From Actinomycetes bacterium (GTDB lineage: Bacteria > Actinomycetota > Acidimicrobiia > Acidimicrobiales > RAAP-2), in NCBI GenBank assembly GCA_021794655.1, contig JAJYQJ010000043.1, positions 1-35,927 on the forward strand: 35,927 nucleotides of DNA. The letters are read 5' to 3'. The notes below the pieces were generated by a model that did not search any database, was not told the DNA's origin, and saw only the letters and a program-made list of their open reading frames with translations. Positions 1 to 35,927 of the stretch are shown here, piece after piece. A program made the position numbers and the translations under genes. Position 1 is the stretch's first letter; each line of letters opens with the position of its first letter.

Positions 1-1
1 C

Positions 2-133
2 ACCGTGCATCTCGACCGCCCGGATCCACCTCGTCTCGCACGGGCTCTCGGGCTGCTCATCGAGGAGATCAACCTCCGATCACCTCGCCTCTGCGGTGAC
101 GGCAGAACCATCACCTACGTCCTCAAAGGCTGA
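2..133 (+). CDS. 3' end of an unrecognised gene (partial)
   Basis: An open frame enters from the left edge and ends with TGA at 131-133, giving 43 residues that contain ALGLLIEEINLRSPRL and end ITYVLKG. It has no start in the window. The mix of charged and hydrophobic residues looks like real protein, but I do not recognise the family. It converges on the integrase remnant at 123-335, overlapping it by about 11 bases, so it may be cargo of the same integrated element or the gene that was interrupted. A random open frame is possible at this length. Confidence 0.35.
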   Translation, partial: TVHLDRPDPPRLARALGLLIEEINLRSPRLCGDGRTITYVLKG

Positions 134-335
134 TCCGATTGATCTCGGTCAGATACCCCACTTCCGGAGGTCTGGGACTCTTGTTCGCGGCACGCAGGCT
201 GCGCTCCCAGGACGGGATGAGATCCCTGAGATCCCCGAACCCGACCTCCTGGAGCGCTCCTGCCGGCTTGGTCGTCCTCGCTGCCACTGCCAGAATTATA
301 TGCTCTCTGAGCGCTGTGCTACAAATTCGTGGCAA
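123..335 (-). pseudogene. truncated tyrosine recombinase (integrase) N-terminus
   Basis: The minus-strand frame contains LIPSWERSLRAANKSPR followed by GYLTEINR. This pattern is typical of the SAM-like, DNA-binding N-terminal domain of phage and ICE tyrosine integrases (a helix, then 'NKSPRT..YL'). The frame ends with TGA after 70 codons, so the catalytic R-H-R-Y domain is missing, and the frame behind it is occupied by an opposite-strand gene end. The open frame begins at TTG 335; a GTG about 16 codons further in may be the true start. It lies 26 bases behind the 3' end of tRNA-Arg in the same direction, the usual position of an integrase next to its attachment site. I infer a decayed or deleted integrated element. 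Confidence 0.5.
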
Positions 336-361
336 CTATTAGATGCTTTATACCTGGTCAG

Positions 362-435
362 CGCGCTCGGAGGGATTCGAACCCCCAACCTTCTGATCCG
401 TAGTCAGATGCTCTAGTCCGTTGAGCTACGAGCGC
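362..435 (-). tRNA. tRNA-Arg (anticodon ACG)
   Basis: Read on the minus strand, this folds as a full cloverleaf. The 7-bp acceptor stem is GCGCTCG/CGAGCGC, the D arm is GTAGCTCAACGGACTAGAGC, the anticodon loop is CTACGGA between a CTGA/TCAG stem, and the T arm holds GGTTCGAATCC. The anticodon is ACG, so the amino acid is Arg (A34 is probably edited to inosine, as in other bacteria). The discriminator is G and CCA is not encoded. A truncated integrase follows directly behind its 3' end. Confidence 0.95.
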
Positions 436-680
436 TGGTCGTTTCACTTTCCCACCTGAGAGGGGTTCGCAGCTCCGTGATGCCGTTTCCCTTCCCAGCC
501 GGTAAAGGTCATTCTAGACTGAGAACTCTAGTACGTGAGAGGCAACGAGGGGCGGGTGATCTGCGGGCCGGTCTGAAACGCTAATCCACTCCGTATTTTG
601 GAGTTTCCTGCGACGAGGTCTGTGAAGGTTCGTCTGTGAGAGATCGGAGTGGTTCGATCGATGACGGACGCGCTGTTGTC
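436..680. other. gap between tRNA-Arg and the ROK kinase gene
   Basis: No convincing gene is seen. It must hold the promoter of the minus-strand tRNA-Arg and the 3' trailer of the kinase gene. An inverted repeat CTAGA-N8-TCTAG lies near 514-532. I could not identify a clear -35/-10 pair. Confidence 0.4.
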
Positions 681-1565
681 TCAGATCCCGAGGTGGTGAC
701 CTTCCCAAAGCTTTATTCCACCGAGGATGCCTGCCGCGTTGTCGACGACGGTGGTTCGATCGAGGAACTTCCCGAGGTCGTCGCGCTTAACCCTGCGAGC
801 GTTTCCGCCGCCGAGATAGAGGTGGTCGAAGAAGAGCATCGCGTCGAGTGTCGCGATCGCTTTCCTGACGCGCCGGTTCCACCGCCGATCTCCGATGTCC
901 TTGCGGACGCGCTCGCCGAGCTGGTCGTTGTAGCTCTCTCCTTTACGAAAAGGCTGGTGCGCGATCTCCAGGTGTGGCAGGAGGCGGCCGTCGATGAACA
1001 GTGCTGTTCCAAAGCCGGTCCCTAAAGTGATCACGAATTCGAGTCCGCTGCCGCGGACGACGGCCGCGCCTTGAACGTCGGCGTCGTTGGCGACCTTTGT
1101 AGGTTTGCCGAGCGCACCAGCGAGCGCCGCCGCAAGGTCAAAGCGATGCCACGCCTCTTCGAGCTTTGGGTCGGTCGCAGATCCGGGCCCGTTTGTCGTG
1201 ACGAAGTGTGGCGCGCTCAAGATCTTTCCCGATCTGACCATTCCGGGAAATCCAGCGGACACCCGGTCGGCTTGAGGGAGCGACGAGACGAGCTTTGCGA
1301 GGGTAGGGACCATCCCACCGTCGCCGGTCGGTGGCATCGGGTAGAGCGTGTCGGTGCGGACTTTGTCTGCGACCATCTCTCCGAACTTGTCGAGCACCGA
1401 CGCTTTGAGTCCGGTCCCGCCGATGTCGATCGCGAGGGTATGGGGGTGGGTGGAGGCGGCTCGCTTGGTGCTCTTGACAACCGTCCCGGTCGTCTTGGCA
1501 ACCGTCCCGGTCGTCTTGGCAACCGTCCCGGTCGTCTTAGTCGCCGACGTTTGTTTTTTGGTCAT
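681..1565 (-). CDS. ppgK: ROK-family kinase, polyphosphate glucokinase-like
   Basis: The 294-residue protein carries the ROK/actin-like ATPase fold. Phosphate-1 motif AIDIGGTGLKAS is near residues 45-56, VANDAD holds the likely catalytic Asp, LGTGFGTALF is the second phosphate loop, and LYLGGGNARR is near the C-terminus. The pattern RWNRRV and the GGGNARR ending are typical of actinobacterial polyphosphate-glucose phosphotransferases, which make glucose-6-phosphate from polyphosphate or ATP in the cytoplasm. ATG 1565 is chosen because the longer frame runs far into bluB. Residues 10-30 consist of TTGTVAK-type heptads from a 21-bp DNA repeat, an unusual low-complexity extension before the core. 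bluB ends 31 bases upstream on the same strand, so the two may be co-transcribed. A glucokinase using only ATP is the main alternative. Confidence 0.8.
   Translation of the reverse strand: MTKKQTSATKTTGTVAKTTGTVAKTTGTVVKSTKRAASTHPHTLAIDIGGTGLKASVLDKFGEMVADKVRTDTLYPMPPTGDGGMVPTLAKLVSSLPQADRVSAGFPGMVRSGKILSAPHFVTTNGPGSATDPKLEEAWHRFDLAAALAGALGKPTKVANDADVQGAAVVRGSGLEFVITLGTGFGTALFIDGRLLPHLEIAHQPFRKGESYNDQLGERVRKDIGDRRWNRRVRKAIATLDAMLFFDHLYLGGGNARRVKRDDLGKFLDRTTVVDNAAGILGGIKLWEGHHLGI
1476..1540 (-). repeat. 21-bp tandem repeat inside the kinase gene
   Basis: About three nearly identical 21-bp units (core accgtcccggtcgtcttgg on the plus strand) encode successive KTTGTVA heptads in the kinase N-terminus. 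Because 21 is a multiple of three, gain or loss of a unit keeps the reading frame. Confidence 0.85.
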
Positions 1566-1596
1566 CTTCGTTCGATCTGTGGTCGCCACGGCGGTG

Positions 1597-2289
1597 TCAT
1601 CCTTTCTCGTGAAGAGCTCGGTTTCCCCAAGTCTCGTAGTGGAGAACGTCGTTGAGTGGAGTCCGCTCGCGCCAACCGTGACGTTCGAGATCGGGGACGG
1701 TCTCGAGATGGGTGACGGGACCGATGCAGAGCCACGCGACGGGCCTGATCGTCTCTGGGATTTGGAGGAGTTTTGAGAGGAATTGCTCGCGGTAGAACGA
1801 GACCCACCCCATTCCCATCCCCTCGACGGTCGTAGCCAACCATAGGTTCTCGATCGCGAGGCACACCGAGTAGAGACCGGCGTCGGCAATTGAGTAACGC
1901 CCGAGTACGTTTGGAGAACCGCGGGTCGGGTCGTAGGTGACGACGATAGAGAGGGTCGCGTCCAAGACTCCGTCGATCTTGATCCCCGCGAAGCGCTCGG
2001 CGTCGGGCTTGCTCAGCGAGTCCGAGAACGCCTTGCGCTCCTCCTGGACGTGTGCGTAGAAGCTCTCTTTAATCTCGAGGTCTCTTACGACGATGAAGTC
2101 CCAGGGTTGTGAGAGGCCGACGCTCGGCGCGGCGTGGGCGGCTTTGAGTATCCGATCGAGGACGTCGGGGTCGATCGGCCCGCCGGTGAACTGAGCCCGG
2201 ACGTCTCTGCGCTTATGGATAGTCTCGTAGAGACCGACGGTTTGCGGGTCGGTGTCGAACCCGGTCGACTCGGTGGCGGGTTGTGTCAC
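1597..2289 (-). CDS. bluB: 5,6-dimethylbenzimidazole synthase (BluB), nitroreductase fold
   Basis: The 230-residue flavoprotein has BluB hallmarks: KRRDVRAQF near residues 27-35 (FMN phosphate binding), HAAPSVGLSQPWDFIVVR near 52-69, and GMGMGWVSFY in the C-terminal half. BluB converts reduced FMN and oxygen into 5,6-dimethylbenzimidazole, the lower ligand of cobalamin. Length and motif order fit the family better than general nitroreductases, which lack the SVGLSQPW pattern. The frame starts at position 2289 and the gene is divergent from the amidase gene at 2376. No other cobalamin gene and no cobalamin riboswitch is seen in the window, so it would serve a pathway encoded elsewhere. Confidence 0.85.
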   Translation of the reverse strand: MTQPATESTGFDTDPQTVGLYETIHKRRDVRAQFTGGPIDPDVLDRILKAAHAAPSVGLSQPWDFIVVRDLEIKESFYAHVQEERKAFSDSLSKPDAERFAGIKIDGVLDATLSIVVTYDPTRGSPNVLGRYSIADAGLYSVCLAIENLWLATTVEGMGMGWVSFYREQFLSKLLQIPETIRPVAWLCIGPVTHLETVPDLERHGWRERTPLNDVLHYETWGNRALHEKG

Positions 2290-2375
2290 GTTTATGCACT
2301 GTAGCGCTCTCGGGGTGCTGTGGTGCGTAGCTCGGGTGTGCGCTAGGTCGCTCGACAGCGGTAGCGTTGCTGGTC

Positions 2376-3791
2376 ATGCACGACGAACCCTGGAACCAAG
2401 ACGCGTGCGCCCTGGTAGACGCTTACCGTAGAGGCGAGATCGGCCCCGAGGAGGCGCTGGAGCTCTCCATAGAGGCTATCGAAAAGTCCGAGCTCAACGC
2501 GGTCTGTTTCGTCGACGAGGAGACGGCGCGGAACTCGGCGAGGAACGCTGACGTCTCGCTCCCGTTCGGTGGCGTTCCTATCGGGGTGAAAGAACTCGAC
2601 TCGGTGAAGGGATGGCCACAGACGCAAGGGTCGCTCGTTTTGAGAGATGAGGTGAGCGACTACGACGACACGGTGATCACCCGTCTAAGAGCTGCGGGAG
2701 CGGTGCTCGCGGCCCAGACGACGGCGAGTGAGTTCGGAGGGATCAACTGCACGTCTACGCGCCTTCACGGAGCGACGCGGAACCCCTACGACCTCGAGCG
2801 GACACCCGGCGGGTCGTCGGGTGGTTCGGCGGCGGCGGTCTCGGGAGGACTCCTGCCGATCGCGACCGGTGGCGACGGGGGAGGTTCGATCCGGATCCCC
2901 GCAGGGTTCACCGGGCTCTTCGGCCTGAAAGCGACGTTCGGGCGAATTCCAAAGGGTCCTCACACCGAGGTGGAGCCACTGACGGCGGTGCTCGGTTGTA
3001 TGGCGAGATCCGTCCGTGACGCGGCGCGCTGGTTCGACGTGTGCAACGGCGCCGACGAGTACGACCCGTTCAGCCTCCCGAGAGTCGAGGGCTGGGAAGC
3101 GGGACTCGGGACCCAGGAGCTAAAGGGCAAGAAGGTAGTCGTATCCGTCGACCTCGGGGCTGCGGTGGTCGCCGCGTCGGTGCGAGAGAAGGTCGAAGAG
3201 GCGGCGAACGACCTCATCGCTGACGTCGGTCTTAATCGCGTGGACGTCGATGTGGAGCTACCAAGAGGCGGTCTCGAATGGGCGATGGCGGGAACGGCGA
3301 GCCTACTCGCGGGACTCGGTGATCTGTATCCCGGTTGCGAGAGCGAGTTCACTCCAGAGATAATGCTCGCGTGCAACATCGCGACCCATCACTTTGATGT
3401 GAACGCGGCGATCGGAATTGAGAACTACCGGCGGAGTTGCATAGTTGCGATGGCGAAGATCTTCGACGAGGTCGACTTCATCGTCTCGGCGACGAACCCC
3501 GACGTCGCGTTCGGGGCCGAAGGTCCACTTCCGACTTGCGTCGACGGAATCGATCTAGTCTCGAAGTTGGGATTCGAAGCGGCGCTCGGCAACAACGGCG
3601 CACTTACGATCCCGGCGAACACGACGGGCAATCCGGCCGTCGCGATTCCCGTGGGTAGAGTCGACGGACTCCCGGTGAGCATGCAGGTGATCGGAAGGCA
3701 CCACGCCGAGGCACTCCTACTCGACCTCGCACTCAGCGTCGAGCGAAGACGTCCGTGGCCTCTCGTGACGCCCGCCGCGCTCGGCGAGTAG
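2376..3791 (+). CDS. amidase signature family hydrolase
   Basis: A 471-residue protein of the amidase signature family. The Ser-cisSer-Lys triad is visible: Lys72 in GVPIGVKELD, the cis-Ser in GGSSGGSAAA (145-154), and the nucleophile Ser171 in GGDGGGSIRIPAG. The C-terminus has the usual NTTGNPAVAIPVG block. Such enzymes hydrolyse amides; relatives include GatA, but the gatB/gatC context is absent, so the substrate is unknown. ATG 2376 is preferred to an in-frame TTG at 2367; neither has a strong Shine-Dalgarno sequence. The 3' end overlaps the convergent coupling-protein gene by 75 bases. Confidence 0.88.
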   Translation: MHDEPWNQDACALVDAYRRGEIGPEEALELSIEAIEKSELNAVCFVDEETARNSARNADVSLPFGGVPIGVKELDSVKGWPQTQGSLVLRDEVSDYDDTVITRLRAAGAVLAAQTTASEFGGINCTSTRLHGATRNPYDLERTPGGSSGGSAAAVSGGLLPIATGGDGGGSIRIPAGFTGLFGLKATFGRIPKGPHTEVEPLTAVLGCMARSVRDAARWFDVCNGADEYDPFSLPRVEGWEAGLGTQELKGKKVVVSVDLGAAVVAASVREKVEEAANDLIADVGLNRVDVDVELPRGGLEWAMAGTASLLAGLGDLYPGCESEFTPEIMLACNIATHHFDVNAAIGIENYRRSCIVAMAKIFDEVDFIVSATNPDVAFGAEGPLPTCVDGIDLVSKLGFEAALGNNGALTIPANTTGNPAVAIPVGRVDGLPVSMQVIGRHHAEALLLDLALSVERRRPWPLVTPAALGE

Positions 3792-5339
3792 TGGGTCTTG
3801 CCACCACGGACGCAGTGAGAGGCGCGCCGGGGGGAGTGCGCCGTAGACGAGGACCGCGGAACCAGCGGGCAGCCTCCGCAGGGCGTCGGGTGGGAGAAGG
3901 CGGCGGGTGACTTCAGACGTCGTCGTCGAACGAACTCCCCCCGCGCCTCGGGTGACCGACGGGACGGCGAGCTCTTCGTCTCCGGCGAGGTGGCTCGCAT
4001 GGTCCAAGGTTCCGGGGTCCGATATACCGGAGAAGAACACCTTGGCTCGGTGGTTGTTCACTACCGTCGACGCGCGGACCCCGTAACGAGCGCTAACTTG
4101 AGCGAGATCTTGGAAGACGGTCACTAGTTGGACACCGTGGCCGGCGCACGTCGCGGCGAGGCCGTCGAGTTCGTTCAACGGGGCGATGTTCGCGGCCTCG
4201 TCCAAGACGACGAGGAGTGGAGGGTCAAGTGCGCGCCCACTTCGGGCCACCTTTAAGAACGCGGTCTCGATCACCTCTTGGACGAGCATCGTGAAGACCG
4301 GCCGCAGGCGGCGTTGATCGTGGGCGGGTGCACACACGTAGAGGGTGTCGGAGTTCGAGAGTAGGCGTTCGGCTGATATCTCTTTCCGATTGATGCGAGG
4401 TGAGATATCGAGGTGCTGATCGCTCGAAGGATCCGTCGAATCGAGGAAGGCTTCGAGGACGGTCTCGGCCGTCGTATACACCGAACTCCGCTGCCGCTCG
4501 TCACGCAGCCATGTCGAGCGTGCCGCGTCGATAGCCTCACGGACGCGGGTTTCTTCGAGGATGTCGGCCACTTCGCCCGCCTCTTGGGTGTCGACCCAAC
4601 GAGCGACGTCGTCGATCCCGAGCCCAGAGTAGGCGGCCGCAAAGAGGAGCGGGGCGAGGAGCTTCGCGGCGGTCGCGTACCAGAAGTCGCCGTCGGCGCT
4701 CGTCCCTTCCGATCGCGCCGATTCGACGATTCTGGAGGCACACCGGCGTGCCCCCGGCCAGGAACTACAGGCGTGCAACGGCGACCAGTAGTCACCGCTA
4801 AGTCCAGTCGATCCGGCGGGATCGAAGCACGCAACGTCGCCGACGCTCGATCGCCACGAAACCGTGTTGACCAACAGGTCGGTTTTCACGCTCGCGGCGA
4901 GTACGGGACCGTCCCAGGAGAGAATTGCTGGAATCGCGAGAGAGGTCGTCTTGCCGCTTTGAGTTGGACCGATGACGACCAACGACTGAGCACGCTCCAC
5001 CGCGACGAGGCGGCGGCGTCTTGACTTTGTAGCCGCGGTGAGTCCGAGTGGAATCCGCGCTCCATCCAACGCGTTCTTCTTCAACGTCAACGTGTGGAGA
5101 TCGGAGTTGGTCGCCCATCGCGCGCCCCTCGGGTCAAACGCGACGCGGCCCCTACGATCTCTTAGAGCCGCGTGGCCCTTGATGCTCGGTACAGGGATCT
5201 GACGGCGAAGAGAGTGGAAGCGCCCGGCGAGCGACAGGTGGCCGGTCGCGTGGACGCGCTTTGGACGCGCCAGGTCGCCGACGAGCAATAGGAGTAGTGA
5301 CCCCGCCAACGCGACCGGAACGATGTGGAGGTCGCTCAC
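3717..5339 (-). CDS. VirD4/TraG-like type IV coupling ATPase
   Basis: The 540-residue protein has one N-terminal membrane segment (about residues 5-22), Walker A GPTQSGKTT at 124-132, Walker B LLVVLDEAANIAPL at 375-388 and VFQDLAQ at 408-414. This is the standard layout of TraG/VirD4 coupling proteins, which feed DNA or protein substrate into a type IV secretion channel. GTG 5339 is chosen because it overlaps the stop of the upstream VirB4-like gene as GTGA, a sign of translational coupling, and it places the membrane segment at the very N-terminus. The C-terminus is short, without an evident all-alpha specificity domain. The last 25 codons overlap the end of the amidase gene on the other strand. 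It is the last gene of the operon. Confidence 0.85.
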   Translation of the reverse strand: MSDLHIVPVALAGSLLLLLVGDLARPKRVHATGHLSLAGRFHSLRRQIPVPSIKGHAALRDRRGRVAFDPRGARWATNSDLHTLTLKKNALDGARIPLGLTAATKSRRRRLVAVERAQSLVVIGPTQSGKTTSLAIPAILSWDGPVLAASVKTDLLVNTVSWRSSVGDVACFDPAGSTGLSGDYWSPLHACSSWPGARRCASRIVESARSEGTSADGDFWYATAAKLLAPLLFAAAYSGLGIDDVARWVDTQEAGEVADILEETRVREAIDAARSTWLRDERQRSSVYTTAETVLEAFLDSTDPSSDQHLDISPRINRKEISAERLLSNSDTLYVCAPAHDQRRLRPVFTMLVQEVIETAFLKVARSGRALDPPLLVVLDEAANIAPLNELDGLAATCAGHGVQLVTVFQDLAQVSARYGVRASTVVNNHRAKVFFSGISDPGTLDHASHLAGDEELAVPSVTRGAGGVRSTTTSEVTRRLLPPDALRRLPAGSAVLVYGALPPARLSLRPWWQDPLLAERGGRHERPRTSSLDAECEVE

Positions 5340-6661
5340 GGGCGCAGTTCCATCGCTCTGTCGGTATCGACGAGGTCGCGCTCCATCGTTGAAAGGAGGT
5401 GTTGGACGAGGAACCCGCTTTGGCCGACTTTCCACAGTGCGGTGCCGCGGCGGAGTTGTGGAAGCAGTTCGGCTTCGGTCGAGGAGAGCGAGAGGAGTTG
5501 TGCGGCCTTGTGCAGTTCACCGGGCGGCTGTGCGTAGACGACCCTAGTTTCGGAGTCGGAAAGCAGCCCTTCTGCGAGGCCGACTTGCTCGGAACCGGCC
5601 GCGCCGACCGCGTTGAGATCGGAGAGTCGATGGAGGACGGCGATGTTTGCGACGCCGAACGCACGCGATAGCTTCCAGGAAGCCTGGAGCCAGCGAGCTA
5701 CGCCGAGGTTCGCGAGCACGGCCCACGCTTCGTCGACGACGACGAGTACTTGGGCTCCGCTCCTACCCGCGACGCCGACGCGGTTAGCCAACGTCGCCTG
5801 GAGCCACGCCGTCGCACACGCCATCAAGACGCCGAGGGCCGGCGAGTTGTAGAGAGCTGAGAGGTCGAGCACTACGAGGGGTGCTGAAAGATCGAGGCCC
5901 GGCGTCGTCGGTCCGTCGAACATCCCCCTCAGGTCGCCGTGGACGAGCCGGCGTAACTCGAGCGCGACGTCCCGTCCGTCTTCTAGTAGGGCCGCTTTGG
6001 TCGTCCTGATGCTCTTCGCGACCGACGCCGACGGATCGAGCAACGTTTCGACGACGGCCGGTAGCGTCACGACGTCGCAGTGGTTCGCGACCGTTACGAG
6101 CGCGAGGTCGACCGCGACGCGCTCGCGTGGCATTAGGTCTCTGCCGAGACACGACGTCGCGAGCGACGAGAGCAACTCGCTGTGGCGCCGGTCGGCCTGT
6201 TCGCGACCGCGATGATCTGAACAGTCGGAACCGTCGGGAGGAGTAGTCGTGGTCTTAACGACGCTCGGCGCGGGATCGAGCGGGTTGAGCCGGACGGGCC
6301 CGCCAGGTCGTAGCGCGACCGGGCGCGTTCCCCACGCTTCGGCGAGCGACGAGTACTCTCCCTTTGGGTCCACTACCCAGGCCTGTCTCCCAAATACCGC
6401 TTGGCGCCACAGGTACGTTTTCACGAAAGCACTCTTGCCCCTGCCGATCTGACCAAAGACGACCATGTTCGGATTCGACAAGTGACCTTGGGCGTACAAC
6501 TCGAAGGGGTCGTAGACGAAGGATCCACCGAGCAGATCTCTACCGATGAGCACTCCTCGGTGCCCGAGCCCGGAGTCCGCGACGAGCGGGTAAGCGGCGC
6601 CGAGGTTGCGGGTGGTCACTTGATGAGCGGGTGTTCTCGCGCCCGCTCGTGGTCCACTCAT
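5336..6661 (-). CDS. VirB4-like ATPase of a type IV secretion system
   Basis: The 441-residue protein has Walker A GQIGRGKSAF at about 70-79 and Walker B VLVVVDEAWAVL at about 305-316. WVVDPKGEY at 95-103 is a block often seen in VirB4/TraC C-terminal ATPase domains. The protein corresponds to the ATPase half alone; the usual VirB4 N-terminal domain is absent and probably replaced by the separate SCO6880-like protein encoded upstream. It would power assembly or transfer at the inner face of the membrane. Residues about 135-165 are a polar stretch that looks like a loop insertion. The stop overlaps the GTG start of the coupling protein. About 55 bases separate it from the upstream gene. Confidence 0.82.
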   Translation of the reverse strand: MSGPRAGARTPAHQVTTRNLGAAYPLVADSGLGHRGVLIGRDLLGGSFVYDPFELYAQGHLSNPNMVVFGQIGRGKSAFVKTYLWRQAVFGRQAWVVDPKGEYSSLAEAWGTRPVALRPGGPVRLNPLDPAPSVVKTTTTPPDGSDCSDHRGREQADRRHSELLSSLATSCLGRDLMPRERVAVDLALVTVANHCDVVTLPAVVETLLDPSASVAKSIRTTKAALLEDGRDVALELRRLVHGDLRGMFDGPTTPGLDLSAPLVVLDLSALYNSPALGVLMACATAWLQATLANRVGVAGRSGAQVLVVVDEAWAVLANLGVARWLQASWKLSRAFGVANIAVLHRLSDLNAVGAAGSEQVGLAEGLLSDSETRVVYAQPPGELHKAAQLLSLSSTEAELLPQLRRGTALWKVGQSGFLVQHLLSTMERDLVDTDRAMELRP

Positions 6662-6716
6662 CGTTTAGGCCCGTGAGGTTCGAGTTCTTGAGGCTCGCTC
6701 GTGATGTGCGGGTCGT

Positions 6717-8276
6717 TCAACTGAGGCCTCCGCAGATCGGGAGAGCGCAAGATAGCGCCCGTTCTTGGTCACCGTAGAGCTTGCGTAGCTCGATACGAGC
6801 TTGGCCGGCGTCCTGTTCCGTCGCCTCGCAGGCGTCGACGAGGAGCTCCTCGGACGCGGCGCTCACCGTCACGTACCCCGAGAACCGGTAAGACGCGTGC
6901 CCGTCGGCGAGCTCTACCTCTCGGCGGGCGACGACTTGGGCTTCCCTGCTCCGCCGTGCCGTCGCGAGGTAGCCGCCGCGCCGGCGTAGCTCCGAGTCGG
7001 CGAGGTCGGCGGTACGCGCCTGTTCGACGGCGCGTGCGGCCCGTGACGGGCTGACCGGCTCCATGACGACTGAGACCGAGCGACGGACCGGACCGAGTAG
7101 CAGCGGGGCGAGAAAGTCTGAATCGACGTCGACTCTCGGCCACTCCGCTATCCAGTACGTAGCGTGCCAGACGCCGTCGAGGTGCACGTTACTCCACCCG
7201 ACGTCCATCGCGACCAACAGAGGCGCACTCGCGTTCAGCGCCGGGGACCGCACGCTCTTGGTACGAGTGGCGCGAGTGGCGCCGTCGGAGGATGGTGCGG
7301 GGTCGCCGATCTCTTGGAAGACGTTCGTAAGTCGTTGGGCGCTCAGGAACCCTTCGACGGTCACGTTCGCCTCTTCGAGGTGACGTCGAACGTTGGTCAA
7401 CTCTCGCATCAAGACGGTCGAAGCGCTTGTTAGGCACGCCTTGGAACCGGCGGAGTTCGAACGCTCGGCGCGCGACGTGACGCGGTCTATCTTCACCTGG
7501 ACCGCGAGGAGCACCCTGTGGGTGCACGCGGCGGCCTCGCTCAGCTCGACTAGATCCGCGTAGGACCGGTACGCGCCGGACTCGGGTGTGAGGACTGCTC
7601 TCTTCGCGAGGTACCCACCGATAGCTCGCCCGTCGTCGGGCAACGACGCAGCTATCCATTGGAGCCGGTGGACTACCGAGCCTTCCCTCGCGAGCGACGC
7701 GAGCAGTCCGGACCAACTCGAGACGCGAGCCGTCCGCTCGTCGGCCCCCAAGAGCGCGAATCCGTGTCCGCTCAACGACAAGACACCCGTCAACGTCCGC
7801 GTACCTTCGTCGTGGATGACGCCGATCGTGTCGGCGACCGGCGGGCGCGCGATGCGGTACTCCGTCGTCTCCCCGCGACGAGTCGTCAGAGTCGAGACGT
7901 CCAAGAAGTGAAGCGTGCCGAAGAGTTCGCGTCTGTCTCGGTTGCGAGACGCGCCGGTACCCACACGGAGACCGTCGTAGGGCACACGGGACCGCCAGCG
8001 ATCGTGTCCGGCTACGCGTCTACATACCCAGCGCGCGACGACAGGGAACCACTCCTCGCCGGTCTGTCCAGAGATCGGCCAGACCGCGATTGTTGTCGCG
8101 ACGATCAGGGTTGCGAACGCGACGACGGCTCCGGTTGGATCCGGATGCGACCGCAACGCGAGGATCGCGACGAGCAACCCCGACGCGACGCACGCGATCT
8201 GCCCGCCGCGCCATCCAGCGATTAGCCCGCGACGTTCAAGCGGGCCGAAGTTGTAGCGTGGCTCCTCCCGTGGCAT
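6717..8276 (-). CDS. SCO6880/PrgI-like type IV secretion membrane protein
   Basis: The 519-residue protein begins with two membrane helices (about residues 24-42 and 48-68) followed by WPISGQTGEEWFPVVARW, the signature of the actinobacterial SCO6880 family. That family joins a PrgI/VirB3-like membrane part to the non-ATPase N-terminal domain of VirB4. No Walker motif is present, as expected. Start ATG 8276 lies one base after the TrbL stop; an in-frame start at 8351 would add a repetitive tail read from the Asp/Gly-rich end of TrbL and is rejected. With the VirB4-like ATPase just downstream, the two together probably rebuild a split VirB4. Confidence 0.8.
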   Translation of the reverse strand: MPREEPRYNFGPLERRGLIAGWRGGQIACVASGLLVAILALRSHPDPTGAVVAFATLIVATTIAVWPISGQTGEEWFPVVARWVCRRVAGHDRWRSRVPYDGLRVGTGASRNRDRRELFGTLHFLDVSTLTTRRGETTEYRIARPPVADTIGVIHDEGTRTLTGVLSLSGHGFALLGADERTARVSSWSGLLASLAREGSVVHRLQWIAASLPDDGRAIGGYLAKRAVLTPESGAYRSYADLVELSEAAACTHRVLLAVQVKIDRVTSRAERSNSAGSKACLTSASTVLMRELTNVRRHLEEANVTVEGFLSAQRLTNVFQEIGDPAPSSDGATRATRTKSVRSPALNASAPLLVAMDVGWSNVHLDGVWHATYWIAEWPRVDVDSDFLAPLLLGPVRRSVSVVMEPVSPSRAARAVEQARTADLADSELRRRGGYLATARRSREAQVVARREVELADGHASYRFSGYVTVSAASEELLVDACEATEQDAGQARIELRKLYGDQERALSCALPICGGLS

Positions 8277-8277
8277 C

Positions 8278-9750
8278 TCAGCGCTCGTCTCCGCCGCGCC
8301 GGTACGCCCCGTCGCCATCGTCGTCGCCATCGCCGTACCCGTCGCCGTCACCGCCGTACCCGTCGACGTCGCCGATTATCGAAGAGACGAGGTCGTAGTC
8401 GGCTTGGCTCACGACGGGCATCGGGCCGAAGCTTCGCTCGAACTCCGCGCCGTTCGGGCCCGGGTCGTCCCTCGCCATCGCGGCGTTAAATATCCTTTCG
8501 GAGTTCGGATTCCCTTTCCAGTAGGGGATCCCGTAGGGGCCGAGCTCGCCGCCGTTAGAGCCCGTCGAGCCCGTCGAACCCGACGCCGAGTCCGCGGCGG
8601 CCCCACGGACGCCGCTCGCCGCCGCGCCGGCGCTCAACGCGGCGGGCTCCGTGGAGTCTCCCGTCGAGGCGCCCGCTCCTTCGTACTCGACGCTCTCGCC
8701 CGTTCCAGGGGGTCCCGGCGGCGACTCCCCTCGATGACCAGCGTGGCGAAGAGCGAGCGCCGCCGCGGACCTCGGAGTTGAGGTGGAGAGCTGCTGGGCA
8801 CGGTGGCGGGCGTCTTCGAGCTGGTGGACCGCACCCGCTTCGATCGCGGGGATGAGTCTTAACAAGGTGAAAGGGCTGAACGCGGCGAGGATGAGCAGTG
8901 AGCCTCCCCCCAAGACGGCGGCGAACCCACTTCCGTGGTTCCCGTTCCCCGCGGTGCCGGACGCGACGGCTCCGATCGCGAGACTGAGGATCGCGACGAT
9001 TACAAACTTGGAGAGGATGAGGGCGGCGAGGGTGTCGACGAGGCGGCGCGACCAGTGGGACACCGACGGCCATACGAGGCTCGCGAGGGCGAGCGGCAAG
9101 AAGAGGACCGCGACGTAGACGGCCGCCTCTCTGATCAGGAGTTCAATCCAGACGATGAACGCGCCGAACGCGACGATGAGCGCGCCGAGCGCGAGGACGA
9201 ACGACGGGAGACCGTTGATCCCTTGGGAGAGAAAGATCGCCTTCGTGATTCCCGAGAGGCCGGCTTTGATGTTGGAACCCGAACCACTCGCGATCGCAGA
9301 GCTGAGCGCGTCGGTCGCCGCGAGCGTGAGTTGGACGATCTCTATCGCGGCCCCGGTCAAGATGGTCGCGAGCGGTAGGTTGATGAAGACCGACCTGACG
9401 AGCATCGCGGCGCTCTGATGAAAGATCGCTTGGACGATCGCGGCGAGGACCATCGGCAAGACGACGACGGCCGCGACGGCGACCATTATCTTGTAGTGGC
9501 CCTGGAACCATCCCGCGTTGAGGTTTATCGTCGTCGTCGCTGCGAGGACGGATCCGATCTGGTCGACGAGGAAAGTCGCACCGCTTACTATCCAACCCGT
9601 CACCGCCTGGAGAACGGAGTTGGCGCCGGCGGTCGCGACGGTCGATCCAACGCCGGTGCCGACTTGGCATACCGGGTTGAGTGCATCGAGACCCGGGCAC
9701 GACCCCTTCGGGACGATCGCCAACGCGGCCCACCCGGCGACCGCGGACAC
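8278..9750 (-). CDS. TrbL/VirB6-like polytopic membrane channel protein
   Basis: A 490-residue protein with about six to eight hydrophobic segments between residues 45 and 300 (for example IMVAVAAVVVLPMVLAAIV and FVLALGALIVAFGAFIVWI). A Ser/Gly/Ala-rich, probably disordered tail follows and ends in an Asp/Gly repeat stretch (DGYGGDGDGYGDGDDDGDG). Topology and position match TrbL/VirB6-type inner-membrane channel components of actinobacterial conjugation-like systems. GTG 9750 starts two bases after the stop of the small upstream membrane protein. An upstream extension of the frame to 10104 is antisense-like and arginine-rich, so it is not taken. The Asp-rich tail could be calcium- or cell-wall-binding, but this is inference. 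Confidence 0.78.
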   Translation of the reverse strand: MSAVAGWAALAIVPKGSCPGLDALNPVCQVGTGVGSTVATAGANSVLQAVTGWIVSGATFLVDQIGSVLAATTTINLNAGWFQGHYKIMVAVAAVVVLPMVLAAIVQAIFHQSAAMLVRSVFINLPLATILTGAAIEIVQLTLAATDALSSAIASGSGSNIKAGLSGITKAIFLSQGINGLPSFVLALGALIVAFGAFIVWIELLIREAAVYVAVLFLPLALASLVWPSVSHWSRRLVDTLAALILSKFVIVAILSLAIGAVASGTAGNGNHGSGFAAVLGGGSLLILAAFSPFTLLRLIPAIEAGAVHQLEDARHRAQQLSTSTPRSAAALALRHAGHRGESPPGPPGTGESVEYEGAGASTGDSTEPAALSAGAAASGVRGAAADSASGSTGSTGSNGGELGPYGIPYWKGNPNSERIFNAAMARDDPGPNGAEFERSFGPMPVVSQADYDLVSSIIGDVDGYGGDGDGYGDGDDDGDGAYRRGGDER

Positions 9751-9752
9751 CG

Positions 9753-10055
9753 TCAGTGGACCCCGGTCCCGGCGTGGAAGAAGAAGTTGATCAACGCGGG
9801 CGCGGCGCCTATCAAGAGAGCGGCGAGACCCGATATGAGGACCGCGCGCTTTCCGCTGAAGGACTGGTGGTAGTTCTGGGAGTGGGCCCCGAGCGCCCAC
9901 GCGGCGGCGCCGATGACGAGCCCGACGAGGGATAAGACGAGCGCCCACCCGCCGATCCCGTTCGTCAGCTGCTGGAGCGTCGCTCCTCCGGGGAGCGCGC
10001 CGGTGTTGGGGGAAAGGGTGACGTTCGCGAGGTGTAGAACGCTCGGCACTGCCAT
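9753..10055 (-). CDS. small integral membrane protein (DUF6112-like), first gene of the T4SS operon
   Basis: A 100-residue protein with an exported N-terminal part and two membrane helices (about 34-54 and 68-90). The pattern is like the small membrane proteins found first in actinobacterial type IV secretion clusters, where they occupy the place of VirB2/pilin-like proteins. ATG 10055 is preceded by AAAGGAG, a good Shine-Dalgarno sequence. The TrbL gene starts two bases after the stop. The DUF assignment is from memory of the pattern and should be confirmed. Confidence 0.7.
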   Translation of the reverse strand: MAVPSVLHLANVTLSPNTGALPGGATLQQLTNGIGGWALVLSLVGLVIGAAAWALGAHSQNYHQSFSGKRAVLISGLAALLIGAAPALINFFFHAGTGVH

Positions 10056-10104
10056 CGTTGGCTCCTTTCGTAGTCAACCGGCGCCTCGTCGGGCCGGTCA
10101 CCAT

Positions 10105-10133
10105 ACCCTAGACACAGTTTTATATGATTTCAA
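10105..10133 (-). promoter_or_regulatory. putative sigma-A promoter of the T4SS operon
   Basis: On the minus strand TTGAAA (10133-10128) and TAGGGT (10110-10105) are separated by exactly 17 bases. Directly upstream of the -35 box is an A/T-rich run to about 10152, which stands out in this GC-rich sequence and could act as an UP element. The direct repeat TGATTT-N4-TGATTT overlaps the -35 region and may be a regulator site. It would give a leader of roughly 40 bases before ATG 10055. Confidence 0.5.
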
Positions 10134-10234
10134 GTGATTTAATATATTTTTGTCGGTGCGAATCCGATCTCGGGGCGACGGGTCGATGCGGGTCGCACGG
10201 GTCGGCTCTGCCGGCGGGTGCTCATTTGCACCAG

Positions 10235-11863
10235 ATGAGCCTCCGGCCCTGCAATGCTAAGGGGGTGACTCCACTTACGACCGCGACGCTGACGTTGGAC
10301 GTGCCGACAGCGGTAGTCGTCGCGGTCGCCGTCGTGGTCGCGGTCGCAGCGGTCTTCTTCGCGGCGCTCTTTGGACGACGATCGGGACGGCGTGCTCTCT
10401 CGCAGCGGCTCACCGCTCTTGGATCGCGACTCGGGATAGACCCGCCCGAGGACGAGACGAACATCGAGACGGCGCTCGCCTATCTCGAGCAGGTGACGGG
10501 AGCTGCCACCGAAGCCGTCGCGGAGTCGAGCGCAGACGCAATAAGACTTCGTCGTTCCCTCGACACGCTTCCTCAAGGGGTAGTCCTCTGCGACGAGAAC
10601 GGGACCGTCGTTTATCAGAACAAGCGTGCGAACGCACTCATGGTGAGCCGCCACGGCGACGCACTCGCCGCACAGGCGGTGACCGAGTTACTCGAAGACG
10701 CGTGGGACGACGGCGCCGCGGAGAGGACCCTCGATCTCTACGGTCCCCCCCGGCGCACACTCAGCATCCGGGCCGTCTTGATCGACGACGGGCGGCGCGC
10801 GCTCGGTGTGATCGCGATGATCGACGACGTCTCGGAGCGCCGGAAGCTCGAGGAGATCAGGCGAGACTTCGTCGCGAACGTCAGCCACGAGCTAAAGACC
10901 CCGATGGGCGCGCTCGGTCTACTCTCGGAGACCCTCATCGCGGAGCCCGACCCCGACGTCGCCCGGCGGCTCGCCGGTCGGATCCACACCGAGGCGTTCA
11001 GGGTTAGCCGTATCATCGACGACCTCCTCGATCTGAGCAGGATAGAGTCCGAGGAGTCGCCGCCGAGGGAGCCCGTCTTGATCAACCTCGTCATGGCCGA
11101 GGCCGTCGAGCGCGTCCGCTCGACCGCCGAACAGCGTGGCATCGTCATCTCGCTTAAAGAGCCGGATCCTCCGGTCGCGATCGCCGGTGATCGCCGGCAG
11201 CTCGTCTCCGCGCTCCACGCGTTGTTGGAAAACGCCGTCACGTACTCGTATGACAACTCGACGATAACGGTCTCAGGAGTGACGACGACCGAGACGTACT
11301 CACCCGACGTCCGTGACGGCTCCTCCGGCGAGACGTTCACGTCACCGCGAGGCGGATCAGCCTCGGTAGCGCCGCAAGCCTCGGTAGCGCCGGCAGCTCC
11401 GGCAGCACCAGAGGTCACCGTCGGCGAGCTCGATCCTTCGATGACCCCACCCGCGGGCGTCACGGTCGTCACCGACCGGGGCGAAACCACCGACGACCGC
11501 CCACCCGACTCGTCGGGCGACGCCTACGACGCGCCGCATCTCCACACCCAGAGCCACGACGAGAACCACGCGCAGACTCTCACACCGATCGACGCAGACG
11601 ACGTGATCGAGCGTTCCGTCGTGAGGGTGTCGGTGAGGGACCAAGGTGTCGGCATACCCTCGCGTGACCTCGATCGTATCTTCGAGCGCTTCTACAGAGT
11701 CGATCAGGGACGGAGTCGCGACACCGGGGGAACCGGTCTCGGACTTTCTATCGTTCGACACGTCGCGAACAACCACCACGGTAGAGTCGACGTCGAGTCG
11801 CGAGAGGGCGAGGGCTCGACGTTCACGCTCGTCCTGCCGATCGACCAGGCCCGGCCGTCGTGA
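10235..11863 (+). CDS. sensor histidine kinase (SenX3/PhoR-like) with an insertion in the ATPase domain
   Basis: A 542-residue kinase with one membrane helix (about 25-47), a PAS-like domain (about 105-200) containing TLPQGVVLCDENGTVVYQN, and a HisKA domain with phospho-acceptor His218 in SHELKTP. It also has N box LLENAVTYS (331-339), G1 DQGVGIP (469-475), F box IFERFYRVD and G2 GGTGLGLSIV (498-507). Between the N and G1 boxes, where about 15-20 residues are usual, there are about 130. The excess, roughly residues 348-460, is Pro/Ala/Thr/Asp-rich and includes the His-rich HLHTQSHDENH. ATG 10235 is used; GTG 10265 is equally possible. The stop overlaps the regulator start as GTGA. The pair resembles SenX3-RegX3, which answers to phosphate limitation in mycobacteria. 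Confidence 0.87.
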   Translation: MSLRPCNAKGVTPLTTATLTLDVPTAVVVAVAVVVAVAAVFFAALFGRRSGRRALSQRLTALGSRLGIDPPEDETNIETALAYLEQVTGAATEAVAESSADAIRLRRSLDTLPQGVVLCDENGTVVYQNKRANALMVSRHGDALAAQAVTELLEDAWDDGAAERTLDLYGPPRRTLSIRAVLIDDGRRALGVIAMIDDVSERRKLEEIRRDFVANVSHELKTPMGALGLLSETLIAEPDPDVARRLAGRIHTEAFRVSRIIDDLLDLSRIESEESPPREPVLINLVMAEAVERVRSTAEQRGIVISLKEPDPPVAIAGDRRQLVSALHALLENAVTYSYDNSTITVSGVTTTETYSPDVRDGSSGETFTSPRGGSASVAPQASVAPAAPAAPEVTVGELDPSMTPPAGVTVVTDRGETTDDRPPDSSGDAYDAPHLHTQSHDENHAQTLTPIDADDVIERSVVRVSVRDQGVGIPSRDLDRIFERFYRVDQGRSRDTGGTGLGLSIVRHVANNHHGRVDVESREGEGSTFTLVLPIDQARPS

Positions 11864-12621
11864 GTGACACCGACGCGTCTTTACCGTCGAGCACGGGTTC
11901 GACGAAGGTCCTCCTCGTCGAGGACGAGGAGTCCTTCGTCGACGCGCTCACTATCGGCCTCGCGAACGAGGGATTCGACGTCACCGTCGCACGAGACGGG
12001 ACCGAGGCGCTCACCCTCTTTGAGAAGTCGAAACCCGACCTGATCCTCCTCGACCTCATGTTGCCGAAGCTGTCCGGGATCGACGTATGCCGATCGATCA
12101 GGGCCCACTCGAGTGTCCCGATCATAATGGTCACCGCAAAGGGGACCGAGATCGACACCGTCGTCGCCCTCGAGGTCGGCGCCGACGACTACGTCACCAA
12201 GCCCTACCGGCTGCGAGAGCTCGTCGCGAGGATGCGCGCCGTCCTGCGGCGCTCCCCGGGAACTTCGAGAGGTTCGGCGCCCGCCGACAACGACGCCCCA
12301 GAGGTTCTTTCCACCTTCGAAGCGGGCGAGGTGACCGTCGATCTCGACCGGCGCCGCGTCTTCGTCCGTGGAGACGAGGTCCACCTCCGCAGAAAGGAGT
12401 TCGACCTCCTAAAACTTCTCGTCGAGAACGCCGGCAGGGTCCTCACGCGAGACGTCTTGATCGACCGCGTCTGGGGCGCCGACTACATCGGGGATACAAA
12501 GACCCTCGACGTCCACATCAAACGCCTCCGGTCGCGCGTCGAACTCGACCCCGCGAAGCCCGGGCTCATCACGACGATTCGTGGCGTCGGTTACCGGTTC
12601 GACCCACCCTCAGCGAAGTGA
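11860..12621 (+). CDS. OmpR-family response regulator (RegX3-like)
   Basis: A 253-residue regulator with a receiver domain (acidic pair EDE at 21-23, phospho-acceptor Asp65 in LLDLMLP, Thr92 in MVTAKG, Lys114 in YVTKPY). A winged-helix DNA-binding domain follows from about residue 155 (RRKEFDLLKLLVENAGRVLT, then TLDVHIKRLRSRVE and IRGVGYRF). It overlaps the kinase gene by four bases, so the two are coupled partners. The similarity to RegX3 suggests phosphate-responsive control, and the T4SS operon promoter lies just upstream of the pair on the other strand. Whether it regulates that operon is unknown. Confidence 0.92.
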   Translation: MSDTDASLPSSTGSTKVLLVEDEESFVDALTIGLANEGFDVTVARDGTEALTLFEKSKPDLILLDLMLPKLSGIDVCRSIRAHSSVPIIMVTAKGTEIDTVVALEVGADDYVTKPYRLRELVARMRAVLRRSPGTSRGSAPADNDAPEVLSTFEAGEVTVDLDRRRVFVRGDEVHLRRKEFDLLKLLVENAGRVLTRDVLIDRVWGADYIGDTKTLDVHIKRLRSRVELDPAKPGLITTIRGVGYRFDPPSAK

Positions 12622-12643
12622 GTGACGTCGCTACCCCGACTCG

Positions 12644-14428
12644 TCACGCGCCCGAGCCGTAGAACGGCGCGTTGAACGCGAAGACGCCTCCGTCGGCGGC
12701 CACCTCCCAGTACCCCCCGGTTGCCGGGTCGGCCGAGATCCCAACTACCGCGGCGTTGAGCGGTGTTCCAGCCATCGAGCCGTAGAACGTTGCACCGGGG
12801 CCGAACGCGAAGACCCCACCGTCGGCGGCAACGAGATAGTACCCGTTACCACCTGGCACGGCGGCCATCCCGACAATCGGCTTATTGAGCGGTGTTCCAG
12901 CCATCGAGCCGTAGAACGTTGCACCGGGGCCGAACGCGAAGACGCCTCCGTCGGCGGCCACGAGGTAGTACCCGTTACCACCTGGCACGACGGCCATCCC
13001 GACGACCGCGGCGTTGAGTGGTGTTCCACCCATAGAGCCGTAGAACGGCGCGTTGAACGCGAAGACGCCTCCGTCGGCGGCCACCAGGTAGTACCCCCCG
13101 GTTGCCGGGTTGGCCGAGATCCCGACGACCGCGGCGTTCAGGGGATGGCCGTTCATCGAGCCGTAGAACTTCGCGTTGCCGAACGCGAAGACGCCTCCGT
13201 CAGATCCGGCTAACCAGTATCCCTTCGAGTCTGACGTGCTCGCGACGCCGACGACGGGAGCGTTGAGCGACACTCCGCTCGTCGATCCGTGGTAAGTCCC
13301 ACTTCCACTTGGGAATAGGTCACCGGTCGCATCCGTGGTCAAGTATCCTGTTCCACTACCGACGGTCGCGATGCCGACGAACGGTGGGACTCCATAGGTG
13401 AATGTGGAGTCGATCGTGGTTGAGCCGTTGGACTGTGGTCCTTCCAGTACGAGGGCGTTGTGCACCGGGTCAAATACCATCCCGTTTGGACTCACCGTCG
13501 TCGGGCTCGATGGTGTAAACAACCGGATCCAGGTGCTTCCGTTCCATGACCAAGTCGTATTCGATCCTCCGGGAAGAATTACGGTACCGGTATTGGGGTC
13601 GAAGACAGCTGGAGCATACGCGGACGGAGGAGGATTACTTGGCGGTGTGAGGCGGGACCAGGCTCCATTACTCCAGGACCAGGTGTCCCCTAACGCGTTG
13701 TTGTTGACGTCTAACCCTCCAAACAAGACGATACTTTGTGTCGTGGGGTCATAAGCCATCGTGGGCGCGTAGCGCGGCGATGGGTTCTGGGCGGAGAAAA
13801 CCCGGTTCCAGTTGGAGCCGTCCCAGCTCCAGGTATCGGCGAGGAGATTCCTGAGCCCAAATCCACCAAACAGGATCAACCTGTTTGCCGACGCGTCATA
13901 GACCATCGCAGCACCTGCGCGGACCGGGGGGCTCGTCGCTGGATGCAGTCTCTCCCAGTTCGATCCGTTCCAATCCCAGGTGCCACCGGGATCGCCAGCG
14001 GCGCCCATGCCCATACCTCCAAAGAGTATGAGTTGCCCGGTGCCCGGATCGTACGTCAAGGAGGCGTTCGACCGCACCGATGGACTCGTCGCGGGGTGCA
14101 ACTGGACCCACGCATTTCCGTTCCAATTCCACGTGTCGTTAAGAACCGTCCCATCAGGGAAGCACGAGCAGTTGCCAGTGAGGCCACCAAAGAGTATGAG
14201 CTGCCCGGTCGAGCCGTCGTAAGCGATCGCCGCACCGCTACGGATAGGCACGCTCGTTGGTGGGTTCAGCTTCATCCAACTCGGAGCGACCGGCGTCGCG
14301 CCCGCAGCGCGCGGCGCACTGACCAAGACGGCGGTGCCGATGATTCCTGGAACGACGGCCATCACACACAGTAGCGACCGGACGGATCGAACTCTTAAGA
14401 ACTCGTACAACGCGACGCGCCTCGTCAT
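12644..14428 (-). CDS. secreted Kelch-type and DGGVFAFG-repeat surface protein
   Basis: A 594-residue protein with a signal peptide (about residues 1-44, ending in RAAGA). Then come about six Kelch-like blades of the form W..L.P...P..R...A..YD..TGQLILFGG. The C-terminal third holds five to six repeats of about 41-43 residues with the core YYLVAADGGVFAFG...FYGSM.GTPLN..VVG. Both repeat types form beta-propellers in other proteins, so an exported double-propeller binding protein is likely; no catalytic motif is seen. ATG 14428 has AAGGTGG upstream and places the signal peptide at the N-terminus, so a longer frame to 14605 is rejected. DGGVFAFG repeats are common in secreted actinobacterial proteins. 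It converges on the response regulator with only 22 bases between them. Confidence 0.8.
   Translation of the reverse strand: MTRRVALYEFLRVRSVRSLLCVMAVVPGIIGTAVLVSAPRAAGATPVAPSWMKLNPPTSVPIRSGAAIAYDGSTGQLILFGGLTGNCSCFPDGTVLNDTWNWNGNAWVQLHPATSPSVRSNASLTYDPGTGQLILFGGMGMGAAGDPGGTWDWNGSNWERLHPATSPPVRAGAAMVYDASANRLILFGGFGLRNLLADTWSWDGSNWNRVFSAQNPSPRYAPTMAYDPTTQSIVLFGGLDVNNNALGDTWSWSNGAWSRLTPPSNPPPSAYAPAVFDPNTGTVILPGGSNTTWSWNGSTWIRLFTPSSPTTVSPNGMVFDPVHNALVLEGPQSNGSTTIDSTFTYGVPPFVGIATVGSGTGYLTTDATGDLFPSGSGTYHGSTSGVSLNAPVVGVASTSDSKGYWLAGSDGGVFAFGNAKFYGSMNGHPLNAAVVGISANPATGGYYLVAADGGVFAFNAPFYGSMGGTPLNAAVVGMAVVPGGNGYYLVAADGGVFAFGPGATFYGSMAGTPLNKPIVGMAAVPGGNGYYLVAADGGVFAFGPGATFYGSMAGTPLNAAVVGISADPATGGYWEVAADGGVFAFNAPFYGSGA
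12745..13029 (-). repeat. 129-bp near-identical direct repeats in the surface protein gene
   Basis: Two adjacent 129-bp units (43 codons each) are nearly identical at DNA level; for example acccgttaccacctggcacg recurs at 12841 and 12970. Shorter, more diverged copies flank them to about 13210. Recent duplication or gene conversion of propeller units is inferred. Confidence 0.85.
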
Positions 14429-14576
14429 CTTAGTCCCACCTTCGTCAGTCACTACTTGCTCGGTCCAAACCGTACTCCTGTGCACGGTAACATAGTTGCT
14501 GCGTTTCTGGCACAACCTCTGGCATAACCCTCGGCGCTGTTTCTGGCACTCGGCCGACCCGAGCGGTCGGGTGGTG
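14429..14576. other. gap between serS and the surface protein gene
   Basis: The gap should hold the serS trailer and the promoter of the surface protein. It contains imperfect repeats of the word tctggca (near 14504, 14518 and 14541). No gene is seen. Confidence 0.4.
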
Positions 14577-15881
14577 TTAGGGCTTTGAGATGATCGAGTC
14601 GCCACCGAGGTAAGGACGGAGGCAGTCGGGTAGCTCGACGGTTCCGTCGCTGCGGCGTCCGGTCTCTACGAGCGCGGCCCAGATCCGGGCCCACGCGAGT
14701 GCGGAGCCGTTGAGGGTATGTGTGTAACGCGGCGATCCCCCCTCTGACGGGCGGTAGCGGACGTTCGCTCGCCTCGCCTGGTAGTCCCTGAACCAGCTCA
14801 CCGAGGAGACCTCGAGCCAGCGGTCCGAGCCGGGCGAGTAGACCTCGATGTCGAACGTTCGTGCGGACGACGCGCCGAGGTCGCCCGCACAGAGGTCCAA
14901 CACCCTGTAGTGGAGCCCGAGGTCTCTGACGAGGCCTTCGGCGCGAGTAAGGATGTCCGCGTGGACGTCTCCGGCCTGCTCCGGGGTCGCGTACGCGAAG
15001 AGCTCGACCTTTTCGAACTCGTGGACCCGAAGGAGCCCGCGGGTATCCCGCCCGGCCGCCCCCGCCTCTCGCCGGTAGCACTCCGTCGCCGCCGCGAATC
15101 GGAGCGGAAGGGACGCCTCGTCCAAGATCTCGCCGCGCTTCATCGAGGTGAGCGGCACCTCGGCCGTCGGGATCGCCCAGAGGTCGTCGCGCTCTAGATG
15201 GTAGGCCTCGTCGGAGAACTTCGGGAGGTGTCCGGTGGAGACCATCGTCTCGGTGAGGACGAGCGTCGGCGGCCGGATCTCTTCGTAGGAGTCGCGGTGG
15301 CGATCTAGTGCGAACGACGTGAGCGCCCGCAGTAGCCGTGCGCCGATCCCGCGGTAGAGCGGGAACATCGAACCCGAGAGCTTCGCGCCGCTCTCCATGT
15401 CGAGGATGCCTAGGTCGTCGCCGATCTCCCAGTGGGGAACTCGTTGGAACTGCGCGTACCGCGGTTCGGGCGACCCGTCGTCGCACCCGGGCCACCACCG
15501 CCTTATCTCGACGTTGTCCTGCGGGCCGGACCCGTCCGGGGCGTCTTCGGAGGCGACGTTTGGCAGGTACAACAACGCTTCGCGGACCTCACCGGCGATC
15601 TCGGCGACCTCTGCGGCGGCTACTCGTTCCGCGTCCCCGAGCGAGCGGCTCTGTTCGGCCAACTCGGCGGCCCGCCGCTCCTCGCCGGAACGCCTCGCCT
15701 CGCCCACCTCTTTGGAGAGGGCCTTGACCTGGGCTCTAAGTGCTTCTTGCTTCGCGATCTGCGAGCGATGGCGCACGTCGAGATCGGCGATCCGTTCTAT
15801 CTCAGCTGGGCCGACTCCTCGTCGCGCGAGCGAGACCTTCAAGGACTCGGCGTCGTCTCGGATCAAGTGAATGTCTAACAT
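14577..15881 (-). CDS. serS: seryl-tRNA synthetase
   Basis: A 434-residue class II aminoacyl-tRNA synthetase of usual length. It starts with MLDIHLIRDD and an N-terminal coiled-coil arm (about 28-100) that grips tRNA-Ser. The catalytic domain has motif 1 near SGSMFPLYRGIGARLLRAL, motif 2 YRREAGAAGRDTRGLLRVHEFEKVELF and motif 3 LNGSALAWARIWAALVE. It charges tRNA-Ser with serine. The block just before YQARR reads SSVSWFRD, where most bacterial enzymes have a form like SSCSNFGD, a mild active-site variation. The start lies only 29 bases from the divergent ABC ATPase gene. Confidence 0.96.
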   Translation of the reverse strand: MLDIHLIRDDAESLKVSLARRGVGPAEIERIADLDVRHRSQIAKQEALRAQVKALSKEVGEARRSGEERRAAELAEQSRSLGDAERVAAAEVAEIAGEVREALLYLPNVASEDAPDGSGPQDNVEIRRWWPGCDDGSPEPRYAQFQRVPHWEIGDDLGILDMESGAKLSGSMFPLYRGIGARLLRALTSFALDRHRDSYEEIRPPTLVLTETMVSTGHLPKFSDEAYHLERDDLWAIPTAEVPLTSMKRGEILDEASLPLRFAAATECYRREAGAAGRDTRGLLRVHEFEKVELFAYATPEQAGDVHADILTRAEGLVRDLGLHYRVLDLCAGDLGASSARTFDIEVYSPGSDRWLEVSSVSWFRDYQARRANVRYRPSEGGSPRYTHTLNGSALAWARIWAALVETGRRSDGTVELPDCLRPYLGGDSIISKP

Positions 15882-15910
15882 CGTCGAGCTAACGCTAGCG
15901 TGCTAGCGGT

Positions 15911-16876
15911 ATGGGAAGTCCAACTCACCCCGGCGCCCCGGATAGAGCCGCGAAGAACCGCCAAACAGACGCCGTTGTCTGCGACCGGCTCGTCGTCTCC
16001 TACGGCGCGTTCGAGGCGGTGAAAGGGGTCTCGTTTTCCGCCTCACACGGCGAGGTCGTCGCGCTTCTCGGACCGAACGGGGCAGGTAAGACGTCTACGA
16101 TCGAGGTCCTCGAGGGGTACCGGCGCAGAAGTGGCGGAACCGTCGAGGTTCTCGGTCTCGACCCCGCGAGAGACCACCGAGACCTCGTCGGCAAGATCGG
16201 CGTCATGCTCCAAAACGGTGGCGTCTACCCGACGCTCTCACCCGCGAAGCTCTTCGAGCTCTTCTCCGGCTACTACCCCGATCCGATCGACACTAACCAC
16301 CTCGTCGACGTCTTCGCGTTGGGTGACGCCGTGAAGACGCCGTGGCGACACCTCTCGGGCGGCGAGCAGCAGCGGACGTCTCTCGCACTCGCGCTGATCG
16401 GGAAGCCCGAGATCGTCTTCTTGGACGAGCCGACCGCCGGCGTCGACCCCGAAGGCCGCGTCGCGATTCGCTCGGTAGTAGCCGGACTCGCCGCGGACGG
16501 CGTGTGTGTCGTACTCGCGACCCACGAGCTCGGCGAAGCCGAACGGATCGCCGATCGCGTAGTGATAGTGAGCGACGGCCGGGTCGTCGCCGAGGGCCCG
16601 CCCGCCGACCTCGTGAGTGACGCCGGCGGCGCGAGAGCCGACGTCACGTTCGCTACGAGCGACGGGTTCGACGTCGGATCTCTCTCCGAGAGTATCGGCA
16701 CGACCGTTGTCAAGATTGGACCGGATCGCTACAGGGTCGACGGCGCGGCGTCGGCCGAGACGATAGCTCGGCTCACCGCCTGGATGGCTCGACACGGGAT
16801 CGTCTTGAACGATCTCGCGACCGCCCGCACGCTCGAGGAGGCCTATCTAGAGATCCTGAGGGGCGAGCGGGGATGA
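15911..16876 (+). CDS. ABC transporter ATP-binding protein
   Basis: A 321-residue ATPase with Walker A GPNGAGKTS (about 55-63), Q-loop in MLQNGG, signature LSGGEQQRTS, Walker B IVFLDEPTAG, and switch His in ATHELGEAER. Beyond about residue 225 there is a C-terminal extension typical of drug, lipid or haem-type ABC-2 exporter ATPases. It overlaps the permease gene by four bases (ATGA). In mycobacteria a similar ATPase-permease pair lies next to ctaA, and here too the haem A genes follow. A role in cytochrome oxidase biogenesis is inferred from this context only; the substrate is unknown. Confidence 0.9.
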   Translation: MGSPTHPGAPDRAAKNRQTDAVVCDRLVVSYGAFEAVKGVSFSASHGEVVALLGPNGAGKTSTIEVLEGYRRRSGGTVEVLGLDPARDHRDLVGKIGVMLQNGGVYPTLSPAKLFELFSGYYPDPIDTNHLVDVFALGDAVKTPWRHLSGGEQQRTSLALALIGKPEIVFLDEPTAGVDPEGRVAIRSVVAGLAADGVCVVLATHELGEAERIADRVVIVSDGRVVAEGPPADLVSDAGGARADVTFATSDGFDVGSLSESIGTTVVKIGPDRYRVDGAASAETIARLTAWMARHGIVLNDLATARTLEEAYLEILRGERG

Positions 16877-17604
16877 AGGCGCTACGCGCGCAGGTGAGAG
16901 CCGAGACGTACATGACGTTTCGCAGGGGAGAGACGCTTCTGTTGACGATCGGGATCCCCGTCGCGTTCCTGCTCTTCTTCTCGTCGGTCAAGGTGATCGA
17001 CACCGGTGCGACGAGACCGGTTAACTTCTACCTCCCAGGCATTCTCGCGCTCGCCGTCATGTCGACGTCGATGGTCTCGCTCGGCATCGCGACCGGTTTC
17101 GAGCGAGGATACGGGGTCCTCAAGCGCCTCGGAGCGACGCCGCTCGGGCGTCCGAGACTTCTCGCCGCGAAGATCATCACCGTCGTCGTCGTCGAGGTCG
17201 TCCAAAGTGTCGTCCTCGTCACAGTCGGCGTCGCACTCGGTTGGCGTCTCGAGGGTTCCGCCGTCGCCGTCGTCGAAGCGGTCGGTGTCGCTCTCCTAGC
17301 GTCGATCGCGTTCGGGGGGATCGGACTAGTCATGGCCGGCGCGCTCAAGGCCGAACTCAACCTCGCCGCGGCAAACGGGCTCTACCTCGTCCTACTGCTC
17401 CTCGGCGGGATGGTCGTCCCGCTCGGGAAACTTCCCGGCGTGCTCGGCACGGTCTCACGTCTCCTCCCGCCCGCGGCGCTCTCGACGGCGCTTCGTTCAG
17501 CGCTCTCTTCGACGTCGGACGTTTCGCTCCACTCCTTCGTCGTCCTCGCCGTGTGGGCGTTCATCGCGCCGTGTGTCGCGGCGGTCACGTTTCGCTGGGA
17601 GTGA
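16873..17604 (+). CDS. ABC-2 type transporter permease
   Basis: A 243-residue membrane protein with six hydrophobic segments, among them TLLLTIGIPVAFLLFFSSV, FYLPGILALAVMSTSMVSLGI and LYLVLLLLGGMVVPLGKLP. A conserved-looking GYGVLKRLGATPLGR loop follows the second segment, as in other ABC-2 permeases. It starts within the stop of the ATPase gene, so both form one exporter. The stop is 12 bases from the end of the convergent thioredoxin-like gene, leaving little room for a terminator on either side. Confidence 0.9.
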   Translation: MKALRAQVRAETYMTFRRGETLLLTIGIPVAFLLFFSSVKVIDTGATRPVNFYLPGILALAVMSTSMVSLGIATGFERGYGVLKRLGATPLGRPRLLAAKIITVVVVEVVQSVVLVTVGVALGWRLEGSAVAVVEAVGVALLASIAFGGIGLVMAGALKAELNLAAANGLYLVLLLLGGMVVPLGKLPGVLGTVSRLLPPAALSTALRSALSSTSDVSLHSFVVLAVWAFIAPCVAAVTFRWE

Positions 17605-17616
17605 CGTCGGGCTGGA

Positions 17617-18186
17617 TCAGCTACCGCTCGAGAGCTCGTGGATCCATCTGGAAAAAGTCTTCACACTCAGCGGCCCGTGGACGATATCTAAGATCCTCCC
17701 GTTCCCGGTTATCGCGACCGCGTCGGGAATCCCGGTGAAGTAGTAGAGACCGCTCGTCACCGCGAACGACGCATCGACGCCGACTGGAAACGTCACCCCG
17801 CTCGACTTGACAAACGCGATTCCACGCCCCTTTGGATCGGCGACGTCGACGCCTAAGACCGAGACACGCTGTCGTGTGCCGCGGATACCTCGTTCAGCCG
17901 CCGCGATCGCCGGGAGCTCGGCGCGGCACGGCCCGCACCAGCTCGCGAAGAAGACGAGGATCTCAGGGGTTCGCCGACTCGCGCCGGCCGGCGGCCAGCC
18001 GACGCGGCCAGAGCCGTCGAGCCTCGGGACCCTGAACCGCGGAGCGACCGAGCCGACGTGAGGGGGGCCGCCTTTAGGACTTTGACGAGTCAGAAGAGGC
18101 GTGAACAGCAAAGCCGCGACGACCGCGGCGATGACGACCCCTAAGACGAGGAACCTCTTTCGCGGTCGCCTCACCCCGTCGGGCAT
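17617..18186 (-). CDS. TlpA/ResA-like membrane-anchored thioredoxin
   Basis: A 189-residue protein with an N-terminal membrane anchor (about residues 11-31) and a thioredoxin fold facing outside. It has VFFASWCGPCRAELPA with Cys84 and Cys87, and the cis-Pro segment TGIPDAVAI. Such proteins reduce disulfides in apocytochromes or in copper sites of cytochrome oxidase. The ATG overlaps the ctaB stop as TGATG, so it is probably translated together with ctaB; a function in oxidase assembly is inferred from that. The longer frame to 18687 is out of context with ctaB and is rejected. Confidence 0.88.
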   Translation of the reverse strand: MPDGVRRPRKRFLVLGVVIAAVVAALLFTPLLTRQSPKGGPPHVGSVAPRFRVPRLDGSGRVGWPPAGASRRTPEILVFFASWCGPCRAELPAIAAAERGIRGTRQRVSVLGVDVADPKGRGIAFVKSSGVTFPVGVDASFAVTSGLYYFTGIPDAVAITGNGRILDIVHGPLSVKTFSRWIHELSSGS

Positions 18187-19160
18187 CAGTAACGACGGAT
18201 GAGGACGTCTGCCGCCATCGCGACGAACAGAGCGGTCAGGTATGTGATCGAGTACCCGAACAACCGCATCGCGTCTTTGTTCGTCGCGCGCTCGCTCCAC
18301 GCAAGGACCGCGAGGCGGGCCGACATGTAGACGAATATCGCTCCGAGCACCGACGCGGCCGCGAGGTAGAGAACTCCGATGTCTGCGACGAAGTAGAAGA
18401 CGATCGACACCCCGACGAGTCCTACCGTGTAGACGAAGATCTCGTTCGCCGTCCGCCTCGTCGACGTGACGACGGGGAGCATCGGGACGTGCGCGGCCTC
18501 GTAGTCGTCCCGGTACTTCACCGCGAGAGCCCAGAAGTGTGGCGGCGTCCAGATGAAGATGATCCCGAATAGAACGACCGGCGGCCAACCGAGGTGTCCC
18601 GTCACAGCGGCCCACCCGACGAGGACCGGAACCGCGCCGGCCGCCCCTCCTATGACGATGTTCTGAGTCGACCGCCGTTTCAACCACAGCGTGTAGACGA
18701 ACACGTAGAACGCCGTCGCGGACACCGCGAGGACCGCGGAGAGCAGGTTGACGAGTCTTAAGAGTTCGACGAACGCGACGACCTCGAGGGTTATCGCGAA
18801 CACGAGCGCCGCTCTCGGGGTGACCGCGCCGGTCACGAGTGGACGGTTCCGGGTTCGATTCATCACCTCGTCGATGTCTCGATCGACGACCATGTTGATC
18901 GCGTTCGCGCCGCCCGCCGCGAGTGCGCCCCCCGCGAGCGTCGCCGCGATCAGCGCGGCCGACGGGAGGCCTCCTTTAGCGACGATCATCGTCGGCAGCG
19001 TCGTCACGAGCAGTAGCTCGATGATCCGAGGTTTCGTGAGCGCGACGAAAGCTGCGAGTCGAGCTCGCGTCGACTCCCACTTATTAGGGCCTTTAACCGC
19101 GACCGGCTCTGGCGGGACAACCGGGGTTGGGTCGTGACGGCTCGCGACTCTCGGATTCAT
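18186..19160 (-). CDS. ctaB: protoheme IX farnesyltransferase (haem O synthase)
   Basis: A 324-residue UbiA-family prenyltransferase with about eight or nine membrane helices. The first Asp-rich motif is in NMVVDRDIDEVMNRTRNRP (about 111-129). A second conserved loop reads WTPPHFWALAVKYRDDYEAAHVPMLP, typical of haem O synthases. It transfers farnesyl to haem B to make haem O, which CtaA then converts to haem A for cytochrome oxidase. A soluble N-terminal extension of about 35 residues precedes the first helix. It lies 51 bases downstream of the fused ABC gene and overlaps the thioredoxin-like gene, so it is probably in one unit with both. Confidence 0.95.
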   Translation of the reverse strand: MNPRVASRHDPTPVVPPEPVAVKGPNKWESTRARLAAFVALTKPRIIELLLVTTLPTMIVAKGGLPSAALIAATLAGGALAAGGANAINMVVDRDIDEVMNRTRNRPLVTGAVTPRAALVFAITLEVVAFVELLRLVNLLSAVLAVSATAFYVFVYTLWLKRRSTQNIVIGGAAGAVPVLVGWAAVTGHLGWPPVVLFGIIFIWTPPHFWALAVKYRDDYEAAHVPMLPVVTSTRRTANEIFVYTVGLVGVSIVFYFVADIGVLYLAAASVLGAIFVYMSARLAVLAWSERATNKDAMRLFGYSITYLTALFVAMAADVLIRRY

Positions 19161-19211
19161 CTCCCCCAGCCTACGGCGGAACGTCTCGGCTCCACCAGGC
19201 GGGACGTTCGC

Positions 19212-21098
19212 TCACGTGAGGCGTCGGTAGAGCCACAGTGTCGCCGGCACACAGACTACGAGGATTCCGACCGCCCACGCCGCAGACTCATAGAGCGGAA
19301 CTGCCGTCGGGCCACCCATCAAGAGGGCGCGCATCGCTCCGACGACGACGCTGACCGGATCCACCTTCGAGAACGCCTGGAGCCAGCCGGGCATCGTCGG
19401 GATCGGGACGAACGCGGAGCTCGCGAACGTGAGCGGGAGCACCCAGACGAACCCCGCGGCCTGTGCCGCCTCGACGTCTTTGGTGACGAGGCCGATCACC
19501 GCCGAGATCCAAGAGAACGCATTTCCAAAGACAATCGCTATTAGAACGACCTCGACCACCGGGAGTATCCCGTGGGTTATGCGGAACCCGACCGCGATAC
19601 CGACGACCGTCATCAACAAGACGACGAAGACGTTTCGAACCGTGTCCGCCATCGTCCGCCCCGTGAGTACCGCGACACGGGCCATCGGCAGCGAGCGGAA
19701 CCGGTCCACCATCCCCCCCGATAGGTCCTCCGCCATCCCGATCCCGGTTTGGGTCGAGTTGAAGATGACCGCCTGGATGAAGATTCCCGGCATCAAGTAG
19801 TCGATGTAGGGACCGTGGACGACGAGCTTGATCACCCCGCCGAAGACGAAGTTGAACATCAAGACGAACATCACCGGTTGGACCGTCGTGAACACGAGTA
19901 GGTTCGGAAGCCTTATGTAGCGCAGGAGGTTACGCCACATGACGACCCCGGTATCACTCAGTATCCCCCGCGCCCGCCCTATAAACCTCGCGCCGCGCTC
20001 GTCTCTTCTGCGTCCCTCGTCTCGTCCGGCGGCGACTTCGTGATCGTCGGCCGGAGGAGTCCAGGTACGCTCCGGCGTCACGCTCCGGCGCACCTCGTCA
20101 CTCTCGCCACTCTCGTCACTCTCGGGATCCGTGGTTTCAGCGGGGCGACCGGTGAGCGCCATGAACACGTCGTCGAGCGCGGGGCTGCGCAGGGACAGGT
20201 CCTCGGGCTCGATCCCCGCTTCGTCGAGTCCCCGGATCGCGTCCATCAACGTCGCGACCCCCCGCGGCGCCGCGACGGTGATCGTCCGAGACGACGTATC
20301 GTAACCCGCCTCGCCGACCCCGAGGCCCGATAGAACACGGCGAGCACGTTCGACGTCGGCCTCTTCGGAGACCGAGAGCTCGATCATCTCCCCCCCGACC
20401 GCCGCCTTCAGCTCGGCCGGCGTCCCCTGAGCGATCACGCGGCCCGCGTCGACGACCGCGATCGACTTCGCGAGGCGGTCCGCCTCTTCTAGGTACTGGG
20501 TCGTCAGAAGTAGCGTCGTCCCCTCCGCGACGAGTCCTTCGATCACCTCCCAGAGCTCGAGGCGGCTACGAGGATCCAGACCGGTCGTCGGCTCGTCCAA
20601 GAAGAGCACCGGTGGGTGTCCGACGAGGCTCGCCGCGAGATCGAGGCGCCGACGCATGCCGCCGGAGTACGTCCGGGTAGTGCGCTTCGCGGCCTTCGTC
20701 AAGTCGAATCGCTCGAGCAGCTCGTCGGCCGCCGCGCGCGACTGCCTGCGTCCGAGTTGGCGCAGGCGCGCGACCAAGATCAGGTTCTCTTGCCCGCTCA
20801 GATGAGCGTCGACCGCGACGCTCTGGCCCGCGAGACCGATCGCGAACCGCACCGCCCGCGAGTCACGAACGACGTCGTAACCCGCCACCTCGACGTAGCC
20901 CGCGTCAGGAGGGAGGAGGGTCGTGAGGATCCTCACCGCGGTCGTCTTGCCGGCTCCGTTGGGTCCAAGGACCCCGAACACCGTCCCGCGAGGAACCTCG
21001 AAGTCAATCCCATCCAACGCCGTGACCGCTCCGAACGACTTGCGAACTCCCTCGACGACGATGATCGGACGGTCCCCGCCGAGTGCCGTTTTACTCAC
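19212..21098 (-). CDS. fused ABC exporter, ATPase plus ABC-2 permease (DrrA-DrrB type)
   Basis: A 628-residue fusion. Residues 1 to about 310 form a DrrA-like ATPase with Walker A GPNGAGKTTAVR, signature YSGGMRRRLDLA, Walker B VLFLDEPTTGLDPRSR and switch TTQYLEEADRLA. A charged linker (about 320-375, rich in Glu, Asp, Ser and Arg) leads to a six-helix DrrB-like permease with LPNLLVFTTVQPVMFVLMF and a following MPGIFIQ segment. Drug or lipid exporters usually have these as two genes. GTG 21098 is the start of the conserved part. It lies divergently 98 bases from ctaA and upstream of ctaB, so it may travel with haem A genes, but the substrate is not known. Confidence 0.9.
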   Translation of the reverse strand: MSKTALGGDRPIIVVEGVRKSFGAVTALDGIDFEVPRGTVFGVLGPNGAGKTTAVRILTTLLPPDAGYVEVAGYDVVRDSRAVRFAIGLAGQSVAVDAHLSGQENLILVARLRQLGRRQSRAAADELLERFDLTKAAKRTTRTYSGGMRRRLDLAASLVGHPPVLFLDEPTTGLDPRSRLELWEVIEGLVAEGTTLLLTTQYLEEADRLAKSIAVVDAGRVIAQGTPAELKAAVGGEMIELSVSEEADVERARRVLSGLGVGEAGYDTSSRTITVAAPRGVATLMDAIRGLDEAGIEPEDLSLRSPALDDVFMALTGRPAETTDPESDESGESDEVRRSVTPERTWTPPADDHEVAAGRDEGRRRDERGARFIGRARGILSDTGVVMWRNLLRYIRLPNLLVFTTVQPVMFVLMFNFVFGGVIKLVVHGPYIDYLMPGIFIQAVIFNSTQTGIGMAEDLSGGMVDRFRSLPMARVAVLTGRTMADTVRNVFVVLLMTVVGIAVGFRITHGILPVVEVVLIAIVFGNAFSWISAVIGLVTKDVEAAQAAGFVWVLPLTFASSAFVPIPTMPGWLQAFSKVDPVSVVVGAMRALLMGGPTAVPLYESAAWAVGILVVCVPATLWLYRRLT

Positions 21099-21196
21099 GT
21101 GGCGAGCCTAGGGCGACCCTCGGGCGCGGAGCCAAACCCGCACTTGGGGCACGTCGCGACTGCACGACCTGGAACGACGGCGCTACGATCGACCCG

Positions 21197-22228
21197 ATGC
21201 CAGCCGTCTCACAGCGCGCTTTTCGCCGCCTCAGCATCGCTACGACAGTCGGTGTGACGCTCATGGTCCTAAGCGGCGAAGCCGTGCGGTTGACCGGCTC
21301 GGGACTCGGATGCTCGGACTGGCCGACCTGCTACCACCACCGCGTCCTCGCTCAGCTCTCGTTTCACCCGCTCGTCGAGTTCGGCAACCGGTTACTCATC
21401 GTCTTCGTGACCGTCGTCATCGGCGTCACGTTCCTCGCCGCGTTGTTACGCAGGCCGAAAAGGGCCGACCTCGTATGGCTCTCCGCGGGACTCGTCGCCG
21501 GGACGATCCTTCAAGCCCTCCTCGGCGCTCTCGTCGTCTACTCGAAGTTGAACCCGTACTTGGTGATGTTGCACTTTCTCGCCTCGATGCCTCTCGTCGT
21601 CGACGCCGTCGTGCTCTTGCATCGATCGAACCGTGACTACTCTCGACGCTCCGGGACCCTCCTCGTCCCAACGACGGTGCGTCACTTGGTCAACTTAGGG
21701 ATCGTCCTACTCGGGTTCGTGCTGATCGCGGGTTCCGCGACGACCGGGACGACCCCGCAGGCAGGTGGCGCGCCCGGTCAACTCGTCGCGAAGCGGATCC
21801 CGGTGGAGCTAAGAAGCATGGCACAGCTCCACGCAGACTTCGCCCTCTTCCTCGTCGGGTTCACACTCGCCCTCGTCGTCGCACTCCACGCCCTCGACGT
21901 TCCCGAGCGGGTCAAGAAGGCGGGTCGGGTACTCGTCGTCGTGCTCGCCGCACAGGCCGTCATCGGCTACACCCAGTACTTCACCCACCTCCCCCCCCTC
22001 TTAGTCGAGCTCCACGTCGTCGGCGCTACCTCGCTCGTCATCGGCTTCGTCCACTTCTCCCTCTCACTCACCCACCACCCGATCGAACCCGTTCTTCAGG
22101 GATCCTTTGAGCGAGACAACGTCGCCGCGTCTCGCGTCGCCGCGTCCCCCGCCACCGCCTCTTCCGTAGAAGGTCCAGCGGACGGCGCCAAATTGCCCGA
22201 GATGGCCAAGACGACGATCAGCTCCTGA
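21197..22228 (+). CDS. ctaA: haem A synthase (CtaA/COX15 family)
   Basis: A 343-residue membrane protein with about eight helices. The N-terminal RLTGSGLGCSDWPTCY and FGNRLLIVFV are hallmarks of the family, with further conserved His in LHFLASMPLV, AQLHADFALFLV and VELHVVGATS as haem ligands. It oxidises the methyl group of haem O to form haem A. ATG 21197 is chosen because it directly precedes the first helix. The extra C-terminal stretch after the last helix (about 45 residues, Ala/Ser/Val-rich) is not typical. It is divergent from the fused ABC exporter; ctaB lies 2 kb away on the other strand. Confidence 0.93.
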   Translation: MPAVSQRAFRRLSIATTVGVTLMVLSGEAVRLTGSGLGCSDWPTCYHHRVLAQLSFHPLVEFGNRLLIVFVTVVIGVTFLAALLRRPKRADLVWLSAGLVAGTILQALLGALVVYSKLNPYLVMLHFLASMPLVVDAVVLLHRSNRDYSRRSGTLLVPTTVRHLVNLGIVLLGFVLIAGSATTGTTPQAGGAPGQLVAKRIPVELRSMAQLHADFALFLVGFTLALVVALHALDVPERVKKAGRVLVVVLAAQAVIGYTQYFTHLPPLLVELHVVGATSLVIGFVHFSLSLTHHPIEPVLQGSFERDNVAASRVAASPATASSVEGPADGAKLPEMAKTTISS

Positions 22229-22272
22229 TAGGTTTTCACTGTCCGTCCCGGGCTTCGCCGCTCCGGGCACGA

Positions 22273-22348
22273 GCCCCCATCGTCTAGCGGCCCAGGACGT
22301 CGCCCTTTCAAGGCGGAAGCACGGGTTCGAATCCCGTTGGGGGTGCCA
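22273..22348 (+). tRNA. tRNA-Glu (anticodon TTC)
   Basis: A cloverleaf with acceptor GCCCCCA/TGGGGGT (first pair G-U), anticodon loop CTTTCAA on stem TCGCC/GGCGG, and T arm GGTTCGAATCC. The anticodon TTC reads Glu. The discriminator G is followed by an encoded CCA at 22346-22348, unlike the two tRNAs that follow. Confidence 0.95.
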
Positions 22349-22439
22349 CCAATAATAATGGCCTATAGTGGATGATCACCCAGACCAGCCGGGCCTGGAG
22401 CAATCGAATCGTCTTCGATCTCGGCGGGGTGGGTAGTCG

Positions 22440-22514
22440 GGACCTGTGGTGCAGTCTGGAGTGCACGCCGCCCTGTCAAGGCGGAGGTCGCGGGTTCAAA
22501 TCCCGTCAGGTCCG
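22440..22514 (+). tRNA. tRNA-Asp (anticodon GTC)
   Basis: Acceptor GGACCTG/CAGGTCC, anticodon loop CTGTCAA on a CCGCC/GGCGG stem, T arm GGTTCAAATCC. The anticodon GTC reads Asp. CCA is not encoded. Confidence 0.95.
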
Positions 22515-22548
22515 CGCGGACACCCGTCTTGTGGCGGGCCGCAGTGTT

Positions 22549-22621
22549 GGTCGGGTAGCTCAGTTGGTAGAGCGCGCGCCTGAAAAGCGTGAGGTCCGCG
22601 GATCGATGCCGCGCCCGACCA
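22549..22621 (+). tRNA. tRNA-Phe (anticodon GAA)
   Basis: Acceptor GGTCGGG/CCCGACC, D arm TAGCTCAGTTGGTAGAGC, anticodon loop CTGAAAA on stem CGCGC/GCGTG, T arm GGATCGATGCC. The anticodon GAA reads Phe. The discriminator is A and CCA is not encoded. It lies 34 bases after tRNA-Asp, so a common transcript is likely. Confidence 0.93.
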
Positions 22622-22790
22622 CTCACGTCTCGTCCGTCGCGTCCGTCGTGCGCCCGGGTGCGACTCGACAGCCTCGAACTCGGGACCTTCGGCCCTGCCA
22701 ACCCGTTCCGATCCGTCTTAGGGTTACTCGTAAGTAAGTAACTTTGGAGGCACGCTCCTCGGACGAGTTCAAGAGAGAGGCGGATCGAAG

Positions 22791-23954
22791 ATGACGAAAA
22801 CGGCGGCCGTAGACCTTGAGTACTACGAGCGCGCGAAGAACGGACAGTTCGATCTCGACTGGCTGTACAACACGCACTCGGAGTGGGGCGTGCGGGCGCG
22901 CCCGAGCAAAGTCGGACTCACCTTGAGCGACATCGCGATCGGCACCTACGGCGACGTGCCCGACCACCCACCTCGTAGGACGATGGCGCCTCGAGGATCC
23001 GACGTCGACGCCGACGTCCCCGACATGGGCTACACGATCAACGACAAGGCAGAGGTCTGGTCCGACAACGTGATGGAGCTCTACGAAGAAGCGGTGAGCC
23101 GGCAGTGGAGCGCCACCCGTGACATCGCGTGGGGCGAACTCCCCGAGTTGGACCCAGACCTCGAACACGCAATGTGCCAGTTCGCGACCCTCTTGTCCGA
23201 GGTCGAGATGATCGCCTCGGACTTCCCCGCGAAATGGCTCTGGCGGATAAACCACGACTTCGTCGAAGCGAAGATGTTCTTGTGCACTCAGGTGATGGAC
23301 GAGGCTCGCCACAGCGAAGTGTTCAGGAAACGCGCCCTCGCCGGCGGCGGCGGGCTCGGAAAGGCAAAGACCGTCGTCGAAGAGTTCTTGAAGGTAATCT
23401 TGGACGCGGAAAACTACGACGAGGGATCCGCGCTGATGCACCTCCTCGCGGAGGGCTTGGTGTTGTCGATATTCAGGGCCGGCGAGCTCCTCGCTCCTTC
23501 CGACGTCGAGAAGAAGATATTCAGGCTCTGCATGCAAGACGAGGCCCGACACGTCGCGTACGGGACGATGCACCTGCGCTACCGCCTAGAACGCGACCCG
23601 TCGCTCGCCGAAGACTTCCACGCCTACCTCGACCGTGGCGAGGAGATCATCTCGGTTCTCTTCACGACGCCCTCGGTCGTCGAGCCCGCCGCGATCCTCG
23701 CCGCCGGCAGCCTCGCCGCCGCCGAGGAGATCGGCCTTAACGCGTCCGACCTCGTCAGGACCAGAGTCGTCGACGAGTACCTCGCACGTTGTGATAGGGC
23801 GGGCCTCCCTCGACGTGGACGAATGCAGATCCCGAGTGCGATCCTCGCCGGCACCGACGGCTACCGCGCCTCCGACGTCCCAGACGTACCCGACGTACCC
23901 CGCGACCCAACGATCGGTCCTCTCGACGATCCAGAGCGCATCGAGACGTCATGA
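22791..23954 (+). CDS. ferritin-like diiron protein (R2-like)
   Basis: A 387-residue protein with a four-helix diiron centre. Likely ligands are Glu137 or Glu139 in LLSEVEMIA, Glu171 and His174 in MDEARHSEVF, Glu221 in LLAEGLVL, and Glu251 and His254 in QDEARHVAYG. The double DEARH pattern matches ribonucleotide reductase R2 and related oxidases or N-oxygenases, but R2-specific parts and nrdA are absent. A redox enzyme of unknown substrate is the safest call. GAGAGAGG lies about 10 bases before ATG. The stop overlaps the next gene (ATGA), so the SCP2-like protein may be a carrier or partner. The C-terminus carries a short VPDVPDVPRD repeat. Confidence 0.8.
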   Translation: MTKTAAVDLEYYERAKNGQFDLDWLYNTHSEWGVRARPSKVGLTLSDIAIGTYGDVPDHPPRRTMAPRGSDVDADVPDMGYTINDKAEVWSDNVMELYEEAVSRQWSATRDIAWGELPELDPDLEHAMCQFATLLSEVEMIASDFPAKWLWRINHDFVEAKMFLCTQVMDEARHSEVFRKRALAGGGGLGKAKTVVEEFLKVILDAENYDEGSALMHLLAEGLVLSIFRAGELLAPSDVEKKIFRLCMQDEARHVAYGTMHLRYRLERDPSLAEDFHAYLDRGEEIISVLFTTPSVVEPAAILAAGSLAAAEEIGLNASDLVRTRVVDEYLARCDRAGLPRRGRMQIPSAILAGTDGYRASDVPDVPDVPRDPTIGPLDDPERIETS

Positions 23955-24409
23955 CCCCCGTCGCCCGGCTAGACCAGTTCCCCTCCAGCGAGTGGTTCGA
24001 CGACCTCGCAAGCCACGCCGCGGAGGCTCCACAGCTCTACGAGGCCCTCGGTTTCGCAAACCTCCGCCTGTTGATAGAGATACTCCAACCCTCAGCTTCG
24101 AAGCATCACTTCGGTCTCGTCTTCGACGGCTACGACGTCACTTCGGTCGGCGAGATCGCCGATCCGGCCAGCTTCGACGCGGAGGTCACCCTCACCGGCG
24201 ATTTCGACGACTGGCGTGAGATGATCGAAAACATCGCGCGAAACGGCGGAGCGGACCGTTCCCACACGCTCAACGCACTCTCCATCGCCGACTACCCCCT
24301 TCGCGTCATATCAGTTGATCCCATCGGACGTGACAAGTTCTTCCGCTACGCCGAGACCCTTCAGACGCTCTTCAACGCGACCGGGCGGAACTCTACCGCT
24401 CCTACGTAG
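23951..24409 (+). CDS. SCP2 sterol-carrier-like protein
   Basis: A 152-residue soluble protein. The middle part, HHFGLVFDGYDVTSVGE followed by FDAEVTLTGDFDDWREMIENIA, resembles the beta-sheet-plus-helix pattern of SCP2-like lipid-binding domains. It starts within the stop of the diiron protein gene, which suggests joint translation and a functional link such as presenting a hydrophobic substrate. The similarity is weak by eye and needs a profile search. The stop codon runs directly into an 11-bp tandem array. Confidence 0.6.
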   Translation: MTPVARLDQFPSSEWFDDLASHAAEAPQLYEALGFANLRLLIEILQPSASKHHFGLVFDGYDVTSVGEIADPASFDAEVTLTGDFDDWREMIENIARNGGADRSHTLNALSIADYPLRVISVDPIGRDKFFRYAETLQTLFNATGRNSTAPT

Positions 24410-24474
24410 GTACTACGTCGGTACTACGTCGGTACTAGGCAGGTACTACGTGGGTACTAGGCAGGTACTACGTG
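24409..24474. repeat. 11-bp tandem array, six units
   Basis: Six 11-bp units of form ggtactacgtc or ggtactaggca follow the stop codon of the SCP2-like gene without a gap. The third to sixth units alternate between the two forms. Two 8-bp units tcagtaag come next (about 24477-24492). A unit of 11 bp is close to one turn of DNA, so all units would face the same side of the helix. There are no unique spacers, so it is not a CRISPR array. Confidence 0.9.
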
Positions 24475-24524
24475 GGTCAGTAAGTCAGTAAGTCGGCGAC
24501 TCTAAAGTGTGACACTATCGGTGC

Positions 24525-25385
24525 GTGTTGCGTTCACAGCTCTGCACCTACAACACCCTCACATCCGACCCCTTCCTCGCCTGGGCCGACCGGCTCAGGC
24601 CCGCCTGGGACCCCGACCACCTCGACCCACGTCCCGTCATGATCCACCGAAAGATGTGGGAGTGGCTCTTCATCGCGAACGCCCTCGAAGAACGCGGTGT
24701 CCTCGGTCCGGGGAAGAGAGGCCTCGGGTTCGGGGTCGGCAAGGAACCGCTCGTCGCCGCATTCGCCAAGATCGGCTGCCAGATCCTCGCTACCGACCTT
24801 CCAGCCTCCCAAGCCCGATCCGCCGGTTGGACCGACACAGGACAAGAGTACGCCGGCGGCCTCGACGGACTCAACGTCCCCCTCCTCTGCCCGCCCGACC
24901 TCTTCTTCGACCGAGTGACGTATCGCGACCTCAACATGACCGACCTCCCCGCCGATCTCGGGGAGTTCGACTTCACCTGGTCGTCGTGCGCCTTCGAGCA
25001 CCTCGGCTCCTTGGACGCCGGCATCGACTTCGTCGTCGAACAGATGCGATACGTCTCGCCCGGCGGCGTCGCCGTTCATACGACCGAATGCAACCTCTCA
25101 TCCAACGACGCAACGATCGATTCGGGCGCGACCGTGCTATACCGTAGAGCGGACCTCGACGCCCTCGCGCGGCGCCTCCGGGGTCTTCGATACCGCGTCG
25201 ACTTGGACCTGGGCGAAGGAGACACCTTCGCCGACCGCCACGTCGACGTCCCGCCGTTCAGCGACACCCATCTTCGCACCACCCTCGGCGACTTCGTCAC
25301 GACCTCCGCCGGCCTCATCATCGAAAACCCCGTTCATCCTCGGGGACCAGTCGCGCGTCTCTCACGCCTCTTCACTCGAACGTAG
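24525..25385 (+). CDS. class I SAM-dependent methyltransferase-like protein
   Basis: A 286-residue protein. GLGFGVGKEPLVAAFA (about residues 66-81) matches the glycine-rich SAM motif I. ILATDLPASQ supplies the acidic residue after strand 2, and FDFTWSSCAFEHLG resembles motif IV in methyltransferases of the methyltransf_25/11 type. The N-terminal 60 residues, with MIHRKMWEWLFIANAL, are seen in methyltransferases acting on sugars or secondary metabolites, but the substrate cannot be told. GTG 24525 is the first start after the repeat array and has no clear Shine-Dalgarno sequence, so translation may be leaderless or start further in. Confidence 0.7.
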   Translation: MLRSQLCTYNTLTSDPFLAWADRLRPAWDPDHLDPRPVMIHRKMWEWLFIANALEERGVLGPGKRGLGFGVGKEPLVAAFAKIGCQILATDLPASQARSAGWTDTGQEYAGGLDGLNVPLLCPPDLFFDRVTYRDLNMTDLPADLGEFDFTWSSCAFEHLGSLDAGIDFVVEQMRYVSPGGVAVHTTECNLSSNDATIDSGATVLYRRADLDALARRLRGLRYRVDLDLGEGDTFADRHVDVPPFSDTHLRTTLGDFVTTSAGLIIENPVHPRGPVARLSRLFTRT

Positions 25386-25398
25386 CTCGGGTGGGTTA

Positions 25399-25461
25399 GG
25401 GCGGTGAGTACTGGGCGGTGAGTACTGGGCGGTGAGTACTGGGCGGTGAGTACTGGGCGGT
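25399..25461. repeat. 14-bp tandem array, four and a half units
   Basis: Four exact 14-bp units gggcggtgagtact (25399-25454) and a partial fifth, between the methyltransferase stop and the hydrolase start. Each unit contains the 6-bp palindrome agtact. The array ends about 25 bases before ATG 25487, inside the expected promoter region. Confidence 0.92.
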
Positions 25462-25486
25462 CGAGGAGCGCGTGTAGCCTGACGTC

Positions 25487-26422
25487 ATGTGCACGCGTAT
25501 TTTTTGGTCAACCAATCCCGTCGCGAAGGTCGTAAGCCGGACGCTCGACTGGGCGGTCAGTGACGAACCCGACCTCTGGTACCTCCCAACGGGCATCGAG
25601 CGGACCGGTGGCGTAAACGACCTCGCGGCTCGCTGGAAGTCCAAGTACGCAAGCCTCGTGCTCAGCATGTGGCGGCTCGGATCCGTCGACGGCGTCAACG
25701 AACGGGGGCTCGCCGCCCACACGCTCTACCTCGAAGGCGCCGAAATGGAGACCGGCGGCGACCGTCCGACCGTCTCCCAAATCCACTGGGTCCAGTTCGT
25801 CCTGGACAGTTTCGCAACCGTCGACGAGGCCGTCGCGGGCCTCCGCGGCATCCGCGTCGCCTCAGAGCCCGTGAGAGGCCAGCATCTCGGCGCGCACTTC
25901 GCGATCGAAGACCCGACCGGGGACTCCGCGATCTTCGAACCGATCGGAGGCGAGATCGTCGTCCACCACGGAGCCGAGTTCACCGTCTTGGCCAACGATC
26001 CGGTCCTCGACGAGCAGCTCAAGAACCTCTCTAGGTACCGGCCTTTCGGCGGGGAGCTGCCTCCCCCCGGCGACATCACCTCCAAGGACCGCTTCGTCCG
26101 CGCCAACTACTTCCTCAACTACCTCCCCGAACCCGCCGACTCGCTAGAGGCGGTAGCCGGGGTACTGCACCTCGCCTCCAACGCCTCCGTCCCCTACGGA
26201 GCCCCATACGACGACGGGGGGGTCTATCCAACCTGGTGGATGTCCGCCGTCGACCTCACCAACATGATCTACTACTTCTGGTCGACACTCAGCCCAGCTC
26301 TCTTGTGGGTGAACTTTAGTGACGTCGACCCAGGTAGTGGGGTTCTCTCGCTCAACCCGCGCGACCCCACGCTCGTCGGCGACGTATACCGACACCTCAA
26401 GCCCGCGACCCCGATCTTCTGA
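25487..26422 (+). CDS. choloylglycine hydrolase / penicillin V acylase family (linear amide hydrolase)
   Basis: A 311-residue Ntn hydrolase. Cys2 directly after Met becomes the N-terminal nucleophile. Arg18 and Asp21 in SRTLDW, Asn71 in DGVNERGL, Asn170 in LANDPV and an Arg in KDRFVRANYF complete the active-site pattern of bile salt hydrolases and penicillin V acylases. There is no signal peptide, so it is cytoplasmic unless exported in another way. Substrates in the family include conjugated bile acids, penicillin V and N-acyl homoserine lactones; which applies here cannot be seen. It stands alone between two repeat arrays. Confidence 0.88.
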   Translation: MCTRIFWSTNPVAKVVSRTLDWAVSDEPDLWYLPTGIERTGGVNDLAARWKSKYASLVLSMWRLGSVDGVNERGLAAHTLYLEGAEMETGGDRPTVSQIHWVQFVLDSFATVDEAVAGLRGIRVASEPVRGQHLGAHFAIEDPTGDSAIFEPIGGEIVVHHGAEFTVLANDPVLDEQLKNLSRYRPFGGELPPPGDITSKDRFVRANYFLNYLPEPADSLEAVAGVLHLASNASVPYGAPYDDGGVYPTWWMSAVDLTNMIYYFWSTLSPALLWVNFSDVDPGSGVLSLNPRDPTLVGDVYRHLKPATPIF

Positions 26423-26425
26423 TCC

Positions 26426-26550
26426 GGGCCACGTCGTCGCGACGTCAACCGGGCCACGTCCTCGCGACGCCAACCGAGCCACGTCCTCGCGACGCCAACC
26501 GAGCCGCGTCGTCGCGACGTCAACCGAGCCGCGTCGTCGCGACGATATCC
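26426..26550. repeat. 25-bp tandem array, five units, upstream of recA
   Basis: Five 25-bp units of form gggccacgtcgtcgcgacg plus tcaacc begin three bases after the hydrolase stop. Units 1, 4 and 5 contain the perfect 10-bp palindrome cgtcgcgacg; units 2 and 3 have ctcgcgacg. The array ends eight bases before the SOS box. Confidence 0.92.
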
Positions 26551-26558
26551 ACCACTTA

Positions 26559-26570
26559 GAACATCTGTTC
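26559..26570. promoter_or_regulatory. SOS box (LexA operator) upstream of recA
   Basis: GAACATCTGTTC is an exact match to the GAAC-N4-GTTC LexA operator of Gram-positive bacteria and actinobacteria. It lies 292 bases before the recA start, further than usual, so the SOS transcript would have a long leader that includes the small open frame at 26592-26735. The palindrome cannot show direction, but recA is the nearest plausible target. Confidence 0.85.
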
Positions 26571-26591
26571 GTATAAGCTTGGCGTCGCAAC

Positions 26592-26735
26592 GTGGTCGGC
26601 GAGATCGAGGAGTGTCGCCTTTGTGGACAGATGCTGAAACCCATCCTGGAACTTACGCTGATCACCGAGCGCGAAACGCCAGGTTTCAGCGGCGATTGGA
26701 CAGTGGATTGGACAGTAGAGGCTGCAGCGCTTTGA
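26592..26735 (+). CDS. possible leader peptide with CxxC motif before recA
   Basis: A 47-codon frame, GTG to TGA, lies between the SOS box and recA. It encodes VVGEIEECRLCGQMLKPI and a later Thr/Trp-rich part with TVDWTVEAAAL. The CRLCG motif could bind zinc or form a disulfide. In-frame stop TAA lies at 26574, so it cannot extend far upstream. No strong Shine-Dalgarno sequence is seen. It could be an SOS-induced small protein, a regulatory upstream frame, or chance. Confidence 0.35.
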   Translation: MVGEIEECRLCGQMLKPILELTLITERETPGFSGDWTVDWTVEAAAL

Positions 26736-26862
26736 GCGAGCGAGAGCGACGCCACCTTGCCTGGTCCAGGGTCCTATTCATCGCGATGACACACCCTCAG
26801 CGTAACGTCGCGACCACAGCAATATTGTGATCGGTAGATCAAAGTGAACAGGAGAAGATGAA

Positions 26863-27912
26863 ATGTCAGAGGAACGAGAGAAGGCACTCGACGTCGCGCT
26901 CGGCCAGATCGAGAAGCAGTTCGGCAAGGGATCGATAATGAGGATGGGCGACAGCGCCCACATGTCCATAGAGTCGATACCGACCGGCGCGCTCTCGCTC
27001 GACTTGGCCCTCGGGATCGGCGGACTCCCGCGGGGAAGGATCGTCGAGATATACGGACCGGAGTCTTCGGGTAAGTCCACACTAGCCATGCACTGCGTCG
27101 CAGAGGCGCAGCGAAACGGCGGGATATGCGCGTACATAGACGCGGAGCACGCTATGGATCCCATCTACGCGGGGGCAATCGGCGTCGACATCGACGACCT
27201 CTTGATATCCCAGCCCGACACCGGTGAACAGGCGTTGGAGATAGCAGAGATGCTCATCCGCTCGGGTGCGTTGGACGTGATCGTCGTCGACTCCGTCGCC
27301 GCGCTCACCCCACGAGCAGAGATCGAAGGAGAGATGGGTGACAGCCACGTCGGGCTCCAGGCGAGGCTCATGTCCCAAGCACTTCGGAAGCTGACCGCGA
27401 CACTGAACAAGTCGAACACGATCGCGATCTTTATCAACCAGCTCCGCGAGAAGATCGGTGTCATGTACGGATCTCCCGAGGTCACACCAGGTGGTCGCGC
27501 TCTAAAGTTCTACTCTTCGATCCGACTCGACATCCGCAGGATAGAGACGATCAAGGACGGGACCGACATGACCGGGAGTCGCACCCGAGTCAAGGTCGTG
27601 AAGAACAAGTGTGCACCTCCGTTCAAGGTCGCCGAGTTCGACATCATGTACGGCACCGGGATCAGTCGGGAAGGCTCCCTGCTCGACGTCGCCGTCGATC
27701 TCGGCTTCGTGAAGAAGTCCGGTTCTTGGTTCACCTACGAAGGCGAGCAGCTCGGCCAGGGTCGTGAGAACGTCAAGGTGTTCCTGATCGAGAACCCCCA
27801 GTTGATGGCGGAGATCGACGAGCGGGTGCGCCAGCACCTCGCGCCTACCTCCAACGACGGTGCCGCAGGTGAACACTCAGACCCAGACGACGAGCCGATC
27901 ACCTTGGAGTAA
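26863..27912 (+). CDS. recA: recombinase A
   Basis: A 349-residue RecA of usual length and without an intein. Walker A is GPESSGKST (about 66-74), Walker B is [11 protein letters not shown], and the loop region [19 protein letters not shown] covers L2. It forms filaments on single-stranded DNA, drives homologous recombination and triggers LexA cleavage. AGGAG at 26850-26854 sits well before ATG 26863. An SOS box lies upstream. No recX follows; instead the end overlaps the convergent membrane-protein gene by 14 bases. The C-terminus is acidic, as usual. Confidence 0.98.
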
Positions 27913-29575
27913 CTACCCGGCCGTAGCTGGTTGGAGCGGGGTCGTTAGAGTTCGCTGTCTTGCGTCTCACGTCTCGCGTCTTACGTCTCGCCTTCACGAC
28001 GCGAACGAACTCGGTTACTACTACGACGCATCCGATAAGCGGCATGGTTCCGAGTTCGAATCGGAACCGCATGTTCTCGCCGATCGCGAGTAGCGAAGTG
28101 ACGGCAAAACTGTAGACACATGTGAACCAAACGATCGACAGTGTCCCCACCGCGACTCGACTCTCCGTCGCATCTTGTGTACCGGCCTCGCCGGCCCCGC
28201 CAGCCTCGCCGGTCCTACGGAGTCTGCGACGCCTTCTCAAGACGACGATAGGCACGCCGAAGAACAAGACGAGATACTCGAAGACGACGGAGTAGGAGAT
28301 CGAGGACGCGCTCGGCGCGACGTGCACGTAGCTCAAGAAGACGGAGAAAAATGGCTTTCCAGGCTCCAGGAGTACGAAGTTGTCGTAAAGGCTCGCGTAG
28401 CTGAGGACGTTCACTGGGCTGAGTAGGTAGGGGTTGTTGGGCACGGGACTCCAAATGAACGGGAACTGATCGCTCGGAACGAACCAGATTCGAGCTGACC
28501 TGGAGACGGTCTGGATGTAGCGGAGTGGCTCGGCCTTCAAGTACCCGACGTCGTCGTGGAGATACGAGTTGGAGAGAGTGATGTACTCGATGTTGTTGTA
28601 GTTGGGAATACCCGCCGACGTAGTGGTCTTGCTAAGCGCCGGTATGGAGCTCGTCGCCGTACCCTTGTACTTAGGGCTGTAGATAGAAAGGTCGCTGAAC
28701 GGGAGTTGAAACGCGAGATCGTTTACATAGCCACGCGACTTGAGTCTGTGCAGTAGCTGTTGGGAACTCTGCCCAACCGTCATCTGAGCCAGGTTCATTC
28801 CGACCCAGCTACTCGTCGTCGTCGTTCCAAACATGACGGCGTTCTTCAGGATCAAACCTCCAACGAGTACAAGAGGGACGGCAGCTACCGCCAGCGCTCG
28901 CCTCCATCCGGGGCGCATGAAGATAGCAATCGCAATCACGATCGGAACGAGCCAGAGCCACTGAAACGTCGTATCCATCATGATCACGGCCACAAACGCG
29001 ATGAGGCCACCGAGTCCCCAACCAAAGCTGGCGGTCTTTAAGTACCTGCAGATACAAAGCACCCCTACCGTCAGACACGCCGCAGTCGGATAGCTCCAGG
29101 AGAAGTAGTTTTCGTAGAGAATCATCGAAGGGCTCGCGACGACGAAGATCAGTGTCACCACTGTCGCAGCAATCGGGGGAACCGTCATCTCGGTCAGTAT
29201 CAGATAGGTCGAGATAGCCATCGCGAGTCCCAAGACCAAGAAGATCCCTGCGGCCGCCGGCTCTACGAGCGCATGTGGCAGTTGAAGTAGTAGTGCAGCG
29301 ATGATGTTGTAGAGAGGCGGTTGGCTGTGTAGGTACCAGATACTCTCAACTGGGTCGTGGGTTAGGAGTGGAATGTCGAGTAACTGCCACTGAGCCGTGG
29401 CAGATGTCGGATGGAGAGCCACGTCGTTGAAACGAACCCCCGCCAGCGCGTACACGATCCGAGAGACTACGAATCCGGCCAGGACAGTTATCGCCCCAGT
29501 GCGTACTGTAATGTGCACCGCAGAACGGGTGGGGAGAAGTTTCAGTTTCCTGGGACCGGATTGGACGGCAGGCAT
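27899..29575 (-). CDS. polytopic membrane protein, GT-C glycosyltransferase-like
   Basis: A 558-residue protein with about ten membrane helices and a large external loop (about residues 255-400). An early loop contains [18 protein letters not shown], and the Asp/His-rich first loop is like that of lipid-linked-sugar glycosyltransferases of the GT-C/PMT type (GT39/GT83), but no defining DE motif could be confirmed. The gene lies among cell-envelope genes (lipoprotein, acyltransferase), which supports a role in glycan or lipid decoration. The C-terminal tail holds basic repeats ([13 protein letters not shown]) from a 7-bp DNA repeat. Its stop lies within the last codons of recA on the other strand. 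Confidence 0.6.
27963..27990 (-). repeat. 7-bp tandem repeat in the membrane-protein tail
   Basis: About four units of form rcgtcty (gcgtctc, acgtctc, gcgtctt, acgtctc on the plus strand) encode the basic C-terminal tail. It is the shortest of several tandem arrays in this part of the window. Confidence 0.75.
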
Positions 29576-29686
29576 ATTGAGCGCAGACGGCCTCAGGGTC
29601 GCTGGATCACGAAGGGAGTCTGCCGCTCCAAAGTCCGACGCTGGCGCACGGGTGTGAGTATATTTCGTTCCGGTCGTTCACCTGAA

Positions 29687-29712
29687 CTGGCTCCAAGCTG
29701 AGCCTTGGCCAG
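29687..29712 (-). terminator. hairpin directly after the DUF3048 gene
   Basis: An inverted repeat with stem ctgg/ccag and inner stem ccaag/cttgg around a 6-base loop follows the stop codon of the DUF3048 lipoprotein gene without a gap on the minus strand. No U-run follows, so it would be an actinobacterial-type U-less terminator or only an RNA-stabilising hairpin. Confidence 0.4.
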
Positions 29713-30942
29713 CTAACCTCGGTAGTTGGACCCAGAGGTCGCGTTGGTGCTCGTCGACGACGAAGTTGGTGCTGGACCAGTCGCGGTCACTTTGATCGTG
29801 TCTGGGACGAGCTCCACCCACGTCGTGCCGGGGTTCAACGTGATCGTCTGGCCCTGTGCGTTCAAGAACTGCGTCGGAACTCCGAGCCCGTTACGTTGCC
29901 ACGTTCCCGCAATCTCGACGCCGTTTCGAAAGATCTCTGCGTTGCCTGAGGCACTTTGGTAGAGGTTCGCCTGTACTTCCAGCCCGCCCTCGCTGTTCTC
30001 GAGCCATGGACCGTAGTAGATATGCACGAACTGGACTACTACGTTCGCCGCCGAGTTCTGCTGGCCGTTCGCGAGAACGTCGGGGGTAACGCCGTAGTAT
30101 CGCTGGTATACCCCAAGCGCCGGGTTGTACTTCCATACGACGTTGGATGTGCTGGAGAACGGTATCGCAACGGTCGTGGCAGGTGTCCCCGCCGGGGTCT
30201 GTCGTGAGTATTTGAAGACCGGTGCAGGCACCGTCGTGTCGTTCGGCTTCAAGTTCCAAAGCGACGTCGTCGTCGCGTACGTGTCGTAGGGAGCGTAGCG
30301 ACCTGGTGGGTGTTGCTCGACGGCCCCATGCACCATGAGGTCGATGTTGACCAGAGGGGAGTTGTTGATGTTCGCGAGAACCGGATTGATCCCGCCAACG
30401 TGAACGAGTAACGGGCTGCCGAACTCTCCCAATATCCCGATGTCGATGTTGCGCGCAGAGCGGATCGGTCCAACCAATCCACCTTGTTGGCATTGAAAGA
30501 CCGCGACGTAGCGCGTTATAGCTCCTTCGACGGGTTCTTCGAATACGATGTCAGCTTTGTTGAGGCCGCTCTGTGGGCGTGCCGCCGGGTAGTTGTCCAC
30601 CTTTATCGCGAGAGCCGGTCGTTTCGGGACGGCTCCCCCTCCCGGCACGGGCGCTCCTGTGAGCGGGCACAACGCGGCTGCCGGACGGGTAGTCGTTGTC
30701 CGCGCTCTCTGTGTCGACGCCTTCGAGGAACAAGCAGCGAGGATGAGCACCGAGACGACAAAGACCAGCAGTATCTTAGGTGCGCGAAGAACGTTACATG
30801 TTGAGCGGCTATGCCCGACGCCTATCGGGTCGCACGCCCTATGCCGCCAGGGCGCCTCGCGCGACGTTGGAGTATCTGACCTGTCTGCTACTGCGGAGTC
30901 GTCTACTGCGGGAAGGTTTCTCATCGATTGGACCTTGTGCAT
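29713..30942 (-). CDS. DUF3048-family (YerB-like) lipoprotein
   Basis: A 409-residue protein from ATG 30942. ATG 30924, with AAGG eight bases upstream, is also likely and gives 403 residues. A hydrophobic segment ends in the lipobox LILAACSS (Cys71), so it is a lipid-anchored outer-face protein. The mature part contains PKRPALAIKVDNYPAARPQSGLN, VGPIRSARNIDI and HVGGINP, a pattern of the DUF3048 family. The C-terminal domain ends with TTWVELVP and a Ser/Thr/Asn-rich tail. The family function is not known. The n-region before the membrane segment is about 45-50 residues, longer than usual for a lipoprotein signal. Confidence 0.85.
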   Translation of the reverse strand: MHKVQSMRNLPAVDDSAVADRSDTPTSREAPWRHRACDPIGVGHSRSTCNVLRAPKILLVFVVSVLILAACSSKASTQRARTTTTRPAAALCPLTGAPVPGGGAVPKRPALAIKVDNYPAARPQSGLNKADIVFEEPVEGAITRYVAVFQCQQGGLVGPIRSARNIDIGILGEFGSPLLVHVGGINPVLANINNSPLVNIDLMVHGAVEQHPPGRYAPYDTYATTTSLWNLKPNDTTVPAPVFKYSRQTPAGTPATTVAIPFSSTSNVVWKYNPALGVYQRYYGVTPDVLANGQQNSAANVVVQFVHIYYGPWLENSEGGLEVQANLYQSASGNAEIFRNGVEIAGTWQRNGLGVPTQFLNAQGQTITLNPGTTWVELVPDTIKVTATGPAPTSSSTSTNATSGSNYRG

Positions 30943-31092
30943 AGTAGATGCAGTTGGCTCCCAAGTGGTGGCATATGTTGTCTTTGACCTGTATCCCTTG
31001 TCGCCAGGTGTTTTCTCGTGCTTAACGCAAACTTCGTGACACTTCGTCTACGGACGACCGACTGTTCCTCGCTATACGAGTAGCGTCGTGGA

Positions 31093-31764
31093 ATGTCCAC
31101 TACCGGCGGCGGGAGCCGTGTTTTCAGGCGACTTAGCGGGATCGCGATTCGTTGGGCCTGGGAAAAAGCCTCGATGATCGGAGCGATCGGACCGACAGAC
31201 GCGAAAGGTAGAGCGTTCGGTCACATCGGTGAGGGAAGCATGCTCGCGTTCCCCCAAGGTGCGATCTACAACGAGCGCTACATCCATATCGGATCAAAGA
31301 CCATGGTTGGCCCGTTTGCGTGTGTAACCGCAGGTATGGCGCCAGGCCAAGAGATGGCGTCGGATCCAGTCGTTTCGATCGGCGACCGCTGCGTCATCGG
31401 GCGCGGGAGTCACATCATCGGGCACTGGAGAATTGAGATCGGAGACGACATCCAGACCGGGCCGTACGTGTACATAACGGACCAGAACCACTCCTACGAA
31501 AACGTCGACGAACCGATCGGCCGTCAGTGGCCGGTTGAGGCCGCCGTGAAGATTGGATCAGGAAGCTGGCTCGGCGCCAACGTCGTCGTCCTCCCCGGGA
31601 GCGTCATAGGTGAAAACGTCGTCGTCGCGGCGGGCGCGGTAGTCCGCGGTACGTTTCCGGATCGATGTGTCGTGGCCGGAGTTCCAGCCCGCGTCGTGAG
31701 GAGATGGGTCCCCGGCAAGGGATGGGTGAGCGAGGGAGAGTTGCGTCGGGACGCGCGGGGTTGA
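31093..31764 (+). CDS. hexapeptide-repeat acyltransferase (left-handed beta-helix)
   Basis: A 223-residue protein with hexapeptide repeats of form [I/V]G.... from about residue 45 to 200 (IGSKTMVGPFA, IGDRCVIGRGSHIIG, IGSGSWLGANVVVLPGSVIGENVVVAAGAVV). The catalytic-type His is in TDQNHSYENVD. The closing VVAGVPARVVR is usual for WbbJ/NodL/LacA-like O-acetyltransferases that modify sugars or polysaccharides. Neighbouring envelope genes suggest cell-surface glycan modification. The gene is divergent from the DUF3048 lipoprotein gene. Confidence 0.85.
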   Translation: MSTTGGGSRVFRRLSGIAIRWAWEKASMIGAIGPTDAKGRAFGHIGEGSMLAFPQGAIYNERYIHIGSKTMVGPFACVTAGMAPGQEMASDPVVSIGDRCVIGRGSHIIGHWRIEIGDDIQTGPYVYITDQNHSYENVDEPIGRQWPVEAAVKIGSGSWLGANVVVLPGSVIGENVVVAAGAVVRGTFPDRCVVAGVPARVVRRWVPGKGWVSEGELRRDARG

Positions 31765-32120
31765 ATTGCGTGACAGAATTGAATTTGTATCACTGGATAA
31801 AGGACCAGTTAGAGGGCAAAGGTTTTGACAAAGGTTTTGACGACGTCTGACCGAAAACGGGCTAGACTCTAGGTGGTGGAGCGTGTCGAGTGGGGAACGT
31901 CTTTGTCCGGTCGGCCTGATCTCTGGTCGGCCCGATCTCTGGTCGGCCCGATCTCTGGTCGGCCCGATCTCTGGTCGGCCCGATCTCTGGTCGGCCCGAT
32001 CCTGCGTTGGGTAGCTCGAGGTCTTTGCAGCTCGATCGAGTTTCGAAACGGATCAGAGGAGACATGTGGAACGACTCGGTTCGACCCTCGGGGTTGAGGG
32101 CACAGTAGGGAGGTAGGAGA
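31765..32120. other. long intergenic region with repeats before the GPGWW protein
   Basis: The 356-base gap holds a tandem 12-bp repeat aaaggttttgac at 31818-31841, the 16-bp array at 31909-32004 and a short frame from ATG 32064 to TAG 32106 (14 codons) in phase with the following gene. A Shine-Dalgarno-rich stretch agggaggtaggag lies at 32107-32119. No other gene is evident. Confidence 0.6.
31909..32004. repeat. 16-bp tandem array, six units
   Basis: Six 16-bp units ggtcggcccgatctct (first with one change, last diverged). Each contains the hyphenated palindrome TCGG-C-CCGA. Since 16 is not a multiple of three, open frames through it on either strand are artefacts. It lies between the acyltransferase and the GPGWW protein, upstream of the latter. 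Confidence 0.92.
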
Positions 32121-33092
32121 ATTAGCGACGTATCCCAAGGACCGGGTTGGTGGATCGCCTCGGACGGAAAGTGGTATCCGCCGGAGTCCCACCCTTCACG
32201 CTCTGCTGCTCCCGCCCCATCGTCGCCACCGACAGCTGGTAGCCCCGCGGGGTTGGCGGGTCAAGACGTCGGTACTCGCGAGCGAGGTCCCCAAGTGCCG
32301 CCGCCGCTCGTCGTCGGTGACGAAATTCCCGATATCGGCCCTCGTCCCTCGCCGGAGTCGTTCAAACCCGCACCTCCGGCCCCACCCTTTAGAGTTCCCG
32401 GCGGGAGCGGAATTGGCTCGCGCGATGTAACCGTGGGTTCGGCGAGTGGAGATGCGCACGGTTACCCGAGTGGATCGAGGGGCATTCCGACCGTCTCTTC
32501 TCCTCCGGCAGTTCCTGTTGCCCCGCCGCTGCTATATCCGCCCGCCGAGCGTTCGTCGGTCTGGTCCGCAGATGAGTATTCGTCGGATCCCGAAGTGTTC
32601 CCAGGAGGCAGCACACGGACCAGCCAATCGAGCCCGCTGAAGGGGTCGGTGGACCCACGAGGCGTCTTCATCTCGGCAGTGAGCTTGGTTGGGTTGGCCA
32701 CGATGTTTCTCCCCGTGTACTCGTTCACCCTCTACGACCCCACCGGTCAATCGACGACAACCTCGTTAACGATGTTCGACCACGGATACGGAGGGTGGAG
32801 GTTCATTCTCGCGGCGGTGCTCGCACTTTCTGTTGTGATCGGGGTAATCAACTCGATCTTGAAAGTGGGTGACAAAGGCGCCGTTTTCGTGTTCGTCGTG
32901 CTTAGAGTTCTGTGTCTTGCCCAGCTCGGCATGATCGTCGCGGCGATCGTAATCAAGACCCCCCAGGGCATCGTCGTCCCACATGGATTCACATCTTCGG
33001 TTAGCTTGCTTTGGCCTATCTGGCCGCTTCTCGCCGTCGGGGTCATCGCGATGGGCGGTGCACTCGCGGCTCAAGGCAAGGTCGACGTATAG
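32121..33092 (+). CDS. membrane protein with N-terminal GPGWW motif, apparent ATT start
   Basis: Read from ATT 32121 the 323-residue protein starts I(M)SDVSQGPGWWIASDGKWYPPE, then a Pro/Ser-rich disordered part (to about residue 170) and about four membrane helices, including FISAVSLVGLATMFLPVYSF and WRFILAAVLALSVVIGVI. The GPGWWxASDGKWYPPE motif is frequent at the very N-terminus of membrane proteins in Acidimicrobiia and relates to DUF2510-type motifs. Between the in-frame stop at 32106 and this motif there is no ATG, GTG or TTG, while a good Shine-Dalgarno sequence lies just before ATT. The next usual start, TTG 32253, would cut off the motif. Function unknown. Confidence 0.65.
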   Translation: MSDVSQGPGWWIASDGKWYPPESHPSRSAAPAPSSPPTAGSPAGLAGQDVGTRERGPQVPPPLVVGDEIPDIGPRPSPESFKPAPPAPPFRVPGGSGIGSRDVTVGSASGDAHGYPSGSRGIPTVSSPPAVPVAPPLLYPPAERSSVWSADEYSSDPEVFPGGSTRTSQSSPLKGSVDPRGVFISAVSLVGLATMFLPVYSFTLYDPTGQSTTTSLTMFDHGYGGWRFILAAVLALSVVIGVINSILKVGDKGAVFVFVVLRVLCLAQLGMIVAAIVIKTPQGIVVPHGFTSSVSLLWPIWPLLAVGVIAMGGALAAQGKVDV

Positions 33093-33568
33093 CTGAGCTA
33101 TCGCGCCGTAATAGCCAGTTTCAACTCTTAGACGAGCTGTTCGCGCGGGGCTTTGTGCAACTTGTCTCAAGTGGAGGATGGCGGATCTTGGGAATAGGTG
33201 GCAGCGAGTGTTGGGAACAGAAGACGGCGTATTTTAGGAATGGGTGGCCCGCTTTCGGGCTACCATGGGACAGTGGCCGGACAGTTCGCGGGGCCACGTG
33301 ACTTACTGGACCGTCGAGGAGTTGCTCGGTTTCCGCGCGACATCGAGCAGTCTCGGTCTTGCCCACGTCCTTTGCTCCTTCTATCGCATGTCCATGGACT
33401 CAGGCTAAAAGATGGACTCCACCTGGACGGGTTACGACGCTACACACGGACAGTATTCAGCGACACATCTGTGATTTATTCACGGTTTCCGCCGTCTGGA
33501 AGGGCAGGGCCACTCGTGGTAGAGCGACTCGTCGTCGTGTTGCGTCGTACTTCCCATCCCAGGTCAGT
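33093..33568. other. 476-base gap, low coding signal
   Basis: It separates the GPGWW gene from the convergent three-gene operon. A stable hairpin at 33243-33264 (stem GGTGGCCCG/CGGGCTACC, loop cttt) has no U-run. Several overlapping frames exist, for example GTG 33297 to TAA near 33407 with TYWTVEELLGF, but none is supported. The texture is less GC-regular than the genes to the left. I see no tRNA or attachment site. Confidence 0.5.
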
Positions 33569-34234
33569 TCAGGCGCGTCCCCTGTCTTCCGAGGAAAAGA
33601 ACGCGCCCGTTCGTCCAGTCTCTTGGCCCGGCGTGCCTGGTTGTTGGAGGAGTTGGATTATGTTTCCATCGTCGAGCTGGATCAGCGCATAGCGGAGCTG
33701 CTTTCGCGCTGCCTCGCTGATCGATGCGACCTTGACGACGTCGAGCCGATCGATCGTGCATTGATACGTGAGGTCAGCGATGCACTCGTCCACGAGCTGT
33801 TCTGGATGCGACGGAACCGGTAGGTACCCGATGACCCTTCCGGCAAGGAGGTTGCCACGCCCACCGCGAAGCTCAGTCGGATCGACGAGCGGGCCGACGA
33901 CGAGCGTTCGGTCAAGTGTCTCATCGGCAGTCGCTTCTCGTTCTGCTGCTTCAGTTTTCATGCCGCCCTTTTGCAGCTCGCGGACTCGTTGGTTCCACTC
34001 CTTGTCGAGTTGACAATCGTGAGTCACGACCATCGCAAGCCCGATTCCCGCGGCGATGCCCAACGGCTTTCCCGAATCCCAGGCATTATCAACCTGCAGA
34101 AAGTGCGCGTCGAGAGACTCCCATTGAGCCGGGCTATGGCGATCGTCCGCGATGATCCGGGAGACGCCGCAGAGGACGATATCCCCCTGGCGTGGCTCGT
34201 CGTGCCATTCGTAGAACTCGTCCGGGCTCATCAT
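33569..34234 (-). CDS. hypothetical protein with QGDI and THDC motifs, third gene of operon
   Basis: A 221-residue soluble protein I cannot assign to a named family. Visible features are RQGDIVL at about 15-21, followed by a central VVTHDCQLDKEW at 69-80 with possible metal-binding or catalytic His72, Asp73 and Cys74. A helical charged segment (about 85-110) and a beta-rich C-terminal half come next. A QGDI-type start together with a later T/S-x-D/T-C-D/Q-L motif is known to me from uncharacterised proteins of accessory regions; that is memory, not a search. The ATG overlaps the stop of the HTH gene (ATGA), so the product is probably made together with it. Confidence 0.7.
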   Translation of the reverse strand: MMSPDEFYEWHDEPRQGDIVLCGVSRIIADDRHSPAQWESLDAHFLQVDNAWDSGKPLGIAAGIGLAMVVTHDCQLDKEWNQRVRELQKGGMKTEAAEREATADETLDRTLVVGPLVDPTELRGGRGNLLAGRVIGYLPVPSHPEQLVDECIADLTYQCTIDRLDVVKVASISEAARKQLRYALIQLDDGNIIQLLQQPGTPGQETGRTGAFFSSEDRGRA

Positions 34235-35025
34235 CGGTATCCTCGGCGAGTCCTCCGAACCGGCTCGTCGGGCATCAGGTGATCGGCTCCCGAGAGGTCC
34301 TGCTCATAGTCGGACTCGGGGCGAATCGTCGCCGCTCTACCGAACGGACGCAGCTCTCCTTTGAGATACGCATCGAGGGCGTTCTGGTGGAGCGGACGCT
34401 TCGTCGATCGACGGTGCGTCACCGTCACCGACGGCGCTACCCCTTGGAGCGACTGCCAGGCGCGTGCATCCGTGAGGCGACCGGCAGCGATGTGGTCGAG
34501 GAGGTCTTGACTTCCCGAGCGACTGAGCAACACCTCCGTTGCCCGCCCCGGCCCGGTCGCGTCTATGTCCCTGACGACGTCGGCAAGGACTTGAAGCCGC
34601 GCCAGCTTTTCCTCACTTGGCGTGGCCTCCCCTTTGGCCCAAGCGCTCAAGGATCGGCGATCGACACCGAGTGCCCGAGCGATCTGTTCACGCGTGAGGC
34701 GCGTGCGGCGAGCAATCTCGTCGCGGAGCTTCTGTACTTCCTCCCGCACCGGGCGGGGAGGGCTGGTGTAGGTGATGCCTGTCTCGGTCGAGCTGACGTC
34801 GATCCGCCAGAACCGACTGGCCCAGCTCGAAACCGCACCAGTCATTCGCTCCGCACCGAGAATCAGGTCGTCAAGGTCGCGAACGACGAAAGGCATGCCG
34901 AGCCTCGTCGTCGTCGAGGACTTCCGCTCAAAGAGTGAGTCGGCGATTGGGAGGATCGACCATTGCCCCTCCACGTCCACCTCGTCGTGGCGGGGGGCTC
35001 GCTGTGCCTGTAGCTGTGGACTCAT
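34231..35025 (-). CDS. helix-turn-helix (XRE-like) regulator, second gene of operon
   Basis: A 264-residue protein with a central HTH at about 108-146 (LTREQIARALGVDRRSLSAWAKGEATPSEEKLARL), typical of XRE/Cro-type DNA binding. It is flanked by an N-terminal domain of about 100 residues and a C-terminal part of about 115, both unassigned. This is longer than simple repressors, so the flanking parts may sense a ligand or bind the operon partners. It overlaps both neighbours by four bases. Autoregulation through the palindrome AGTATACT in the operon promoter (35841-35848) is a reasonable guess. Confidence 0.8.
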   Translation of the reverse strand: MSPQLQAQRAPRHDEVDVEGQWSILPIADSLFERKSSTTTRLGMPFVVRDLDDLILGAERMTGAVSSWASRFWRIDVSSTETGITYTSPPRPVREEVQKLRDEIARRTRLTREQIARALGVDRRSLSAWAKGEATPSEEKLARLQVLADVVRDIDATGPGRATEVLLSRSGSQDLLDHIAAGRLTDARAWQSLQGVAPSVTVTHRRSTKRPLHQNALDAYLKGELRPFGRAATIRPESDYEQDLSGADHLMPDEPVRRTRRGYR

Positions 35026-35831
35026 CGTTCAGCTCCGAACTCGTCGAGAAACGTGTCAGTTACGGCCCACCGGAAGAACGTGTAGATGCGTTCGCAGAAG
35101 TCAGCAGCTTTCCCGCCGATTGCGGCGAGGTCGAAGTCCTCTGACTGCGAGGTGTAATGGTCTAAGTCCAGCACCCACGATGGTTCTCGGGCCGGTTCGA
35201 TGCCGGGGTCGTACGTGGCCCCGGCCGGAAGCCTGCCCCACCGACCACGGAGCTGCGACGCATCGTCGAGCTGGAACAGTGTGTCAGACAGTGCATGAAC
35301 AACGTTGATATTGCCGAGCACAGCCTCGTCGCCACCGACACCGAGGATCTCCGGACGCACGAGTGTGTGCAACCGGCCGAGCTGGTCGCCCGTCACCCGA
35401 TCCACGTAACGCACGCCGATACGATCGCAGATGTTGGGGTGGAGCCAGCCTTCAAGGGCGTGGAGGACCACGGCGAACCGGGTGAGAAGGTCGCTTCGCC
35501 GGGTGTAACGTTTCGCCGAGAGGGAGACGAAGGTCGGGGCCAGCGTCACCTGCCAGGTGTCAGGGTCCTTCGCCTGGAACCGCCAGACCGTCCCGGCATC
35601 CTGTGGTCGGACGCCTTCCGGCCCAATCAAGACCCCGAGCTGACGCTCTGGACGGAGGATCGGGTAGTCCTTCCGAATCAACTCCTGGAAGGTCGCCACG
35701 AATCCGCTGTCAGCCTCGATCTTCATCACGGCAGGGAAGCGGACCTGAGCGATTACGTTCACCAGGGGAGTCCTGGTCAGCGGCACCTCCTGCACGGAAG
35801 GGCCAAACGGCTCCATCGTCATCGTGTTCAT
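35022..35831 (-). CDS. TIGR04255-family protein, first gene of operon
   Basis: A 269-residue protein from ATG 35831. The N-terminal PLVNVIAQVRFPAV, the middle WQVTLAPTFVSLSAKRYTRR and the later RIGVRYVDRV match the pattern of the TIGR04255 family, whose members are sporadic and of unknown function. An in-frame start at 35873 would lie upstream of the likely promoter (-35 TTCCCA, 17 bases, -10 TATACT at 35841-35869), so ATG 35831, or 35822, is preferred; the transcript would be almost leaderless. The stop overlaps the HTH gene. Confidence 0.75.
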   Translation of the reverse strand: MNTMTMEPFGPSVQEVPLTRTPLVNVIAQVRFPAVMKIEADSGFVATFQELIRKDYPILRPERQLGVLIGPEGVRPQDAGTVWRFQAKDPDTWQVTLAPTFVSLSAKRYTRRSDLLTRFAVVLHALEGWLHPNICDRIGVRYVDRVTGDQLGRLHTLVRPEILGVGGDEAVLGNINVVHALSDTLFQLDDASQLRGRWGRLPAGATYDPGIEPAREPSWVLDLDHYTSQSEDFDLAAIGGKAADFCERIYTFFRWAVTDTFLDEFGAER

Positions 35832-35840
35832 TGCCTTCCC

Positions 35841-35869
35841 AGTATACTTCCTAACATATCGATTGGGAA
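35841..35869 (-). promoter_or_regulatory. putative promoter of the three-gene operon with palindrome
   Basis: On the minus strand TTCCCA (35869-35864), 17 bases, then TATACT (35846-35841). The -10 box lies in the palindrome AGTATACT (35841-35848), a possible operator for the HTH protein. The expected RNA start is only a few bases before ATG 35831. A weaker plus-strand promoter (TTGCCT at 35831, CATATC at 35855) overlaps it and could serve the divergent gene. Confidence 0.5.
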
Positions 35870-35891
35870 CCATCGGAGGTGTAACAGCATC

Positions 35892-35927
35892 ATGGCAGGA
35901 ACCGAGCGAGGCACGCGAGGCAAGAAG
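35892..35927 (+). CDS. 5' end of a divergent gene cut by the window edge
   Basis: ATG 35892 is preceded by GGAGG at 35875-35879 and opens a frame of 12 codons (MAGTERGTRGKK) to the window end. The strong Shine-Dalgarno sequence and the divergent position opposite the three-gene operon suggest a real gene and possibly a fourth component. Too little is visible to name it. Confidence 0.5.
   Translation, partial: MAGTERGTRGKK

Follow-up and report, generated by a model that had tools for sequence, protein, structure and literature searches.

What do three overlapping genes at the end of a bacterial contig do together, when one of them encodes a DNA-binding (helix-turn-helix, HTH) protein and two others resist annotation? 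The first-pass annotation likened their layout to accessory defence or stress modules, which raises the further question of whether the set acts in defence itself or governs genes that do. To our knowledge, the control of restriction and other costly defence genes in bacteria is poorly known, and few regulators have been described. Here, we follow the set through its close relatives and through more distant genomes and plasmids.

A compact operon of three constrained genes

The stretch of DNA analysed here (the window) is one entire contig (C4, 35,927 bp) from an assembly of 2.7 Mb in 155 contigs. At its right end, three open reading frames (ORFs) lie on the minus strand (35022-35873, 34231-35025 and 33569-34234), and both neighbouring pairs, gene 1/2 and gene 2/3, overlap by exactly 4 bp, as had been read from the letters alone. 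For gene 1, the ATG at 35831, behind a GGAAGG, fits the relatives best and gives a protein of about 269 amino acids (35022..35831). It is a clear, full-length member of the NCBIfam family TIGR04255 (sporadTIGR04255), a family without assigned function (133.5 bits against a curated cut-off of 30, E=1.1e-38, profile positions 2-252 of 252), and is 81-88% identical to its close relatives (dN/dS 0.07-0.10). The products of the other two genes fall outside the definition of this family. Gene 2 (34231..35025, minus strand) encodes 264 amino acids with a single XRE/HTH_3 domain (residues 110-144, E=1e-6); this is large for an XRE-type regulator and agrees with the earlier description of an oversized one. 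Its helix GVDRRSLSAW is conserved (dN/dS 0.10-0.18). Gene 3 (33569..34234, minus strand) encodes a QGD...THDC protein of 221 amino acids, intact at about 256 in relatives, with no match in Pfam, NCBIfam, PADLOC or PHROG. Across genes 1-3, dN/dS against relatives is 0.04-0.18, and we therefore regard all three as real genes under purifying selection.

Domain profile searches recognise no toxin or nuclease domain in the three proteins. Pfam and NCBIfam give no kinase or STAS match for any of them and no WYL domain in gene 2 at E up to 1, and Pfam gives no RES or DUF2384 match. The HTH region of gene 2 shows weak, sub-cut-off similarity to Xre antitoxin models (e.g. 13.8 bits against a cut-off of 90 for Xre_ParS). 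In PADLOC 2.0.0, genes 1 and 3 are without match and gene 2 has HTH-level similarity to RmrA only. Sequence searches of the PDB with the trio proteins return nothing meaningful, including no relative of TIGR04255, and AlphaFold2 reaches a mean pLDDT of only 38 for gene 3 (modelled on the intact relative L006) and 33 for gene 1 because the alignment rows are limited to closely similar sequences. Scans of IMG/VR yield one HTH-only match and no relative of gene 3 or TIGR04255, and tblastn of gene 3 against plasmids and phages finds no match.

Facing the trio, the 5' part of a small divergent gene (MAGTERGTRGKK..., 35892..35927, plus strand) is cut by the contig end. The strong ribosome site proposed for it is present (an ORF with GGAGG at 35892), and an ORF of 53-57 amino acids stands at the same place in five relatives (L003, L004, L005, L006 and L013) with a conserved N-terminus, MAETxKGKKxVYVHxYxRADGTxVPAHxRSTP. 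Lying across the operator from the trio, it is possibly a fourth component. The different base texture that had been suggested for the operon is not borne out: TCG plus CGA occur at 76.5 per kb, within the left-part range of 56.5-104.5 (22% of left-part windows lie below the operon's value), and GC content is 62.3% against 63.5%. Elsewhere, the window holds a near-perfect, intergenic 16-bp tandem repeat at 31909-32001 (GGTCGGCCCGATCTCT, 5.8 copies, 98% match) and an imperfect 129-bp tandem repeat at 12674-13201 (4.2 copies); the period of the latter is a multiple of three, and it is probably a repeated protein domain.

An operator-like element that tracks the HTH protein

Directly upstream of gene 1 lies the operator-like element TTCCCA-N11-TAGGAA-GTATAC-TGGGAA (35836..35869, minus strand), whose geometry recurs in relatives. 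Most close-clade loci carry TTCCCA-N11-TGGGAA-GTATAC-TGGGAA upstream of gene 1 in a constant 33-bp geometry, and in L022, L038 and L039 four boxes make up a full dyad. The window has a mutation in the inner box (TAGGAA, against TGGGAA in most relatives), and the strict form of the element has no match in the genome. The palindrome that the first-pass annotation saw in the promoter (AGTATACT) is there, but what is conserved is the larger element of TGGGAA boxes. As a functional core the palindrome was rejected: it is broken in L007, L011, L013, L021 and L038, where the TGGGAA boxes are largely kept.

The boxes are 6-bp words (TGGGAA or TGTGAA) with a 12-bp period. Distant trios use other words and keep the period, for example TGTGAAGTAGAG/TGTGAA in Kocuria, TGTGAAGTACAG/TGTGAA in Paenarthrobacter, TGTGAAGTAGTC/TGTGAA in L078, TTCACACTCTAA/TTCACA in Chroococcidiopsis and TTTCACTTTACG/TTTCAC in Rhizobium. 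Among diverged TIGR04255 loci, 8 of 29 have an exact 6-mer direct repeat at 12-bp spacing within about 115 bp upstream, compared with 0.58 such loci on average, and never more than 4, over 2000 shuffled trials; every other repeat distance occurs at no more than 4 of the 29. Several diverged trios lack the 12-bp repeat. The word also varies with the HTH protein: SRRxxHxW accompanies TGTGAA (L066, L069, L070 and L078), RQxxYNW accompanies TTTCAC in rhizobia, and DRRSLSAW accompanies TGGGAA. The box word thus appears to track the recognition helix, a correlation that suggests, rather than proves, that the HTH protein binds the boxes.

Defence genes behind the trio in close relatives

When loci are collected by gene 2, taking one genome per species, the three genes are adjacent and in the same order at all 11 (MAGs labelled Actinomycetes or Acidimicrobiales); co-occurrence, proposed as a check on the operon, holds in every close relative found. 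The distribution is sporadic. The HTH protein has a match in 6 of 148 relatives (two of the six weak), a profile search across 296 genomes of the class gives 11 with a match (several of these weak), and of 396 genomes from the phylum 31 have TIGR04255. The neighbours, which were to be checked as well, are restriction-modification, CBASS, Thoeris-type TIR, AbiE and Hma genes or integrases.

Restriction-modification DNA comes next at 9 of 13 close-clade loci, selected for readable downstream sequence; it is intact in L023, L009 and L021 and partial in L003, L004, L005, L008, L011 and the window. In L023 (the same place as L006), the trio is followed by HsdM, an HsdS-like protein, HsdR and a Schlafen AlbA_2 protein (N6_Mtase 3.9e-107, HSDR_N 1.2e-44, T1RH-like_C 2.8e-111), and the HsdM start overlaps the last base of gene 3. 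L009 has the same gene order from ORF reading, and both loci are type I restriction-modification operons, with HsdM and HsdR genes directly behind the trio. In L021 the followers are of type III, namely Mod (N6_N4_Mtase) and a Res helicase that includes an endonuclease domain, with a SIR2 protein behind them. The four loci without restriction-modification DNA directly downstream are L013, L022, L038 and L039; L013 has genes for a SLATT protein and a CBASS cyclase behind the trio, L039 has Fic and HmaB/HmaC genes in the island around it, and L038 adjoins a phage-type integrase.

L008 keeps an intact trio and, at L008:9561-10364, a mod start fused in frame to the end of a Res endonuclease (RE_endonuc, 6e-9), a structure left by one large internal deletion; beyond it stand the same Schlafen-type gene (ORF reading) and then AbiE. 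A truncated mod or hsdM is retained in L003, L005 and L011, and the L004 contig ends inside mod. Judged by gene order, what the relatives have is a defence operon with the cassette at its head.

The copy in the window has decayed

Directly after gene 3, the window retains the N-terminus of a type III-like methyltransferase (33472..33573, minus strand), of which about 34 codons are left (APELTWDGKYDATRRRVALPRVALPFQTAETVNKS, 31-40 residues in the matches) before a stop. In tblastn, Mod or remnant ORFs of L003, L008 and L021/L016 match it at 65-74% identity (E 3e-15 to 3e-10). The mod ATG is lost: where L008 reads GCCATGCCTGAGCTGA, the window has GACGCGCCTGAACTGA. A stop is soon met in frame, and no intact copy of the truncated mod was found elsewhere in the genome (best match 33% identical). 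Near the point of truncation, at 33174-33248, two 29-nt direct repeats (TTGGGAATAGGTGGC and TTAGGAATGGGTGGC) lie 46 bp apart. They are reminiscent of insertion-sequence ends, and the restriction genes may have been lost through an insertion sequence.

Gene 3 itself carries an in-frame deletion of 37 residues (111 bp) relative to all relatives. In five relatives, near-identical 12-bp direct repeats at gene 3 positions 553 and 664 bound these 111 bp; the window keeps the repeat at position 553 only, and this lone copy (TCCAGCTCGACG, 33670..33681, minus strand) is a deletion scar of the kind that slippage or recombination between short repeats would leave. The missing C-terminal segment (LDALRTADLGFEVEAVVGRTIQKVEVPARNPLTVR in L005) is conserved across the clade, and its loss has probably impaired the gene 3 product. 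Neither this deletion, nor the mod remnant, nor the fact that the window is a whole contig was part of the first-pass annotation.

With a mod remnant alone behind it, the window copy does not belong to a type I or type III restriction-modification operon. It is an orphan, the decayed remnant of what is probably such an operon's control cassette, and it probably no longer controls any restriction system. The proposal of an accessory defence module therefore stands as regards co-occurrence and defence neighbours, and fails as regards an intact operon. What the conserved operator suggests is a cassette that controls the defence genes behind it, either instead of being a defence effector or in addition to that.

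A wider family of trios, often on plasmids

Other Actinobacteria, as well as cyanobacteria and rhizobia, have the same three-gene order, frequently on a conjugative plasmid; examples come from plasmids of Chroococcidiopsis, Rhizobium, Sinorhizobium, Kocuria and Paenarthrobacter. Many of the plasmid trios have no restriction genes with them, and such free-standing copies occur on conjugative or mobilizable plasmids of three phyla. The third proteins of the wider family share a signature, QGD...[TS][HQ]xCD. They start with QGD and have a hydrophobic strand ending in [TSA][HQ]xC (e.g. TQTCD, THDCQ, SHDCH or SHACD). A motif search places a QGD-type protein behind TIGR04255 at 18 distinct loci of 33 located, with mostly short flanks; one further motif match, in L075, is a deaminase and was left out. 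Profile alignment of the close clade with the larger TQTCD group (p=1.4e-5, 80% probability) suggests that their third proteins are likely to be remote homologues, and of seven plasmid records matching the cyanobacterial third protein six have a TIGR04255 gene. A second, distant TIGR04255-HTH-(AHPC) trio lies in the same genome beside nuo genes (L065; G000:C39, 630-2822), and profile comparison of gene 3 with its third protein, from two sequences only, is negative. In L061, L062 and L063, TIGR04255 is followed, without an HTH gene, by a gene with a GWDGxGAxP-like motif, a different partner family.

Two actinobacterial trios have defence genes close by. The first (G443, L090) has a Thoeris-type ThsB TIR protein (5e-115) encoded behind it and a candidate-defence gene (PDC-M30A model, 8e-25) upstream, and the other (G210, L096) has HsdR and an AbiEii-type nucleotidyltransferase nearby.

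Control cassette or defence system?

We lean, by a modest measure, towards the view that the trio is a control cassette at the promoter end of a restriction-modification operon which, in the window, has lost its restriction genes. The HTH protein would bind the 12-bp-spaced boxes at its own promoter and so govern its own gene, those of its two partners and whatever defence genes are fused to them; the conservation of the boxes, and the way their word varies with the HTH helix, lend this indirect support. The TIGR04255 and QGD/HxCD proteins, which have no known domain, would act with it as sensor or modulator and might release or tighten control as foreign DNA comes in or as the island settles in a new host. 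The plasmid trios that stand alone without restriction genes imply that restriction control is not the cassette's sole role. A broader proposal, which we hold tentatively and with clearly less confidence, is a three-protein immune or plasmid-competition system (TIGR04255, the box-binding HTH protein and the conserved-cysteine QGD/[TS][HQ]xCD protein) that would sense invading DNA and switch on fused defence genes, on plasmids and islands of at least three phyla.

The same plasmid trios, on conjugative or mobilizable elements of three phyla, lend weight to a rival that we consider possible, though on balance doubtful. Here the trio would be a system in its own right, whether anti-phage, anti-plasmid or toxin-antitoxin-like, the restriction genes being merely fused behind it in one clade, the HTH protein an autorepressing neutraliser, and the effector TIGR04255, the conserved-cysteine third protein or both. 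Purifying selection on all three genes is in its favour, as are L003, L005, L008 and L011, which keep the trio while their restriction genes decay, and the invariant QGD and HxC residues, which suggest a catalytic or binding site. It must, however, accommodate the absence of any recognised toxin or nuclease domain and of a PADLOC match, as well as stop codons or frameshifts in the trio genes of L003, L007, L010 and L012; several relatives are low-coverage MAG contigs, and some of these broken copies are possibly sequencing errors. By analogy with CapK/CapS, the control-cassette and self-standing readings are compatible rather than exclusive.

Direct operon fusion with hsdM or mod could also mean that the TIGR04255 or the gene 3 product works as an accessory enzyme, modulating the specificity or activity of the restriction/methylation complex itself, not transcription. 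Yet the same trio is found in front of type I, type III and CBASS genes, and also by itself, and it therefore cannot depend on one partner complex; we think this explanation improbable. Still less credible is a housekeeping or chance cluster unrelated to defence: some distant trios do lie among metabolic genes, and the second copy adjoins nuo genes, but such a cluster sits badly with the sporadic distribution and with the integrases and defence genes next door.

Relation to known regulators, and meaning

As the control cassette that we favour, the trio would be analogous to BrxR/CapW, RptR or CapK/CapS, built from unrelated proteins with no tested domain in common. RptR is described as a DNA-binding regulator linked to type I restriction operons that acts on repeated sites in the island promoter; it is one small protein that recognises TAGCTA, whereas the trio has three proteins, including a predicted regulator, and TGGGAA/TGTGAA every 12 bp (PMC12255303). 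BrxR and CapW are described as WYL-domain HTH regulators co-localised with diverse defence systems and islands (PMC9122601, PMC9122589). Without WYL, and with two conserved partner genes, the HTH protein of the trio does not belong with them. CapK/CapS is described as pairing an anti-sigma-factor-like kinase with a STAS-like repressor linked to defence operons (PMC13373217); the trio proteins, lacking kinase and STAS matches, fall outside this type too. Type II HTH-antitoxin operons (RES/Xre and similar) resemble the trio in their overlapping genes, HTH protein and repeat operator at the operon's own promoter, but the trio has three genes and no known toxin domain, and belongs to neither the RES/Xre nor the MbcA type. 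In the literature searched, we found no published description of the trio and no relevant paper naming TIGR04255 or the TQTCD motif.

If the favoured reading is true, the trio would be a control cassette of a new kind whose operator can be predicted, common to restriction, CBASS and Thoeris-type neighbourhoods and present on conjugative plasmids. TIGR04255, until now a name with no role attached, would then gain its first testable one.
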